DNA of 64,000 bases from Thermoflexus sp. (GTDB taxonomy: Bacteria; Chloroflexota; Anaerolineae; Aggregatilineales; Aggregatilineaceae). Position 1 is the stretch's first letter. Every line of letters begins with the position of its first letter. This document shows positions 1 through 64,000 of this stretch, piece by piece. The position numbers were made by a program, and so were the translations under genes. The stretch is from positions 248,001 to 312,000 of the forward strand of contig DYGX01000001.1 in the NCBI GenBank assembly GCA_020724465.1, written 5' to 3'. The notes under the pieces were generated by a model. That model made no database searches. It was not told the DNA's origin and saw only the letters and a list, made by a program, of their open reading frames with translations.

Positions 1-105
1 GTCCAGCGCGCGCGTCTCTTCGACCATCGCCAGCACACGCAGCGCGTCAACGCGCGCCCGCGGATCGGCGCCGCGCAGCCAGTCAGCCAGCCAGTGAAGT
101 GTCAT
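1..105 (-). CDS. N-terminal fragment of an unidentified protein, possibly HEAT-like
   Basis: An open frame of 35 codons starts at an ATG (105-103 on the minus strand) and runs off the left edge without a stop. A GGGAG ribosome-binding sequence lies about six bases upstream of the ATG. The residues read as two amphipathic helices (TLHWLADWLRG, then DPRARVDALRVLAMVEE), a helix pair reminiscent of HEAT or Armadillo repeats, but 35 residues are too few to assign a family. It is divergent from the nucleotidyltransferase gene that follows. The call rests on start, RBS and frame only. Confidence 0.45.
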   Translation of the reverse strand, partial: MTLHWLADWLRGADPRARVDALRVLAMVEETRALD

Positions 106-164
106 GCGCCAACTCCCGTCTCGCATCAGTTTAGCACAGGCCGCCTCGGCGGCGCTACGCGCGG

Positions 165-193
165 TTCCGTGGAAAAGCCCGGCGTGCTATAAT
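165..193 (+). promoter_or_regulatory. Promoter of the nucleotidyltransferase gene
   Basis: A perfect TATAAT (188-193) sits 17 bases after a weak TTCCGT. It lies about 42 bases upstream of the GTG start at 235, in the gap between two divergent genes. Confidence 0.55.
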
Positions 194-234
194 GCGTCCG
201 CTTGCTCTACTGACGCGCAGGAGAACACTCGCTC

Positions 235-1224
235 GTGATTCAACAGGCTGTCATTCTCGCCGCCGGGCGCGGCACGCGCCTGGGCGCGCTCACGCAAGAC
301 CGCCCCAAGTCGATGCTGCCGGTGCTGGGCAAACCGATCGTCGCACGCGTGCTGGACCACATGGCCGCCGCTGGAGTGCGGCGCTTCGTCATCGTGGTGG
401 GACCTGACGACGGCGGAATGGCCAGGTACTTCGCCGGGGCCGCCCCGCCCGACCTGGACGTTCGTTTCGCGGTTCAGGCACGCGCCACCGGCACGGTGGA
501 CGCGCTGACCCTCGCCGCGCCGCACCTCGACGGGCCGTTTCTACTGTCAGCCGTAGATAACCTGACTTCGCCGCAGCATGTCGCCCGCCTGGTCGCCCGC
601 CACGCCGCCGACCCAGACGCCATCGCCACGCTCAGTTTGCTCCCGGCGGCGCCCGACGAAATCCGGCGCTCGGCGGGTGTCGTGGTCGAAGGCGAGTGGA
701 TCGCTGCCATCGAAGAAAAACCCGCTCAGCCACGCGGCACGTGGGCGGCCATCATGCTCTACGCCTTCTCGCACGATTTTCTAGGCTATCTCTCCGACGT
801 GCCGGTGTCCGGCCGGGGCGAGCGTGAGATCGTCAGCGGGATCCAGGCGGCGCTGGCCGGCGGGCGACGGGTGAGCTATGTGACGACCGGCCACCGGCTC
901 CACCTCACGCGCGAAGCGGACCTGCTGGCGATCAATCTGGCGCTGCTGCACCAGGACGGCACCGCGGCGATCGACAGCGATCTTCCGTCTACGGTGCAAC
1001 TTATCCCGCCGGTGCGCATCGATCCTAACGTGAGCGTGGGCGACGGCGCGCGGCTCGGCCCGGATGTGTATCTGGAGTCAGGCGCGGTGATCGGTGCGCG
1101 AGCCGCAGTTGCCAGCAGTCTGGTGCTGGCGGGGGGCGTCGTTCCCCCAGGCGATACGTGTCAGGGGATGATTGTCGACCGCCGCGCCCGAATCAGCGTC
1201 CCCACGCCGGAAGTCGAGCGATAG
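235..1224 (+). CDS. Sugar-1-phosphate nucleotidyltransferase with C-terminal hexapeptide tail
   Basis: This 329-residue protein has the nucleotidyltransferase signature near its N-terminus: the glycine-rich GRGTRL loop at residues 11-16 and the Pro-Lys pair at 24-25 that binds the NTP. Residues 1-230 form the Rossmann-like catalytic part, which in this family joins a sugar-1-phosphate to an NTP to give an NDP-sugar and pyrophosphate. Residues from about 255 show a hexapeptide-like left-handed beta-helix pattern (short V/I-G-x repeats), as in GlmU or Glc-1-P thymidylyltransferases with regulatory tails. The start is GTG, with a GGAGAA ribosome-binding site. The sugar and nucleotide cannot be fixed from the sequence; there is no acetyltransferase half of GlmU length. 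It probably supplies activated sugars for surface polysaccharides. Confidence 0.85.
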   Translation: MIQQAVILAAGRGTRLGALTQDRPKSMLPVLGKPIVARVLDHMAAAGVRRFVIVVGPDDGGMARYFAGAAPPDLDVRFAVQARATGTVDALTLAAPHLDGPFLLSAVDNLTSPQHVARLVARHAADPDAIATLSLLPAAPDEIRRSAGVVVEGEWIAAIEEKPAQPRGTWAAIMLYAFSHDFLGYLSDVPVSGRGEREIVSGIQAALAGGRRVSYVTTGHRLHLTREADLLAINLALLHQDGTAAIDSDLPSTVQLIPPVRIDPNVSVGDGARLGPDVYLESGAVIGARAAVASSLVLAGGVVPPGDTCQGMIVDRRARISVPTPEVER

Positions 1225-1264
1225 GGCCAACTACACGGCCCGGTAGAGGAAGGAAACGCCCGCT

Positions 1265-1741
1265 ATGCAGAACAGACGTTGGCTGCTTTTCGTCGCGGTC
1301 ATTATCGTTGCGGCGCTGGGCCTGGCCGCGTGCGGCTCGGACAATCCGGCGCCAGCCCCGGCACCGACCAACGCCCCGCCGGCGGCGGGAGTGGCCCAGG
1401 CAGCGCCGAACACGTACACCACGGTCAGCGTGCGCGAGGCGCACGACGCGCTGGAAGCGAACCCCGACGCCGTGATCGTTGACGTGCGCACCCCGCAGGA
1501 ATGGGCGACGACGGGCGTCCCGCCGGGTGCCGTGCTCATCCCCCTGGACGAGATCACCCGGCGCGCTCCGAGCGCGCTTCCCAAGGATCGGCCGGTGTAT
1601 GTGATCTGCAACAGCGGCAACCGCAGCCAGGTTGCGTCGGAAGCGCTCGTTCAGATGGGCTTCTCATCCGTCTACAACGTCAGCGGCGGCATCCAGGATT
1701 GGCTGCGCGCCGATCTTCCGGTCGAGCCGTATCGCCCCTAG
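1265..1741 (+). CDS. Rhodanese-domain lipoprotein
   Basis: This 158-residue protein begins with a signal peptide ending in a lipobox (LAAC, Cys23), so it is predicted to be lipid-anchored on the outer face of the membrane. A Pro/Ala linker (residues 27-46) leads to a single rhodanese domain (about 52-155). The active-site loop is CNSGNRS with Cys115, the residue that carries persulfide in sulfurtransferases, so the domain looks active. It lies 40 bases after the nucleotidyltransferase, with a GAGGAAGG ribosome-binding site, and could be cotranscribed. Extracytoplasmic rhodaneses are often linked to thiol or sulfur handling; the exact substrate is unknown. Confidence 0.87.
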   Translation: MQNRRWLLFVAVIIVAALGLAACGSDNPAPAPAPTNAPPAAGVAQAAPNTYTTVSVREAHDALEANPDAVIVDVRTPQEWATTGVPPGAVLIPLDEITRRAPSALPKDRPVYVICNSGNRSQVASEALVQMGFSSVYNVSGGIQDWLRADLPVEPYRP

Positions 1742-1781
1742 CAGCCTGCCGGCTTCAAGCCAGAGTTCGCCTTCACAAAGC

Positions 1782-1810
1782 AACAGGCGGCCCGCCAGGA
1801 GCCGCCTGTT
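1782..1810. terminator. Hairpin terminator between convergent genes
   Basis: The 10-bp stem AACAGGCGGC/GCCGCCTGTT encloses a nine-base loop and lies between the convergent rhodanese and DUF1858 genes. It could act on both strands; the T-tract is short. Confidence 0.65.
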
Positions 1811-1837
1811 TGTGTTGTCGCCGCGACAGCCGGGCGC

Positions 1838-2053
1838 TTACCCGGCCTGGCGCGCTTCCTCCAGCATGGCGTTCAGGTCAGCGACGATCGCTTCGGGGTC
1901 GGCGATGTCCTTCTGAGCCATCAGCTCGCCCAGCGTGCCCCAAAACGCCTCGCCGCACACCACGCACAAGATGCCGCGCTTGGCCAGGAACCCGATCGCC
2001 TCAGGATATTCGGCGACCAGTTCCTCAACCGGGATGTCGAGTGTCACCCCCAT
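1838..2053 (-). CDS. DUF1858-like small redox protein
   Basis: This 71-residue protein matches the DUF1858 pattern: a short helical domain with the phrase ILCVVCGEAFWGTL, holding two cysteines three apart (Cys-Val-Val-Cys) in the position where this family often carries a redox-active pair. Such proteins accompany hybrid-cluster or disulfide-handling proteins, but their role is not established. It lies nine bases after the glutaredoxin-like gene on the same strand, so the two are almost surely cotranscribed, which supports a thiol-redox role. Confidence 0.72.
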   Translation of the reverse strand: MGVTLDIPVEELVAEYPEAIGFLAKRGILCVVCGEAFWGTLGELMAQKDIADPEAIVADLNAMLEEARQAG

Positions 2054-2062
2054 CGCGCCACC

Positions 2063-2338
2063 CTACAGCTCAAGCAACTGGTCGATCTTGGGCCGGTCGA
2101 ACCCGACCACAATCCGTCCGCCGATGTCAAGAACCGGCACGCCGTGCTGCCCGCTGCGGCGCACCATATCGCGGGCCGCCACCGCGTCGCGGCTGACGTC
2201 TACATCGCGGAAGTGGATGCCGCGCTGGCGCAGATACTGCTTGGCACGGTTGCAGTGCGGGCACGACGGAGTCGTGAAGATAATAACGCGCTTTTGTTTC
2301 TTCTTCTTGTTCTTGGCTTCGTCAGCAGTCTTTGACAT
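2063..2338 (-). CDS. Glutaredoxin-like (NrdH/Grx family) protein
   Basis: This 91-residue thioredoxin-fold protein has the CPHC redox motif after the first strand (about residues 25-28). The cis-proline motif GVPVLDIGG and the C-terminal GFDRPKIDQLLEL match the glutaredoxin/NrdH class that reduces disulfides in the cytoplasm. It is preceded by an unusual lysine-rich stretch (about residues 9-17) not needed for the fold. An AGAGGGTGG ribosome-binding sequence precedes the ATG. It forms a two-gene unit with the DUF1858-like gene. Whether electrons come from glutathione or thioredoxin reductase cannot be told. Confidence 0.85.
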   Translation of the reverse strand: MSKTADEAKNKKKKQKRVIIFTTPSCPHCNRAKQYLRQRGIHFRDVDVSRDAVAARDMVRRSGQHGVPVLDIGGRIVVGFDRPKIDQLLEL

Positions 2339-2422
2339 ACCACCCTCTGATAGCTTGGCTGCGTCTTGCTGTAGTCTCTATTTCCGATCCTTAGGCTTAG
2401 ATGCAGCCGCGCCGCAAAGGAT

Positions 2423-2731
2423 TCATGTCACCGAGTCCGGTTCGTCCTCTGATTCCGGACCAGGCCGGTAATAGGGCGCGAGGTCGAGAACGGCAAACAG
2501 GCGCTCGCGCACGGCGTTGGGCAGCTCGGGGGATGGCATCTGGCGGTAGAGCGTGATAGTCTTCGCCAGGGTGTTCACCACGATCCGGCAGTTGTCGCAC
2601 ACGGCCATGTGCGCCTCGATCTCGCGGCATAGCTCGGCGGCCAGCGTCCCTTCGACGTAATCTCCCAGCGACTCCAGATACTGGCGACAGGTTTCGCGGT
2701 TGTGTTCGTGCTGCAGGTGAACGGTGCTCAT
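2423..2731 (-). CDS. Anti-sigma factor with zinc-finger (zf-HC2) domain
   Basis: This 102-residue protein carries the zinc-binding anti-sigma domain: an upstream Cys15, then His41-x3-Cys45-x2-Cys48 (HMAVCDNC), flanked by helices. Proteins of this kind bind an ECF sigma factor and hold it inactive until a signal, often oxidation of the zinc site, releases it. No membrane segment follows, so it is likely cytoplasmic. It starts four bases after the sigma-factor stop codon, and its ribosome-binding site GAGG lies inside the sigma gene's 3' end, so the two are translationally coupled. Confidence 0.85.
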   Translation of the reverse strand: MSTVHLQHEHNRETCRQYLESLGDYVEGTLAAELCREIEAHMAVCDNCRIVVNTLAKTITLYRQMPSPELPNAVRERLFAVLDLAPYYRPGPESEDEPDSVT

Positions 2732-2735
2732 GGGA

Positions 2736-3341
2736 TCATTGCCTCGTTTCTGGAATCACCGGGCCTTGCGAGAAGTATGTTGCCAGGCGCTCGCGCAGCT
2801 TGAGCCGGGCGCGCATCAGGCGGCTTTTGACCGCAGAGATCGACAGATCCAGGGCGGCTGCTGTTTCCTCGGTCGAAAGCCCTTCGACATCGCGCAGAAT
2901 AAAGACGCTCCGCAAAGTGGCCGGCAGCTCGTCAATCGCGCGCAGCATTTCGGCCCGCGCCTCTGCCCGCAGGAAATCCTCTTCCGGCAGGCAGCAAAAA
3001 TCGAAAAACTGGCGCGGCAACAGATCGCCGTCGTCGCGCTCAACCGGCTCTTCGACGGAGACCAGCTCCGGCTCCTTGCGCCGCAGGCGCATCAAGGCGG
3101 CGTTGGTTGCGATGCGATAGAGCCATGTGCTCAGGCTGGCGCGCTCCTCGAAGTTATCGATGGACTTGAACGCGCTCAGGAAGGTCTCCTGCAGCACATC
3201 CTCAGCGTCCGTTTCGTTGCCCATCATCCGCAGTGCCAGGCGATAGATGCGCGCGGCGTGGTCGTTGACCAACTGCGCGTACGCCGCCTGATCTCCGGCT
3301 TTCAACCGCGCGACCAGATCGCTGTCGTCTTGGTGGGACAT
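2736..3341 (-). CDS. ECF (sigma-70 family) RNA polymerase sigma factor
   Basis: This 201-residue protein has the two ECF domains: region 2 near the N-terminus (DHAARIYRLALRMMGNETDAEDVLQETFL, given here in part) and region 4 near the C-terminus with its helix-turn-helix (LSTEETAAALDLSISAVKSR in the middle). The linker is longer than usual and contains a Cys pair. I chose the ATG at 3341 rather than the upstream GTG at 3347, because GAAGAG lies five bases before the ATG but would overlap the GTG. It is cotranscribed with its anti-sigma factor just downstream, the standard arrangement for a stress-response switch. The target genes are unknown. Confidence 0.9.
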   Translation of the reverse strand: MSHQDDSDLVARLKAGDQAAYAQLVNDHAARIYRLALRMMGNETDAEDVLQETFLSAFKSIDNFEERASLSTWLYRIATNAALMRLRRKEPELVSVEEPVERDDGDLLPRQFFDFCCLPEEDFLRAEARAEMLRAIDELPATLRSVFILRDVEGLSTEETAAALDLSISAVKSRLMRARLKLRERLATYFSQGPVIPETRQ

Positions 3342-3378
3342 ACACACTCTTCAGGCTGCCAATGAAACGATGCTGCCT

Positions 3379-3407
3379 ATCTTAACGCAGCATGGCAGCC
3401 ATCCCAA
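3379..3407 (-). promoter_or_regulatory. Promoter of the sigma/anti-sigma pair
   Basis: On the minus strand TTGGGA is followed after 17 bases by TAAGAT, about 38 bases before the sigma-factor ATG. It is a housekeeping-type promoter; I did not see an ECF-type autoregulated promoter. Confidence 0.5.
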
Positions 3408-3566
3408 GTGTGCAGCTCCACCCTGTTAGATGCAGGAGGCCGCGCAGGCGTCGCGTGCGACCGCCGCACGGTCCCCCGCATCTGAACGAACAGTTCGACC
3501 ATTTCTCGCCCGCGCTGCTACAATCCCTTTAAGGGCAGAACAGGATACACAGAGGATAGAGGTATC

Positions 3567-4028
3567 ATGGCAAAGAAGTACAACACCCGGCTCGTCCTGC
3601 GCGATGACATGATTTTCACCGCGTACAGCAGCAATGGATATACCATCCCGCTCGACTCCTCGAAAGATGTGGGCGGGCACGAAGCCGGTATCCGGCCGGT
3701 CGAGTTGCTGCTGACCGCGCTGGCTGGCTGCACCGCGATGGATGTGATCAGCATCCTGCGCAAGAAGCGCCAGGAAATCACCGGCCTGGACGTGCGCGTC
3801 GAAGGGCAGCGCGCGGAAGAACACCCCCGCGTGTTCACCGAAATCTGGGTGCACTACACGGTGACCGGGTTCAAGGTCGATCCGGCAGCGGTCGAGCGCG
3901 CCATCGAGCTGTCGCGGGACAAATACTGCTCGGCAGCCGCCACCTTGCGCCACACCGCCCAACTGCACTATGATTTCGAGATCATCGAAGAAGAACCCGA
4001 ACAACCGCTGGCACAAGAGGCATCATGA
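3567..4028 (+). CDS. OsmC/Ohr-family peroxiredoxin-like protein
   Basis: This 153-residue protein has the OsmC fold and both conserved cysteines: Cys55 in LAGCTAMD and Cys121 in KYCSAAA. In this family the pair reduces organic hydroperoxides. The position of the second Cys in a K-Y-C-S motif is closer to the YhfA/OsmC-like group than to Ohr. A TACAAT box lies about 45 bases upstream. Its stop codon overlaps the start of the HD-domain gene (ATGA at 4025-4028), so the two are cotranslated. It is divergent from the sigma factor; a stress-protection role shared with that regulator is possible but not shown. Confidence 0.88.
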   Translation: MAKKYNTRLVLRDDMIFTAYSSNGYTIPLDSSKDVGGHEAGIRPVELLLTALAGCTAMDVISILRKKRQEITGLDVRVEGQRAEEHPRVFTEIWVHYTVTGFKVDPAAVERAIELSRDKYCSAAATLRHTAQLHYDFEIIEEEPEQPLAQEAS

Positions 4029-4615
4029 ACCGAGACGAAGCCTGGCAGCTTGTCACCGAATGGACCAAATCCGAAAGTCTGCTTCACCACATGCTGGCCG
4101 TTGAAGCGGCCATGCGCGCCTATGCGCGCCACTTTGGCGCCGACGAGGAGAAGTGGGGCGTCACCGGGCTGCTGCACGATTTTGACTACGAAGCACATCC
4201 GGATATGACGGCCCCCGACGGCCATCCCTTCACCGGTCTGCGGGTGCTGCGCGAGCGCGGGGTTGACGATGACATTGTGCACGCCATCGCGGCCCACGCT
4301 TCGGAGCGGACCGGCGTCGAGCCGGATACGCTGATGGCCAAGACGCTCGTCGCGGTCGATGAACTGACCGGCTTCCTGATCGCGGTGGCGCTGGTCCGCC
4401 CCAGCCTGGACATCCGCGATATTACCAAGATTAGCTCCGTCCGGAAGAAGTGGAAAGACCGCAGCTTCGCAGCCGCCGTCCACCGCGAAGAGATCGAGCA
4501 AGCGGCCGAGCGCCTGGGCGTCGACCTGTGGGAAGAGCACGTCCCGCGGGTGCTGGCAGCCATGCAGGCCATCGCCGGCGATCTGGCGCTCGACGGACGG
4601 CGCGCCACCGCCTGA
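4025..4615 (+). CDS. HD-domain phosphohydrolase-like protein
   Basis: This 196-residue helical protein has HD-superfamily metal-binding features: histidines at 21-22, the His51-Asp52 pair (GLLHDFDYE), a later histidine in IAAHASE and Asp in AVDELTG. This arrangement matches the HDIG-type subset of small stand-alone HD hydrolases. The substrate is unknown; family members act on nucleotides or other phosphorylated molecules. It overlaps the OsmC gene by four bases. This pairing of a peroxidase-like gene with an HD protein suggests a shared condition for expression and nothing more specific. Confidence 0.8.
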   Translation: MNRDEAWQLVTEWTKSESLLHHMLAVEAAMRAYARHFGADEEKWGVTGLLHDFDYEAHPDMTAPDGHPFTGLRVLRERGVDDDIVHAIAAHASERTGVEPDTLMAKTLVAVDELTGFLIAVALVRPSLDIRDITKISSVRKKWKDRSFAAAVHREEIEQAAERLGVDLWEEHVPRVLAAMQAIAGDLALDGRRATA

Positions 4616-4664
4616 GAGTCATCCGGCGCTCCGCCGGGCGGGGCGCCGGCTCGCGACTTTTACC

Positions 4665-4693
4665 TTGATTATCCCCCTGCTCCGCGTTATCAT
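4665..4693 (+). promoter_or_regulatory. Promoter upstream of secD
   Basis: TTGATT (4665-4670) and TATCAT (4688-4693) are separated by exactly 17 bases. Transcription would begin around 4700, immediately before a strong hairpin with a T-tract (4706-4736). Confidence 0.5.
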
Positions 4694-4705
4694 GAGCGGG
4701 CCTGC

Positions 4706-4736
4706 AACCAGTCGCTGTTATGGACTGGTTTTTTCT
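4706..4736 (+). terminator. Terminator-like hairpin in the secD leader
   Basis: The stem AACCAGTC/GACTGGTT (4706-4713 and 4723-4730) has a nine-base loop and is followed directly by six T residues (total T-run from the stem end 4729-4734). It may simply end the OsmC-HD transcript, or act as an attenuator for secD if the promoter at 4665 is used. Confidence 0.65.
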
Positions 4737-4790
4737 GGCCCGACCTGTTCAGCGCCACTGGTCAACGCCGCGCGTGAGAGGAATTAAGTG

Positions 4791-6269
4791 ATGAGACATT
4801 ACCGCTTCTGGCTGGCGACCATCCTCGTGACGGCCGTGATCGCCATCTGGCTCAGCCTTCCCAACAACCCTGGCATACGCCTCGACCTGGACGGTGACGG
4901 CGTCTACGAAATCAACCGCGAGATTCGCGTCGTGCAAGGGCTTGACCTGCAAGGCGGCTCGCGCGTGCTGCTTCAAGCCGCGCCCGGCACCTCGTATGAC
5001 GACACGACGATGGAGCAGGCCAGGCTCAACGTCGAGCGCCGCGTCAACGGCCTGGGCGTCTCCGAAGCGGTTGTCCAGCGCCAGGAAGGCGGCCGGATTA
5101 TTGTTGAGCTACCGGGCGTGCAGGAGCAGGCCGTCGCCTTTGATGCGATCAAGTCTACCGGCTTGCTGGAGTTCGTAGATTTCTCGAACGTCTCGCCAGG
5201 GCAGTATGCCGAGGGCGCCTGCATCCTGACCACAGAGCAGGTTGCCCGCGCCGAAGCCCGCTTGGCCGAAGGGGAACAGCCCCCCGCCCTGACCGAATAC
5301 ACCTGCCCCGCGCAGGACCCCACCGCCGAACCCGAACCTGCCCTGCTCAACAACGGCCAGCCGTTCCGCACGATCATGACCGGCTCCGGCCTGGCCGACG
5401 CCGCCGCGACCATCGAAGGCCAGATCGGCACGCGCTGGGCGGTGAACTTCGTGCTGCGCGGTGGCGGCGAAGGCGTCGATCGCTTCATCGAATACGTGGG
5501 CAGTCACGCCAACCAGCCGATGGCGATCGTGCTCGACGGACGGCTGCTGTCGTACCCGACCATCCAGCCGGATCTCGCCGCCAGCGCCCGCGCCGGCACG
5601 ATGGACGGCGGGATCATCACCGGCGATTTCACCCGCGAAGAAGCTCAGGTGCTCGCCGCGCAGCTTAAATACGGCGCGCTGCCGATTCCGCTGGACATCA
5701 TCGCCTTCGACACGATCGGCCCGTCGCTCGGCGAGATCTCCGTTCAGCGTTCGATCCGCGCGGGAATCATCGGCGTCACGACGGTGTTGCTGTTCATGCT
5801 CATTTACTATCGCGTGCCGGGCATCGCCGCCGATCTGGCGCTGTTGCTGTTCGTGGTGGTCAACTTCGCGCTGTTCAAGTTCATCCCGGTCACTCTCAGC
5901 CTGCCGGCCATCACCGGCTTTCTGATCTCGATTGGGACTGCGGTGGACGGCAACATCCTGATCTTCGAGCGCATTAAAGAGGAACTGCGTGTGGGGCGTG
6001 GCATGGAACGGGCCATCGAGGCGGGCTTTAACCGCGCCTGGATCGCCATCCGCGACTCGAACCTGTCCACCATCATCATCTGCTTCATTCTGTATTTCTT
6101 CGGCAGCGCGTTCGGTGCCAGCGCGGTGCGCGGCTTCGCCATCACGCTGGGGCTTGGTCTGGCAATCAACCTGTTCACCGCCGTGCTGGCGACCCGCGTC
6201 TTCCTGCATTCAATTGTCTCGCTCAGTGGCGATGTGCTGCGCCGCCGGCCCAAGCTGCTCGGCGTCTAG
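4791..6269 (+). CDS. secD: Protein translocase subunit SecD
   Basis: This 492-residue protein has the SecD layout: an N-terminal membrane helix, a large extracytoplasmic P1 region (about residues 30-310) with the D1 motif LDLQGG, and a C-terminal block of five membrane helices containing the family sequence GTAVDGNILIFERIKEE. SecD with SecF uses the proton gradient to help pull proteins across the membrane after SecA-SecYEG. An in-frame GTG at 4788 directly precedes the ATG at 4791; both are reachable from the AGAGGA site at 4777-4782. secF follows after 19 bases, the usual operon order. Confidence 0.96.
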   Translation: MRHYRFWLATILVTAVIAIWLSLPNNPGIRLDLDGDGVYEINREIRVVQGLDLQGGSRVLLQAAPGTSYDDTTMEQARLNVERRVNGLGVSEAVVQRQEGGRIIVELPGVQEQAVAFDAIKSTGLLEFVDFSNVSPGQYAEGACILTTEQVARAEARLAEGEQPPALTEYTCPAQDPTAEPEPALLNNGQPFRTIMTGSGLADAAATIEGQIGTRWAVNFVLRGGGEGVDRFIEYVGSHANQPMAIVLDGRLLSYPTIQPDLAASARAGTMDGGIITGDFTREEAQVLAAQLKYGALPIPLDIIAFDTIGPSLGEISVQRSIRAGIIGVTTVLLFMLIYYRVPGIAADLALLLFVVVNFALFKFIPVTLSLPAITGFLISIGTAVDGNILIFERIKEELRVGRGMERAIEAGFNRAWIAIRDSNLSTIIICFILYFFGSAFGASAVRGFAITLGLGLAINLFTAVLATRVFLHSIVSLSGDVLRRRPKLLGV

Positions 6270-6288
6270 GCAGAGGGAGTAGCCGATC

Positions 6289-7311
6289 ATGTTCCAATTC
6301 GCACAACGCCGCAAGCTGTTCTACCTGATCTCGGCGGCGATCATCATCCCCGGTCTGATCGCCATGATCTACTCCACCATCCAGTTCGGCAGCCCGGTCC
6401 GCCTGAGCATCGACTTTACCGGCGGAACGCTGATGGAAGTCTCGTTCGTGGAGAACTTCTCCGAGCAGGATGTGCGCGATGCGCTCAACGCCTATGGCCT
6501 GGAAGATATCATTGTCCAGCGCCTGAACCCGATCACAACCGATACGATCGAAGGCGCGCATGATGCCGCCGGCAGCCGCTGGCAGATTCGCACCAAGGAA
6601 ATCGACGACATCAGCCACTTCCGCGCGTATCTGCGGGAAAACCTGGGCGAGTTCTGGTCTCCGCAGAGCGTCGAGGACGATCCGCAGCGCGAGGCGGCGC
6701 TGACCACCAGCAGCGTTTCGGCCACGGTTGGTCGCGAGGTCACCCGCGCCGCGCTGACGGCGACGCTGGCCGTAGCGGTGGTGATTCTGGGGTTCATCGT
6801 GTTTGCCTTCCGCCGGGTGCCGCACGCGTTCCGCTATGGTGCCTGCGCCATCATCGCCATGTTCCACGACATCCTGGTGACGATGGGCATCATGTCGATG
6901 CTTGGCATCTTCTTCGGCTGGGAAGCCGACGCCCTGTTCCTGACCGCCGTGCTGACCGTCGTCGGCTATTCCGTGCAAGATACGATCGTGGTCTTCGACC
7001 GCATCCGTGAAAACATCCCGAAGTATCGCGGTGAGAGCTATGAACTGATCGTCAACCGCAGCGTGCTCGAAACGATTCACCGCTCGGTGGCAACGCAATT
7101 GAACGCCGTCTTCGTGATGATCGCGATCGTGCTGTTCGGCGGCGAGACCATCCGCCAGTTTATCGCCATCCTGCTGATCGGCCTGGTGAGCGGAACCTAT
7201 TCCTCGATCTTTACGGCCGTACCGCTGCTGGTTTCCTGGGAGCGGGGCGAGTTGCCGCTGGTCAACCGCGAAGCCAAGCGCATCCATCACGAAGCGCCCG
7301 CCGCCAGGTGA
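6289..7311 (+). CDS. secF: Protein translocase subunit SecF
   Basis: This 340-residue protein matches SecF: one N-terminal helix, the SecF motif IDFTGGTLMEV, a periplasmic-side domain to about residue 165, then five helices with VGYSVQDTIVVFDRIRE, the hallmark of the SecD/SecF transporter core. It works in complex with SecD in the cytoplasmic membrane. The gene follows secD closely with its own GGGAG ribosome-binding site. The extracytoplasmic part (residues 30-165) is in the normal range for separate SecF proteins. Confidence 0.96.
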   Translation: MFQFAQRRKLFYLISAAIIIPGLIAMIYSTIQFGSPVRLSIDFTGGTLMEVSFVENFSEQDVRDALNAYGLEDIIVQRLNPITTDTIEGAHDAAGSRWQIRTKEIDDISHFRAYLRENLGEFWSPQSVEDDPQREAALTTSSVSATVGREVTRAALTATLAVAVVILGFIVFAFRRVPHAFRYGACAIIAMFHDILVTMGIMSMLGIFFGWEADALFLTAVLTVVGYSVQDTIVVFDRIRENIPKYRGESYELIVNRSVLETIHRSVATQLNAVFVMIAIVLFGGETIRQFIAILLIGLVSGTYSSIFTAVPLLVSWERGELPLVNREAKRIHHEAPAAR

Positions 7312-7334
7312 TCACGCGTAGCCCGCGAAAGAAG

Positions 7335-7365
7335 AAGAGGGTGGCGCCGGATGCGTCACCCTCTT
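7335..7365. terminator. Bidirectional hairpin terminator between secF and mutL
   Basis: The nine-base-pair stem AAGAGGGTG/CACCCTCTT has a 13-base loop. On the minus strand a pyrimidine- and T-rich run (CTTCTTTCGC) follows, so it should end mutL; it also lies 23 bases past the secF stop. Confidence 0.65.
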
Positions 7366-7421
7366 GTCATCTTGATATACGGTTCCTGGTGCCAGCCGCT
7401 GGCTCTATCTGCCCCTCGCCG

Positions 7422-9248
7422 CTATTCGCGGCCAAACTGCCGCGCCAGCTCGTCGCCACTGATGTGCAGCATCGTCGGGCGTCCGTGCGGGCAGGTGCGC
7501 GGCGCCTCGCAGCGCTCCAACTGCTCAACCAGCCGTTGCATCTCGTCGAAGCTGAGCGCCTGCCCGGCTTTGATCGCGGCGGCCTTGCACACGCGCCGCA
7601 CCAGCCGCTCTTCAAGTGTCACCGCCCCCGGCACGCTCCCCGCTTCCAGGTCTTCTACCAACCCACGCAACACCTCGTGGGGATCACGGTCGGCCAGCAG
7701 CGCGGGAACCGCCCGCACGCGGAAGGTGTTCGTGCCGAACGGCTCCAGCACAAAGCCCAACTCGCGCAGCGTATCTTGCGCTTCTTCGACCAGCCGCGCC
7801 GAGGCTGGCGGCAGATCGACCGTCGCGCCGGTCAGGACATGCTGCGCGACCGGCTGCTGCGCGGCCTGCAGCGCCATGAACTGCTCGTAGAGGATGCGCT
7901 CATGCGCCGCGTGCTGGTCGATGAGATACAACCCGGCCGGTCCTTCGGCCACGATGTACATCGCCCCCACCTGCCCCACTACGCGCAGCACCGGCAGCGT
8001 CCTCGGCCGCGCCGGGGCATGTGGCCCGGCGGGAATGGCCGTCTCCGAATCGGTCCCGGCGAAGGACGACGCGTCCGGGCGCTGATGGCCATAGCGCCCC
8101 GCCCCCAACGTCTCTAATTGCATGCGAAGCTGCTGCTCGCCGGGGACAAGAGGCCGCCCGGCAGGCGAAGTGCCGGACGAGGGACGCGGTGCCCAACCTT
8201 CGCCCACTGCCGCATAGGGATCGCCCCCGACAGACGGCACAGGGGCCTGATCGATTACAGCGCGGCGCACCGCTCGTTGGACCGCGGCAAACACGGCATC
8301 CGGCACTCGGAAGCGGACCTCGGCTTTGGTCGGGTGCACGTTGACATCGACCTGTTCCGGATCAAGGCGGATCATCAGCACGGCGACGGGGTAGCGCCCG
8401 GCGGGGATCAGCGTGTGATACGCCTGCACCACCGCATAGGTCAGGCTTTGATCGGCGATCCAGCGCCCGTTGACGAACAAGACAATCTGCTGCCGGTTCG
8501 AGCGGTTCAAGCTGGGAACCGACGTATACCCCCAGACATCCACCGGGGGCAGGTCCGGCCTGGTTGGCGGTTGCGGCTGCACCTCAAGCATAGCCTGGTA
8601 GGTCTCCAGCCCAAGCGCCTCGACCAGCACATCTGCCAGCGTGCCGCTGCCCGTGCTGTGGAATTGCTCGCGCCCTTCCTGCACCAGCCGGAAGCGCACC
8701 TGGGGGTAGGCCAGCGCGTAGTTCGTGACAAGCTGGGCGATGTGTCGCCGCTCGGTGCTGTCGGCTTTCAGAAACTTGAGGCGAGCCGGAGTGTTGAAGA
8801 ACAGATGCTCGACCTCGACCACCGTCCCCACCGGCGCCCCGACCGGCCGCCGGAAACGTAGCTCGCCACCCTCCACCTGAATCGCCGTCCCCGCGCTCTC
8901 GTCACGGGCGCGCGTGGTCAGAGTCGTCCGGCTAACTGCGGCAATGCTCGCCAGCGCCTCGCCGCGGAATCCCAGCGTCACAATCCGGCTGAGGTCTTCG
9001 ACCGTCTGCAGCTTACTGGTCGCGTGGCGATGAAAAGCCAGCGCCGCTTCAGCCGCGGGGATGCCCGAGCCGTTGTCGCTGACGCGAATCAGGCGCCGCC
9101 CGCCATCTTCCACCTCGACCGTGATCGCCGTCGCCCCGGCGTCCAGCGCGTTCTCGATCAGCTCTTTGACGACCGACGCCGGCCGCTCAACCACTTCGCC
9201 CGCGGCGATCTGGGCCGCGACAACTTCCGGCAGCACGCGTATTGGCAT
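7422..9248 (-). CDS. mutL: DNA mismatch repair protein MutL (endonuclease type)
   Basis: This 608-residue protein has the GHKL ATPase motifs of MutL: IAAGEVVERP and ELIENALDAGA near the N-terminus, DNGSGI, and GFRGEALASI. HPTKAEVRF marks the end of the N-terminal domain (about residue 330). After a low-complexity linker, the C-terminal domain carries DQHAAHERILYE starting at Asp444, matching the DQHA-x2-E-x4-E metal site of nicking MutL proteins, and a later C-P-HGRP motif. It therefore should cut the nascent strand itself, as in organisms without MutH. No mutS is next to it. The start at ATG 9248 gives the usual MPIRVLPEVVAAQIAAGEV opening. Confidence 0.97.
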   Translation of the reverse strand: MPIRVLPEVVAAQIAAGEVVERPASVVKELIENALDAGATAITVEVEDGGRRLIRVSDNGSGIPAAEAALAFHRHATSKLQTVEDLSRIVTLGFRGEALASIAAVSRTTLTTRARDESAGTAIQVEGGELRFRRPVGAPVGTVVEVEHLFFNTPARLKFLKADSTERRHIAQLVTNYALAYPQVRFRLVQEGREQFHSTGSGTLADVLVEALGLETYQAMLEVQPQPPTRPDLPPVDVWGYTSVPSLNRSNRQQIVLFVNGRWIADQSLTYAVVQAYHTLIPAGRYPVAVLMIRLDPEQVDVNVHPTKAEVRFRVPDAVFAAVQRAVRRAVIDQAPVPSVGGDPYAAVGEGWAPRPSSGTSPAGRPLVPGEQQLRMQLETLGAGRYGHQRPDASSFAGTDSETAIPAGPHAPARPRTLPVLRVVGQVGAMYIVAEGPAGLYLIDQHAAHERILYEQFMALQAAQQPVAQHVLTGATVDLPPASARLVEEAQDTLRELGFVLEPFGTNTFRVRAVPALLADRDPHEVLRGLVEDLEAGSVPGAVTLEERLVRRVCKAAAIKAGQALSFDEMQRLVEQLERCEAPRTCPHGRPTMLHISGDELARQFGRE

Positions 9249-9294
9249 CGTTTCTCGCCCTCAGCAAATCCGACGTCTCCGGGGAGATCATACC

Positions 9295-9318
9295 CAAAAA
9301 ACCCCGGTCTGGCCGGGG
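9295..9318 (-). terminator. Terminator downstream of the sensor kinase
   Basis: On the minus strand a six-base-pair GC stem (CCCCGG/CCGGGG, five-base loop) is followed by TTTTTT. It lies about 163 bases beyond the stop of the kinase gene at 9481 and upstream of mutL. Confidence 0.75.
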
Positions 9319-9480
9319 CTGGTTTCAAACACGCCTGGTTGCCGCGTCAGGCCATCGCCCGCGCGGACGATTCAGAACAGCGCGCTCAGCGCCGGGCAAA
9401 AGCATCGGGTCCACCGGGGATCATGGAGCAGGCTGGCAGGCGACGAACCGCAAGCTGCCGGATGGGAGCACCACACGTGC

Positions 9481-11028
9481 CTAACCGTTTTCTGCCAGCA
9501 GGTTCGCTCCATCGAGCGGGATGGAAATGTAGAACGTGCTGCCCTGCCCTTCCACGCTCTCGACCCAGGCGTCGCCTCCGTGCCGCTGCGCGACGTTCTT
9601 GACGATGAACAGGCCAAGCCCGCTGCCCTTCACCCGCTTCCACTCGGGGCGGTGCAGGCGCACGTTGCGCTCGAACAGGCGCGCCTGGTCGGCGAGCGGA
9701 ATCCCGTAGCCGTTATCACGCACGCGAAACACGATCGTCCCAGGCTCCATGTCCAGCGAGACCTCGACGGTTCCGCCCTGGGGTGTGTACTTCACGGCGT
9801 TTTCGACCAGATTAGTGAAGGCGCTGGACAGCATATTGCGGTCAACGTTGAGAATCGGCAGATCGTCGGCAATCGCAGCCAGCAGGGTCAGCCCCTTCTT
9901 GCGCGCCGCTTCAACCTGGCTCTGCGCCGCGCTGTGCGCCAGCTCGGCGATGTCCGCCGGCTCGCGTGCCAGCTCATACGTCCCGGTGACCGGGTCGAGC
10001 TTGCCGGCGTCGAGGATTTTCTCGACCATATCGGCCATCTGCGTCACACCGCCGGCGATCTTCTCGACAAACTCCGCCTGTCGTTCGTTCAGCGGGCCGA
10101 TCATGCCGAGCATGTCGAGGTAGCCTTTCATAAACGTCAGCGGCGAGCGCATATCGTGCGAGACCGTGCTAAGAAACTCGGACATGCTCCGGTTGAGGCG
10201 TTTGAAATGCGTCATGTCGCGCAAGATCAGCACCCACCCGCCAGGGCCGCCTTCCTCGCCATCGATCGCGGCCAGGCTGGGGGCAAATGTCCGCCCATCG
10301 GCGCTGACGACCTGCGGCGGCAGCGGAACACCCTGGCCCAGCGCGCGCAGCGCTTCGCCCAACGCGTCCTCGCCCGCGACCTCGCTGACCGGCACGCCGA
10401 CCGCCACGCCGCGCTCTGCGCCCAGAAGCGCTTCAGCCGGCGGGTTAAGCAGCCGGATCACCTGCTGCCGGTCAATCACGATAACGGGATCGGGCGTGCT
10501 CGCCACAATGGCGGCCAGCCAGCGCCGGCCGCTGCGCGCTTCGTGGATGGCTTGCGCATGGCCCACCACAACGCCGATCTGCGCGGCCAGGATCTCCAGG
10601 ACGGGCAGCGCATCAACCAGCGCCGGATCATCGACCGAGGCGCCAAGCCACAGCACACCCACGTCGCTTCCCCGTGCGGTGACCGGGAACGCCACCGCCG
10701 CCGCGACGCCGGCTGGCAGCGCCGGGTCGCCTGCTCCCAGCGCGACAAACCCCTGCCCGGCCGGGCGCTCCAACACGCGCTCTGCAACCGGTCGGTCGCC
10801 GGCGGCCATCGCCCCGGCCAGCAGCCCCACTGCGGGCGATTCGCCAAACAGATCGGGTTGCACCAGCACCAGACGCGCCCCGCCCGCGCCTGACAGCCGA
10901 CAAGCCATGCTGAGCAGCGCCTCAACCGCGGCGCGTGGATTCGCGCTGTCCGCCACCTGGCGAGTTACGTCAAGAAGGGCATGCAGGTTATGCGCATATT
11001 GCGCCAGTATCGGAGAGGGATTGGACAT
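9481..11028 (-). CDS. GAF-PAS sensor histidine kinase
   Basis: This 515-residue protein has no obvious membrane segment. Residues 15-160 look like a GAF domain, 165-275 a PAS domain, 280-345 the dimerization/phosphoacceptor domain and 395-510 the GHKL ATPase with N, G1 (DNGYGI) and G2 (GSGLGLFIVK) boxes. The phosphoacceptor is His291 in STVSHDMRSP, where Asp follows the His instead of the more common Glu; SHD occurs in a known subset of kinases. It is transcribed away from the receiver-ATPase gene, sharing a 265-bp control region, and these two may signal together. The ligand is unknown; a cytoplasmic signal is likely. Confidence 0.9.
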   Translation of the reverse strand: MSNPSPILAQYAHNLHALLDVTRQVADSANPRAAVEALLSMACRLSGAGGARLVLVQPDLFGESPAVGLLAGAMAAGDRPVAERVLERPAGQGFVALGAGDPALPAGVAAAVAFPVTARGSDVGVLWLGASVDDPALVDALPVLEILAAQIGVVVGHAQAIHEARSGRRWLAAIVASTPDPVIVIDRQQVIRLLNPPAEALLGAERGVAVGVPVSEVAGEDALGEALRALGQGVPLPPQVVSADGRTFAPSLAAIDGEEGGPGGWVLILRDMTHFKRLNRSMSEFLSTVSHDMRSPLTFMKGYLDMLGMIGPLNERQAEFVEKIAGGVTQMADMVEKILDAGKLDPVTGTYELAREPADIAELAHSAAQSQVEAARKKGLTLLAAIADDLPILNVDRNMLSSAFTNLVENAVKYTPQGGTVEVSLDMEPGTIVFRVRDNGYGIPLADQARLFERNVRLHRPEWKRVKGSGLGLFIVKNVAQRHGGDAWVESVEGQGSTFYISIPLDGANLLAENG

Positions 11029-11144
11029 CGTGGGCCTGCCTTTATTCGGGCCGGCGCCAGGCTGTAATCGACGTCCTAAATCCGGTACAATCAGCGTACC
11101 CTAACGCGCGACGACAGCCTCTCTTACCGGCGAGCCACAGCCGC

Positions 11145-11173
11145 ATTATAGCTTAGGGCTTTGAGCCAGGCAA
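11145..11173 (-). promoter_or_regulatory. Promoter of the GAF-PAS kinase
   Basis: On the minus strand TTGCCT is followed after exactly 17 bases by a perfect TATAAT. The predicted leader before the ATG at 11028 is about 110 bases. Confidence 0.7.
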
Positions 11174-11200
11174 AGCGGCCGATCTCGCCCGCCGCATCCC

Positions 11201-11229
11201 TTGCCCAAGGCGGGCTTCCGTGCTAGACT
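11201..11229 (+). promoter_or_regulatory. Promoter of the receiver-ATPase gene
   Basis: TTGCCC and TAGACT are separated by exactly 17 bases, placing the start site around 11236 and a leader of about 58 bases before the ATG at 11294. Confidence 0.6.
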
Positions 11230-11293
11230 TCCGGCCATTGATCGCCAATCCGTCACCGGTTATGCCCAGGTTCCCCACAAGTGGTGATGATAC

Positions 11294-12424
11294 ATGGCCG
11301 AACGAATATTGATTGTAGATGACGACCTCGACAGTCTCAAGTTAATCGGTTTGATGTTGCAGCGCCAGGGCTATGACATCTCCGTCGCCCATAGCGGCCA
11401 ACAGGCTCTCAGCAAGGCTCAGACAGATAATCCGAGCCTGATCATCCTGGACATCATGATGCCAGATATGGATGGCTACGAGGTCTGCCGGCGGCTGCGC
11501 CAGAACCCCGCCACCCAGCCCATCCCGATCATCATGTTCACCGCCAAGACGATGGTGGACGACAAGGTCGCGGGCTTCGAAGCGGGGGCGGACGATTACC
11601 TGACCAAGCCCACTCACCCCGCCGAGCTGGCATCGCGCGTGAAAGCCGTGCTGGCACGCAGCGCGGCGCAGCGCCGCACCGCCACCGACCGCGCCCATAC
11701 GATCGGCTTTGTGGGCGCCAAGGGCGGGGTTGGCACAACCACCCTGGCGCTCAATGTCGCGGCCAGTTTTGCGCAGCGCGACAACACCATTCTGGCCGAT
11801 TTCCGCCCTGGCCAGAGCACGCTTGGCCTGTCTCTCGGCGCGACCCGTTCGACCGGCATGGCCAACTTGCTCTCGCGACCCACCAGCGAAGTCAACGCGC
11901 GCACCGTCGAAAACGAGTTGATCAAACACAGCAGCGGCCTGCGCCTGTTGCTCTCTTCGGCGCGGCCTAAGGAAATGCAGATGTCCATCAACCCCGAAAC
12001 GGCCGCCGCGATCGTTACGCAGCTTGGGTTGCTGGCACGCTTCGTGTTTCTTGACCTGGGAGCCGGACTGTCACCCGTCACCGTGCGCCTGCTGCAGGAG
12101 ATGGACCAGTTGATCCTGGCCGTCGAGCCGAACCGGGTCGCGCTGGCGCTGGCGCGTGCGCTGTTGCAGGAAGTCGAGCAGTACGCCTTCTCCCAGTCGC
12201 GCGCTCACGTCGTGCTGATCAGCCGGACGCAGTCGAGCCTGCAAGTCCCCTGGCAAGAGGCCGAGCAGATGTTGAGCCACGAGATCGCCGCCGTCATCTC
12301 GCCCATGCCCGAGTTGGCCTTCCAAGCCACCGAAGCCAACGCGCCGCTGATCTTGCTTCAGCCCAATTCGCTGGTGGCGAACCAGTATACCAAGCTGGCC
12401 GAATCCCTTGCCCATGCGGTCTGA
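11294..12424 (+). CDS. Response-regulator receiver fused to a ParA/MinD-like ATPase (CpaE/TadZ type)
   Basis: The 376-residue protein has two parts. Residues 1-122 are a receiver domain with acidic residues at 9-11, phosphoacceptor Asp53 and Lys105. Residues 135-376 are a SIMIBI ATPase with the deviant Walker A GAKGGVGTTT at 141-150. The ATPase half has an A'-like region (ILADFRPGQ) where the usual DxD is altered. The order and size match CpaE/TadZ, which place Tad/Flp pilus machinery at the cell pole. No other tad/cpa gene is in the window. It is divergent from the GAF-PAS kinase, a possible cognate partner. The intact Asp53 and Lys105 suggest real phosphorylation, unlike many CpaE proteins with degenerate receivers. 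Confidence 0.88.
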   Translation: MAERILIVDDDLDSLKLIGLMLQRQGYDISVAHSGQQALSKAQTDNPSLIILDIMMPDMDGYEVCRRLRQNPATQPIPIIMFTAKTMVDDKVAGFEAGADDYLTKPTHPAELASRVKAVLARSAAQRRTATDRAHTIGFVGAKGGVGTTTLALNVAASFAQRDNTILADFRPGQSTLGLSLGATRSTGMANLLSRPTSEVNARTVENELIKHSSGLRLLLSSARPKEMQMSINPETAAAIVTQLGLLARFVFLDLGAGLSPVTVRLLQEMDQLILAVEPNRVALALARALLQEVEQYAFSQSRAHVVLISRTQSSLQVPWQEAEQMLSHEIAAVISPMPELAFQATEANAPLILLQPNSLVANQYTKLAESLAHAV

Positions 12425-12573
12425 GCGCGGCGTGGAGGGGTGTCGCATCTCCGCCGGGCCGCCAGGAACGCCGTCTGATCGGTCAGGGTTCAAACCGGGA
12501 AACGGCCCCGGCCTGGCCCGGCAGACGGATCGCGGTCAGCTCATCGCCGGGCACATCCGAACTATGGCGCGCC

Positions 12574-13341
12574 ATGTCGTCTGACAACGCTCTCTCCACG
12601 GCGATCGCCCTGCTGCGCAGCGCCCGCTACGCCGTCGCCCTGACCGGCGCAGGGATCAGCACCCACTCGGGCATTCCGGATTTTCGCAGCCCACAAAGCG
12701 GCCTGTGGCAGCAGCACAACCCTGCCGAGGTCGCCAGTCTCTACGGCTTCCGGCACAACCCCAAGCGCTTCTACGACTGGATCCGCCCGCTCGCTCACAT
12801 CATTCTCGCCGCCGAGCCGAACGCGGCGCATCTCGCCCTGGCCCAGATGGAAGCACACGGCCATCTGCGCAGCGTCATCACCCAGAACATCGACCTGCTC
12901 CACACGCGAGCGGGCAGCCAGACGGTCCACGAGATCCACGGACACCTGCGCACCGTCACCTGCATCCACTGTTTTCGCGAATTTCCGGCCCAACCGCATA
13001 TCCACGCCTATCTGCAAACGGGCGAAACCCCTCTCTGCCCGGACTGCGGGCACGCCCTGAAGCCCAACGTCATCCTCTTTGGCGAGCAGCTTCCGACTCA
13101 CGCGCTCACCGCTGCCCGGCGCGAGGCCCAACGCTGCGACGTGATGCTGGTTGCCGGGTCATCGCTCGAAGTCTACCCCGCCGCAGACCTGCCGGTGATC
13201 GCGCGGCGGCACGGCGCAGCACTCATTTTCGTCAATCTGGCCGCCACCGCGTTAGACTCGCTGGCAACCGTTGTCATTCACGGTGACGTGGTCGACGTGC
13301 TGCCACGACTCGCCGAGGCCCTGGAAGGCAGTTCAGCATGA
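12574..13341 (+). CDS. cobB: NAD-dependent protein deacylase, sirtuin family
   Basis: The 255-residue protein has all sirtuin hallmarks: the GAGIS NAD loop at residues 25-29, TQNID (103-107), catalytic His122 in HEIHGHL, and the four zinc cysteines 130, 133, 155 and 158. GSSLEVYPAADLP forms the later NAD-contact segment. It removes acyl groups from lysine using NAD in the cytoplasm. Tyr/Arg residues typical of class III desuccinylases are not at the expected place, so class U or II is as likely. Its last four bases overlap the start of a histidine kinase gene (ATGA), so the two are translationally coupled, an unusual partnership. Confidence 0.92.
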   Translation: MSSDNALSTAIALLRSARYAVALTGAGISTHSGIPDFRSPQSGLWQQHNPAEVASLYGFRHNPKRFYDWIRPLAHIILAAEPNAAHLALAQMEAHGHLRSVITQNIDLLHTRAGSQTVHEIHGHLRTVTCIHCFREFPAQPHIHAYLQTGETPLCPDCGHALKPNVILFGEQLPTHALTAARREAQRCDVMLVAGSSLEVYPAADLPVIARRHGAALIFVNLAATALDSLATVVIHGDVVDVLPRLAEALEGSSA

Positions 13342-14645
13342 CCTCGAAGGATACGCGCACCACGCCCAACAACATCACACCGGAGACCTATCAGCAGTTG
13401 GCGGCACGGTATGAACGCCTGATGGAGATCAGCCGGCAGCTCAATTCAACGCTGGACCTGGGGGCGCTGCTCAACCGCATCGTGCAGGCTGCTACCGAAC
13501 TCACCGAGACGGAGGAAGCCTCGATTCTGTTGCTGGACCCGGCCACAGGCGAGCTGCGCTTCGAGGCCGCCTCGAACCTCTCGGGCAGCGCCATGGCCGC
13601 GATCCCGGTGCCCATCGAAGGCAGCGTGGCCGGATGGGTCGTCACGCACGGCGAGCCCGAGCTGGTGCACGACGCGCGCGCCGATTCGCGCTGGTTCGCC
13701 AACGTTGACAAAACGCTCAGCTTCACCACCCGCAACCTGCTGGCCGTTCCCATGAAGCTGCACGACACCGTCATCGGCGTGCTGGAAGCGATCAACAAGC
13801 GGAACGACCAGCCCTGGACGCAGCAGGACGTCGAAACGCTGACCGCACTCGCCAACCAGGCGGCCATCGCCATTCAGAACGCGCGCCTGTTTCAGCAAAG
13901 CGACTTCATCGCGGAGATGGTGCACGAGCTGCGCACGCCGCTTGCTGCGCTGCACGCCAGCGCCGCCTTGCTTCAGCGCCCCACCCTGCCGGAAGCCATC
14001 CGCCGTGAGATCGCGGCGACGCTCCAGCAGGAGACCGAGCGGCTCACGCAGATGACCAACGATTTCCTCGATCTGGCCCGGCTCGAATCCGGACGCACCC
14101 GGCTGGAGATCCGCGCCTGCGACCTGCTCGTGCTGCTTCAATCGTGCGTGGAGCTGGTCAGCCCGCAAGCCGGCGACCGCGGGATCACCATCCAGGTTAT
14201 CGGCAGCCCGATCACCGTCCAGGCAGACGATGCCAAGATCCGGCAGGTGCTCTTGAACCTGCTCACCAACGCGATCAAGTACAACCGCGAACATGGGCAC
14301 ATTGTCTGCCGGATCGAGCGCAGCGAGGCATGGACCGGCCTGCCGCCCCAGCATGTGGTCGTCAGCGTGCAGGATACCGGCTATGGGCTGAGCGAAGAGG
14401 AACAGCGCAGTGTGTTCGAGAAGTTCTTCCGCGCGCCGGGAACCGCCCGCACAACATCCGGCACCGGGCTTGGCCTGACCATCGCCCGCCGCATCGTCGA
14501 GGCGCACGGCTGCGAGCTGGGCGTCAGGAGCCAGCTTGGCGTGGGCACGACATTCTATTTCACCCTGCCGCTAGCTCCTGCGGACTCGGCGCGCGGCAAG
14601 CCCACAGGCAGCGCCGAGCTATCCTCGCAGGCAGACGCATCCTGA
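13338..14645 (+). CDS. GAF-domain sensor histidine kinase
   Basis: The 435-residue protein has a coiled segment (18-35), a GAF domain (35-183), a HisKA domain with His196 in AEMVHELRTPL, and a GHKL ATPase (about 300-415) with N box NLLTNAIKY, DTGYG and GTGLGLTIAR motifs. No membrane helix is present, so it senses a cytoplasmic ligand or partner. It starts inside the sirtuin stop codon. No receiver gene is adjacent; the receiver-ATPase 1 kb upstream on the same strand is the nearest candidate. It converges on the alcohol dehydrogenase gene with only eight bases between stops. Confidence 0.92.
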   Translation: MTSKDTRTTPNNITPETYQQLAARYERLMEISRQLNSTLDLGALLNRIVQAATELTETEEASILLLDPATGELRFEAASNLSGSAMAAIPVPIEGSVAGWVVTHGEPELVHDARADSRWFANVDKTLSFTTRNLLAVPMKLHDTVIGVLEAINKRNDQPWTQQDVETLTALANQAAIAIQNARLFQQSDFIAEMVHELRTPLAALHASAALLQRPTLPEAIRREIAATLQQETERLTQMTNDFLDLARLESGRTRLEIRACDLLVLLQSCVELVSPQAGDRGITIQVIGSPITVQADDAKIRQVLLNLLTNAIKYNREHGHIVCRIERSEAWTGLPPQHVVVSVQDTGYGLSEEEQRSVFEKFFRAPGTARTTSGTGLGLTIARRIVEAHGCELGVRSQLGVGTTFYFTLPLAPADSARGKPTGSAELSSQADAS

Positions 14646-14653
14646 CACGACGG

Positions 14654-15610
14654 TCAGGGCACCAGCAGCACCTTAAACACACCCGGCTCGGCAGCGTGTT
14701 CGAGCGCGCGCCCGGCATCGTCCAGCGAGTACCGCGCCTCGATCATCGGCGCCGGGTCGACCAGCCCAGCCTCAAGCAAACGCAGCGCCGCACCGAATGG
14801 CCCGCAGCGACTTCCGATCACGCGCAGCTCATTGACGGCGATCCGGGTCATGTCGGCAGTTGCCAGACCGTGATAGGTGCTTTTCAGCACGATCGTCCCC
14901 CGCGCGCGCACCAGATTCAGCGCGGTGCTGAACCCCGGCTCGCTGCCCGTGCAGTCGATCACGACATCGGCATGCCCCGGCTCAAGGTCTTCGAGCGCCA
15001 CCGCGGCGATCCCCCATCCTGCCAGCAGCTCGCGCTGGCGCTCGCGCCGGACCACAACCGCCAGATCAGCGGCCGTCAGACGCATCACCTGCGACACCAG
15101 CATCCCCAGCTTGCCCGCACCGATCACGACAACCCGCGCCTGGGGTTCGACATGCACCGCTTCGAGCACCTGGCACGCCGCCGCCAGCGGCTCGGTAAAC
15201 ACGGCCAGTTCGTCGGGCACGCTATCCGGCACCGCCCAGAGATTGTCCACCGGCAGCCGGAACACATCGGCGAATGCCCCGTCGTAGGACTGGATGCCCA
15301 GCACGGAGCGGTTGCGGCAGTGCGTGCGCATCCCGCGCTGGCACATATCGCACTCGCCGCACGTCACGTTGATCTCGCCGACCACTCGCCGCCCGACCCA
15401 TTCGGGCGGCCCCTCAAGTACCGTCCCGACGAATTCGTGCCCCAGCGTGCCGCTGAAATCCTGATAGCCGCGCATTAGCTCCAGATCGGTGTTGCAGATC
15501 CCGGCCAGACGCAGCGCGATCAGCGCCTCGCCGGGTCTGGGCTGGGGCGCCGGGCGCCGCATCACGGCCAGCCGATCCTCGAACACGACGGCGCGCACTT
15601 CTCGCTGCAT
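14654..15610 (-). CDS. Zinc-dependent medium-chain alcohol dehydrogenase
   Basis: The 318-residue protein is a member of the MDR/zinc alcohol dehydrogenase family. The catalytic-zinc ligands lie in ICNTD (Cys) and GHE (His-Glu), and the four structural-zinc cysteines in CGECDMCQRGMRTHC, spaced 2-2-7. The Rossmann part has VVVIGAGKLGMLV. It should oxidize an alcohol or polyol with NAD(P). It is at the short end of the family (usual 340-360). The substrate is unknown; the sequence resembles the threonine/sorbitol dehydrogenase side of the family. It ends eight bases from the stop of the convergent kinase gene and is read alone. Confidence 0.9.
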   Translation of the reverse strand: MQREVRAVVFEDRLAVMRRPAPQPRPGEALIALRLAGICNTDLELMRGYQDFSGTLGHEFVGTVLEGPPEWVGRRVVGEINVTCGECDMCQRGMRTHCRNRSVLGIQSYDGAFADVFRLPVDNLWAVPDSVPDELAVFTEPLAAACQVLEAVHVEPQARVVVIGAGKLGMLVSQVMRLTAADLAVVVRRERQRELLAGWGIAAVALEDLEPGHADVVIDCTGSEPGFSTALNLVRARGTIVLKSTYHGLATADMTRIAVNELRVIGSRCGPFGAALRLLEAGLVDPAPMIEARYSLDDAGRALEHAAEPGVFKVLLVP

Positions 15611-15650
15611 ACCTCACCTTCCCTTCGCTCGGCCGCACCACGCGGCTCTC

Positions 15651-15679
15651 TTGCCAGACCATCACCCGGCCCGTATAAT
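15651..15679 (+). promoter_or_regulatory. Promoter of the small lipoprotein gene
   Basis: TTGCCA and a perfect TATAAT are spaced by exactly 17 bases, 38 bases before the ATG at 15717. This is one of the best promoters in the window. Confidence 0.75.
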
Positions 15680-15716
15680 CCCGCAGTCGGAATCCGGTCC
15701 CCTGAGGAGCTATTCT

Positions 15717-16052
15717 ATGCCACGAAGCTTGCTCGCGCTTGGGCTGGCGCTGATCCTGGCCCTGGCCGCCTGTTCGACGCAGTCCGAGCTGCGCTTCACC
15801 AACCGGACCGACTGCGGCCCGGCAACCATTACGCTGACCAATACGGTAACCGGGGGCACCAGCACCTACACGCTGGAGCAGGAGCGGACGCTGTCGATCC
15901 AGGTCGAGGCCGAGGTCCTCTACCGCTACGAGGTGGCGTATCCCAGGGACCCCGCGCGGCAGGTTGAGTGCGACCCGAAAACGGTCGAGGTTCGCCTGCG
16001 GCCCGGCCAGCGTCTTCATATCTCGCTTGAAAGTGTCCCCGAAGGCGCCTGA
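15717..16052 (+). CDS. Small lipoprotein of unknown function
   Basis: The 111-residue protein begins with a signal peptide ending in the lipobox LAAC (Cys19). The mature part is beta-rich and has two further cysteines (in TDCGP and VECDP) that could form a disulfide. I do not recognise a family. The ATG at 15717 was chosen because GAGGAG lies eight bases before it and the promoter just upstream; a longer open frame has no signal for its start. It converges with the LysM lipoprotein gene, with five bases between stops. Confidence 0.72.
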   Translation: MPRSLLALGLALILALAACSTQSELRFTNRTDCGPATITLTNTVTGGTSTYTLEQERTLSIQVEAEVLYRYEVAYPRDPARQVECDPKTVEVRLRPGQRLHISLESVPEGA

Positions 16053-16057
16053 AGCGG

Positions 16058-17179
16058 CTACTCCGGGCCGCGCCAGGTAAACGTCTGCTCCGGTTGCACA
16101 GCGCCCGCCGGATACAGCAGCCCGTCGTCCCCCAGGCGCACAACGGCCACCTGCCAGGCGAACGTCCGCGGCCCATCACCGCCGAGCAGCAGCGCGTCCG
16201 GCAGATCAAACGACAGCCGCCGGGTTGTTTCGCTCAGCGTCTGGCCGGTCGTCTCGTCGCGCACGCTCACCAGATACATCTCATCGGCGGCCAGCGGCCC
16301 CACCGTCAGCCAGCTCAGCCGTACGGGTCCAGATACTACCGCGCCATCCGGCGGATAGATCAGGCGAGGCGCGTCGTGGGTGGGCGTGGGGGTGGGTGTC
16401 TCGCTGCCGGTAAAGGTCGGCGTGAAGGTGGGCGTCGGCGTGGGCGCAGGGATGTTGATCGTCTGCCCCACCGACAGCACCGGCGCCACCGGGCAGCAGC
16501 AGTGCGCGGACTGCCACTGGCAGCCCCGGCAGTCGATCCCGCCCGGGTCGGCATTTAGCTCGCACAACTGCCGCAGCGTCGAATCGACGGCGATGGCGAT
16601 GCTGCTCAGCGTGTCGCCCTCGCGCACGGTATAGGACTGAATGGCAAAGCTCGGTCCCACGACCTCAAGCGTGATCATCGGTGGAGCGCTGGTCGCCACA
16701 GCCGTCTGCGTCAGGTCATAGCCTCCGGGCGTGGCGGTAGCCGTCGGGCGCGGCACCAGGATGCGCGTGCCGGGGCCGGGCAACTGTCGGCAGTCGTACA
16801 GGCTGTTGAGCCGCAGCAGAGGCTCGATCGCGCTCAGATCGTTGAAGCCATGCTTGTAGAGAATACTGATGCAGTCATCGCCGGCCTGTATGACGTACTC
16901 ATATGGGCCGGGCGTGCTCGTCGCTGTGGGCGGCTCGGTCGGCGGGCCGGGCGTCGCGCTCAGCGTGGGCGTGATGGTCGGCGGCAGTGTCCGCGACGGC
17001 GTGAGTGTAGGCCCGGAGGGTGTTTGCGTCGGCGCGGCAAGCACCACGGTCGGGCTTGGGAGATCGGTAGGCGGTGGGGGCGACGGGCTGGCCGGCGGAC
17101 TCTCCGCATCCTCGGCGCATCCCGCCACCAGCACAGTTAGCGCCAGCAGGGCGATTCCCCACCACAGACGGTTTCTCAT
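16058..17179 (-). CDS. LysM-domain lipoprotein with Pro/Thr linkers
   Basis: The 373-residue product has a signal peptide with lipobox VAGC, then a Pro/Thr-rich spacer. Two LysM-like domains follow (around YVIQAGDDCISIL and YTVREGDTLSSIA), which bind N-acetylglucosamine-containing glycans such as peptidoglycan. The second holds an unusual cysteine-rich insertion with seven cysteines in about 24 residues. A (TP)n linker leads to a C-terminal beta-sandwich of about 105 residues shared with the next gene upstream. I prefer ATG 17179, seven bases from AGAGGA, over ATG 17185, which is too close to that site. It is 55 bases downstream of the zinc-ribbon LysM gene, likely one operon. Confidence 0.82.
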   Translation of the reverse strand: MRNRLWWGIALLALTVLVAGCAEDAESPPASPSPPPPTDLPSPTVVLAAPTQTPSGPTLTPSRTLPPTITPTLSATPGPPTEPPTATSTPGPYEYVIQAGDDCISILYKHGFNDLSAIEPLLRLNSLYDCRQLPGPGTRILVPRPTATATPGGYDLTQTAVATSAPPMITLEVVGPSFAIQSYTVREGDTLSSIAIAVDSTLRQLCELNADPGGIDCRGCQWQSAHCCCPVAPVLSVGQTINIPAPTPTPTFTPTFTGSETPTPTPTHDAPRLIYPPDGAVVSGPVRLSWLTVGPLAADEMYLVSVRDETTGQTLSETTRRLSFDLPDALLLGGDGPRTFAWQVAVVRLGDDGLLYPAGAVQPEQTFTWRGPE

Positions 17180-17234
17180 CCTCATGTCCTCTCGCTTGCA
17201 GATGGTTCCTGCCCCCTGCCTGCACCGCGCGCGG

Positions 17235-18632
17235 TCAGCGGCTCGCCCAGGTGAACCGGCGCGGCACCGTGGTGTAGTCGCTCGACACCACACGCTGATC
17301 CGCCCCGACCACCGCCACAGATACGCTCCACTCGAACGTGTGGACGCGCCCATCCTTCGGCTGCCACTCCGTCGGCACGATCAGCGACATATCCGTAACA
17401 AGCTGCTGGTATTCGCGTTCGAGCTGCAGGTCAAACACCCGCACCAGATAACGCTCGTGCGCGCCGAGCGTGCCGGTTCCGCCCCACCGCAACGTGACCA
17501 GTTGATCGGCCCGAAACTCGGCGCCGTTATCCGGCGAAAGCAGGAACGGCGCGTTGAAGGTTGGCGTCGGGGTTGGCGTCGGCGTGCGCGTCCCGACGGG
17601 CGATGGTGTGTAGGTCATGGTCGGCAGCGGGACCGGCACGCGCACCCGCTGCCCCTGGCCGAGCAGTACGGTACAGCGCTCGCCGCCGGTCGGCGAGCCG
17701 AAGTCGCACTGCAAAAACGGAATCTCCGGGTTAATCTGCGACAGCGTCTCTAGCGTCGTGTTGTAGTCGGTCGCAATGCTGAGAATCGTCTCGCCGGCAC
17801 GCACCGTGTGCCAGGCCATGCCGGGGCGCAGCGTCGGCTCGATGTTCTGATACTGGGCGAGGGCATCCGGCGTCCCGAACTCGTTGAGCGCGATCGTCGG
17901 CGCGGCCCCGATTGCCGCATCGTTGCTGCTACTTTCGACGTCGCCGGCGTCCGGCGCTTCCTCAACCTCACCGCCGGGGGTCGGCGTGGGCCACGGGATC
18001 TCGATCGTCTGCCCAAGCTGGAGCTGGCTCGGGTCGCTCATGTTGTTCAGCTCCAGAATCAGGTCGACCACCGACAAATCGCGGTGCCCGCAGCGAATCG
18101 CCATGCCGTAGAGCGTATCCCCTTCGCGGGCGGTTTGCATGCACGGCCCCTCGGTCGGTGTGGCAGTGGGCGTTGGTGGCGCGGGCGTGACCGTCGCCAG
18201 GCGCATCGTCGGGCGCGGAGTCTCAGTCGGCGCGGAAAGCGCACCGCTGCGCGGCGTCGAGGTGGGCGGTGCCGTGGCACCCGGCGGGGGTACAAGCGGT
18301 TCGGTCTGCGCAGGCGGATTCTCGCCGTTGCCCGCCCGCAGGAAGCGCATCGCCGCCGCGCCAATCGCAAACCCGATCGCCAGCGCGATCACGATCCCGA
18401 TCAGCGCAACCCCGCGCCAGATGCGCCCCACCATTGTTCCCGCGTAGAGGTCGTCATCCCCTTCTGCCGGGTCAAACGCCGGCCGGCGGCCCTGCTTCTC
18501 CGGCGGGCTGGGCACTGCCACCGGAATCGGCTCGCCCGGCAGGACCGCGCCACAGATCGAGCAGGTGCGCGCCGTCAGGGGCTGGATCGCTCCACAGATC
18601 GGGCATTCCTGCGTCCGTTTGCTGTCGCTCAT
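17235..18632 (-). CDS. Zinc-ribbon, membrane-anchored LysM protein
   Basis: The 465-residue protein starts with a cytoplasmic zinc ribbon (CPICG and CSICG, residues about 10-30), followed by one membrane helix (about 80-105, IGIVIALAIGFAIGAAAM), then a Pro/Thr-rich region and two LysM-type domains (ETLYGMAIRCGHRDL and HTVRAGETILSIA). A C-terminal beta-sandwich (NAPFLLSPDNGAEF onward) matches the downstream lipoprotein, so the two are paralogues differing in membrane anchor. The zinc ribbon faces the cytoplasm and the LysM units the cell wall, so it could link the two sides. The ATG at 18632 gives the zinc ribbon at once; a longer upstream reading has no such support. Confidence 0.84.
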   Translation of the reverse strand: MSDSKRTQECPICGAIQPLTARTCSICGAVLPGEPIPVAVPSPPEKQGRRPAFDPAEGDDDLYAGTMVGRIWRGVALIGIVIALAIGFAIGAAAMRFLRAGNGENPPAQTEPLVPPPGATAPPTSTPRSGALSAPTETPRPTMRLATVTPAPPTPTATPTEGPCMQTAREGDTLYGMAIRCGHRDLSVVDLILELNNMSDPSQLQLGQTIEIPWPTPTPGGEVEEAPDAGDVESSSNDAAIGAAPTIALNEFGTPDALAQYQNIEPTLRPGMAWHTVRAGETILSIATDYNTTLETLSQINPEIPFLQCDFGSPTGGERCTVLLGQGQRVRVPVPLPTMTYTPSPVGTRTPTPTPTPTFNAPFLLSPDNGAEFRADQLVTLRWGGTGTLGAHERYLVRVFDLQLEREYQQLVTDMSLIVPTEWQPKDGRVHTFEWSVSVAVVGADQRVVSSDYTTVPRRFTWASR

Positions 18633-18683
18633 GACTCCTCGTGTCTCATGGCCGGAGCCACGCCCCAGGCCCGTGCGGAGCGA

Positions 18684-18711
18684 ATTATACCAGGGCCGGC
18701 CAGCTTGGCCA
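18684..18711 (-). promoter_or_regulatory. Promoter of the LysM gene pair
   Basis: On the minus strand a perfect TATAAT lies 16 bases after TGGCCA, about 52 bases before the ATG at 18632. Confidence 0.5.
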
Positions 18712-18885
18712 GCGCGCGCCCGCATTTCGGTGGCACCGCAGGCGGGCGGCGCCCGCACAACCGCTCACCGGCCGCTCGACACGCATTTTCCCGCGATCCG
18801 GCGAATCTGTGGTAGTATTCTCTGCGATTTTGTGTCAAATTCCTGGATCCGCGTCTGCTTTCATCACCAAGAAAGGCCCGACCTC

Positions 18886-19677
18886 ATGCGCGTGGTCACC
18901 AACGAAGCGCATCTCAGCCGCAACCGCCGGATCGCGCACATCCTGTTTTTCGTCAGCCTGGCGGGCATGGCGGCCGGCTTCTTCTACACCTGGACGTCCG
19001 ACCCGGCGACTTCTGCCAATATCAGTTGTTTTCTGCTGCCCACCCTGCTCTTTATGACGCTGATCTCCGTCCGGATGGCGAACACCTGGATCCGCGAGCC
19101 ACGCCCGGAACGGGTGCTGGACGAAGCGCTCAAGGGGCTGGGACGCCAGTACACGCTATTTCACCATATCCTGCCCGCGCCGCATGTGTTAATCGGTCCG
19201 GAAGGTGTGTTCACGCTGACGACGCAGTGGCACGAACGGCAGTATAAAGTTTCGGGCAGCAAATGGTCGGGGGAGCGCGGCCTGCTGGGGCGGCTGACCG
19301 GCTACCTGCGCCAGGATCTCATCGGCAATCCATTTCATGAGGCGCAGTTCCACGCCCAACAGATGCAGAAACTGGTCGATCAGATCGCGCCGGGTGCGGG
19401 GATCGAGGTTCAGCCGCTGGTCGTGTTCACCAGCCCGAAGGTACGGCTGGAAATCGAGGACCCCATCATCCCCGTGCTGTACGCCGATCCAAAGCGCAAG
19501 CCCTCGCTGCGCGGCTATCTGCGCGATCTCAAAGGCCAGCAGCGCCCCACCCTGACCGAAGAACATCTGGACACCATCGACCGCATGTACGGGCTGGTCA
19601 CGCGGCAGGAAATTGAGGCCGCGCTGGGTGGCGGAAGCCTGCCGCTTGACGAAGACGCCCCCGACGACGAAGAATGA
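18886..19677 (+). CDS. Membrane protein with degenerate NERD-like nuclease fold
   Basis: The 263-residue protein has two membrane helices (about residues 18-38 and 45-64), then a cytoplasmic domain. The stretch HHILPAPHVLIGPEGVFTL resembles the start of NERD (nuclease-related) domains, which are remote relatives of Holliday-junction nucleases. Where NERD proteins usually have an acidic residue, x, Lys after the strand, this one has TTQ, so the metal site seems lost. The C-terminus is very acidic. The gene is coupled to the GT39-like gene by an ATGA overlap. I call the fold by motif only; function is unknown. Confidence 0.6.
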   Translation: MRVVTNEAHLSRNRRIAHILFFVSLAGMAAGFFYTWTSDPATSANISCFLLPTLLFMTLISVRMANTWIREPRPERVLDEALKGLGRQYTLFHHILPAPHVLIGPEGVFTLTTQWHERQYKVSGSKWSGERGLLGRLTGYLRQDLIGNPFHEAQFHAQQMQKLVDQIAPGAGIEVQPLVVFTSPKVRLEIEDPIIPVLYADPKRKPSLRGYLRDLKGQQRPTLTEEHLDTIDRMYGLVTRQEIEAALGGGSLPLDEDAPDDEE

Positions 19678-21554
19678 GCGCCTCGCGCCGCGGCTGGCTG
19701 TGGGCGCTGGCCCTGCTGATCGGGCTGGCGTTCGCGCTGCGCATCTACCGGCTGGATGCCGTCCCTCTGCGTGGCGACGAAGCCTTCGCGGTGCGCTACT
19801 GGGCCGCCGATCCGCGCGACGTGGTGCGGAATCTGGCACGCTACGAGCCGCACCCTATCGGGACGTTTTTCGGGTTCTGGGCGTGGAAGCAGGCTGCCGG
19901 CGACTCCGAGTTCGCCATGCGCTTCCTGCCGCTGCTCGGCAACCTGATCGGGGTCGCGGCGATAGCGCGGCTGGGGCGCCACCTGCTACGACACGATCGC
20001 GCGGCGCTGATCGCGGCGGCGCTGTGGGCGCTCAACCCGCACCTGATCTGGCACGCGCAGGACGTGCGCAACTATGCGATCTGGGCCGGGCTTAGTCCGC
20101 TGGCGCTGTGGCTGTTTCTGCGCGCGCTCGACCGGCCCCGCCCGCGCGCCTGGCTGCTCTACGCCGTCGCACAGACGCTGGCGCTGTACGCCTTCTTCCT
20201 CGAAGCGTTCTTTGTGCTCGCCCAGCCGCTCTATCTGGCCCTTGTCCGCCGCGAGCGGTCCGCGCTCAATCGCGCGGCTGCCGGATGGGCGCTGATACTC
20301 ATCCTGCTGATCCCGTGGAGCGTGCAGGTGTGGTATTTGGCACAGAGCGGATACAGCGGCGCGGTCGGTGAGGCGCGGCCCGGCGACCTGCTGACCGTCT
20401 TCCTGCCCACCCTGTTGCTGGGCGACACGCCGCCTGCTCCGTGGAATGCCCTGCTCCCGCTGGCGTGGATCGCGCTGATCGCCGGGGCGTGGATGCTTCG
20501 CCGCCCGCCGGCTCCGCGCCTCGGGGTGTGGCTGGCGCTGAGTGTGCTGGTGCCTGCCGGGCTGCTGCTGGTCGCCGCGACACGGATGAGCGTGTTTCAT
20601 CCCCGCTACCTGATCGCCGCGACGCCCGCGCTGCTGCTGGCCACGGCCTGGGCGCTGGCGCCCTTGCTGGCTCGCCGCGACGCGCGCGCGGCAGCGGTCG
20701 CAATCGCTGCCGCGCTGCTCGCCGTGCCCCTGTTGGGTACAGGCGAGCTGGCGGAGTACTATCGCGGCGCCGATGTCAAGTCGCCCGATTGGCCGGGGCT
20801 GGTCGCCTACCTGACTGCGCGCACGCTGCCGGGCGATCTGATCGTGCTGCCCTCGCCCGATCCCGCCTTCGGCTATTACGACGGCCAGCACGCCGACGAG
20901 ATCAGCCTGGACCCCGACACCGATCCCGTCGCCAAGCTGCGCCCGGAAGTCTATTTTCGTTCCGGCATCTGGATGGTCGGCGGGCCGCCGGAAGCCCACG
21001 CCTTCCTGAGCGAGCAGATGCAGCCGGTTGGCGAGCAGCAGGCGGGCACCTTTCGCGTCACGCAGTACCGGCGCTGGGACACGCGCCCCAGCGAGATCGC
21101 GCACGCGAGCGGGGCCGTGTTCGGCAATTTCGCCCGGCTGGCCGGGTATACGCTCCAGGGTCCCGACTCCGCCACCCAGGCGGTTACGCTGCTGCTTTAT
21201 TGGGAGCCGCTGCGCGCCACAGCGATCGATTACGTTGTGTTCGTTCACCTTGCCGGACCGGGCACCTCGCCCGCCGACCCCGGCCCGCTGGTCGACCAGG
21301 ACGATCACCGCCCGCGTGAGGGGTTCGCCAGCACGCTCAGTTGGGAGCCAGGCGTCCTCGTCCGCGACGCCTACCACCTGCTAGACATCCCCGTCGATCT
21401 CGCCCCTGGCACCTACTGGCTGCTGGTGGGCTTCTACGATCCGGATGACCCAGCGGCGCGCGTTCCGGTGACAGGCGCGGACGACGAGGCGGCTGGCGAT
21501 GCGCTGGTGCTGCGCGCGTTCGAGTGGCCGGTCGATGGCGGAACCGGTCCATAA
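19674..21554 (+). CDS. GT39/ArnT-like membrane glycosyltransferase
   Basis: The 626-residue protein has about eleven membrane helices over residues 8-370 and then a soluble C-terminal region of about 250 residues. After the first helix, the loop holds RLDAVPLRGDEAF, including the acidic pair typical of GT-C fold transferases that use polyprenyl-phosphate sugars (ArnT, PMT, GT39/83). It likely moves sugars onto a lipid, protein or glycan on the outer side. The C-terminal part is beta-rich with FGNFARLAGYTL, seen in related uncharacterised proteins. It overlaps the NERD-like gene by four bases. The acceptor is unknown. Confidence 0.82.
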   Translation: MSASRRGWLWALALLIGLAFALRIYRLDAVPLRGDEAFAVRYWAADPRDVVRNLARYEPHPIGTFFGFWAWKQAAGDSEFAMRFLPLLGNLIGVAAIARLGRHLLRHDRAALIAAALWALNPHLIWHAQDVRNYAIWAGLSPLALWLFLRALDRPRPRAWLLYAVAQTLALYAFFLEAFFVLAQPLYLALVRRERSALNRAAAGWALILILLIPWSVQVWYLAQSGYSGAVGEARPGDLLTVFLPTLLLGDTPPAPWNALLPLAWIALIAGAWMLRRPPAPRLGVWLALSVLVPAGLLLVAATRMSVFHPRYLIAATPALLLATAWALAPLLARRDARAAAVAIAAALLAVPLLGTGELAEYYRGADVKSPDWPGLVAYLTARTLPGDLIVLPSPDPAFGYYDGQHADEISLDPDTDPVAKLRPEVYFRSGIWMVGGPPEAHAFLSEQMQPVGEQQAGTFRVTQYRRWDTRPSEIAHASGAVFGNFARLAGYTLQGPDSATQAVTLLLYWEPLRATAIDYVVFVHLAGPGTSPADPGPLVDQDDHRPREGFASTLSWEPGVLVRDAYHLLDIPVDLAPGTYWLLVGFYDPDDPAARVPVTGADDEAAGDALVLRAFEWPVDGGTGP

Positions 21555-21579
21555 AAAGAGCGGCCCGGGTGAGCCGCTC
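21552..21579 (-). terminator. Terminator after the SPFH gene
   Basis: On the minus strand the stem GAGCGGC/GCCGCTC (eight-base loop) is followed by TTTTT. It ends the SPFH operon and sits directly at the stop codon of the convergent GT39-like gene. Confidence 0.8.
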
Positions 21580-21608
21580 CTCGCCAACGCAATCGCCTGA
21601 ACTGGCGG

Positions 21609-22700
21609 CTAGCCGCCCAGCTCCTTCAACCGCGCTTCCCACTTCTCATACAGCTTCTGATAGACCGCCTCGGACAGCGCGCCACTCATCAGCTTGGCGT
21701 CGAGCTGATCGAGATAAGCGCGGATCTCCTCAGCCGTCTGCGGGACGGCGGCTTCCGCTCCGGCGGGTGCAGCTCCCTGGGCGGGCGCCTGACCACTCCC
21801 CTGCTGGTTCTGCATCATCTGCATCATCATCTGCTGCATGAGCATTTGTTGCTGCTGTTGGAGCGCAGCGGCCTCCGGGTTCAGCGCAGCGCCGATCTGC
21901 TGGCCGACGCCCAGCCCCACGCCTGCCCCGGCCAGGCTGCCGCCCAGTCCTTCGTTTGAAGCAGCGGCGTCGGCCACTTCCAGACGGCGGATCCGCTCGT
22001 AGGTGGCGAAATCCACGTAGTTGCGCAGTTCTTCGGTCGAGACTTCCTTTGCCGTGAACGGCTTGGCCTCGAATGCTTTGATGCGCATTCCGATCTGTGC
22101 AAACTGCTCGTTCAGCCGCGCCAGCGCCGCGCCCTCAACTTCCGCCAGGATCCGGTTGGCGTCCATGATGCTCTGCGCGCCGGAATTTGAGATAAGCTGC
22201 GCCAGCTCGCCGAGTAGCATCGACTGGATCCGGTCGCGGATGTCCCCCAGGCGGAGGATCGGCTTGCCGACCGCGTACTGCTTGACGAAGCGGACCGGGT
22301 CCTCGATCCCGATATCGATCACACCGTGCGTGATCAGCAGCACGACGCCCACGCCGCGCCCCGGAGTCTCCAGCACGATCGGGGGATTCGTGCCCCAGGG
22401 CACCTGCGGCAGGTCCTTCAGATTGACAAAGTACAGGTCCGCCGTGAACGGCGTGCGGCCGCCCGTCGCCAGCCCCAGCAACCCGGTCAGGATCGGGAGG
22501 TTGCCGGTGCTGAGCGTGTGCGCCCCCGGTCCGAGTGCGTCGAGCACCTGGCCCTGGCGCACGAAGACGGCGGCCTGGCTTTCCTGCACGATGACCTGCG
22601 ACCCAAAGCGAAAATCGCCCGAGCCACCCTGCGGCTCGCGATAGACCAACTCGTCGTCCATCACGTTGACGTGATCAACAACATCGATAATGCGTGGCAT
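21609..22700 (-). CDS. SPFH-domain protein, YdjI-like
   Basis: The 363-residue protein has an SPFH domain (about residues 25-230) without a clear transmembrane helix, then a Gly-rich hinge, a Gln/Met-rich segment (LQQQQQMLMQQMMMQMMQ, about 275-300), an Ala/Pro spacer and a C-terminal helical hairpin of the SHOCT type (IRAYLDQLDAKLMSGALS). The layout matches the YdjI group (sometimes called virion-core-like), which in Bacillus is linked to membrane stress and PspA. It follows the coiled-coil gene by 49 bases and ends in a good terminator, so the two form an operon. Confidence 0.85.
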   Translation of the reverse strand: MPRIIDVVDHVNVMDDELVYREPQGGSGDFRFGSQVIVQESQAAVFVRQGQVLDALGPGAHTLSTGNLPILTGLLGLATGGRTPFTADLYFVNLKDLPQVPWGTNPPIVLETPGRGVGVVLLITHGVIDIGIEDPVRFVKQYAVGKPILRLGDIRDRIQSMLLGELAQLISNSGAQSIMDANRILAEVEGAALARLNEQFAQIGMRIKAFEAKPFTAKEVSTEELRNYVDFATYERIRRLEVADAAASNEGLGGSLAGAGVGLGVGQQIGAALNPEAAALQQQQQMLMQQMMMQMMQNQQGSGQAPAQGAAPAGAEAAVPQTAEEIRAYLDQLDAKLMSGALSEAVYQKLYEKWEARLKELGG

Positions 22701-22749
22701 CTCCGGTCTCCTTATTCCTCATCCATCCTGCCGCCGTACCGCCGATTCC

Positions 22750-23271
22750 CTACTCGATCCCCTTCAGCACGCTGTCGCGCAGGCTGTAGGCTTCGTTCGC
22801 CTCAATCGTCAGTGCGTCCAGCTCGCGGATCGCCTCGTCCACGCCCTGGCCCGCGAGCGCGGCGTCCTGCAGCGCGTCCAGCTTCTCCTTGAACTTGTCC
22901 GCGTAGTCCAGCAGAGCCGCGTCAAAGGCATACACCACTTCCAGGTCTTCCGGCCCGATCTTCAGGGCATCGAAGAAACCGCTGTAGCCCGGCGTGTCGG
23001 TCGCAACGCGATCGATGAAGGTCTGGAACTTCGTCTTCGCGCTGCGGGTTTTGCTCATATAGGCCAGCCCGCCCTGGTCGAGCAACTGCTTTTCGATGGT
23101 GGGCAGACGGTTGAGCTGGAGCTTGAGCTGTTCGGCGACGTGCTCGCGGACCAACCGGTCGGCCTGGCGGCGAGCGGTCATCTCCATGTACCCACGAAAA
23201 CCGGGCACCTTCGCCACGAGAGACTCGAGCTTTCCCCGCTCGCGCACTATCCGCGCGTAGAGGTCGTTCAT
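22750..23271 (-). CDS. Helical protein of unknown function paired with SPFH gene
   Basis: The 173-residue protein is almost all alpha-helical and highly charged, with likely coiled-coil regions (residues 5-20, 30-70, 115-170). I do not recognise a family. It has no membrane segment or signal. The ATG at 23271 is preceded by AAGGAGA at good distance; a longer reading frame upstream would run through a promoter. It is the first gene of an operon with the SPFH protein, so it may be its partner or regulator, in the way PspA-like proteins accompany SPFH proteins, though it lacks the full length of PspA. Confidence 0.75.
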   Translation of the reverse strand: MNDLYARIVRERGKLESLVAKVPGFRGYMEMTARRQADRLVREHVAEQLKLQLNRLPTIEKQLLDQGGLAYMSKTRSAKTKFQTFIDRVATDTPGYSGFFDALKIGPEDLEVVYAFDAALLDYADKFKEKLDALQDAALAGQGVDEAIRELDALTIEANEAYSLRDSVLKGIE

Positions 23272-23307
23272 GGTCTGTAATCTCCTTCTTTGCACAAGCC
23301 TGGTCCA

Positions 23308-23336
23308 AGCATACATCAGAGCCGGGCGGGGCACAA
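23308..23336 (-). promoter_or_regulatory. Promoter of the SPFH operon
   Basis: On the minus strand TTGTGC is followed after exactly 17 bases by TATGCT, about 37 bases before the ATG at 23271. Confidence 0.55.
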
Positions 23337-23345
23337 ACCCAGTTA

Positions 23346-23373
23346 TTGGGTGGATCGGCAGCCATGCTATAAT
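23346..23373 (+). promoter_or_regulatory. Promoter of the NUDIX gene
   Basis: A perfect TATAAT (23368-23373) lies 16 bases after TTGGGT. The ATG at 23404 is 30 bases downstream. It is back-to-back with the SPFH promoter. Confidence 0.65.
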
Positions 23374-23403
23374 GACCGCAGGCCACGCGCGAAGGAGAAC
23401 CCG

Positions 23404-23931
23404 ATGGGAGCCAAAGATCAGGGCGCGGATGCGATCGAGGGACGATGGCTGGTCATCCCGCGCACGCTGTGCTTCATCCGCCATGGGGATGATGTGCTGC
23501 TGCTCAAGCGCGGGATGCACAAGCGCGTCTACCCGGGGCGCTACAACGGCGTCGGTGGCCATCTCGAGCGCGACGAGGACCCGCTGACCGGCGCCATCCG
23601 CGAGATGCAGGAAGAGACCGGCCTGTCAGTCGAAGATGTGCGGCTGCGCGGAATCATTCACGTCGATGCGGGCGGCCCGAACGGAATCATCGTCTTCGTC
23701 TTCACGGCGCGCGCCACCACGCGGGAACTCATCACCACGGATGAAGGCACGCTCGAATGGGTGCCTCTGAAGCGGGCGAGCGAGCTACCCCTGGTCGAAG
23801 ACCTGCCAGCGCTGCTGCCGCGCCTGTTCGAGACGCCCGACGATGGCCGCCTGTTTTTCGCGCATACCAGCTACGACGAGCACGACGAGCCGATCTTGCT
23901 CTTTACCAGAGACGGCACCGCCGCTTCATGA
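23404..23931 (+). CDS. NUDIX hydrolase, MutT-like
   Basis: The 175-residue protein has a complete Nudix box: G-x5-E-x7-REMQEETGL, starting at the glycine pair of VGGHLERDED (about residues 50-73). It should hydrolyse a nucleoside diphosphate linked to another group. The context (CFIRHGDDVLLLKR before the box, VPLKRASELPL after) is that of the MutT/8-oxo-dGTP pyrophosphatase group. GAAGGAG lies six bases before the ATG. It is probably cytoplasmic and stands alone. The substrate is unproven. Confidence 0.9.
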   Translation: MGAKDQGADAIEGRWLVIPRTLCFIRHGDDVLLLKRGMHKRVYPGRYNGVGGHLERDEDPLTGAIREMQEETGLSVEDVRLRGIIHVDAGGPNGIIVFVFTARATTRELITTDEGTLEWVPLKRASELPLVEDLPALLPRLFETPDDGRLFFAHTSYDEHDEPILLFTRDGTAAS

Positions 23932-24019
23932 GGCTGCGTGTCCTCGGCGCGTGGATACCACACGCCTTGCGCTGCGATGGCTCACTTGCGCTTGAGCCAG
24001 GGGGGAATACACTTTTGCC

Positions 24020-26623
24020 ATGAGCAGACGCTACCCTTCAACTCGCTGGTCCTTGCTGGCTGTGATCGCCCTGCTGATCGCCAGCGCCGGTGTTCTGCCC
24101 CTGATGGCTGGGCAGCGCGGGCTGGGTCCCTGGGCGCAGGACGACGCCATCCCCCAATACGGGCTGTACGAAGCCAGCTTCCGCACGCCGGGTGACTACA
24201 GCAACCCCTACGATCCGAATCAGATCGACGTCATAGCAACCTTCACCGCGCCGGACGGACAGACATACCGGGTCCCGGCGTTCTTTATGCGCCCGTTCCG
24301 CCAGACCTGCACCGAAGACTGCCAGACCGAGCAGCTTGAGATGGCCGGTCCCAGCGAGTGGCGCGTGCGCTTCACCCCGCCGCTCCCCGGCCGGTGGCAG
24401 GTGACGGTCGAAGCGCGCGACCGCACCGGATTTTCCAGCATCGTTCACGAGGACGAATTTCGCGTCGAGCCATCGGATAGCCCGGGGTTTATCCGGCGCG
24501 GACCCAACCCGCGCTACTTCGCCTTTGATAACGGCGAGCCGTTCTTCCCGGTCGGCGAAAACCTCGGGTGGTCGTGGGACGGCGCGGGCGGCATCTTTGC
24601 TTTCGAACGCTGGCTAGACCGGCTGAGCGCCGCTGGAGCCAACTACGCCCGCGTGAACATCGATGTTCCCTGGTTCATCAGCCTGGACTGGCCCGGCCCG
24701 GCCGGGGACTATACCGAAGCGCAGGCAGCCGCCTGGCGGCTGGACACCATCCTCGAACTAGCTGCCGAGCGCGGCATCTACCTGCAACTGGTCTTGCTGT
24801 GGCACCAGGGCTATACCGAATATGTCGGCCCGCCGGTCATCACCCCCGGCGACATCCCCCGCCCCGACACCAGCGCCGACTGGAACGACAACCCCTATAA
24901 CATCGCGCTGGGCGGCCCGCTCAGTGGACCGTCTGCCGTTTTCTTCGACACAGCGCGCCCGCTGCTCAATCAGCGCCTGCGCTACATCGTGGCGCGCTGG
25001 GGCTACAGCCCGCACGTCTTCGCCTGGGAACTGGTGGATGAGATTGACGCGCTGGCGGGCTACACCGCCCAGCGCGGTCGGGCCTGGATCCAGGATACGC
25101 TCGTTTACCTGATGGCCGTCGATCCCTATGACCACCTGGTGACCGTCGGGATGCGCCAGCCGGAGCCGCTACTTTGGGCGTTGGATGGCATCGACTTCGC
25201 CCAGGTGTCCTACTACCAGCGGCGCCCCATCGAACCGGCGGAGGATCAGGTCGCCGGAACGCTCAACGTGCTCAGTCAGGCTTTCGCTCAGACGGACAAG
25301 CCGGTTTTGCTCTCGGCGTTCTCGCTCAATCCATGGTACGAGCCAACCGAAGATGACCCCGAAGGCGTCCACCTGCGTAACACGATGTGGGCAGCCGCCA
25401 TGTCCGGGTCGGCGGGCGGCGCGATGAGCTGGTGGTGGGACACGTACATCGACCACGAGGACCTCTACGACGTCTTCGCCCCGCTGGCGATCTTCACCCA
25501 GCGTGTCGCCTGGGATTCGCCCGATCTCAGGCCCGTCAGCGTCGGGTTGGTGGCCGAAACGCCGTTTACGTATGCGCCGCTGCGCCTGGATGCCTTCCAG
25601 CGCAATTTCGGGAGCGAGTCCCCGCCGGATACGATCTACCGCGTGCTGCAGGACGGTGCGGCGCCGCCGATCAGCCGGGCATCCGCCTATCTCTACGGGG
25701 AGTTCAACCCGGAGCGCAGCCGCCCGCAGACGTTCGTCATCTCGCCGCCGGTGGATACCGAGCTGCGCATCGGCATCCGCGAGGTCTCGACCGCCGCGCC
25801 ATCCATTCTCGTCATTAACATCGATGGGGCCGAAGTCGCCCGCGTCGACTTCAGCCCCGGCAATCGCGCGATCCTGGTCACGGTACCGCTCAGCGCAGGC
25901 GAACATACGGTTGTGCTGGATAACCTCGGCCAGGACTGGATCCACCTGGATTATATCGAGATCGGCGCCTACCGCTCGCCGGTTCGCGCCTTGGGGCTGG
26001 CGGACCGCGTGCGGGGTGAAGCCGCCGTCTGGGTCCATCACCGTGACTACACGCACCAGACCATCACCGCGGGCGCAGAACCGGAGCCGCTGGATGCCAG
26101 CCTGCGGATTGCGGACATGCCTGCGGGCACGTACCGCATCACCATCTGGGACGCCATCACCGGCAACGTGATCGGTGAGGAAACCGCCACGCTCGCTGAG
26201 GGCGGCGACGGCGTCCTGCGTGTCCGCCTGCTTCCGCTGACGGCGCAGCTTGCGGTGCATGCCGAGCGCATCGCGGGACCGCCCGAAGCCGACAGCACTC
26301 CGGCCACCCAGATCATCACCCGCACTCCGGCGGTGACACTCACGCCAACCTCGACCCCAACGCCCACCCCGACCGAGACCAGCACGCCGACGCCCACGGC
26401 CACCGATACGCCCACCGCGACGCTGACCCGCACTCCGTCGCCCACGCCGACCGACACCGATACGCCAACACCGTCCGCCACCATGACGGCCACGCACACG
26501 CCGACCGACACGCCCACAGCCACCGAGACGCCCACTGCGACGGCGACCAACACCCCGCGCCCGACCTCGACGCCGCGGCCGACGCGCACGCTCACGCCGA
26601 CGCCTGGCGCGGAGAGTCCGTGA
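24020..26623 (+). CDS. Secreted glycosidase-like protein (DUF5060 / GH5-like) with Pro/Thr tail
   Basis: The 867-residue protein has an N-terminal membrane or signal segment (10-32), a DUF5060-like beta domain (about 45-150), a TIM-barrel of GH5/clan-A type (about 155-530), a jelly-roll carbohydrate-binding-like domain (about 565-660), another beta domain (660-755) and a long Thr/Pro-rich tail (770-867) with no anchor after it. The acid/base glutamate is likely Glu341 in WELVDEID. The position of the nucleophile, where relatives have x-E-F/Y-G, reads [11 protein letters not shown], with Ala433, so activity is doubtful. It may bind rather than cut glycans. The substrate is unknown. Confidence 0.75.
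26330..26623 (+). repeat. Thr-Pro low-complexity coding repeat
   Basis: Irregular hexanucleotide-like repeats (ACGCCC, ACCCCG, ACNGAC) encode a Thr/Pro-rich tail at the end of the glycosidase-like gene. Units vary in length, so it is a low-complexity coding stretch and not a spacer-type array. Confidence 0.85.
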
Positions 26624-26687
26624 GGTTGATGAGCGCCAACGGGCAGACGGCGGACTACTCGCCTGCCCATCCCCAAGCAGAAACAAC

Positions 26688-26715
26688 CCGCCCGGAGCGT
26701 CACGGCTCCGGGCGG
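26688..26715. terminator. Bidirectional hairpin terminator
   Basis: An 11-bp stem CCGCCCGGAGC/GCTCCGGGCGG with a six-base loop lies between the two convergent glycosidase-like genes. The flanks are AACAA and TTGAC, so T-tracts are short on both strands. Confidence 0.65.
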
Positions 26716-26754
26716 TTGACTCTGCCTTGCAGCGGGTTTGCCTCGCCGTAACCC

Positions 26755-28455
26755 TTATTCGAGCATTGAGGCCACGGCGAAGTATGCCGGGCGCGGGTTA
26801 CCGGCGGGGTCAAGCAGGCTGAAGAGACACTGCTCGCCCGTCTGGCCGACGACGGTGCAGAAGTTCAGGTTATACAGGAACATCGGACCCACATAACCCA
26901 GCTCGCGGCCCAGCTCGAAGCCGCGCACGATGTACTGCGCCTGCTCGTCCAGGCTGGTGAACTCGACGAAGCCGAGTGCTTCCGGTGGCGTGACGTTCAG
27001 GCCGTCGTTGGACCCCCAGCCGAACTCAGTCGCCCAGATGTACGTGCCGCTGTCGAGCTTCTCGACCATAATCGCCCGGTAATCGCTCAGCGTGTCCTTA
27101 AAGAAGAAGCTGGGATGATCATCCCAGGCTGCCACCGCCGGGCGGTTGTTGCGGCAGCAGGTGCTGTCCGGCGGGTTGGCCCAGCCGTTCGGGTGCGCGC
27201 CGATGGCGTCCGACCACTGCGCGATCCCGGCGTCATACATCTGGCGCAGGTAAACGCGGTCGTCGATGGCATTCACGCCGTCGTTGAATCCGGTTGGCGC
27301 CAGCCCCCCCGTCACCACGACGGCTGCCGGATCCGCCAGTTTGATCGCGGTGAATGCGCCCTTGAGCAGCTCCGCGTAGTCGGCAGCGCTGATGCCGCGC
27401 GGCGTGTTCCACGCGCGCCGCAGATTCGGCGAGTCCCACACCTCGTAAGCGTCCACCACCCCGGCATACCGCCCCGCCAACGCGCCGATAAAGGTAGCGT
27501 ATGTTTGCGGGTTGGCGGGCGGGCCGCTTTCCTCGGTCGTCTCGCGCGCCCAGTCTGGCGCGCCGGTGACCGTCAACAGGATGTTCATGCCCGCGGCGTC
27601 CATCGCCTCGATCATCTCGTCGAGCGGTTCCCAATCGATGGCCCCCTGGACAGGCTCGTAGACGGCCCAGTCAATCACCTGCTTGACCCACGTCACGCCC
27701 AGCCCGGTCACATCCTCCATGACCGCTTCCAGGTCCTGGTTCGGCAGGTGAATCTGGACACCCGGCGCCCAGCTCACGTTCCGCGCCTGGTTGGGCACGG
27801 CGCCCGCCGTCGGGAAGGCTTCGACTTCCACCTCGGCGCCAACCGTCGGCGTCGGCATCACTTCCGCCGGCAGGGCTGTGGGATAGATCATCTCTTCGGG
27901 CGGCGGACCGGCCGTCGGGAAGACGGTTTCGGGGAGCACAGGCGGTGGGGTCGGCGTCAGCTGGCCGACCGGGATGCGCAGTTCCTGCCCCACGTAGATC
28001 AGGCGCGTGTCCACAATCCCGTTGTACTGCGCTAACTGAGCCGTGGTCAGGCCGTAGCGCAACGCGATCCGGAACAGATTCTCGCCCGGCTGGACGACAT
28101 GAATGATCTCCGTCACCGGGCCAGGCAGCGCGGTGGGATACTGCGCCGCGCCGGGCAGCGGGGTGCCTGCCACCGGGGGTGTGGGCGTCATCTGCGACAC
28201 CTGAGCGCCGCCCGCGAGCGGGATGGTCAGCACCTGGCCAACAAAGATCTGGTTCGGGTTGTAGATCTGGTTGAGCTGTGCCAGGGCCTCTGCCGTAATA
28301 TTGTACTGGCTCGCGATACTGAAGAGCGTTTCGCCCGCCTGCACCGTATGCGTCGTTAGCTGAGCGCCATCCTGAGCGCGAACGATCGCCTGCGCGCCCA
28401 GCAGCACCCCCAGCGCGAGGACCAGCGTCACAAATCGTCGCACATGATGCATCAT
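26755..28455 (-). CDS. LysM-glycosidase-like protein with altered active site
   Basis: The 566-residue protein has a signal peptide (1-27), two LysM domains (about 35-80 and 117-163), a Pro/Thr/Glu linker (165-220) and a TIM-barrel glycosidase-like domain (225-566, GH39/GH5-like clan A). The nucleophile seems present as Glu477 in WATEFGW. The acid/base site, which is usually Asn-Glu-Pro, reads VWDSPNLRRAW (Asp341-Ser342), so it has lost the key Glu. It is likely a cell-wall-bound protein that binds glycan, or an enzyme with other chemistry. ATG 28455 (or the next ATG at 28452) follows AGGAGG closely. An upstream start at 28494 has no such site. Confidence 0.8.
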   Translation of the reverse strand: MMHHVRRFVTLVLALGVLLGAQAIVRAQDGAQLTTHTVQAGETLFSIASQYNITAEALAQLNQIYNPNQIFVGQVLTIPLAGGAQVSQMTPTPPVAGTPLPGAAQYPTALPGPVTEIIHVVQPGENLFRIALRYGLTTAQLAQYNGIVDTRLIYVGQELRIPVGQLTPTPPPVLPETVFPTAGPPPEEMIYPTALPAEVMPTPTVGAEVEVEAFPTAGAVPNQARNVSWAPGVQIHLPNQDLEAVMEDVTGLGVTWVKQVIDWAVYEPVQGAIDWEPLDEMIEAMDAAGMNILLTVTGAPDWARETTEESGPPANPQTYATFIGALAGRYAGVVDAYEVWDSPNLRRAWNTPRGISAADYAELLKGAFTAIKLADPAAVVVTGGLAPTGFNDGVNAIDDRVYLRQMYDAGIAQWSDAIGAHPNGWANPPDSTCCRNNRPAVAAWDDHPSFFFKDTLSDYRAIMVEKLDSGTYIWATEFGWGSNDGLNVTPPEALGFVEFTSLDEQAQYIVRGFELGRELGYVGPMFLYNLNFCTVVGQTGEQCLFSLLDPAGNPRPAYFAVASMLE

Positions 28456-28683
28456 CTTGCCTCCTGTGGGTAAGACACCGTGCCTGGTAATCATAAATCA
28501 CTTCACTTGCCGCCGCCATTCGCCCCGTGTCGCAGCGGACCGTACCATGACTCAAGTCTAGTCTCGTTGCCTACAGCATACGCGAACGGCGGATAATCTG
28601 CAACCGGCCCGCCCCCGTCTGGTGTACAATCTGTTGCGTCTGTTTTTGCGCGGGCCACATCGACGCACCAGGAGGGACTCCCG

Positions 28684-30027
28684 ATGGCCGTTGTCAAACC
28701 CTTCCGCGCGATCCGCTATAACCCGCACCGGATCGCCGACATGCAGACCGTCGTCAGCCAGCCCTATGACCGGATCGACGAGGACCTGCAGGCACAGTAC
28801 TACGAACTCAGCCCGTACAACATTGTGCGGATAATTCAGGGCCGCTCACTGCCCGACGATATCCTGGACCGCCCCGGCGGGCCGAATGTCTACAGCCGCG
28901 CGCGCGCCGTCTATCAGGAGTGGCTCGACGAAGGGATTCTTATCCGCGAGGAGCACCCCGCCTACTACGCGTACGAGCAGACCTTTTCCGTCGACGGCAC
29001 AACCTACACGCGCCTGGGCCTGATCGCTGCGCTGGAGCTGGTCGATTTTGACCAGGGCGTGATCCTGCCCCACGAGCGCACCCACGCCGGCCCAAAGGAA
29101 GACCGGCTGCGCCTGCTGACGACACTCGAAGCCAATACGGAGCAGATTTTCGTCCTCTACCCCGACCCGGACAACGCGGTCAACAACCTGGTGCGCGGCG
29201 CGATCAGCGGGCGCGACCCGGATATTGACACGGTCGAGATTTTCGAGAGCGACGTCCGCCAGCGTGTGTGGGCGATCGGCGACCCACAAGTCGTCCGTGC
29301 CATTGAAGCTGAGATGGCGCCCAAGCGGGGTCTGATCATCGCCGACGGCCATCATCGTTATTCGACCGCGCTGACCTACCGCAGCCAGCAACGCGCGGCC
29401 TATCCCAACGCCCCCGCGGACGCGGCCTTCAACTTCGTCCCTGCGACGCTGGTCAGTATGAACGATCCCGGGCTGGTCATCCTGCCCACGCACCGCGAGA
29501 TCCACAGTTTCGGCGGGGCCACGCCGGACGCGATCCTCAGCCGCGCCGCTGAGCATTTTTCCGTCCAGCCAGCGCCCGATCTGGCAGCGACCTTGCAGGC
29601 CGTCAACGCCCACCCGTCCGGCCATGCCTTCGGCTTCTACGGCGGCCCGCCGACCGGGTTCCACATCCTGACGCTCAAAGACAGTGTGTCGATCCCCGAT
29701 CTGATCCCCGGCGACCAGTCCGACGCCTGGAAGAGGCTGTCCGTGAGCATCCTGCACCGGATTCTGCTCGCCCAGGTCGCCGGCGTGCCGGACTCCGGCA
29801 TTGATGACAAAACGATGATCCGCTATCACCGCGACCCACGCGAAGCGGTCGCCAATGTCGATCAGGGCCGCGGCGAATTTGTGTTCTTCGTCAGCCCGAC
29901 TCGCATGGAGCAGATCATCACCATCGCGGGGCACGGCGAGGTGATGCCGCAGAAAAGCACCGACTTCTACCCCAAAGTGATCTCGGGCATCGTGATGCTG
30001 CCCGTCGCGCCCGTCGAACGGCTCTAG
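28684..30027 (+). CDS. DUF1015 family protein
   Basis: The 447-residue protein matches DUF1015 throughout: it opens with the family phrase VKPFRAIRYNP and has VVSQPYD, the EDRLRLL region and IADGHHRYSTAL. The family is widespread in bacteria; some members act as ADP-dependent or ATP-dependent serine kinases, but this assignment is from knowledge of SerK-like relatives and not certain for this group. A TACAAT box lies 54 bases upstream. It is followed by an ACT-domain gene, a context that favours amino-acid metabolism. Confidence 0.85.
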   Translation: MAVVKPFRAIRYNPHRIADMQTVVSQPYDRIDEDLQAQYYELSPYNIVRIIQGRSLPDDILDRPGGPNVYSRARAVYQEWLDEGILIREEHPAYYAYEQTFSVDGTTYTRLGLIAALELVDFDQGVILPHERTHAGPKEDRLRLLTTLEANTEQIFVLYPDPDNAVNNLVRGAISGRDPDIDTVEIFESDVRQRVWAIGDPQVVRAIEAEMAPKRGLIIADGHHRYSTALTYRSQQRAAYPNAPADAAFNFVPATLVSMNDPGLVILPTHREIHSFGGATPDAILSRAAEHFSVQPAPDLAATLQAVNAHPSGHAFGFYGGPPTGFHILTLKDSVSIPDLIPGDQSDAWKRLSVSILHRILLAQVAGVPDSGIDDKTMIRYHRDPREAVANVDQGRGEFVFFVSPTRMEQIITIAGHGEVMPQKSTDFYPKVISGIVMLPVAPVERL

Positions 30028-30052
30028 GGCCGGCATCGTGAAAGGACGCCTG

Positions 30053-30496
30053 ATGATGACGACCGCCAAGCAGATCTTCGCCAGCGCGCCGCTGATGGCG
30101 GACGAACGGATATATCGCCTGGTCCGGCTGCCTTCCGCCGCGATCACGGCCGGCGCAGGATTGCTGGCCGAGATCGGCACGCCCTTCAGCGCCTTGATCG
30201 CCGACCGGCACGAAGTCACGCTGGTGCTGCCCCAGGCGGAATGGGAGATGCTCGGCGCGCGCCTGCCGGACGCCGAGCAAGGGGCGCTCTACCGCCTGAT
30301 CACCTTCGACGTCCCGCTTGACCCAACGTTGACTGGCTTCTTCGCGCTCGTCAGTGACATCCTGGCCAAAGCAGGAGTCTCTATCCTGGCCCTCAGCGCC
30401 TTCCAGCGCGATCATGTGCTGATCCCCGCCGACCAGTTCGCCACCGCGTGGAGCGCGCTGCAAGCGGCACAGCAAGCCCTGCGAGGTAACGGATGA
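30053..30496 (+). CDS. ACT-domain-like protein
   Basis: The 147-residue protein seems to hold tandem ACT-like folds: residues 1-65 (RIYRLVRLP, FSALIADRHEVTLVLP) and 70-140 (YRLITFDVPLD, TGFFALVSDILAKAGVSILALSAFQRDHVLIP). This resembles ACT_7/CASTOR-like proteins that bind amino acids. I chose ATG 30053, six bases from AAAGGA; a GTG at 30038 is also possible. It lies 25 bases after DUF1015 and overlaps the next gene by four bases, so all three are one operon. A role as an amino-acid sensor for DUF1015 is inference. Confidence 0.75.
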   Translation: MMTTAKQIFASAPLMADERIYRLVRLPSAAITAGAGLLAEIGTPFSALIADRHEVTLVLPQAEWEMLGARLPDAEQGALYRLITFDVPLDPTLTGFFALVSDILAKAGVSILALSAFQRDHVLIPADQFATAWSALQAAQQALRGNG

Positions 30497-30879
30497 CCGG
30501 CCCGCCTGTCTTCTTCCTGCCCGACAACCCGAACCTCAAGCCGCGCGAGGAGGTGCGCATCGAGCAACTCGCCGCACTCCCCACGCCGGATGGGCGGCGC
30601 GTCAGGGTGCAGATTCAGGTCACGCCTTTCCGCGAGCAGCCGAACTTCGAGATCGCGCTCTACGACAGCGCCCGGCGCAGAGTGGGCGGCACGACCGTGA
30701 TCGCCGCGATGAACTTCCGCATGGAGTTCATCGTCCATTTGCGCGGGGTAGCTCAACCGCATGGCGACTACCTGCTGCGGGCTGACCTGTACTATGACGA
30801 CCCATCCGCGCCGCAGGACCGCGCCGAAACGGCGGTGCACATCCCGGCGCCGGACGGCGATCCAGGCTCCGGCGGCTGA
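30493..30879 (+). CDS. Hypothetical beta-rich protein
   Basis: The 128-residue protein is predicted to be mostly beta-strand (VRIEQLAALPTP, VRVQIQVTPF, NFEIALYD, EFIVHLRG, YLLRADLYYDD), like a single Ig-type sandwich, with no signal or membrane segment. I do not recognise a family. It starts in the stop codon of the ACT-like gene (ATGA), so it belongs to the DUF1015-ACT operon. It ends 66 bases before the kinase gene. Confidence 0.72.
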   Translation: MTGPPVFFLPDNPNLKPREEVRIEQLAALPTPDGRRVRVQIQVTPFREQPNFEIALYDSARRRVGGTTVIAAMNFRMEFIVHLRGVAQPHGDYLLRADLYYDDPSAPQDRAETAVHIPAPDGDPGSGG

Positions 30880-30948
30880 CCGCCGGTGGGCGGCTGATCC
30901 GTTTTTCGCTATACTCAGCAGCGCGCCGGCACGCTGCGGGCGCGCGTG

Positions 30949-32901
30949 ATGGGAGCGAACGGGGCAGGCTCACCTGTGGCACGTAAACGGCTCGGCAAGT
31001 ACGAGATCATCGACCGTCTTGGTCGCGGCGGCATGGCCGAGGTTTACCGGGGCTATCACCCCGCCCTCGACCGCTACGTCGCGATCAAGGTGCTGCACCC
31101 GTTTCTGTCGGACGATCCTGAGTTCAAGGATCGCTTCGAAAACGAGGCGCGCAACGTCGCCAAGCTCAAGCACCCGAACATCGTCCAGGTCTACGATTTT
31201 GAGTACGATGTCGAGAGCGAGAGCTATTACATGGTGATGGAGCTGATTAACGGCCCGACGCTCAAAGACCGCCTGATCGAGCTGGCCCGCAGCGGCGCGA
31301 CGTTTCCGGTCGGCGAGGCAGTACGGATCGTGCACAGCGCCGCCGAAGCCCTGGCCTACGCGCACCAGCGCAACATGATCCACCGCGACGTCAAACCCGC
31401 CAACCTGATGCTCGACGAGGGCAACCGCGTCGTGCTGACGGACTTCGGCATCGCCAAGATCGTCACCGGGGCGCAGTTCACATCCAGCGGCGGCATGGTT
31501 GGCACGCCCGCTTATATGGCGCCTGAGCAGGGGTTAGGCGAGCCCGGTGACGAGCGCTCGGACCTCTACTCGCTGGGCGTGATCCTGTTCCAGTTTCTGA
31601 CCGGGCGGCTGCCGTTCGACGCCGAAACCCCGCTGGCAATTGTACTCAAGCACGTCAATGAGCCAGTTCCGTCGGTGCGCCGGCTTGCACCACACGTCCC
31701 CGAAGAGCTTGAGCGTATTGTCTACAAGGCGCTTGCCAAAGACCCGGACGAGCGCTATCAGTCCGCGGCGGAGATGGCCGAAGACCTGGCTATGCTCGAC
31801 GAGGAAGGGCGCCCGTATCCGTTCTACGAGGGTGCCGCGTCGCTCAACGCGGACACGCCTCTGCCGCCGACTCACACCCGCACGCATACCTCCACCGAAT
31901 GGCGCCGGCTGCGCACGCTGATCACCGAAGGAGCTGAGGCAGCAGCCGATCTGCCGCGTCCTGGCGGCGCGCCGGGGCGGCTCCGCCCGCGCACGGTGCT
32001 TGTGCTGGCGGCGGCCCTGGTAGTCATCGCGGGCACAGCGCTGTTCGGCTTCAACGACGGCAGCAGCCGCGTGTCCGGCCTGCTAGGGCTGACCGACAAC
32101 GGCCCCGCTGGATCGCAGCAAACTGCGACCGTCCGGGCTGCGCTGGCGCTCACCCCCAGCCCGACTCAGGACCCCGCCGGGCTGCCCGCGCAGGTTCTGG
32201 CAGGAAACGCATCGCCAACGCCGCGCGCGTGGACGCCGACCCCCGCCCGCTCGCCGCTGCCCAGCCGCACGCCGACTCCGCAGCCGACCGCTACCCCCAC
32301 CCCGACCGAGACGCCGTCGCCAACCCTCACGCCGACACCCTCGCCGGACGCCACCGGCACCGCCGTCGCGCTCCTGGTCGAGAACTACTTCGCAACCCAG
32401 GCTGCCGCCTCGCCCACCCCCAATATGACGCAGACATTGGCCGCCTGCGACTTCGAATACTACGTCGTCGCGCCGGAAGACTATAACCAGCCGCCCGCCC
32501 GCACCGCCTTCAGCGATCCGCGTCTGGTGCGCGCCGGTGAAAACTTCACCTTCGAGCTGACGCTGCTCAACACCGGAAGCTGCGCCTGGCCCGCGCGCGC
32601 CCGGCTGACCTTCAACCCCACCCTGACCGCCCGCCCGGATGAGACCGTGGATCTCAGCCGCTACCGGAGCGTCTGCGGCAACGAAGAGCAGCGCCCCGGC
32701 ACCAACTTCGCCCGCCAGCAGCGTTCTAATTTCTTCTTCGAGCCGGCCGTCGACATCGAGGAATCCGCCACAATCACGTTCACCGGGACTGCTCCCCCGC
32801 TCTACGGCTGCTACTTCAGCGTGTGGGACTTGATCTATCCCGGCAGCGACGTGCCGATCGGACGCCCGCTGGTCCTGGCGATCCGCGCCTGGGGCAGCTA
32901 G
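30949..32901 (+). CDS. Membrane Ser/Thr protein kinase with NBR1-like Ig ectodomain
   Basis: The 650-residue protein has a Hanks-type kinase domain (residues 18-285): glycine loop GRGGMAEV, Lys47 in VAIK, His145-Arg-Asp147 in HRDVKPAN, Asp165 in DFG and APEQ. It is complete and should be active. A juxtamembrane segment leads to one membrane helix (349-368), a Pro/Thr linker (405-480) and a C-terminal extracytoplasmic beta domain (500-650) with LLNTGSCAWP, like the Ig-like domain of NBR1. The start may be GTG 30946, ATG 30949, or GTG 30976, which has the better ribosome-binding site (GGGGCAGG). A TATACT box is at 30910. This is a one-component receptor that could sense the envelope. Confidence 0.9.
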   Translation: MGANGAGSPVARKRLGKYEIIDRLGRGGMAEVYRGYHPALDRYVAIKVLHPFLSDDPEFKDRFENEARNVAKLKHPNIVQVYDFEYDVESESYYMVMELINGPTLKDRLIELARSGATFPVGEAVRIVHSAAEALAYAHQRNMIHRDVKPANLMLDEGNRVVLTDFGIAKIVTGAQFTSSGGMVGTPAYMAPEQGLGEPGDERSDLYSLGVILFQFLTGRLPFDAETPLAIVLKHVNEPVPSVRRLAPHVPEELERIVYKALAKDPDERYQSAAEMAEDLAMLDEEGRPYPFYEGAASLNADTPLPPTHTRTHTSTEWRRLRTLITEGAEAAADLPRPGGAPGRLRPRTVLVLAAALVVIAGTALFGFNDGSSRVSGLLGLTDNGPAGSQQTATVRAALALTPSPTQDPAGLPAQVLAGNASPTPRAWTPTPARSPLPSRTPTPQPTATPTPTETPSPTLTPTPSPDATGTAVALLVENYFATQAAASPTPNMTQTLAACDFEYYVVAPEDYNQPPARTAFSDPRLVRAGENFTFELTLLNTGSCAWPARARLTFNPTLTARPDETVDLSRYRSVCGNEEQRPGTNFARQQRSNFFFEPAVDIEESATITFTGTAPPLYGCYFSVWDLIYPGSDVPIGRPLVLAIRAWGS

Positions 32902-32922
32902 GCACGCCGTCCCCGCGCCGAA

Positions 32923-32960
32923 CAAGAACGAGCGCCCACCCCAGGCGGGACGGGCGCTCG
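32923..32960 (-). terminator. Terminator of the giant surface-protein gene
   Basis: On the minus strand the nine-base-pair stem CGAGCGCCC/GGGCGCTCG is followed by GTTCTTGTTC. It lies 28 bases past the giant gene's stop and is also a possible end for the convergent kinase gene. Confidence 0.65.
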
Positions 32961-32988
32961 CGCACAGGCTCGCCGAAAACCGGCGATC

Positions 32989-35900
32989 TCAGGTGCCGGC
33001 AGGGACTGCCTGCACAACCAGCCGCTGGGCGAACATCCCATAGGCGTTGTTCCAGTCGGTGCATGTCACCAGCGTGAGCACCGGCCCCTCGGTGGGGGCA
33101 GTCACCGTCCAGTCGTCCGGCTGCACCTTGCGTGTGCTCGTGACCACAAAGCGCCGCTCCAGATCGCCCTCGCGGATGATGATCTCGTCGCCGGGGACCA
33201 GCGTGTCCAGGCTCCAGAAGGGGCCGGGCGTCCGCGCGTCAAGCTGGACGTGCGCCGCCAGGACGGTGTTGCCCCAGTCACGCTCAAGCCAGGTTGTCCC
33301 TTCCAGCCAGCCGATGAAGTAGCCCAGGCCGCTGACGTCCCACTGCCGGTTAACGATCGGGACTTCCAGGATCGGGATCGGCGCGCGGAACGTTTCGCCC
33401 AGCTTCGGGATGTACAGCGTCCGCACCCCGGCCGGCGTCGGCAGGATGTACGGCGTCGGGATGGGCGATTCGACACCGGGCACCACGGCGTAGTCCGCGC
33501 CGGGCGTAGCAGGCACGGCGGTCTCTTCCGGTCCGGTCTGGTCATCGTCGCTCGTCAGAACCAGCGCCACAGCCCCGCCGATCGCACCCAGTGCAAGCAG
33601 CACGAACACCACCGCGAGCAACGTGCGCCGTCGCGACACGTGCGCGCTCAGCGCCAGCAGCAGCAAGCCGCCCAGTCCGATCCCGTCCAGCGCGCCGAGG
33701 CGCCAGCCGGCTGCGCCCGATGGGCCGCGCAGACCCGTCGCGGGCAGGCTGCCCACCCCCGGACCGACGCTGACGTTCCCCACGGCGCAGATCTGCGGGC
33801 CGCCCTGGCGCGCCGCACAGGCCGTGTTGGTCACGGTGGCGGGCGCGGAGACGGTCGGTGCCAGGTTCGTGTTGAGTGTGATCGTCGCCGTCTCGCCAGG
33901 GTTGAGCGTGCCAACGTCTACGATTACCTGCGTGCCCTCGACCCGAGCCTGGCCGCGATCGGTTGCCGCGCTGGCAATCACCATCGACGCCGGCACGGTA
34001 TCGGTGACCACCACGCCGGACATCACGCCGGTGCTGCCATTGCGGACCCGGATCGTCCATGTCACCGGGCCGCCGGCCTGTGCGTTGGGTGCGGACGGTT
34101 CTTTCGTGACCTGCGGCTCCGTGGCGGTCGGGTCAAGCGTCGCCGGATCGACCGTCGGCGTGGGTGTCCCGACGCCGAACGGAGTGAGTAACAGCTCGGC
34201 TGCCGCCGTCACCTGCTGCGCCAGGCCCATCCCGTTGATCGTCGCCCGGAACAGGTACGGTCCGGTCTGATCTTCCTGCTTCGAGAGAATCGCGGTCGCC
34301 GCACCGCCCACCGGAACCGTCTGCGGCGCGAAGTTCAGCACGCCGCCGGTTCCCTGCGCGCCGGGCCGCGCCCCGCCGCTCATCAACGGCAGGCTGCCCA
34401 GCGAGTGAGTCGTCGCCAGCGGTATGATCTGATACCCACCGCTTTGGATGGTGACGGGGATCGGGCCGGTGTTGCGCGCCGTGACCGTATAGGTGACGGG
34501 CTGGCCGAAGATCGGCGGGTTCGGCACCACCTGGATCTCCAGCGTCAGGCGCGGAACCATATAGACGATGGACGCGTCGGACGTGTCCCACGCCGTGTAG
34601 GTCCCCTGGACGGCGTTGTCGAGCGCGGGGTCGTAATACCCACCCCGAACGGTCACGCCGTACAGGGCAAACACCTGATTCGGCTGGGCGGGCTGAGGCA
34701 TCGGGAGCGAGACATCCACCGTCCGGACGCCATCCGGATTGAGGACGATGTCGCGCAGGGATGCTGTGAACTCCTGCAGCGCCGCGCCGAGATCGAGGTT
34801 GACCGACGAGAGCGTGAGATGGCACGAGTCGCCCGCGGGCGCTTCGGGGCCGCAGCCGATCGGCGTCGCGCCCTCGTTGACGACCATGACGGTAAAGCTG
34901 ACCATCTCGCCCGGCATGGCCTGAGTCGGCTCCGCGGACAGGACCACGCGCAGCGCGAGGTCAACCATCATGACGACGCGGCTATCGCCAAAGCCGGCGA
35001 TCTCCTCGCCGCCAAGCCGGCCGCTGACGAGGAACCGGATCGTGTCATCGACCATTCCGCCACGCGGATACAGATGATGGCCCACGGGCGGCGTGTAGAC
35101 GCAGTGCCGCGTCGCGCTTTGGCCCGCCCCCAGTGACGAGATGGGCGGCTCGCTCGTCCAGCAAATGCCCCCGGGGTCGAGATCGTTGATAAAGTCGGGC
35201 AGAACGTCGGTGATGGTTTCCTGGCCGTCGTTCGTCACCCGGATCGTGATCGTGATCGGGTGCCCGGTCTGGAAGGGGCGCAACTCGGAGCCGTCATACC
35301 GCACGCCGTCGCGTTCCTGGACCATCTCTTCGATCGTGATCCGCAGCGCATCCAGGGGCACGCCGGGGATGATGCGGGCCGAAGTCTCGCCCTCGACATC
35401 GAAGCCGCCCGGCGACACGCCGGAAGCAACCGCGTAGAGCGTGTACGGGTCCTCGTGCGTCTCGTCGACTGTGACGGCCCCATAGGCTTTGGCGCCAGGC
35501 TCCAGATCGAGTCGATCCAGGCCAATGTCGGTCCAGGTCTTGGGTTCGGCCTCATCGGTCGAGAACCTGGCGGTCAGGCCCGAGAGAGGAACGTTGCTGG
35601 TATTGGTGATCTCGATCCGGTAGGTGACCGTCGGGTTTTCCTCGGTTCCGCCCGGATCCGCGCCGACGATGCGAACTTCAAGCGACAGCTCCTCAACCAC
35701 CAGATCGGCGGACGCATCAACTGAGGTGATGTACGCGTCAAGTAGCGCCTGGTCAAGTTCTTCGTCGTGGTACCCGCCGCTGGCTGTGACGGTAAACGTC
35801 TTGCTGACGTCGCCGGGCAGGATCTGGTACGCCATCGTGACGGGATTGGTCAACGAATCGCCCGGTTGCAGCTCCTGGCCCCTCAGCTCATCGCGCCAGC

Positions 35901-38900
35901 CGTCGAGCAGCGGCTGCAGTTCGGGATCGTCCGAGGTCACCGTCAGCGTGCACGGCAACGGATCGCCGTCGCCCGGATCGCAGCCAATCGGTGACGCGCC
36001 GGCATTCGTCAGGTTGAGTTCGAACGTCACCCACTCCCCGGATGGCGCGGACGGCGGATCGAGCGTCAACGTCGCTTCCAGCTTCAGATCGACGAGGGTC
36101 ATCGGCTGAGAAACGGACACATCGAACGGGACACCACCCGCGTTGCCCGTGGCGCGGATCTCAACCAGCCGGTTCAGACCGCTGCCATAGTACTCCCGCC
36201 CAACCGGGAGCGTGAAAGTGCAGACGATCGTGCTCTCTCCGCCCACCGCCAGCGCAGACGGCACCGGACCGCCGGCTTCTGTGGTGCAAACCGGCGCAGC
36301 CGCCTCTGGGACGTCCAGCAGCACGTTCAGGTTGAGTCCCGCGATGGTAGCCGACGACACGTTGCGCAGCTTGAAGCGGAGCGTCGCCGGCTCGCCGGTC
36401 TGGATGAGCGTGAGCGACCGCCCGCGGTCCATCTGCGTGATCGACACATCTTCGATTGCCAGCGTGCGCGGCACGACCGTGACCCGCGCCGAGGCTTCGT
36501 CTACCCACTGGCCGTTGAGCAGCAGTTGGGCGGTGTTCTCGAAGACTGTGTCGGTGTAGTCCGGTGGGATCTGAAGTTTGCCGCTGGCGGTTGCGCCGTC
36601 CGGCCCGATGTCGTCGGGTAGCGGCACGATGAACGTCAGGCCTTCGTCGTCCAGAACCACACCTTGCAGGGTCGCCTGGGTAAAGCTCTCAACCGTAAAG
36701 GTGTAGGTGACTTCATCCCCCGTGTAGAAAGCATCCTGCGGCTCCGCCGTCTTGGTCAGCCCCAGCAGTTGGACGTCCACCGAGGCGCTGGCTGTGTCCT
36801 GAAGCGTCTGCTCGGCCTCGCTCCCGGTGTGCACCATCGCCACGTTGACGAAGGTCGTATCGGCGTAATCGGCGGGGATCGGCACAGTCCGCGCGAAGGT
36901 GTACGCCTCGCCCGGCCCCAGCGGCGGAACCTGGATCGGGGCGCCGCCTACCTGCGAGTCGATCACGGTGATATCCTGAGCCGTCTGTGCCGCACTGACA
37001 TTACGTACCGTGAAGGTATAGGTCGCCTCGTCGCCGGGGCGCGCCCGCAGGCGAGCCGTCCTGACGCTGGCCTGCTTGGTCAGTGCCAGGATTGCGTCCG
37101 GGTTTTCGAGGATCGCCACTGCTACAGACGCGCTGTCCTGGTAGGTGTTCTGCGTGTCTACGCCGACGGCGGTCACCGAAACGGTGTTGGCGACCGAGTC
37201 CGGTGCCGGGTCCGTGCCGACCAGGTACGAGCCGCTCATCGTGAAGCGCGCGCCCGGCAACAGCGACGCCGGTGGCGGCGGGTTGAGCAAAACGATCGGG
37301 TCGAAGACCTGGATCTCCGCCAGCGTCTCGCCGCCGATATTGGTCAGGGTGATCGTGTAGTTGATGACGTCGCCCGGCGCGGCCACAAAGCGGTCCGCCG
37401 TCTTGGTTACGACCAGCCCGCCCGAGGTCACCTGCACCTGAGCGGTTGCCGTGTCGCTCACCGGGACGGCGCCTGCAATACCCGTCGCACGGACGGTCGA
37501 GACCAGCGGGCCGGGCAGCGCCGCGGTGACCGTGCAGTAGACGGTCACGCTGCTGCGCGGAGCCAGCGTGGTCGACGGAAGCTGCGCGCCCAGATCGCTG
37601 CACAGGCCGCCGTCGTCAAAGGACAGGCTCTCGATCGGCTCGCTGCCCAGGTTGCGGGCGGTGTAGGCGAACGTCACCGGGTCGCCATCGATCACGTACT
37701 GCCGGTTCGGGACGTTGCTGACCGCCAGCGCCGCGTCCGAAAGGGCGACCGTCGCGCTCGCCTGCGCGCGAACCGTCACGCCGCCGCGCCGCCCCTGGAC
37801 CGTCACGGTGTTGGTGTACGGGTCGGGGTCGAGCGGCGTCAGCGTACGGGTTGCCGTGCGGATCACCGTCTGGCCCGATGCGAGGCGGGTCGGCCATGGC
37901 GCGTTGAACGTGATCTGGGGGTCGCTGTCCACCACCGACAGATTGTCGATGGCGCCCTGGCCCGTGTTCCGCACCACATAGGTGAACGTGACCGTCTGGC
38001 CGAAGGTGGCTACCGTGACGCTCGGCGTCTTGGTCACCGACAACCCCGGCGTGACGATCTCCAGCGTGTGCGTCGCCGTGTCGGTGACCGTGCCGCCCGG
38101 CGCGCTGGCCTGCGAGCCGCGCGCGAACGCCTGGTTGACCAGTGGCGAGGGATCCGCCAGCGATACCGTGTAGTCGAACGTGCAGCTTGCGTCTGTCGCA
38201 CCCGGCGCCAGGCTCGCGATGGTACACACCGGCGCCGTGCCGCTCGGGCTGAGCGGATCGGTGATCTGGATGTTGGTGATCGGCTCGCCGGCCGGGTTCA
38301 GATGCGTGACCGCCAGCGAATACGTGACGGTTTCGCCCACCTGAGCCTGGGCGGGGCCGCTCTTGGTCAGTTGCAGGTCGCCGGTGACCAGCCGCAGCGA
38401 GGCGCGCGCGACGTCTTGCGCGGTCTGCGGCGGCGTGGTCGGCGTCTCGCCGGTCACGGTCACCATGTTCCACAGCGGGTCGAGGTCCTCGTCGGCCACG
38501 CTGTACGCGTACTTGAACCAGACCTCGTCCGGGCCGCCCGGTGCGCCGTCGTTGGGCGCCAGCGCGCGCGGTGACTGCGGCCATGCAATCGTGTCGAAGG
38601 TCGAGGACGGCACCAGCGAGTCCGACACAGTGATGTTCTGGATCGGGACAATGCTGGGGTTGTAGATGCGCAGGTAGTAGAACACCTCGTCCGGATTCTC
38701 GTCGGCGACGTTGACCACCGGCGTGCAGGGATCGGGCGGCGTGTTGCCCTCGGGGTTGTCCTGCGCGCAGACGTACTTCTCGACGCGCAGCTCCGCAAGC
38801 TGGATGTCAACCGTCGTCTGGGCGCTGTTGATCACCACCGCGCCCGCCGACGTGAAGGCGCTGACCGAGGCGCGGTTGGTGTACGGGTCGCTGTCGGTGG

Positions 38901-41900
38901 GTGTGACGCGATGCACGTAGACGTGCTCGTACACCTCGCCGGGGTCGAGTGTGGCCGCGTCGCCGTCCGTGTCCGGGAAGCCGCCGGTTACCGTCAGCGT
39001 CCCGCCCGGCATCGCGGCGTCGGCGATCGTCAGCCGCGTGAAGGGCACCGTGCCGGTATTCTCCACGCGGATCGTATAGGTTACGTCTTCGCCGATGGTC
39101 GCCGTCGAGGTCGAGGCCACCTTCTCGACGCGGATGCCTTCCTGCCGCACGTCGATCGTCGCCGAGCTGCGGTCCTGGACGGTAGTATCGCCCAGCGAAG
39201 CCTGGATCGCCGCCACGTTGGTGAACTCGGAACCGGCCCCGGCGGGCGGCACATCGACCGTGATCGTGCCGATCAGCATCTCGCGATGCCGTAGACCGTG
39301 CGCCGGGTCATAGGGCTGGCCATCGAGCGGGTTGGGCGCCCCGTCGCCCGCATACGGCTCCGGCCCGTAGACAAACGGGCAGGGGCCCTCCGGGCAGACG
39401 CTGTCCAGGTCCAGCATCACCCCCGCGGTAACGTCGGTGAAGATCAAATCGGTGAGCGTGTCGCCCGCCCCGCCGGTGTTGCGAATCGTGATCGTGTAAT
39501 CGACCCCGCTGCCGGGCGTCGCCGCCTCGACCTGCGGCACCTTGGAGATGCTCACGTTCGGCTGGATGATGTCCACCGTAGCGGTCGACTGCCCCACGAC
39601 CGGGTCCGGCTGCGGGATCCCCCGCTCGTCGTAGATCGTGCCCTCAACCGTCACGGTATTGATGTACGGGTCAAGCTCGGGATTCGCCGCCAGGTCTTCA
39701 ACCCTCGGCATGTCCAGGTCGTAATAGACATACGCCGTCCTGTTCGGCATCAGGTCGGTGGCGGTCGGGGCTGGCAGGTCGGTTTTGCGCGTGTCGGTCA
39801 CGTGCAGGTCATAGACCGGCACCTGCCCCACGTTGGTGATCGCGATTGTGTAGTGGACACTCGCGCCCGGCAGCGCACGGCTCGCGCTGGCAAACTTGCG
39901 CACCAGAAGCTGGCTCGGCGTGATCGCCAGCGACGACTGTGTTGAGTCCTCAACCTCAGTCCCCTGTCCGTCGGCCAGCACGCCCGTTACCGAGGCGGAG
40001 TTGATCAGCGGGTCCGGGTCGTGCGGCTGGATCGTGTAGGGGTAGACCAGCGTGGCGTACCCGCCGGGGCCAAGCGAGCCGGGTATCCCACCGTTGGCGT
40101 TGGCAGACCAGTCCACCATGGCCGGATCGACCACACCCAGGAACGAGTCCAGCAGCTCGATGTTGTCGATCAGGTAGGTCTGGTTGCGGTTCTCGATGCG
40201 AACCGTGTAGGTCACTTCCTGGCCGATGTACGCGAGCGGCTGCGATGCCGATTTGGTGATCAGCAGATCCGTGCCGAGCAGGTCGATGGTCAGGCTGTCG
40301 TCGGTGTAGACCGGGATCATTGCGCCGCCCGACGGCGTTTCACCCCGCAGTGTGACCTTGTTGGTCAGCGGGTCGCCCAGGGCGCGGTTCAGCGTGATGG
40401 CGACAGGATAGCAGAAGTCCACCGACTCCCCGCCATACAGCCGCCGGCTCCCGGCGCCCTGGCGCTGGTACGCGATCTCAACCGCGGCCTCAAACCACAT
40501 CTGCAGCGCGCCCTCGCCGAGCATCACGTCCTCGACCCGGATGTTGTCCACATAGGACTGCGACGAGGGGCTGTTGTTGCTCACCGTGAAGCAGTATTCG
40601 ACCTGCTGCCCGACCGTTCCCTCGACGATCCCGTCGCCGCCCGGCGTGGATAGCGGCAGATCGTCCGGCAGCGGCTCCTTGGTCCCGGCGTCGCGCACCC
40701 GCTTCTCGATCACGATGTCCGGCGGCTTGATGTTAACCGCGATGCTCACGACTTCCGTCAGCGTGCGAGGGCCGCCGGGCAGATCGATCGTGTAGGTCGC
40801 CGTCGCCGTGTTCACCAGCGGGTTGGGCGCGTCGATCGGGATGTCGTACGGTACACTGGAGATAGTGAAGGACTCGAACCCGCCTAGCGTCAGCTTGGCT
40901 CCCGGCAGGTCAGTGTACGGGCCGGGGATCAGTTGGTCGATCCGGTCGTCGCTCAGGGTGAGGTCGCGGATCGTGTATTCGGTCGCGTTGGTCAGCTCGT
41001 AGCTATAGTAGATCGTCGTGCCAGGGATCCCCTCCCATTGGCTGGGCGTCTTGACAAGCTGCAGCGGCTTGACGGTCGTCACTTCGGCCTTGCCGGTGGT
41101 GTAGAAGGTCACATCGGGGGCGCCCGGATCGGGGAACTGCGCCGTCGCCGTGTTGACCAGCTTGTCGGGGTCGCTGTCCTTAACCACATACGTCAGCGCC
41201 GGGCCGGTCACCACCTCGCCCGGCCCCATCTCACCTGACGTCACAGCCGGCTGGCCTTCCCCGTTGTAGAACATCGGGATCGGGTTGGCCGACAGCAGCG
41301 GGTCGTTGAGCGTTACCGTATAGGTGTTGATCGGGTCTTCGGGACCGGCCAGGTTGATCAGGGTCAGCGTGTATGTGACGGTATCGCCCGTGAGTGCCAG
41401 CGAGGGGTCGGCCGTTTTGATCACACCGATCGGGCTGAACAGCGGAGCCTGCCCCTGCCCGGAACAGGCGTTGCTGCCGGCCACCTCGCTGAAGGTCACC
41501 TCCACGTCGCTCGTCATGTAGTCCTGGTCTTCAGTCGAAGGGCTGTAGTAATCCTGCGTGATGGGCCTCTCGAAGGCAGGAAGCGACACCTGCTCGTTAG
41601 GCCCGATCGTGCTGGGGAGGCCGGGAACCGGGCCGCCCCAGTTCAGCGACTCGGTGACTACCACGTTCTGCAGCGTCGACTGGGTGATGTTAACCAGCGT
41701 GATCTGCCAGCGCAGCGTCTCGTGCAGGATGTGTACGTAGGGATCGAGTGGGTCGCTGGGATTAGTCACGGTCTCCGTCACGTCGAACCGGATCAGCACC
41801 GGGCATGATACGTCCATCTCATGCTGCCCGATCCCCGCGACAGCCTGGCTCGCGTCGTTCTTGCCGACCACGGTAAATGTGTTAACCAGCGGCGAGACAT

Positions 41901-44900
41901 CGGCCTTCACCTGTGGCAGCGTGAGCGTCGCCGTAGCCTGCTGCCCCGGCCCCAACACGCCCACCGGCCCCGGCCAGGCGAAGTCCTCTCGCCTCACCGG
42001 CACGCCATAGGCGGCCAGCACATCGTCGTGCAGCCCGTCCAGGTCGGCGGTGAACGTCTGGCTGTTCGAGTTGTTCTTGATCGTGATCTGATACTCAACG
42101 TCCTCGCCCGGCGTGGCGACATCCGGCCCTCTCTTGTCGACCGTGATCATCGGGATGAGCGTGAGCACGTGCGAGCCGGTCGCGATCACGCTGCCGTCAC
42201 CCTTGGTGGCCGTAGCGCGCAGCACAAGCTCGAACGTCGTCGCCCCTGGCGGTGCGTTGATCGTGTGGTCGAAGTTCCCGGTAAACGTGTTGCTGCCCGG
42301 CACGCCGCTCAGCGTCGCCACTGTCGCCACCGGATGGTCCGGATCGTCCGCCAGAAACACGCGCACGTCGGTCAGGTCCACGTTGGTGTCGTTGGTCAGC
42401 GTGAAGCTGAAGTTGTGCGTGTCGCCGTTGACTACTTCGGTTGGGCCGGTCACCTGCAGCAGGAAGTCCGGCGTCGTCACGACGATCGTCGTCGTGGTCT
42501 TGAGCGTGACATCGCGGCCCCGGTTGTCCGTCGCATAGAGCGTCACCTCAACCGGGAACTGCCCCACATCGGCATCCGCCTGGGTCATGACCTGCGTGAA
42601 GATGCCGGTCGCCGTCTCGAACTGGAGCAGCGCGCCACCTTGCAGATTGGTCGGCGTCCACGGGACATTGCAGTTCGGCGGTTCCGCCGGCAGGCGCGAC
42701 GGGTAGCAGACCGTCGCGCTGACGTTGCTCAGCGGGATGGTGCCGACGTTCGTCACTAGATAGGTGAACTGGATCGCCTCGCCGACCGTCGCCACGCCGT
42801 CCGGGCCGAGCGCAGCGCCGATCTCGGCGTTCACCTGCACGTCGGAGATATTCAATACACGGCTGGTCCGGTCGGAGAGCAACTCCCCGCCGCCCTCGCA
42901 GCTTGAGCTGGCCGTCACCTTGAAGACCATATGCAGCGGGTCTTTGTCGGTGCTGGTCACCAGATAGGTCGTCGAGGCGCTGGCCGCTTCGTTGCCCGTG
43001 CCGGTGCCTTCCAGGCGGCCCGGTGTGGCGCCCGGCCACAGCATCGGCACGGCGGGGATGATAGGCGTCTCCTGGCCCGTGTCCGGATCGACGCGCAACT
43101 GGCTGACCAGGACGTTGCAGATCGGGTTGGCGCTCTTATTGGTGACGACGATGTTGTAGACCACTTCGCCGCCGCGCAGCACGGTCGTCGCGGCCGGCTC
43201 GCTGACCGTCACCGCGATCTCGATGTTCGGGTTGGTGACATCAACCACCACCTGCTTCTGCACAGTGAGCTGCCGTCCCCCGACCATCCCCTTGACCGCC
43301 ACCGTGTTCACCAGCGGATCCGGGTCCTCGTCCAGGATCGTGTAATCCCAGGTCAACGTGCGAACGCCGCCGGGCGCCAACGTGATTCCGGACAGACTGG
43401 GCAGCGTGCCGTAGCTGCGCAGCGTCCCGCCGAGCGGCGAATAGTCCAGACTGGTGATCGGCTCGTCGCCCACGTTCGACAGCGTCATCCGGAAGCGGAC
43501 CGTGTCGCCGACATTGGCAGCCAGTCTGGGCTGCCCGGTGACCGGGTCCAGCGCGGCAAGCTCCATCTCCAGCGCGGAGTCCGCGATATCGACCGACACC
43601 GCCGCATCGGCGCTGACCGTGCGGCCGGTGTTGACCGCGCGCGCCGTAACCGACACGCGGTTGGTCAGCGGGTCCTGGCTGTTCGGCAGCACCGTCCATT
43701 GGGTGTTGAACGGCCTCGACTGACCCGCTTCCAGCACCAACGATGGCGACACGGCGATTAGCCCGGTCAGGCTGTCCTGAATTGTCAGGTGATCGACCGC
43801 GATCCCGCCCAGGCTCGTGTTTTCGACCGTGATCAGATAGTGAATCGTATCGCCCGGCTGGGCCGGCTCCGACACGATCTGCGTGCCGCGTATGATCTGC
43901 TGGACCGTCTTGGTGACTTTGATGCTCGCCTGGTGAATCTGAACCGGATCGCTCTCCACCTCGGCAGACGCCGGTTCGGCGCCGCCGGAGTGGGCGGTCA
44001 GCGTCCCGGTCAGGCGGAACTCACCGGTCTCGGTTGACGGGGGAATCACGACATTTCTGATCGTGCACTCCGCAATCTGCCCGGACTGCAATTCCGTAAT
44101 CGGGGAGCCGCCGACGGTCCATTTCTCGATGCCGCTACACTGGCTGACAAACTGCGAGAACTCAGATTCGACCGTGAGGTTGTCGATCACCACGCCGGGG
44201 CGCGTGTTCTGCACCCGGATCGTGAAATCGACCAGGTCGCCGGGGGCCGCCGTGCTCACGCTCGGTTCGAACGACATGAGCAGAAAGCCGGGCGAGCTGA
44301 CCGTCACCTTCCACGTCTTGTCTTCATCCTGGACCAGAGCGTCACTGGAATCCCTGGCGTCCACCGTGACCTCAATCCGGATCTCGCTGGGGGAAAACGC
44401 GCTGACCTCGTAGCGGTAGCGGCCCTCCCAATATGCACCCGGCGCGGGCATGGTGTGCGGAAGGGATATTTGATCCCAGCCCGGCTCGGGCAGCGGCGTC
44501 TGGCCCGCCACCGTCAGGTTGATACCCGTAACTGTGATTGCCTCATTGGTCGCACAACCCGGATCGTCTGTCCAGTTCATGACCACGACCCAGATTTTCA
44601 GCACATCGCCCGAGGCCGCTTCGGTGACCGGCACAGCCCCGAAGGGCGTGGGATTGGTCGTGCCGCTGGGTGGCTGGCTTCGGTCCGGCTCGCTGGGGTA
44701 GTCCTGCACCGCCGCCGCCAGCACCTTGATCTTGCACTCCTGAGGACGGTCCTGGCGAAGCGGGATCTCTGCGACCCCGATGGGGGTCAGCCCAGCCGCG
44801 ATCTGACCCTCCCCCCCTTCAGCGTCAGGCGCCGCGATCAGAGCCGCGCCCGACAACGGTTCAGCAGCCGGAGCGGCGAGCGCCAGCGCCGGGAGTTGTC

Positions 44901-44958
44901 CGATAAGCATCGAAAGGATAATGACAATCGCGCGAGCCAAGGGGATGATCTTGGACAT
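32989..44958 (-). CDS. Giant DUF11-repeat surface protein with LPATG signal and fused sortase
   Basis: The 3989-residue protein starts with a signal peptide (1-30) and has about 29 DUF11/CARDB-like beta-sandwich repeats (about 130-3720), each near 115-130 residues, with the recurring phrases GxxVTYTIxVxN and DPDPLVNTVTV. Then come LPATG (3738-3742), a membrane helix (about 3757-3775), SRRR, a second helix (about 3782-3804), an acidic/Pro linker and a sortase domain (about 3835-3989). The sortase has all three catalytic residues: His3903 (LAAHV), Cys3966 (TLVTCT) and Arg3979 (AQRLVVQ). The frame is open throughout. ATG 44958 was chosen because AGGAG lies ten bases before it and it gives the signal peptide at once. 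No other gene in the window has a sorting motif, so it may be its own substrate. Confidence 0.9.
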   Translation of the reverse strand: MSKIIPLARAIVIILSMLIGQLPALALAAPAAEPLSGAALIAAPDAEGGEGQIAAGLTPIGVAEIPLRQDRPQECKIKVLAAAVQDYPSEPDRSQPPSGTTNPTPFGAVPVTEAASGDVLKIWVVVMNWTDDPGCATNEAITVTGINLTVAGQTPLPEPGWDQISLPHTMPAPGAYWEGRYRYEVSAFSPSEIRIEVTVDARDSSDALVQDEDKTWKVTVSSPGFLLMSFEPSVSTAAPGDLVDFTIRVQNTRPGVVIDNLTVESEFSQFVSQCSGIEKWTVGGSPITELQSGQIAECTIRNVVIPPSTETGEFRLTGTLTAHSGGAEPASAEVESDPVQIHQASIKVTKTVQQIIRGTQIVSEPAQPGDTIHYLITVENTSLGGIAVDHLTIQDSLTGLIAVSPSLVLEAGQSRPFNTQWTVLPNSQDPLTNRVSVTARAVNTGRTVSADAAVSVDIADSALEMELAALDPVTGQPRLAANVGDTVRFRMTLSNVGDEPITSLDYSPLGGTLRSYGTLPSLSGITLAPGGVRTLTWDYTILDEDPDPLVNTVAVKGMVGGRQLTVQKQVVVDVTNPNIEIAVTVSEPAATTVLRGGEVVYNIVVTNKSANPICNVLVSQLRVDPDTGQETPIIPAVPMLWPGATPGRLEGTGTGNEAASASTTYLVTSTDKDPLHMVFKVTASSSCEGGGELLSDRTSRVLNISDVQVNAEIGAALGPDGVATVGEAIQFTYLVTNVGTIPLSNVSATVCYPSRLPAEPPNCNVPWTPTNLQGGALLQFETATGIFTQVMTQADADVGQFPVEVTLYATDNRGRDVTLKTTTTIVVTTPDFLLQVTGPTEVVNGDTHNFSFTLTNDTNVDLTDVRVFLADDPDHPVATVATLSGVPGSNTFTGNFDHTINAPPGATTFELVLRATATKGDGSVIATGSHVLTLIPMITVDKRGPDVATPGEDVEYQITIKNNSNSQTFTADLDGLHDDVLAAYGVPVRREDFAWPGPVGVLGPGQQATATLTLPQVKADVSPLVNTFTVVGKNDASQAVAGIGQHEMDVSCPVLIRFDVTETVTNPSDPLDPYVHILHETLRWQITLVNITQSTLQNVVVTESLNWGGPVPGLPSTIGPNEQVSLPAFERPITQDYYSPSTEDQDYMTSDVEVTFSEVAGSNACSGQGQAPLFSPIGVIKTADPSLALTGDTVTYTLTLINLAGPEDPINTYTVTLNDPLLSANPIPMFYNGEGQPAVTSGEMGPGEVVTGPALTYVVKDSDPDKLVNTATAQFPDPGAPDVTFYTTGKAEVTTVKPLQLVKTPSQWEGIPGTTIYYSYELTNATEYTIRDLTLSDDRIDQLIPGPYTDLPGAKLTLGGFESFTISSVPYDIPIDAPNPLVNTATATYTIDLPGGPRTLTEVVSIAVNIKPPDIVIEKRVRDAGTKEPLPDDLPLSTPGGDGIVEGTVGQQVEYCFTVSNNSPSSQSYVDNIRVEDVMLGEGALQMWFEAAVEIAYQRQGAGSRRLYGGESVDFCYPVAITLNRALGDPLTNKVTLRGETPSGGAMIPVYTDDSLTIDLLGTDLLITKSASQPLAYIGQEVTYTVRIENRNQTYLIDNIELLDSFLGVVDPAMVDWSANANGGIPGSLGPGGYATLVYPYTIQPHDPDPLINSASVTGVLADGQGTEVEDSTQSSLAITPSQLLVRKFASASRALPGASVHYTIAITNVGQVPVYDLHVTDTRKTDLPAPTATDLMPNRTAYVYYDLDMPRVEDLAANPELDPYINTVTVEGTIYDERGIPQPDPVVGQSTATVDIIQPNVSISKVPQVEAATPGSGVDYTITIRNTGGAGDTLTDLIFTDVTAGVMLDLDSVCPEGPCPFVYGPEPYAGDGAPNPLDGQPYDPAHGLRHREMLIGTITVDVPPAGAGSEFTNVAAIQASLGDTTVQDRSSATIDVRQEGIRVEKVASTSTATIGEDVTYTIRVENTGTVPFTRLTIADAAMPGGTLTVTGGFPDTDGDAATLDPGEVYEHVYVHRVTPTDSDPYTNRASVSAFTSAGAVVINSAQTTVDIQLAELRVEKYVCAQDNPEGNTPPDPCTPVVNVADENPDEVFYYLRIYNPSIVPIQNITVSDSLVPSSTFDTIAWPQSPRALAPNDGAPGGPDEVWFKYAYSVADEDLDPLWNMVTVTGETPTTPPQTAQDVARASLRLVTGDLQLTKSGPAQAQVGETVTYSLAVTHLNPAGEPITNIQITDPLSPSGTAPVCTIASLAPGATDASCTFDYTVSLADPSPLVNQAFARGSQASAPGGTVTDTATHTLEIVTPGLSVTKTPSVTVATFGQTVTFTYVVRNTGQGAIDNLSVVDSDPQITFNAPWPTRLASGQTVIRTATRTLTPLDPDPYTNTVTVQGRRGGVTVRAQASATVALSDAALAVSNVPNRQYVIDGDPVTFAYTARNLGSEPIESLSFDDGGLCSDLGAQLPSTTLAPRSSVTVYCTVTAALPGPLVSTVRATGIAGAVPVSDTATAQVQVTSGGLVVTKTADRFVAAPGDVINYTITLTNIGGETLAEIQVFDPIVLLNPPPPASLLPGARFTMSGSYLVGTDPAPDSVANTVSVTAVGVDTQNTYQDSASVAVAILENPDAILALTKQASVRTARLRARPGDEATYTFTVRNVSAAQTAQDITVIDSQVGGAPIQVPPLGPGEAYTFARTVPIPADYADTTFVNVAMVHTGSEAEQTLQDTASASVDVQLLGLTKTAEPQDAFYTGDEVTYTFTVESFTQATLQGVVLDDEGLTFIVPLPDDIGPDGATASGKLQIPPDYTDTVFENTAQLLLNGQWVDEASARVTVVPRTLAIEDVSITQMDRGRSLTLIQTGEPATLRFKLRNVSSATIAGLNLNVLLDVPEAAAPVCTTEAGGPVPSALAVGGESTIVCTFTLPVGREYYGSGLNRLVEIRATGNAGGVPFDVSVSQPMTLVDLKLEATLTLDPPSAPSGEWVTFELNLTNAGASPIGCDPGDGDPLPCTLTVTSDDPELQPLLDGWRDELRGQELQPGDSLTNPVTMAYQILPGDVSKTFTVTASGGYHDEELDQALLDAYITSVDASADLVVEELSLEVRIVGADPGGTEENPTVTYRIEITNTSNVPLSGLTARFSTDEAEPKTWTDIGLDRLDLEPGAKAYGAVTVDETHEDPYTLYAVASGVSPGGFDVEGETSARIIPGVPLDALRITIEEMVQERDGVRYDGSELRPFQTGHPITITIRVTNDGQETITDVLPDFINDLDPGGICWTSEPPISSLGAGQSATRHCVYTPPVGHHLYPRGGMVDDTIRFLVSGRLGGEEIAGFGDSRVVMMVDLALRVVLSAEPTQAMPGEMVSFTVMVVNEGATPIGCGPEAPAGDSCHLTLSSVNLDLGAALQEFTASLRDIVLNPDGVRTVDVSLPMPQPAQPNQVFALYGVTVRGGYYDPALDNAVQGTYTAWDTSDASIVYMVPRLTLEIQVVPNPPIFGQPVTYTVTARNTGPIPVTIQSGGYQIIPLATTHSLGSLPLMSGGARPGAQGTGGVLNFAPQTVPVGGAATAILSKQEDQTGPYLFRATINGMGLAQQVTAAAELLLTPFGVGTPTPTVDPATLDPTATEPQVTKEPSAPNAQAGGPVTWTIRVRNGSTGVMSGVVVTDTVPASMVIASAATDRGQARVEGTQVIVDVGTLNPGETATITLNTNLAPTVSAPATVTNTACAARQGGPQICAVGNVSVGPGVGSLPATGLRGPSGAAGWRLGALDGIGLGGLLLLALSAHVSRRRTLLAVVFVLLALGAIGGAVALVLTSDDDQTGPEETAVPATPGADYAVVPGVESPIPTPYILPTPAGVRTLYIPKLGETFRAPIPILEVPIVNRQWDVSGLGYFIGWLEGTTWLERDWGNTVLAAHVQLDARTPGPFWSLDTLVPGDEIIIREGDLERRFVVTSTRKVQPDDWTVTAPTEGPVLTLVTCTDWNNAYGMFAQRLVVQAVPAGT
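33061..33300 (-). other. Sortase catalytic region within the giant gene
   Basis: The three catalytic codons are at 33250-33252 (His), 33061-33063 (Cys) and 33022-33024 (Arg), the last lying just outside the span given. The His-to-Cys spacing of 62 residues and the TLVTC motif are normal for sortases. Confidence 0.88.
33733..33747 (-). other. LPATG sorting motif
   Basis: Five codons (CTG CCC GCG ACG GGT on the minus strand) encode Leu-Pro-Ala-Thr-Gly. It is followed by a membrane helix and Arg residues, the standard cell-wall sorting signal. Confidence 0.85.
33750..44560 (-). repeat. Array of about 29 DUF11/CARDB-like repeats
   Basis: The repeats were counted by their start patterns (a K-T or L-x-V opening, then PGDxVxYTIxVxN). 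Units are diverged at the residue level and more so at the DNA level, so the array is old and not a recent tandem expansion. Units 23-28 drift towards a CARDB-like form. Confidence 0.8.
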
Positions 44959-45059
44959 AATGATGCGCTCCTGTGCATGGTCACCTGGCGAGCAGGCGTC
45001 CACGAGATGAAAACTGGCGCAGCACGCATGCTGCCAGAACAGGAAGAATCGATGCCAAT

Positions 45060-45190
45060 AAATAAAAAACGCATAGACGCTAACTTAAGATTATCACACA
45101 ACCTTTGCTCACAAATATGAATTTATTCCCAAAAAACGCCTTAAGAACAGTTCTTGACAAAGCTCGTACAATTGTATGCCTCAAGCAGTT
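45060..45190. other. AT-rich segment over the end of a glycosyltransferase gene
   Basis: This stretch is far richer in A and T than its surroundings. It holds the leader of the giant gene, the perfect inverted repeat AAGAACAGTTCTT at 45143-45155 and the last dozen codons of the glycosyltransferase. A GATAAT box on the minus strand (45090-45095) could serve the giant gene but has no good -35. Confidence 0.6.
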
Positions 45191-46361
45191 GTGCCGCGGC
45201 ATAATTCCAGTTGTAACGCTCGGTGCCAAGCGCCTGCGCCCGGCGAGCCAGCTCCCCCCGAAATGCCCTGTCGCGCAGCCGGCTCAGCGCCTCGACCGCA
45301 GCGCCGGCCGTCGACTCCGTCATCACGACGCCGCAACCTTCCGCCCGGATGACTTCGGCGATCTCGCCCACCGGCGTGGTGAGCAGTGGGCGGCCCACCG
45401 CGATCGCAGAGAGCGCCAGATTAGGCATGAAATAGGCGCTGTTGGGGTTCTGCGCGTCGAGACCATAATACACCACATCCGCCGACGCCACGATCGTGAC
45501 CACGTCGTCCACCGGTACCCACCCCAGCGCCTTGATGCGCGGGCAGCGCGCCGCGTATGACGCAATCAGCTCCGCCTGTGGCCCGACCCCGCCGATCAGC
45601 ACCCACACGTCGGGCAGCGCCAGCGCCGCGTCCAGCAACGGCGTCAGCAGCCGGTCTGGATTGAGATAGCCGATATACACCGCCAGCAGCCCGTCCGGCG
45701 GCATCCCCAGCCCTTCGCGGATCAGCGCGCGAGAGCTGGACCCCAGGTCGGGCGGGGGCAGAACCTGTGCATTGGTCACAATCCACACCCGCCCACCCAG
45801 CGCGCGATAGCGCGCGGCCAGTCGCTCGCCGACCGCCAGCACCACGTCCACGCGCGGCGTCAGCCAGCCGTCCAGCACATCGAGCGCGCGGCTCAGAGCC
45901 CGCCCAACGGTCCCCTGCACCATGCCAGGGTAGTACTCGCGTGCGTCGTAGACAACGGGCGTGCCCGTCAGCCGGCGGTAGAGGTACGCGATGGGGAGCG
46001 TGTCGAGATCGCAGGCATGCACCACATCCGGCCGGATGCGCCGCAGCTCGTGCAGCGCCTGCCACCAGAAGCGCGGGATCTTCGCCAGCAGGGGCCGCCC
46101 GGTACGGTACCCGGCGGGGATGCGCAGCCGCACCACGCTCACCGGCAGCGGAGTTTCCACGCGCCGCCCCGGCCACGCGGCCAGCGCGTCCGCCAGCAAC
46201 GGCGGCGCGCTTTCGCGGGCGTGAACCGGATACAGCCGCAGCCGGTCCCACGCGACGATCGTCACCCGGTAGCCCGCGGCGGCCAGGGTGTGGGCCTGCT
46301 TTTGCAGGCGCGGGTCGGGCGCGTACCCGCTGGAGATCAACATCGCGGCGCGCGGCACCAT
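45141..46361 (-). CDS. GT4-type glycosyltransferase
   Basis: The 406-residue protein is a GT-B fold transferase. The N-terminal half has SSGYAPDPRLQKQAHTLA and RPDVVHACDLDTL; the C-terminal half has VYIGYLNPDRLLTPLL and a PNLALSAIAVGRPLLTTPVGEI nucleotide-sugar region. Family members retain the sugar configuration and act in the cytoplasm at the membrane. The last ten residues (NCTSFVKNCS) lie in AT-rich sequence and have two Cys, unlike the rest. It begins one base inside the stop of the next glycosyltransferase (TGATG), so the two are coupled. The sugar and acceptor are unknown. Confidence 0.88.
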   Translation of the reverse strand: MVPRAAMLISSGYAPDPRLQKQAHTLAAAGYRVTIVAWDRLRLYPVHARESAPPLLADALAAWPGRRVETPLPVSVVRLRIPAGYRTGRPLLAKIPRFWWQALHELRRIRPDVVHACDLDTLPIAYLYRRLTGTPVVYDAREYYPGMVQGTVGRALSRALDVLDGWLTPRVDVVLAVGERLAARYRALGGRVWIVTNAQVLPPPDLGSSSRALIREGLGMPPDGLLAVYIGYLNPDRLLTPLLDAALALPDVWVLIGGVGPQAELIASYAARCPRIKALGWVPVDDVVTIVASADVVYYGLDAQNPNSAYFMPNLALSAIAVGRPLLTTPVGEIAEVIRAEGCGVVMTESTAGAAVEALSRLRDRAFRGELARRAQALGTERYNWNYAAAQLLEAYNCTSFVKNCS

Positions 46362-47545
46362 CAGAATGCCTCAAGCAGCGGACGATAGCACGCGACCAGC
46401 CGCCCCGCCTGGCACGCCCAGGTCAACTCGCGCTGGGCGCGGCGCACGTTCTCCCGGTAGCGCGCCTGCTGGGCCGGATCGAGCACGTCGCGAAGGGCCG
46501 CCGCGATCGCCGCCGGATCCAGGGGGTCGCACACCGGCCCCAGCCCGTAACGGCGCACGATCTGCCGCAAATCGGGCGTGTCCGACGCCACCACCGGCAG
46601 CCCGGCGGCAATGGCCTCGTAGAGCTTGATCGGCGCCGCCGCGCGGGCGTTGATCGAGTCGGGCCGTTGCAGCACCAATGCCGCCCGTGCAGGCCGGACG
46701 GCAGCGGCGACCTCATCCGGAGAAACCGGCGGCAGAAACATCACACGCTCGCCGACGTGCAGCGAGTGCGCCAGCGCGTCTAGCCGGCCCTGATCCGGCC
46801 CCCAGCCCAAAAACGCCAGCGTGACCGGCTCCGGCAGCAGCGCCAGAGCGCGCACCATTTCGCTCAGTGCCCGGCCGCGCTCCGTGATCTCACCGATATG
46901 CACCACCGCGCAGCCCGATCCGTTCAGCCGGGGGTGACCGTCTGCCGCTGCGTCGGCGGGCGGATCGACCGCGTTGGCGATTACGGTGGGGCGCGGGATG
47001 CCGTACCAGCGCGCCAGCAGCCGTGCGTTCGGCTCCGAGAGCGTCAGCACCAGATCCGCCCGGCGCGCCAGCGCGCCCTCGATCCGCATGAAAACCAGCC
47101 GGGTCAGCGCGTGCCAGCGGTTGATCCAGGCCGAGGGATACGGCGACATGAACAGGTACAGCTCGTGCGCGTCATAGACCAGCCGGGCGCGCGGTCGCAC
47201 GCCCGTCCGCGCCGCCCACACCACCAGCAGCGCGGGCAGGTCGTGCGCGTGGTGGACGCGCGCCTGCACACTGCGCAGCACGCGGATGATCTGCGCCGCT
47301 TGCAGCGTGTGCCGCACCCAGCGCCAGGGGCGGCGCAGCCCGGCGCCATAGCGCCCGTACCGCACGCGCCAGAGGTCGTAGCCGTCGAGCCGCTCGCGAT
47401 CGGGCAGCGCCCCGCCATACCGCTGCGTGCCGATCACCAGCACGCGCCAGCCGGCCGCTGCCAGCGCCGCCGCCTCGCGCCGCACCCGCGAATCGTAGGC
47501 GACGTCGTTCAGCACAAGCATCACAATGTCGTAGACTCCTGACAT
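46361..47545 (-). CDS. GT4-type glycosyltransferase
   Basis: The 394-residue protein has the same GT-B architecture as its downstream neighbour: MLVLNDVAYDSRVRREAAAL at the start, HHAHDLPALLV in the acceptor half, and LPPVSPDEVAAAVRPARAAL and PIKLYEAIAAGLPVVASDTPD in the donor half (the E-x7-E-like region includes KLYEAIA). ATG 47545 opens the conserved strand; there is no clear ribosome-binding site before it, and a leaderless start or a GTG is possible. It is first in a two-gene unit and divergent from the flippase gene, so all three likely serve one surface glycan. Confidence 0.87.
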   Translation of the reverse strand: MSGVYDIVMLVLNDVAYDSRVRREAAALAAAGWRVLVIGTQRYGGALPDRERLDGYDLWRVRYGRYGAGLRRPWRWVRHTLQAAQIIRVLRSVQARVHHAHDLPALLVVWAARTGVRPRARLVYDAHELYLFMSPYPSAWINRWHALTRLVFMRIEGALARRADLVLTLSEPNARLLARWYGIPRPTVIANAVDPPADAAADGHPRLNGSGCAVVHIGEITERGRALSEMVRALALLPEPVTLAFLGWGPDQGRLDALAHSLHVGERVMFLPPVSPDEVAAAVRPARAALVLQRPDSINARAAAPIKLYEAIAAGLPVVASDTPDLRQIVRRYGLGPVCDPLDPAAIAAALRDVLDPAQQARYRENVRRAQRELTWACQAGRLVACYRPLLEAF

Positions 47546-47582
47546 GGGAGTGTTCCGATCAGCCCCACGCACGCGCCCGTCA

Positions 47583-47588
47583 TATAAT
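47583..47588 (+). promoter_or_regulatory. -10 box of the flippase gene
   Basis: A perfect TATAAT lies 80 bases before the flippase GTG, in the 122-bp gap between divergent genes. No good -35 is visible at the right distance. Confidence 0.4.
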
Positions 47589-47667
47589 AGTAGAGGTTCC
47601 GCGAACGCACTAGCCGGGTCAAGCCTGCTCCGGCAGTGACCGCGCCACGGAGAAACGGACGGCATCC

Positions 47668-49185
47668 GTGATCGATCCGCCGGTTGACGAGGCTCTACCA
47701 ACCCGGACCCAGGCGCTCGCCAGCAGCCTGTGGGCAGCTGGGGGCAGCCTCGCGCGTTATGTGCTGGCCGGGATCACAACCCTGATCCTCACGCGCCTGC
47801 TGGAACCGGCGGACTTCGGCCTGGTCGCCCTGACGGTCGCCGCGCAGGAACTGATCGCACACGTCGCGCCGGTGGGCTTTCACGACGCGCTGATCCAGCG
47901 CCCGCGCCTGGACCGCGCCGCCCGCGACAGCGCCTGGTGGAGCACGGCCCTGGTCGCGGGCACGCTGGCAGCCGCCGTGATCGTCCTCTCCGGTCCGCTG
48001 GCCCGCTGGTTCAATCAGCCGCGCCTGGCCGGGCTGCTGATCGCCGCGTCGCTGGCAGCGCTGGCGCGCGCGCTGAGCATGCCCGCTCGCGCCGTGCTTG
48101 CCCGCCGGCTGGACTTCCGCACGCCCACCGCGATTCGTGTGGTGGGGATGCTCCTCGGCGGCGCGGCGGCGATCGCGCTGGCGGCCCTCGGCGCGGGTCC
48201 GTGGAGCCTGATCGCGCAGGCCGCGATTCTCAATCTGACCGGCACACTGCTGATCTGGCGGGCGGCGGGCTGGCGGCCGGGCCGCTGGGATCGCTCAGCC
48301 TTGGGCGCGCTGTGGCGCTTCGCGCCCAGCGTCTCCGTCTTCACCGTGCTGGTCTACATCACGGCCAATGCGGACGACCAGATCATCGGCTACCGGCTGG
48401 GCACCGGGCCGCTTGGCTACTACGCGCTGGCCTACAGCCTGATGGCCTGGCCGGTGCGCGACGTGCTTGGTGGCGTGGCGGTGGTGTTCTACCCGGTACT
48501 GGCGCGCTTCCAGGCAGACCCCGCCCGCCTGCGTGGAGTCTTTCTGGAAGGGCTGCAGCTCACGACGCTGTTCGCCTTCCCCACCCTGGCCTTGATCGCG
48601 ATCGGCGCGCCGCGGTTTGTCCCGCTGCTGCTCGGCGAACGCTGGGTGCCGCTCGTCCTGACGCTGCAAATTCTGGCTATTGGCGGGTTGCGCGAAGCCA
48701 CGATGATGCTCAATGGGGTGGTCTACCGCGCCGTGGGCCGGCCGCACCTGCACCTCATACTGGCGCTCGCCAGCACACCCTGCTATCTGGCCGCGTTTGT
48801 GATGGGGCTGCGCTTTGGTATCGAGGGCGTCGCCCTGTTCTACGTGCTCGCCGGGGCACTGCTGCATCCGGTGTCATGGTGGCTGCTCAGCTGCACCATC
48901 GATCTGTCTCTGCGCGACTGGCTGGCGGCGATCGCGCCTGCTGCCGTTGGAGCCGCGTTCTCCAGCGCCATCGCCGCGCTCGTGCTTGGACCGGCGCGCG
49001 CAGCCCTGGCACTGCCGGATGCCGCAGCGCTGGTGCTGGGCGGGCTGGTCGCGGCGGGGGTCTATGCTGCGGCGCTGTGGGTCATGCGCCCGCCGGGGCT
49101 GCACCGTACGCTGGATGCAGTGCGGCATCTCGTCCAAAGGCGCACCTCTGCTTATGACTACGCGAAGAGCGCCCCCCTGCGCTGA
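47668..49185 (+). CDS. Oligosaccharide flippase (Wzx/MOP family)
   Basis: The 505-residue protein has about fourteen predicted membrane helices. The first 50 residues (ASSLWAAGGSLARYVLAGIT, then LTRLLEPADFGLVALTVA) are typical of the polysaccharide-transport branch of the MOP superfamily, which flips lipid-linked oligosaccharides across the membrane. The start is GTG 47668 with GGAGAAACGG upstream. It faces the two glycosyltransferases across a shared control region, and the L,D-transpeptidase gene follows after 118 bases. Confidence 0.88.
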   Translation: MIDPPVDEALPTRTQALASSLWAAGGSLARYVLAGITTLILTRLLEPADFGLVALTVAAQELIAHVAPVGFHDALIQRPRLDRAARDSAWWSTALVAGTLAAAVIVLSGPLARWFNQPRLAGLLIAASLAALARALSMPARAVLARRLDFRTPTAIRVVGMLLGGAAAIALAALGAGPWSLIAQAAILNLTGTLLIWRAAGWRPGRWDRSALGALWRFAPSVSVFTVLVYITANADDQIIGYRLGTGPLGYYALAYSLMAWPVRDVLGGVAVVFYPVLARFQADPARLRGVFLEGLQLTTLFAFPTLALIAIGAPRFVPLLLGERWVPLVLTLQILAIGGLREATMMLNGVVYRAVGRPHLHLILALASTPCYLAAFVMGLRFGIEGVALFYVLAGALLHPVSWWLLSCTIDLSLRDWLAAIAPAAVGAAFSSAIAALVLGPARAALALPDAAALVLGGLVAAGVYAAALWVMRPPGLHRTLDAVRHLVQRRTSAYDYAKSAPLR

Positions 49186-49210
49186 GCACCTCGCCCCTGC
49201 GCCGCCCGGA

Positions 49211-49239
49211 TTGTCACGCGGATCGAATACCTGTACACT
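49211..49239 (+). promoter_or_regulatory. Promoter of the L,D-transpeptidase gene
   Basis: TTGTCA and TACACT are separated by exactly 17 bases, 65 bases before the ATG at 49304. Confidence 0.6.
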
Positions 49240-49303
49240 GATAGACGGGATGGAGGAGCGTTGTCGACATTCGTTCGCCTCGGGCCTTCAAGGGGGATCA
49301 CAT

Positions 49304-50404
49304 ATGACAGCATGGGCCTCGTGCACCCGCCATCGCGTTCGCCTCGCCGCCCTTCTCATCCTCGCGCTGGCGCTGAGCCTGCTGGCTTCGCCACTACCCG
49401 CCGACGCGCAAGGTGGCGGGACGCATACCGTCCAGGCCGGCGAGAACCTCTACCGCATCGCGCTGCGCTACAATCTGTCGGTCGGCGCCCTGGCAGCCGC
49501 CAACGGCATTGCCGACCCGGCCCGTATTTATGCCGGTCAGGTTCTGATCATCCCGGACCCGTCCGGCGTCTACTACCCACCCGCCGAGCCGGTCAGCCCT
49601 GCGCCAGCCGAGCCGGCCTGGAGCGCGCCCACGACGCCTGCCGGCGGTGTCTACCACACGGTCCAGCGCGGCGAGAACCTGGCGAGCATCGCGCGAGCCT
49701 ACGGGCTGAACTGGACGGATCTCGTCGCCGCCAATGGCATTGTTAACGCCAACCGCATCTTTGCCGGGCAGCAGCTTCTCATCCCTGGCGCCACCGCCCC
49801 GATCTCGCCTGCGCCGGCTGCGGCTGCGCCTGCGCCGGCAGGCGCGCAGCGCACCCATATCGTCCGGCCGGGTGAGCACCTGTCGTCGATCGCGCGGCAG
49901 TACGGGCTGAGCTGGCCGACCGTGGCCCGCGCCAACAACATCACCGACCCGAACCGCATCTACACCGGGCAGACGCTCGTCATCCCGGCTGCCGATGATG
50001 GCGGCGGGAGTTTCTACGCCAGCCCCGTCGCGCCCCCGCCGACGATCACCACCGGCAAGCAGATCGTGGTCGATCTCAGCGACCAGATGACCTACGCCTA
50101 CGAGAACGGCACGCTCCTGCGCGCCACCCTCTCCTCTACCGGGCTGCCCGGAACACCGACCGTGCTCGGCGACTACAAGATCTACGTCAAGCACGTCTCC
50201 GCGCCGATGTCCGGGCCGGGCTACTACCTGCCCGACGTGCCGTACATCATGTATTTCTACAAGGGCTACGGGCTGCACGGCACCTACTGGCACAACAACT
50301 TCGGGCAGCCCATGTCGCGCGGGTGCGTTAACCTGCCCACACCGGAAGCCGAGTGGTATTTCAACTGGGCGGAGATCGGCACGCCGGTCCATGTCCAGTG
50401 GTGA
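49304..50404 (+). CDS. L,D-transpeptidase with three LysM domains
   Basis: The 366-residue protein has a signal peptide (1-36), three LysM domains (about 40-84, 117-161 and 185-228) joined by Pro/Ala linkers, and a C-terminal YkuD domain (250-366). The catalytic motif is complete: His325 (GLHGTYW) and Cys341 in MSRGCVNL. It should form 3-3 crosslinks in peptidoglycan, or attach proteins to it, outside the membrane. ATG 49304 is preceded by AGGGGGA. It has its own promoter and terminator. A family with three LysM repeats before YkuD is common in Chloroflexota-like genomes. Confidence 0.95.
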   Translation: MTAWASCTRHRVRLAALLILALALSLLASPLPADAQGGGTHTVQAGENLYRIALRYNLSVGALAAANGIADPARIYAGQVLIIPDPSGVYYPPAEPVSPAPAEPAWSAPTTPAGGVYHTVQRGENLASIARAYGLNWTDLVAANGIVNANRIFAGQQLLIPGATAPISPAPAAAAPAPAGAQRTHIVRPGEHLSSIARQYGLSWPTVARANNITDPNRIYTGQTLVIPAADDGGGSFYASPVAPPPTITTGKQIVVDLSDQMTYAYENGTLLRATLSSTGLPGTPTVLGDYKIYVKHVSAPMSGPGYYLPDVPYIMYFYKGYGLHGTYWHNNFGQPMSRGCVNLPTPEAEWYFNWAEIGTPVHVQW

Positions 50405-50437
50405 TGCGCGCTGCCAGCCGCTCTCCGTTGACACAAG

Positions 50438-50460
50438 AACTGCCGGTTGCCCGGCAGTTT
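50438..50460. terminator. Terminator after the L,D-transpeptidase
   Basis: A nine-base-pair stem AACTGCCGG/CCGGCAGTT with a TTGC loop, followed by T-CGTTTCG. It lies between convergent genes and could serve iorB on the other strand as well. Confidence 0.8.
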
Positions 50461-50484
50461 CGTTTCGCTCAGACTGTGGGCGAT

Positions 50485-51069
50485 TCAGTCGCTCGCCGCG
50501 GCGGTGACAGCGCGCCCGCGCCTGAAGGCCGCGATATTCTGCTCGACGACCGCCTCGCCTTTGCGGCCAAAGACCACGCCGATCGCCGCTTCGAGCGCCC
50601 CAGCGGCGACGGGCAGAAACGGCGATGCCGCGCCGAGCAGCACCACGTTCGCCGCGCGGCTGGCGCGCATGTCGCGGGCGATCGCCTCAGCGTCCACGAT
50701 CCACACGCGGGGCAGCGCCTCCAGCGCCGCGTAGACAGCGTCGAGAGGCGGGTAATCGGGGATGTTCACGAGCGGAGCGCGCTCGGTCACGACCGCCCCG
50801 CCCGCCGCCAGCGACGGCAGATAGCGCAGCGCCTCCATCGGCTCCATCGAAATCAGCAGGTCGGCGGTGCCGTCCGCGATCAAATCGGAGTGAATCGGGC
50901 GGTCCGCCATGCGCAGGTGACTCTGAACCGCCCCGCCCCGCTGTGACATGCCGTGCACTTCCGTCTGTTTGAGGTGCAGACCGCTGTCGACCGCCGCCAC
51001 CGCGATGATGGCCGCGATGGACAGCACACCCTGCCCGCCAACTCCCGCCAGCACCACATCGGTTTTCAT
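50485..51069 (-). CDS. iorB: Indolepyruvate ferredoxin oxidoreductase, beta subunit
   Basis: The 194-residue protein is the gamma-domain-type subunit of 2-oxoacid:ferredoxin oxidoreductases: GVGGQGVLSIA near the N-terminus, TEVHGMSQRGGAVQSHLR, and a C-terminal helix region. With IorA it would oxidatively decarboxylate aryl pyruvates made from aromatic amino acids to the acyl-CoA, passing electrons to ferredoxin. The start overlaps the iorA stop (ATGA on the minus strand), so the two are coupled. Its length is normal for IorB. Confidence 0.93.
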   Translation of the reverse strand: MKTDVVLAGVGGQGVLSIAAIIAVAAVDSGLHLKQTEVHGMSQRGGAVQSHLRMADRPIHSDLIADGTADLLISMEPMEALRYLPSLAAGGAVVTERAPLVNIPDYPPLDAVYAALEALPRVWIVDAEAIARDMRASRAANVVLLGAASPFLPVAAGALEAAIGVVFGRKGEAVVEQNIAAFRRGRAVTAAASD

Positions 51070-52661
51070 GCGCCTGCCCTCCTGCGACGCCGGGCAGTTT
51101 CAATGCACTCGCGCCGCGCCACGATCACCGACACGCCCTCGTAGGCCAGTTCTTCGCGGATCACCGCGACGTTCTGCGCGTGCTGGCGCGGCAGCGGCGT
51201 GATGGTCCGCACATGCTCCGCCGGGACGCCCAGCCCGATCGCGACCTGTTCGATGTGGCCGTGCGCCGGGGATGGCTGGCCACCGGTCATCGCTGTCGTC
51301 TCATTATCAAGCACGATCACCTTGACCGGCGCGCCCGCGTTGACCACATCCAGCAGGCCGGTCAGGCCCGAGTGGCTGAAGGTCGAATCTCCGATCACAG
51401 CCACCGCTGGCCGCAGTCCGGCGTCGGTGGCGCCCTTCGCCATCGTGATCGACGCGCCCATGTCCACACAGGACTGGATCGCATTGTAGGGCGGCAGCGC
51501 GCCCAGCGTGTAGCAGCCGATGTCCGAGAAGACCCGCCCGCGTGCGTACCCGTCCAGCGCCTCGTTGAGTGCGCGGTAGGTGTCGCCGTGCGGGCAGCCC
51601 TGGCACAACTGCGGCGGACGGTTGGCGACGATCTCCGGCACGGCATAGGCGCTGGCGGGCACTTCCACCCCCAGCGCGCGCCCGACCAGCGTCGGGTTCA
51701 GCTCGCCCGCGCGCGGCAGGGTGCCATCCAGCCGGCCATGCACGCGGCCCGTCTCCACCGGGAAGCCGCGCAGCAGTTCCTCAACCAGCGGCGCGCCTTC
51801 TTCCAGCACCACGACGCGCTCGCACGCGTCGACCAGCCGGGCAACCAGCGCGCGCGGCAGTGGGTACTGGCCGATCTTCAGCACCGGGTGCGGGCAGCCA
51901 TCCGGAAAGTGCTCCATCAGGTAGTTGTAGGTGATGCCACATGCCAGGATGCCCAGGCGGCGATCCGGGCCGTCTTCGTAGCGGTTGAACGGCGACCGCT
52001 CCGCCTCAGCCTCGAAGTCCGCCTGCTTGGCGAGCAGCCCGGCATAATAGCGCCGCGAGATCGCCGGCAGCAGGACGAACTGCTGCGGGTTAGCCGGCAG
52101 CTTCAGCGGGCGCTCCGGCTGGATCTCGCGGCGCGCCACAGCCGAACGGGAGTGAGACAGGCGCGTTGTCAGGCGCACCAGGACTGGCACAGCGTACTTC
52201 TCAGATAGCTCGAAACCGTAGGCCGCTGCGTCGTAGGCCTCTTGCTGGTTGCCCGGCTCCAGGGTGGGGATCAGCGCGAAACGCCCATAGGCGCGCGAGT
52301 CCTGTTCGTTCTGCGACGAGTGCATCGACGGATCGTCGGCTACCGCCACCAGCAGCCCGCCGTTAACGCCCGTGATCGCCGCGTTCATGAACGGGTCGGC
52401 GGCCACGTTCAGCCCCACGTGCTTCATGGTGACCAGGGCGCGCTTGCCGGCGTACGACATCCCCAGCGCGGCTTCCAGCGCGGTCTTCTCGTTGGCGCAC
52501 CACGATCGGTGCACGCCGCGCGCGGCGGCTTCCGGAGAACGTTGGACTGCTTCCATGATTTCGGTCGAGGGCGTGCCAGGGTAGCCGTAACAGCCGGATA
52601 GTCCGGCGTCGAGCGCCCCTTGCGCCAGGGCTTCGTTCCCCAGCGGGACAAATCGCTCCAT
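51066..52661 (-). CDS. iorA: Indolepyruvate ferredoxin oxidoreductase, alpha subunit, without ferredoxin domain
   Basis: The 531-residue protein has the pyrimidine-binding half (GYPGTPSTEIME, EKTALEAALGMSYAGKRA) and the TPP-binding half (CQGCPHGDTYRAL, GDSTFSHSGLTGLLD, DNETTAMTGGQPSP). The known IorA has about 610-650 residues with a C-terminal domain carrying two [4Fe-4S] clusters; here the sequence stops at RRECIETARRRRRAGA with no CxxCxxC motif. I chose ATG 52661, eight bases from AAAGGA, rather than TTG 52667, which would be too close. The stop is real, because iorB begins in it. Electrons must pass through another protein. Confidence 0.92.
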   Translation of the reverse strand: MERFVPLGNEALAQGALDAGLSGCYGYPGTPSTEIMEAVQRSPEAAARGVHRSWCANEKTALEAALGMSYAGKRALVTMKHVGLNVAADPFMNAAITGVNGGLLVAVADDPSMHSSQNEQDSRAYGRFALIPTLEPGNQQEAYDAAAYGFELSEKYAVPVLVRLTTRLSHSRSAVARREIQPERPLKLPANPQQFVLLPAISRRYYAGLLAKQADFEAEAERSPFNRYEDGPDRRLGILACGITYNYLMEHFPDGCPHPVLKIGQYPLPRALVARLVDACERVVVLEEGAPLVEELLRGFPVETGRVHGRLDGTLPRAGELNPTLVGRALGVEVPASAYAVPEIVANRPPQLCQGCPHGDTYRALNEALDGYARGRVFSDIGCYTLGALPPYNAIQSCVDMGASITMAKGATDAGLRPAVAVIGDSTFSHSGLTGLLDVVNAGAPVKVIVLDNETTAMTGGQPSPAHGHIEQVAIGLGVPAEHVRTITPLPRQHAQNVAVIREELAYEGVSVIVARRECIETARRRRRAGA

Positions 52662-52926
52662 ACGCAAGTTCCTTTCGAAAACCTTAAGTTCTATTGCTTT
52701 TTCGAGCCAAACAATTATCCTAGTATAGGCGGTGCTGCCGGATACTGCCCAGGGTAATCCGCCACATCCCGCCGTGCCGAACGGTACTTCTCGCCGGGTT
52801 CCAGCGTCGTAACGAGCAACCTGCTCAACACTCCATCAAGCCGCCCATGGCTTGCGCCGTCGCATTGCCGCCCGCCGCGGCTGGAAGAGGAACGCACCAG
52901 AAGGAGTCAGCCAGAGCCAACCGCCC

Positions 52927-54795
52927 ATGTCCATCCTGATTCGAATCCTTCGCTACATGCGGCCCTACTGGCGACGCGCGGTCCTGATCTATTCGGCGAC
53001 CGTCGCCGTCACCCTGCTCACGCTGATCAGCCCCTGGCTGATCGGGAACGCGATCGACACCACGCTGGGCAATCAGGATCGCTTCTCGCTCTTCCCCGCC
53101 GGGTGGACGCGCGAGCAGAACCTGCTCGCCACCGCGCTGCTGATCGTCGGGCTGGCGGTGGTTCGTGCGTTGGGCGGCTTCGCCCAGCGTTACGGAGTCC
53201 AGTGGCTCGGGCGGCGGATCGCGTATGACATCCGCATGGACCTGTTCGCTCACCTTCAGCGGCTGCCGTTTTCGTTCTACGATCGGGTGCGCGTCGGCCA
53301 GCTCATGAGCCGCGTGATCGGGGATATTGATGAGATCCGCTTCTTCGCGGGGATTGTGCTCGCCGATGCTCTCAATCTGGTCGTGCTGCTGGTCGGGATC
53401 TACAGCATCATGCTCAGCATCAGCGTGCGCCTGACGCTGATCTTTCTGATTCCGCTGCCCATCTTGTTTGTCGTTGCCTATCTGTTCGGCGTGCGGCTCG
53501 AACCCTATTTCGGCACCATCCGCAGCGCGCGCGGCGAGATGTACGCACGCATCCAGGAAAACCTGTCGCAGATCGTCGTCGTCAAAGCCTTCACGCGCGA
53601 GCCGTTCGCGCGTCAGAAGTTTCAAGAGGACAATGCGCGCGTGTTGAACGCCTGGATCCGGCTGGCGAACCTGTTCACCGCGGCGCTGCCCACCGTCTGG
53701 TTCATCGTCGGCTTCCTGACCTTCTTGTTGCTCTTCTTCGGCGGGCGCTGGGTGATCGATGGTCGCATCACCCTGGGGACGCTGGTCGCCTTCAATGCGT
53801 ATGTTGGGCTGCTCAGCCTGCCTACCCATCGCCTGGCTTTTATGATCGACGTCACTGCCCGCGCCATCGCCAACGGCAAGCGCATTTTCTCGATCATGGA
53901 CACCACCCCGGATATCAAGACGCGCCTTGGTGCGATCAACCCGGGGAACATCACCGGTCACATCCGCTTCGATCATGTCTCGTTCGTCTATGCAGCCGGC
54001 GAAGAAGAACCTGAAGTCGAAGTCCTGCGCGATGTGAGCTTCGAGGCCCCGCCGGGCACGGTGACGGCGATTGTGGGCACGACCGGCAGCGGCAAGACCA
54101 CCCTGATCGATCTTGTCCCGCGCTTCTACGACGTGACCGACGGCGCGATTACCATCGACGGAATCGACGTGCGCGATCTGCCGCTCAAGCTGCTGCGGGC
54201 GCAGGTCGGCTTCGTGATGCAGAACACGTTCCTGTTCAACGCCACGATTCACGAAAACATCGCCTTCGGGCGGCCCGATGCCTCGGTGGAAGAGGTCATC
54301 GCGGCGGCAAAGGCCGCGCGCGCGCACGATTTCATCCTGGAATTCCCGGATGGCTATCAGACGCTGGTCGGCGAGCGCGGCGTAACGCTCTCTGGCGGGC
54401 AGCGCCAGCGCATCGCGATCGCGCGCGCCCTGCTGGTCAACCCGCGCATCCTGATCCTGGACGACGCCACCGCCAGCGTGGATAGCAAGACCGAAATCGA
54501 GATCAGGGCGGCGTTGCAGAACTTGATGCGGGGTCGCACGACGCTGATCGTCGCCCAGCGGCTGAGCACGGTGATGCACGCCGACCAGATTCTGGTGCTC
54601 CACCGGGGGCGCGTGGTGGAGCGCGGCACGCACGACGAACTGATCGCGCTGGGCGGTCGCTACGCGCAATTGTGGCGCCTGCAAACCGATCAGGCGCTGG
54701 CAATCGACGAGGTCGACATCACGGCGGTGCTCGATGGGCAGTTCGAGGCGCTGGAAGCCGCCGCGCCGGTCAAGAGAGGAAACGGGGAACCGTGA
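52927..54795 (+). CDS. ABC exporter subunit with degenerate Walker B
   Basis: The 622-residue half-transporter has six membrane helices (about residues 15-310) and an ATPase domain (about 345-590). Walker A is GTTGSGKTT (about 384-392), the signature LSGGQ is canonical (488-492), and Walker B ends in Asp512-Asp513, so the catalytic Glu is Asp. The ribosome-binding site near ATG 52927 is weak. The next gene overlaps by GTGA, so the two subunits form a heterodimer of the TM287/288 or BmrCD type. It is likely a drug, lipid or peptide exporter; the substrate is unknown. Confidence 0.92.
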   Translation: MSILIRILRYMRPYWRRAVLIYSATVAVTLLTLISPWLIGNAIDTTLGNQDRFSLFPAGWTREQNLLATALLIVGLAVVRALGGFAQRYGVQWLGRRIAYDIRMDLFAHLQRLPFSFYDRVRVGQLMSRVIGDIDEIRFFAGIVLADALNLVVLLVGIYSIMLSISVRLTLIFLIPLPILFVVAYLFGVRLEPYFGTIRSARGEMYARIQENLSQIVVVKAFTREPFARQKFQEDNARVLNAWIRLANLFTAALPTVWFIVGFLTFLLLFFGGRWVIDGRITLGTLVAFNAYVGLLSLPTHRLAFMIDVTARAIANGKRIFSIMDTTPDIKTRLGAINPGNITGHIRFDHVSFVYAAGEEEPEVEVLRDVSFEAPPGTVTAIVGTTGSGKTTLIDLVPRFYDVTDGAITIDGIDVRDLPLKLLRAQVGFVMQNTFLFNATIHENIAFGRPDASVEEVIAAAKAARAHDFILEFPDGYQTLVGERGVTLSGGQRQRIAIARALLVNPRILILDDATASVDSKTEIEIRAALQNLMRGRTTLIVAQRLSTVMHADQILVLHRGRVVERGTHDELIALGGRYAQLWRLQTDQALAIDEVDITAVLDGQFEALEAAAPVKRGNGEP

Positions 54796-56645
54796 GCGAC
54801 GAGAAACCCAAGCTCCAGCGGCCTGTCCGCCAGACGCTCGGCCGGATCCTGGGTTATGTGGCGCCCTACCGCACGCGGGTAGCAGCCGTCGTTGTGCTGA
54901 TGCTGATCACCTCGGCAGCGGTGTTGGTCGCGCCGGCGCTGGTGCGCCAGGCCATCAACGAGGGCATGGCCCGGCGCGACGAGGGCGCGCTGATCCGCTA
55001 CAGCCTGCTGTTTCTCGTTGTCATCACCGCCGAAGCCGTGGGCCTGCGCCTGCAAATGTACAACATGATCTGGATCGGGCAGCACGCGATCATGGCCGTC
55101 CGGCGCGATATCTTCTACAAATACCTCGACCTCAACCTCAGCTACTTCGACCATAACCGCGTCGGCGACATGATGGCGCGCATCACCGAAGATAGCAACT
55201 CGCTCCAGAACTTCATCACCTGGGGCGTCATCAACATGATCAGCAACACGTTCACGCTGGTCGGGATCATCGTGCTGATGCTGGTCTACGACTGGTCGCT
55301 GGCGCTGCTCACCTTCACGGTTCTGCCGCTGATGGTTGGGCTGACGTTGTGGTGGCGGCGTCTGTCGGCGCGGCAGTACCGGGCCGTGCGCGAAGCCGTG
55401 GGCGCTGTCTCGGCCACGCTGCAAGAAAACCTGACCGGGATGCGGATTGTTCAGGCCTTTGTGCGCGAGTACCGCGAGAAATCCCGCTTCAGCGCAGTGG
55501 CCGAGAACGAACTGCAAGCCAGCCTGCGCGCCGATAAGCTCGCCTCGATCTTCTTTCCCGGCATCGACATCATCTCGCAGCTAGGGGTCGCGATCGTGAT
55601 CGGCGTGGGGGGGATGCGCGTGCTCAACGGCGAGCTGACGCCCGGCACGCTGGTCGCCTTCCTGCTCTACCTCAACCTGTTCTTCGACCCGATCCGCGAC
55701 CTGGCGATGCGGCTCGACCAGTTCCAGGAAGCTGCCGCAGCCGGCGAGCGCATCTTGATGGTGCTGGAAGCCGAGTCCGACATTCAGGACGCGCCCCAGG
55801 CTGCCCCGCTGGACCGGATGGCCGGCGCCGTCGAGTTCAAGCACGTGAACTTCGCCTATGTCAAGCCCCAGCGCAGCCTGATGCCCGAAACAGACAGCAG
55901 CGCCCCGAATGGCGACAAGCCAGAACCGGCGGGCGACGGAGAAACCGACGCGGCCCAGGTGCTGTACGACATTTCGCTCAGTGTGCCCCCGGGCGAGACG
56001 GTCGCGCTTGTGGGGCACACCGGGGCCGGAAAAAGCTCGCTGGTCCGGCTGCTGGGGCGGTTTTACGAGATCCAGTCGGGCGACATCCTGTTCGATGGCC
56101 GCTCGATCCGGTCGATCACCATTCAATCGCTCCGCGGCCACATGGCCTGGGTGCCGCAAGACACCGGCCTGTTCGCCACCACCATCCGCGAGAATCTGCG
56201 CTACGGGCGGCTCGACGCCACCGACGAGGAAATCATCGCCGCGGCGCGCGAGACCGGCGCGCACGAGTTCATCAGCCGTCTGCCGAAAGGGTACGACACC
56301 GAAGTCGAAGAAGGCGGCTCGCGCCTGAGCACCGGCCAGCGCCAGTTGATCTCGTTCACGCGCGCCCTGCTGGCCGATCCACGCATTATCATTCTGGACG
56401 AAGCGACCAGCAGCGTGGACACGGTCACCGAGATTCAGATGCAAGCGGCGCTGCGCAAACTGCTTCAGGGCCGGACTGCCTTCGTGATCGCACACCGGCT
56501 GAGCACCATTGTGCGCGCCGACCAGGTAATCGTCATGGATCATGGCCGCATCATCGAGCGCGGCACGCACGAGGAGCTTCTGGCGGCGCGGGGCCACTAT
56601 TACAGGCTCTATACCACTCAGCTTCAAGGGCAGATTATGGCCTGA
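54792..56645 (+). CDS. ABC exporter subunit with degenerate signature motif
   Basis: The 617-residue half-transporter starts with GTG in the stop of its partner gene. It has six helices (about 15-320) and an ATPase domain. Walker B is complete (Asp536-Glu537), but the signature reads LSTGQ (512-516), with Thr in place of Gly. Between the first ATPase strand and the core there is a charged and Pro-rich insertion of about 28 residues (around 362-390). In heterodimers the weak ATP site is formed by Walker A/B of one chain and the signature of the other; these two changes lie in the same site, so the pair is matched. Confidence 0.93.
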   Translation: MSDEKPKLQRPVRQTLGRILGYVAPYRTRVAAVVVLMLITSAAVLVAPALVRQAINEGMARRDEGALIRYSLLFLVVITAEAVGLRLQMYNMIWIGQHAIMAVRRDIFYKYLDLNLSYFDHNRVGDMMARITEDSNSLQNFITWGVINMISNTFTLVGIIVLMLVYDWSLALLTFTVLPLMVGLTLWWRRLSARQYRAVREAVGAVSATLQENLTGMRIVQAFVREYREKSRFSAVAENELQASLRADKLASIFFPGIDIISQLGVAIVIGVGGMRVLNGELTPGTLVAFLLYLNLFFDPIRDLAMRLDQFQEAAAAGERILMVLEAESDIQDAPQAAPLDRMAGAVEFKHVNFAYVKPQRSLMPETDSSAPNGDKPEPAGDGETDAAQVLYDISLSVPPGETVALVGHTGAGKSSLVRLLGRFYEIQSGDILFDGRSIRSITIQSLRGHMAWVPQDTGLFATTIRENLRYGRLDATDEEIIAAARETGAHEFISRLPKGYDTEVEEGGSRLSTGQRQLISFTRALLADPRIIILDEATSSVDTVTEIQMQAALRKLLQGRTAFVIAHRLSTIVRADQVIVMDHGRIIERGTHEELLAARGHYYRLYTTQLQGQIMA

Positions 56646-56837
56646 CCTACCAGGACATACCAGACAGGTATTGTCACCTGCTGTCGGAATTGGTCAGGAT
56701 AGAGTAGGGAACTCGTCGTAGACAAAACGCTGGTTTTCGGACAGAATAGGCGGCTGATCCGCCGGCGTGTGCGACACCCGGCGCCGGTGCGGCCCGTGCC
56801 GCCCGAGAACCGGCAAGGTGAGAAAGGATACATCACC

Positions 56838-58241
56838 GTGAACAATCGCAAGACCATGTTCTACACTGTGATCGCTGCCCTGGTGGTGCTCGCAGGGCTT
56901 ACGCCATTGGCCGCACAGGCAAGCACCGTGGTTCCGGATGGCGCGCCGTTGGTGGGCCAGGATGGCGGCGCGCAGCCGACCCCGGTTGCCGACCCGGCCC
57001 GCGCGGCGTTTGATGTCGCCCGCAAGGCGCTTGGCCAGGCGAAGGGCCTCGATCTCAGCCTGGTGACAGCCTGGGCGTACGAAGAGGCGGAATTTGTGGG
57101 TGGAATTGATGACTGCCGCTTCGTGCCCGAGGGCCAAGAGCCGCGCCAGATTTATTTCGGCTGGCGCTTCGTGATTCAGCCGCTCTTCTCGCAGGCGCGC
57201 TACGAAGTGCGCACCAGCTTCAACCGCGAGCTGGTCGCAATCTGTGATGAGGTCACCGTGGACCTGCTGGCTGGCCAGACGGGTTCGGGTGGCGCGGGTG
57301 CCGCCCCTGCTCCGGTGGCGGGTAGCGCCGCAGTCGGCACGTTCGAGTTGGGCGGCCAGGTGACGGGCCTCTATCCCCGCACGCGCGAGGCGCTCAACGC
57401 CGCCCGGATGAAGTGGGTCAAGATGCAGCTTCAGGTCGGCCAGGATGGTTCGGGCCTGATCGCGGAAGCGCACGGCGCCGGCTTCAAGATTCTGTTCTCG
57501 GTCCTGGGCGATAAGAACCAGGTGATGAGCCCGGCCTATCACGATGTTTATGCCAATTATGTGGCCGGCCTGGCCGCCGCGGGCGCCGACGCGATCGAGG
57601 TCTGGAACGAGCAGAATATCGACCGCGAGTGGCCCGCCGGGCAGATCAACGGCGCCAACTATGTGCCGTTGCTGGCCAAAGCCTACAACGCGATTAAGGC
57701 CGCCAACCCCAACACGCTCGTCATTTCGGGCGCGCTGGCGCCGACCGGGTACTTCGGCACGGCCGGGTGCACAGATCAGGGTTGCAACGACGATACCTAC
57801 ACCGCGCAGATGGCTGCTGCGGGCGCCGGGAACTATGCGGACTGCATCGGCGTGCACTACAACGAGGGCATCATTAGCCCGAACCAGTCGGGCGGTGACC
57901 CGCGCGGCGGGTATCCCACCTACTACTTCAACTCGATGATCAGCCGCGCGCTGGCGGGCATGGGCAAGCCGGCCTGCATCACCGAGATCGGCTACCTCTC
58001 GCCTGAGGGGTACGGGCCGCTGCCGGCTGGCTTCGCCTGGGCAGCCAACACGACCGTGCAGCAGCAGGCCACCTGGCTGGCCGAAGCCGCGGTCCTGGCC
58101 GCCAACAGCGGGCGCGTTCGCCTGATGATCGTCTTCAATGTCGACTTCACGCACTATGGTGCGGACCCGCAGGCGGGCTACGCGATCATCCGTGCAGACG
58201 GGAGCTGCCCCGCCTGCAGCGCGCTGGCGGCCGTGCAGTAA
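56838..58241 (+). CDS. Secreted glycosidase-like protein (GH39/GH5-like, intact active site)
   Basis: The 467-residue protein starts at GTG 56838 (AAAGGA nine bases before) with a signal peptide (1-29). An N-terminal domain of unknown type (50-145) and a Gly/Ala linker (145-165) lead to a TIM-barrel-like domain (165-467). It has the Asn257-Glu258 acid/base pair in VWNEQN and a nucleophile candidate Glu383 in CITEIGY. It is related to the LysM-glycosidase-like protein at 26755-28455: both share the phrases of the type ISGALAPTGY/VTGGLAPTGF, and the order of the motifs. It should be secreted and active on a glycan; the substrate is unknown. Confidence 0.82.
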   Translation: MNNRKTMFYTVIAALVVLAGLTPLAAQASTVVPDGAPLVGQDGGAQPTPVADPARAAFDVARKALGQAKGLDLSLVTAWAYEEAEFVGGIDDCRFVPEGQEPRQIYFGWRFVIQPLFSQARYEVRTSFNRELVAICDEVTVDLLAGQTGSGGAGAAPAPVAGSAAVGTFELGGQVTGLYPRTREALNAARMKWVKMQLQVGQDGSGLIAEAHGAGFKILFSVLGDKNQVMSPAYHDVYANYVAGLAAAGADAIEVWNEQNIDREWPAGQINGANYVPLLAKAYNAIKAANPNTLVISGALAPTGYFGTAGCTDQGCNDDTYTAQMAAAGAGNYADCIGVHYNEGIISPNQSGGDPRGGYPTYYFNSMISRALAGMGKPACITEIGYLSPEGYGPLPAGFAWAANTTVQQQATWLAEAAVLAANSGRVRLMIVFNVDFTHYGADPQAGYAIIRADGSCPACSALAAVQ

Positions 58242-58269
58242 GCGAACCGGAAAACGAAACGACCAACTG

Positions 58270-58304
58270 CGTCCCGGCACAGTCTTGTGCCGGGACGTTT
58301 GTTT
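58270..58304 (+). terminator. Terminator of the glycosidase-like gene
   Basis: An 11-bp stem CGTCCCGGCAC/GTGCCGGGACG with a six-base loop, then TTTGTTT. It lies 29 bases past the stop. Confidence 0.88.
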
Positions 58305-58584
58305 GAGTGGGGATTGCGGGATGCAGCGGGATGCAGCGGCAAGGGGCATGATGCCATCACAACGGCCGGATTGGTCGTGAAAATTGTATATTTTTGGTTT
58401 GTGTTGCGTGGGATTTTGCGCTCATTTATGATTACAATTTATCTCTTAGATTGTATTATACACAATTAACACTTACTCTTTTCTTCGGCTAAGCTGGCCA
58501 CGCAGGATCGAGCCTACTCTTCACCTCATCGGCAGCCTTTATGATTCCTCAACGGAATTATTTGTGAATATGGTTTGCGGCCAG
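58305..58584. other. AT-rich gap without a supported gene
   Basis: The gap from 58242 to 58835 is the longest in the window. After the terminator there is a short 10-base tandem duplication (GGGATGCAGC, 58318-58339), then a clearly AT-rich part (about 58375-58480 and 58545-58640). I see no start/RBS/codon pattern for a gene. A reading frame at 58564-58794 has no ribosome-binding site and no family resemblance. Confidence 0.6.
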
Positions 58585-58613
58585 TTGACATTGATTTTGA
58601 GATCTTCGATAAT
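58585..58613 (+). promoter_or_regulatory. Near-consensus promoter ahead of the small membrane-protein pair
   Basis: TTGACA (58585-58590) and GATAAT (58608-58613) are separated by exactly 17 bases, the closest match to consensus in the window. It implies a leader of about 215 bases before the ATG at 58836. Confidence 0.7.
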
Positions 58614-58835
58614 GGCAGTACTAAGGTTGGATTCTACTAACAAATCTAACCAACGTCAGGCTCAGCACGGGAGACCTGACACGCGCTCACTGGCGAACAC
58701 CAATTCGGGGATCCACTCTACCACGCGGTTGGGGGGCTACACGCATCTGACACGCCGTCGATCGATCGTCTTTTCGCACATTGACAGGCCATAGCTGCCG
58801 GCACCCGCGCAGCCTAAAGAGGATTTAAAAAGGCA

Positions 58836-59342
58836 ATGTTTACGACGCAGCGCCTGCGCACACGGTTTTCCAGGGTGGAGCCTGCCCAGTCGGCCCGCGC
58901 GCGGCTGCTCAACGACCCGGCCATGCGGCGCAATCTCCCTCCCCCGGCCTATGCTCATGCTGCGCACCACTCGGCGTCGGTTACCTTCGCCCCGCTCAGC
59001 GCCGAGCTGGTTCGGCTGCACAGTGCTGCCGCACTATCTCGCGCCGAGCAGATGCGCCGCGCTCGCCAGGTCGCCCAGAGCTTCCGCCAGCACTATCTGG
59101 CCGAGATCGCCTATCACGCCGAACAGCAAGTCGCCCTGGCAACAATCCGCCCCAAGAAAGGCGCCAGCCAGGCTTCCGAGACACCGCATCAGATTCGCGT
59201 CGAGGCCAACGGTAACGTGAGTGTTGTGCACTTCACCGGCGCCCACCTTCCGGAGCAGCACCTGATCCTGCACCGGCTGTTTCTGCTGCTGGCTGGTCTG
59301 ATGGCGTTATTGGGAACCCTCTTCACTCTCGTCCTGATATGA
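58836..59342 (+). CDS. Unknown tail-anchored membrane protein
   Basis: The 168-residue protein has a basic N-terminus, a helical middle (residues 50-105, Ala/Arg/Gln-rich, likely coiled coil), a short beta patch (HQIRVEANGNVSVVHF) and one membrane helix at the very C-terminus (about 146-168, LFLLLAGLMALLGTLFTLVL). The bulk of the protein is therefore likely cytoplasmic. I do not recognise a family. AGAGGA and AAAAGG lie before the ATG. The next gene follows after 25 bases and also ends in membrane segments, so the two may act together. Confidence 0.7.
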   Translation: MFTTQRLRTRFSRVEPAQSARARLLNDPAMRRNLPPPAYAHAAHHSASVTFAPLSAELVRLHSAAALSRAEQMRRARQVAQSFRQHYLAEIAYHAEQQVALATIRPKKGASQASETPHQIRVEANGNVSVVHFTGAHLPEQHLILHRLFLLLAGLMALLGTLFTLVLI

Positions 59343-59367
59343 CCTCGACACTGCGGAGGACCCAACC

Positions 59368-59913
59368 ATGTCAAACCCATCTTCCACTTCCCGCCCTCAA
59401 AAAGATACGCAGCCGTCGCGGCTGCCTGCGATCTACGTCAAGCCATCTCAGGGGACCGCGGAGGATGTGATCGACATGGACCCTGGGGGGTCTAGGCGAT
59501 CGTCCGCGCAGTCCGAGCAAATCGCCTCGTTCCTCGAAGCACTGGCCGAGCTGGTGCGGGGCCGTCCGGGCGACGGACCCGGCAGCGACCTGAACCGGCG
59601 CCAGCAAGCGCCGCCGCGCTCCGCCGGGCTGAGCAGCGGCGCGCCGCAAACAAACGACCGCCAGTCGTCGGCAGAAGGAGATGACCCGCCTGAGGCCTTC
59701 TCCTCTCCCTTCTTCTATCATCTGCTGCGCGCGCTGCGCAATCTGAATTACTTCGTCATCATCGCGCCGGGAAGGCGCGGACTGATTTTTCTCGTCCATG
59801 TGCCCAAGAGGGTTATTGTTCTCTTCCTGTTCGCGCTTTTCCTGATGTTCGCTACCATTTACGGGATGCCCGGCATCTGGGAAATTATGTTCGGCATTAT
59901 CGGTATCTTTTAA
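59368..59913 (+). CDS. Unknown C-terminally membrane-anchored protein
   Basis: The 181-residue protein has a long polar, probably disordered N-terminal half (1-112, rich in Ser, Pro, Gln and Asp), a helical segment (SSPFFYHLLRALRNLN), a basic stretch and one or two hydrophobic segments at the end (about 150-168 and 170-181). I do not recognise a family. CGGAGGA lies before the ATG. It is cotranscribed with the upstream tail-anchored protein; the TIR-TPR gene follows 187 bases later with its own promoter. Confidence 0.7.
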   Translation: MSNPSSTSRPQKDTQPSRLPAIYVKPSQGTAEDVIDMDPGGSRRSSAQSEQIASFLEALAELVRGRPGDGPGSDLNRRQQAPPRSAGLSSGAPQTNDRQSSAEGDDPPEAFSSPFFYHLLRALRNLNYFVIIAPGRRGLIFLVHVPKRVIVLFLFALFLMFATIYGMPGIWEIMFGIIGIF

Positions 59914-59920
59914 AGGGTGG

Positions 59921-59949
59921 TTGCGGGCTTGTGAGGCGGGACATACAAT
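59921..59949 (+). promoter_or_regulatory. Promoter of the TIR-TPR gene
   Basis: TTGCGG and TACAAT are separated by exactly 17 bases, beginning eight bases after the stop of the membrane-protein gene. The leader to ATG 60101 is about 145 bases. Confidence 0.55.
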
Positions 59950-60100
59950 CACGCTAACATTCAACACTGTGGGCACCGGCGCCGCGTGCCATCAGTGCCC
60001 ACAGCGCACCAACACCGGCCACCACGTTCGCTTGGGGGGAAGACCCACCATCTGACCGGGGGTCTTGCGCGGGTAGGCACACAGATAGGCCAGGAATCCG

Positions 60101-61753
60101 ATGGAAGAACAAGTGGTTACGACACAACTGTATATCAATTACGGGCACGGGGACGACGACTTCGCCCTGCGCCTGTACGAAGCCCTGGCCGCCTACGGCC
60201 AGCCCGTCTGGATCGACCAGCGCGACGTCAAACGCGGCGAAGACTGGCACGCGGCCATCAACAACGCGCTCCACAACTCTTCACACATGCTGCTTGTCTG
60301 GTCCGACCAGGCCGACACGCGCGAGGTGCAGAGCGAGTGGATGCACTTTCTGGATATGCAAAAGCCGATCATCATCATCCGGCGCGACAACCACCCGCTT
60401 CACTACAATCTGCAGCGCCTGCCTGTGGTTGATTTTGCCAGCGATTTCGAAGGCGGGGTCCGCAAGCTGATGTCCTACCTGGCTTCACCCAAGCAGGATC
60501 CCAAAGCCGCCCGGCTGGCGCTTGAGCAAGGCAACGCCGCCTACCGCAGTCACGACTATACGAATGCGATCAAGGCGTACAACCGCGCGATCGCTCTGGA
60601 CGCGACCAACGCCGAGGCGCACTTCAGCCGCGCGATGGCCTTCCTGCGCCTGGGCCACACCGAGCGGGCGCTCGAAGGCTTCGGCGAAGCGATCCGGCTG
60701 GAGCCGCGCATGGCGAAAGCTCATTACTATCAGGGCCAGATTCTGCGCTCGCAAGGCGAGCACGCCCGGGCCCTGAACAGCTTCACCGAGACCCTGAAGT
60801 GTGACCCCAATCACGCGCCGTCCTATTATTACCGCGGCCTGACGTTCGACCTCTTGGGCGACAGCGAGCGCGCGCTGGCCGATTACTCCGAGGCGATTCG
60901 CCGCGACCCGGAGAACACCCCGGCCTACGGCATGCGGGGATCGATCTATTACGCCCAGGGGCGGTACGAAGAGGCGCTGAACGACCTCGACCGTGCTGTG
61001 CTGCTCGACCCGACCGATCCCACCATCTACCTGATGCGCGCCAAGACATTCGAGGCGCTCGGCAGCCAGCAGCAGGCGCTCAAAGATTACATCCAGGCTA
61101 TCAAGCACGACGAGAATCTGGCCGAGGCATATCGCGGCCGGGGCATGATCTACGGCAGCCTGGGCAACTACGACGCCGCCATCAACGATCTCAACCACGC
61201 GATTCGCCTGAACTCCGCCGACGGCCTGGCCTATCTGGCGCGCGGCGATGCCTATTTCGCGCTCGGCAACATCGAGCAGGCGCTCCACGACTACAACGAA
61301 GCGATCCGCCTGCTGCCGGACAACCCCACCGCGCTCCACAACCGGGGCGTGGCCTATCTGGCCCAGAACCGGCTGCAGGAAGCCATCGACGACTTCAATC
61401 GCGCCATCCAGCTCGAACCGCAGTTTGGCTCGGCGTTCTTCAACCGCGGCAACGCCCATTTCGAGTTGGGCCAGCTCAACGCAGCCCTGGCCGATTACGA
61501 CCAGGCCATCGAGATCGACAGCACTGATGCCGGTGCGTTCCACAACCGGGGCATCACCTACAACAAGCTGGGCATGTACAACGAGGCAATCCAGGACTTC
61601 AACCACGTCCTCAGCCTGGATCCCCACTACGCCGAGGCGTACTACAACCGGCACCTGACCTACATCCAGCGCGGCCAGCCCGGCGACGAACGCCTGGCGA
61701 AGGCGGATATGGATCAGTACCGGCGACTGACACGCAATATGTCGGGCGACTGA
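60101..61753 (+). CDS. TIR-domain protein with twelve TPR units
   Basis: The 550-residue protein has a TIR domain (about 7-130): strand LYINYG, then FALRLYEALAAYGQPVWIDQ, ALHNSSHMLLVWSD and the end strand KPIIIIRR. Glu79 in VQSEWMHFL is at the place of the catalytic Glu of NAD-cleaving TIR domains. Residues 140-546 are eleven well-formed 34-residue TPR units and a twelfth weak one. No signal or membrane helix is present. TIR-TPR proteins occur both in phage defence and as common signalling proteins in filamentous bacteria; nothing in the neighbourhood decides. It has its own promoter and terminator. Confidence 0.9.
   Translation: MEEQVVTTQLYINYGHGDDDFALRLYEALAAYGQPVWIDQRDVKRGEDWHAAINNALHNSSHMLLVWSDQADTREVQSEWMHFLDMQKPIIIIRRDNHPLHYNLQRLPVVDFASDFEGGVRKLMSYLASPKQDPKAARLALEQGNAAYRSHDYTNAIKAYNRAIALDATNAEAHFSRAMAFLRLGHTERALEGFGEAIRLEPRMAKAHYYQGQILRSQGEHARALNSFTETLKCDPNHAPSYYYRGLTFDLLGDSERALADYSEAIRRDPENTPAYGMRGSIYYAQGRYEEALNDLDRAVLLDPTDPTIYLMRAKTFEALGSQQQALKDYIQAIKHDENLAEAYRGRGMIYGSLGNYDAAINDLNHAIRLNSADGLAYLARGDAYFALGNIEQALHDYNEAIRLLPDNPTALHNRGVAYLAQNRLQEAIDDFNRAIQLEPQFGSAFFNRGNAHFELGQLNAALADYDQAIEIDSTDAGAFHNRGITYNKLGMYNEAIQDFNHVLSLDPHYAEAYYNRHLTYIQRGQPGDERLAKADMDQYRRLTRNMSGD
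60524..61730 (+). repeat. Twelve tandem TPR-coding units of 102 bases
   Basis: Units of exactly 34 codons repeat with the pattern G-x3-Y-x6-Y-x2-A-x3-(Y/F)-x2-A-I-x-L-x-P. The first starts at residue 142. The final unit has lost the second helix pattern. Confidence 0.85.
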
Positions 61754-61778
61754 CAGCGTGTGTCCTGCCGCCCGGCCC

Positions 61779-61803
61779 GGCTCCACGCGTGTGGAGCCTT
61801 TTT
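61779..61803 (+). terminator. Terminator of the TIR-TPR gene
   Basis: An eight-base-pair stem GGCTCCAC/GTGGAGCC with GCGT loop, followed directly by TTTTT. Confidence 0.9.
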
Positions 61804-61814
61804 GCGCCTGCCGC

Positions 61815-61842
61815 TTGGCGAATCCTCCATCCGTATTACAAT
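61815..61842 (+). promoter_or_regulatory. Promoter of the GH3-like gene
   Basis: TTGGCG and TACAAT are spaced by 16 bases, 36 bases before the ATG at 61879. Confidence 0.55.
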
Positions 61843-61878
61843 CGGCCTGGTCGGGCGCCACTCAGTTAGGAGCATATC

Positions 61879-63021
61879 ATGGAGGCCGAAAACCCTATCG
61901 TCCCCATCTTGCAGGCGTACATCCAGCCCTGGCACGACGCGCTGGCCGATCCTCCCGCAGCGCAAGAGCGGGTCTTGCCGTCATTGCTCCAGATCTACGC
62001 GCGCACCGAATACGGCCGCCAGCACCACGCCGAGGGGGTTGGATCCATCGCGGATTACCGTGCCGCGTTCCCGGTGAAGACCTACGCCGACTACGAGCCG
62101 CTGCTGCGCCAGGTGATGGCCGGCGACACGCACGCCCTGCTCGAAGCCGAGCCGCTCGGATGGGCGATGACGCGCGGCACGACCGGCGAAGTCAAGTACA
62201 TCCCTATGACACCCCGCGACCTGGAGCAGCGCCACAACGCGGCGCGTGGCCCGCTCCAATACGTGCTCCACAGCCGCCGCTATGATATCCTGCTTGGTGC
62301 CAACCTCAACCTCAGCTTTCCAAGCGTGGTCGGCAGCCTGGACGTCAACGGTCGCATCATCGAGTATGGCTACGCCACCGGCATCTACGTCAAGCACGTT
62401 GCGGCGCGCACACCCATCCCATCGATCCCCTCCCAGGCCGAGATCGATGCCCTGGGCGGCGGAACCGGTCGCGCCGCCTGGGAAGCGCGCTTCCAACTGG
62501 CCTACGAGCGCGCGCGGGGCCAGAACATCACTATTCTCGGCGGCGCGGTGCAGGTCATGCTCAAATTCGCGCGCTGGCTGCGCAAGACATACGGAGTCTA
62601 TCCGAAAGACGTGTGGAACTTCGGGGTGCTGTCGTTGGGCAGCGCGCCGGGGATCAACTCGACCTTTCGCCCGCGCCTGCTCGCGTTCTATGGCGCCGAT
62701 GCCGGATTGGTTGAGATCTACGGGGCCACCGAGGGCATGTTCGGCCAGCAGCGCGACGATCGCCGCTTCTGGGTGCCCAATTTCGACCTCTATTTCTTCG
62801 AAGTGGAGACGGCCGGCGGGGTGAAGATGCTGCACGAGATGGCGCCCGGCGAAACCGGCAGTCTGATCGTCAGCACGCCCGTGCTGCCGCGCTACAAAAT
62901 TCTGGACCTGGTGCGAGCCTTCGAGCCGCCGCACTACCTGTGCATCGGGCGCGACCGCAAGTGGACCCGCGCCGCATACTGGCTGCGCCGCGCCATCGAC
63001 CTGGACCTGCGCGAAGGGTAA
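61879..63021 (+). CDS. GH3-family acyl-adenylate-forming ligase, short bacterial form
   Basis: The 380-residue protein matches the GH3 (auxin-responsive) superfamily of acyl-acid amido synthetases: the ATP-binding loop TRGTTGEVKYIPMT (about residues 93-106), SLGSAPGINS, and EIYGATEGMFG, in the position of the adenylate-binding motif. Plant GH3 and many bacterial homologues have 500-600 residues with a mobile C-terminal lid; this one ends soon after YLCIGRDRKWTRA, so the lid is short or missing. It would activate a carboxylic acid and possibly join it to an amino acid. No partner gene gives a clue to the substrate. Confidence 0.83.
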   Translation: MEAENPIVPILQAYIQPWHDALADPPAAQERVLPSLLQIYARTEYGRQHHAEGVGSIADYRAAFPVKTYADYEPLLRQVMAGDTHALLEAEPLGWAMTRGTTGEVKYIPMTPRDLEQRHNAARGPLQYVLHSRRYDILLGANLNLSFPSVVGSLDVNGRIIEYGYATGIYVKHVAARTPIPSIPSQAEIDALGGGTGRAAWEARFQLAYERARGQNITILGGAVQVMLKFARWLRKTYGVYPKDVWNFGVLSLGSAPGINSTFRPRLLAFYGADAGLVEIYGATEGMFGQQRDDRRFWVPNFDLYFFEVETAGGVKMLHEMAPGETGSLIVSTPVLPRYKILDLVRAFEPPHYLCIGRDRKWTRAAYWLRRAIDLDLREG

Positions 63022-63026
63022 GGCCG

Positions 63027-64000
63027 TCAGCCAAACAGGCGGTTGATCAGCAGGCTCGCACCGATGGCGATCAGCAGCAATGGCCAGAACGAAGTCGAGA
63101 CGCCAAACCCCATCCCCGCACCCAGCATCAGCAGGACGAGGCCGAGCGTCAGGCGGGCGCCGGGCCGCGTGCGAAATTCGGGGACCGTCAGCCGGGCGGC
63201 CACTTCGGCGACCAGCAGCGCGCCCGCCCCGCCCAGCACCCACGCCCAGACGTTGCCGAACAGCCCACCCCCTGCGCCAACGTTATTGAGCAGGAAGACG
63301 ATCCCCGCCCACAGCACGATCCCGCCCAGGGTGAACTGGCTCAGCCGGTCAGATGGCGCGATTTCCCCCCAAAACTCGCTTTTCTCGTCGCTCTTTTCCG
63401 TTCCTTTCTCTTCCTCTTTTTCTTTGGAATCACGCTCTTTCTCGTGCTCTTTCTCTTCCTTTTCGCGCTCTTTCTCGCCGCGGGCGGGCACAGGCTGCGG
63501 CTTTGCTTTGCGCTTGGGCTTCGGCGTCCATTCAGGAACCGGCTCGGCCTCTGCCTCCCAATCAGGTGCCGGCCACTCCGCCGCGCCGGGCAGATCTTCC
63601 GCCTCGTCCCGCTGTGCCTCCGCGCGCAGGGCGGCAGCCCGATCCAGCCCGAGAGACGGCGTGCCTATCGCCTCGGACAGCGCCGTATAGACCGCGCTCA
63701 CCGACGGGAACCGCTGGGCGGGGTCCTTTTCCAGGCAGCGCAGTATGACGCGCTCAATCTCAGGCGAGATTGACGGGTTAACGGCGCGCGGCGGCGCCGG
63801 CGGCACGTGGAGATGCTCGTACACGATGCGAACCGCGGTGCTGGACCCTTGCGCTGCGGGGCTGTCTCCCGTAAAGGGCAGCCGGCCGGTGAGCATCTGG
63901 TAGAGCAAGACGCCCAGCGCGTAGATATCCGCCGCCGCGGTAACCTCGCCCGCCAGAATCTGCTCCGGCGACATGTAGTGCGGCGTGCCTAGGGTCGTAT
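63027..64000 (-). CDS. Membrane Ser/Thr protein kinase, N-terminal part beyond the window
   Basis: The frame runs from a stop at 63027 to the right edge with no break, and includes the phrase [11 protein letters not shown] before any start codon, so the true start is outside. The visible kinase part has the activation segment end, [15 protein letters not shown] and the C lobe. The catalytic HRD and DFG are not in the window. A long linker of alternating Lys/Glu/Arg (roughly 50 residues, nearly all charged) leads to a C-terminal block of four membrane helices. It ends five bases from the GH3-like stop. The tail with four helices differs from the Ig tail of the kinase at 30949. Confidence 0.88.

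Follow-up and report, generated by a model that had tools for sequence, protein, structure and literature searches.

A giant repeat protein of Thermoflexus sp. that carries an LPXTG motif and a sortase domain on one chain, and its relatives in the Anaerolineae: a candidate self-sorting adhesin

LPXTG-type tags are the sites cut by the sortases that anchor proteins to the cell wall, and these enzymes are presumed to work in trans on many substrates. A gene in the 64,000-nucleotide stretch of Thermoflexus sp. DNA analyzed here (the window) raises the question whether substrate and enzyme may also be one and the same molecule. Its product, a giant protein of 3989 aa encoded on the minus strand (32989..44958, from an ATG at 44958; an alternative GTG start at 45003 would give 4004 aa), had been described in the first-pass annotation as joining a substrate motif and a sortase on a single chain, and the translated gene bears this out.

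All features of the giant protein given below are encoded on the minus strand. The chain begins with a predicted signal peptide (about residues 1–30, 44869..44958; from hydropathy, the cleavage site being approximate) and continues into 30 Ig-like repeats of the DUF7507/DUF11/CARDB type (residues 111–3715, 33814..44628), as counted with a profile derived from its own sequence; the earlier estimate had been about 29. Pfam assigns 386 bits to DUF7507 and 224 bits to DUF11, with further matches to CARDB and others, and places the last DUF11 repeat ahead of the motif at residues 3616–3714 (33817..34113). Lysine opens 15 of the 30 repeats, a count from sequence without geometry that touches on possible Lys–Asn isopeptide bonds. 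The LPATG motif (residues 3738–3742, 33733..33747) is the sole LPxTG in the whole 3989-aa chain and is followed by another 247 residues. These comprise a first membrane helix (residues 3751–3769, 33652..33708), a short Arg-rich loop with the sequence SRRR that is presumed to be cytoplasmic (33634..33651; AlphaFold2 and charge count), a second membrane helix (residues 3776–3802, 33553..33633), a tether that is first acidic and then Pro/Thr-rich and is modeled mostly at low confidence (33427..33552), and a sortase domain recognized by PF04203 and by its predicted fold (residues 3842–3989, 32992..33435). The domain contains the putative catalytic residues His3903 (33250..33252), Cys3966 (33061..33063), and Arg3979 (33022..33024). 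The positions first reported for motif and triad are exact in the translated gene, and hydropathy agrees with the signal peptide and the two helices around SRRR, both of which also appear in the AlphaFold2 model.

The motif had further been described as the only sorting motif in the window. Seven other LPxTG-containing frames were found among the 536 stop-to-stop frames of at least 60 aa, none of them followed by hydrophobicity of membrane-helix grade (2.66 for the giant protein, 1.54 for the next best frame in the window), and the description thus holds. The neighboring gene (30946..32901, plus strand) codes for a protein with a protein kinase domain and, at the end, an NBR1-type Ig-like domain, and one protein encoded at 26755..28494 (minus strand) has LysM domains and a profile match to glycoside hydrolase 42.

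By profile, catalytic triad, and predicted barrel, the C-terminal end of the giant protein is a member of the sortase family, for which transpeptidase activity is predicted. It scores 67 bits against the Pfam Sortase family PF04203 (cut-off 26.6), its nearest solved chains by sequence are class A and class C/E sortases (E 4e-6 and weaker), and its His, Cys, and Arg align with those of both solved sortases shown beside it. Structure prediction, which had been suggested as a check, yielded a model built on 18 aligned sequences (whole-model mean pLDDT 74.7) in which the eight-stranded sortase beta-barrel is present with block-mean pLDDT of 83–96 (Foldseek E 1.6e-10 and VIA Z 17.2 against solved sortases). 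The top structural neighbor is 2XWG, a pilus sortase of class C (Z 17.2, rmsd 2.7, 147 aligned), with which 3TBE and 3RBK tie within Z 1, and the class E sortase SrtE1 (5CUW) matches the model with Z 16.1, rmsd 2.1, and 131 aligned. None of the NCBIfam models for classes C, D, E, F, and GN reaches its cut-off for this sortase; the best of them is class E with 38.6 bits, class C obtains 29.1 bits (cut-off 160 for both), and the general sortase model TIGR01076 obtains 37.9 bits against a cut-off of 39.35 with the C-terminal 267 aa. Since the closest structure is that of a pilus sortase, one might envisage an intermolecular polymer, in which LPAT is joined to a lysine of another copy in the manner of class C pili. 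We regard this as improbable, because the class models stay far below their cut-offs and a single adhesin with many repeats does not resemble a pilin-type subunit.

The fusion had been assumed to be a one-off, which it is not: it recurs across the class Anaerolineae. A first search of 61 genomes, comprising the source genome and its relatives, gave matches in 57, many of them in open frames longer than 3,400 aa. Twenty of these loci were retrieved for reading, and 18 (L034–L051) contain LPxTG, two helices, and a sortase one after another in a single frame. Four helices and an LAGTG are present in L052, and the contig of L053 ends ahead of the sortase. In the class-wide search, which scored at most four candidates per genome, 177 of 396 Anaerolineae genomes matched, and the matches listed include at least 47 frames with a length of no less than 900 aa, spread over at least 32 genomes. 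A search with PF04203 across the Chloroflexota matched 284 of 400 genomes; at least four frames longer than 900 aa are among the matches listed, all of them in the class Anaerolineae. A contig scan of genomes with query patterns derived from the helix-containing form alone returned 36 loci, eight of them titled as belonging outside the Chloroflexota, where every sortase frame has 269 aa or less. An artificial fusion, created by a frameshift or an overlooked stop where an LPXTG gene meets a sortase gene, would be compatible with the existence of split neighbors (L147 and L156, see below). However, the same anatomy is found in open frames of many separately assembled genomes, and given the numbers of long open frames and of genomes in the class-wide search, some of the latter being single contigs (G086, G299, and G393), this explanation was rejected as having next to no probability.

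A total of 61 fused frames, including 46 of the 47 listed frames of 900 aa or more, was read individually. The His-Cys-Arg triad is complete in 60 of them, and the remaining one, L047, stops at a contig end. Twenty-three frames have one or more membrane helices behind the motif, which is LPxTG in 22 cases and LAGTG in one; where measured in this form, the tether between helix 2 and the sortase spans 45–116 residues. The other 38 frames have no membrane helix between motif and sortase nor after the sortase. This helix-free form is a second architecture, unforeseen in the first-pass annotation; its motif (LPxTG in 27 frames, [IVA]PxTG in 10, ILDTG in one) is followed by Phe in all 38 frames, and the distance from the end of the motif to the sortase match is just 22–30 residues. 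None of these frame numbers are independent counts, as several frames are near copies of each other (five are from one genus, L039–L043). Individual genomes can hold several fusions: among the matches listed, G387, G429, G146, and G414 of family f34 each have at least three or four fused frames that reach 900 aa, with at least four copies in G387. In two giant frames, L048 (5173 aa) and L049 (3602 aa), the sortase is not C-terminal but is succeeded by some 145 residues that belong to another domain.

The comparison supports the view that the motif ahead of the fused sortase is under real selection. Exact LPxTG occurs in 49 of the 61 frames, and the 12 deviating ones, about a fifth, have [IVA]PxTG (10), LAGTG (one), or ILDTG (one); the Thr-Gly pair is kept in all 61. 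Within 330 aa ahead of the sortase LPxTG was found in 38 of 41 frames, compared to a mean of 1.3 of 41 for shuffled regions, in a sample that favors motif-bearing frames because part of it was found with a query containing the LPxTG columns; the remainder of the same 41 frames contains three LPxTG in 119,394 residues. A second batch of 20 frames, which were matched mostly via the sortase columns, has the TGF motif in 20 of 20. In an alignment of 11 C-terminal ends (A1), L, P, T, and G of the motif are invariant and the surrounding columns vary freely.

For the helix-containing form, the second helix had been proposed to bring the chain back out, so that LPATG and sortase would lie on the same face of the membrane. 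According to the positive-inside rule, positively charged loops stay on the cytoplasmic side. Of the 21 frames measured, 20 have a net positive charge in the loop between the two helices, and 20 have a net negative charge over the 30 residues following helix 2 (L046 and L137 are the exceptions, and L044 was left out). By the rule, such a positive loop and the acidic stretch behind helix 2 would put LPxTG and sortase on a shared outer face, which lends support to the proposed arrangement.

AlphaFold models of the giant protein and of L091, which is 42% identical to it, offer a view of where the motif might reside relative to the enzyme. The LPxTG segment corresponds to model residues 16–20 and has a pLDDT below 50 in both. 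Among the best 50 structural rows, 14 for the giant protein and 16 for L091 start at model residues 9–18, nearly all of them with class C sortases, and in the alignments to 5CUW the first pair is model residue 18 with Ala168 in both models. Ala168–Ala170 of 5CUW are described as part of a linker that occupies the active site as a bound tripeptide (PMC5148588), and for SrtC1 and SrtC2 of GBS the lid is reported to overlay the LPAT substrate (PMC3493515). The LPxTG segment may thus occupy the place of the class C lids and of the SrtE1 active-site tripeptide, which we take as a hint only, as the pLDDT is below 50 and the placement was read from alignment end points, not from coordinates. The rows of lidless class A sortases are no fair control for this placement, because they stem mostly from runs that omit low-confidence stretches (“trim on”); the class A or F rows obtained with “trim off” (five for the giant protein, two for L091) start at residue 119 or later.

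This placement would also suit a protein that never cuts itself. Here, LPxTG would be an uncut lid or pseudo-substrate that gates the sortase, the hairpin would hold the giant protein in the membrane, and the enzyme would serve other proteins after opening of the lid. N-terminal lids do occur in class C sortases (PMC3493515), the motif is found at the lid position in both models, and the narrow spacing of 22–30 residues in the helix-free form would fit a structural element. We nevertheless consider this explanation unlikely, though worth serious attention: the lids described in the cited work carry an Asp-Pro-aromatic motif and no cleavable signal (PMC3493515), strict retention of Thr-Gly in all fused frames exceeds what binding alone would require, and the helix-containing form possesses a complete classical sorting signal consisting of motif, helix, and Arg.

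The giant protein unites an LPXTG surface adhesin and a sortase in one natural polypeptide, and from sequence and models we consider it reasonably probable that this sortase attacks the LPATG of its own or of a sister chain. In this self-sorting scheme the signal peptide would export the chain and leave the 30-repeat stalk outside, and helix 1, the Arg loop, and helix 2 would form a hairpin that places LPATG and sortase at the outer face. The sortase groove would then take up LPATG, either from the same chain or from a neighboring copy, Cys3966 would attack the Thr-Gly bond, and the stalk would be transferred to a nucleophilic amine, for which a peptidoglycan precursor is the likeliest candidate. 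Release of the stalk, leaving a two-helix sortase behind in the membrane, is the most likely consequence of the predicted cut, and the remaining enzyme could serve other substrates. In the helix-free form, cleavage would sever the sortase from its substrate, and the enzyme would be lost after a single turnover; attachment of this form to the wall is uncertain, since it has no evident means of keeping the enzyme at the membrane. An engineered fusion of SrtA, LPETG, and a target protein is reported to be cut to 20–40% during synthesis (PMC2901362), and by analogy cutting in cis or between copies of the giant protein appears chemically plausible.

The same genome also encodes components of ordinary sorting. 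Besides the fused enzyme it encodes two sortases, in frames of 223 aa and 377 aa, and at least two classical LPATG-helix-Arg tails (L183 and L184), one of which belongs to an ExeM/NucH-type extracellular nuclease (L184, contig C2, at about 249 kb). Twenty stretches were read for such tails, three selected by DUF11 genes and 17 by matches to the pattern CTGCCNNNNACNGG, which occurs 85 times in the genome compared to 53 times for the reversed control. The Pfam profile Gram_pos_anchor (PF00746) has no match over its cut-off in the genome, but it is a poor detector here, as even the tail of the giant protein is missed at E values up to 10. With these additional sortases and two classical LPATG proteins at hand, LPATG of the giant protein could be a normal signal for another sortase of the genome, and the fused sortase could have other clients. 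Such a division of labor seems quite unlikely to us, given that motif and enzyme stand side by side in the 38 helix-free frames and that some f34 genomes maintain several fused copies.

How could a self-sorting protein have come into being? The fusion plausibly arose by loss of the stop between an LPXTG gene and an adjoining sortase gene, because in split forms from some related lineages the helix-RR end of the former and the RR-helix start of the latter overlay exactly. In L147, the LPETG-helix-RKRK end belongs to a frame of 4088 aa or more, and the sortase frame opens 46 bases on; in L156, an LPDTG-helix-RRKHS end is followed by the sortase frame 9 bases downstream. A different arrangement is seen in L153 and L154, where a DUF11-like protein (stop-to-stop frames 2223–2924 and 2112–2849, respectively, minus strand) ends with LPETGRR and lacks a helix; its frame extends 24 and 12 bases, respectively, into the following sortase frame, and this sortase starts with SRRxFL, a twin-arginine-like stretch. 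In the sortase tree, for which just 136 columns were retained, the helix-free rows form one clade (19 rows, SH-aLRT 96). The state “fused” switches three times on the 74-row tree and four times on a 71-row tree from which three rows were dropped, namely L122_3473, a second domain that proved spurious, and L117 and L151, both of them long branches. A single clade of all fused rows (p-AU 0.135) and a single clade of the helix-containing form (p-AU 0.065) are both compatible with the data, and the fusion may have had one origin or several.

Compared to the classical pair of an LPXTG protein and a separate sortase A-type gene, with which it shares LPxTG, helix, arginines, triad, and barrel, the giant protein is one polypeptide whose signal is internal and whose second helix returns the chain to the sortase. 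Lid-bearing class C sortases, such as SrtC1 of A. oris (2XWG) and SrtC1 and SrtC2 of GBS (4G1J, 4G1H), give the highest structural scores (Z of up to 17.2 with the model of the giant protein and 18.0 with that of L091). These have a peptide of their own chain in the groove, as the low-confidence models hint for the giant protein; however, their lid is an Asp-Pro-aromatic peptide instead of a substrate and no giant adhesin is attached. SrtE1 of S. coelicolor (5CUW) has its own N-terminal linker peptide in the groove, which the giant protein may resemble, but it is encoded by a separate gene and belongs to an LAXTG signal. A substrate-fused sortase is reportedly a published reagent, and the engineered fusions (BISOP, SrtA-LPETG-target) do combine sortase and LPxTG on one chain that is cut at Thr-Gly; in contrast to the giant protein, they are laboratory constructs with the sortase on the N-terminal side and without a membrane hairpin. 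Engineered proteins are also the sole substrate-sortase fusions that we found in the openly licensed literature, which is weak evidence of absence. Sortase and LPXTG are each well known, and their natural union on one chain accordingly appears to be new.

With the fibrillar adhesins of the CLIPPER (DUF11) and CLIPPER_2 (DUF7507) type the giant protein has the repeat stalk, the signal peptide, and LPxTG in common. A 2025 survey of DUF11-type adhesins sought sortase motifs in the last 50 residues only, according to its description (PMC12617251), and with this restriction fused proteins would not count as anchored; more generally, surveys that look for LPXTG at the C-terminal end alone would miss anchored proteins of this kind. 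If the proposed self-sorting is true, anchoring would be one-to-one and possibly single-turnover, which would explain how these bacteria handle adhesins of 2,500–5,000 residues, and self-cleaving tags could be developed from such a natural fusion. More tentatively, and as a proposal to which we give slightly less than an even chance, these proteins may constitute a class of self-sorting adhesins that contain their anchoring enzyme and spend or free it in the process, with the helix-free sortase of one Anaerolineae family being a secreted, one-shot autocatalytic anchoring domain that acts in cis and is present in several copies per genome. The logic of such a sortase, connected to its motif by a link of 22–30 residues, would be comparable to that of an intein or another self-processing module.
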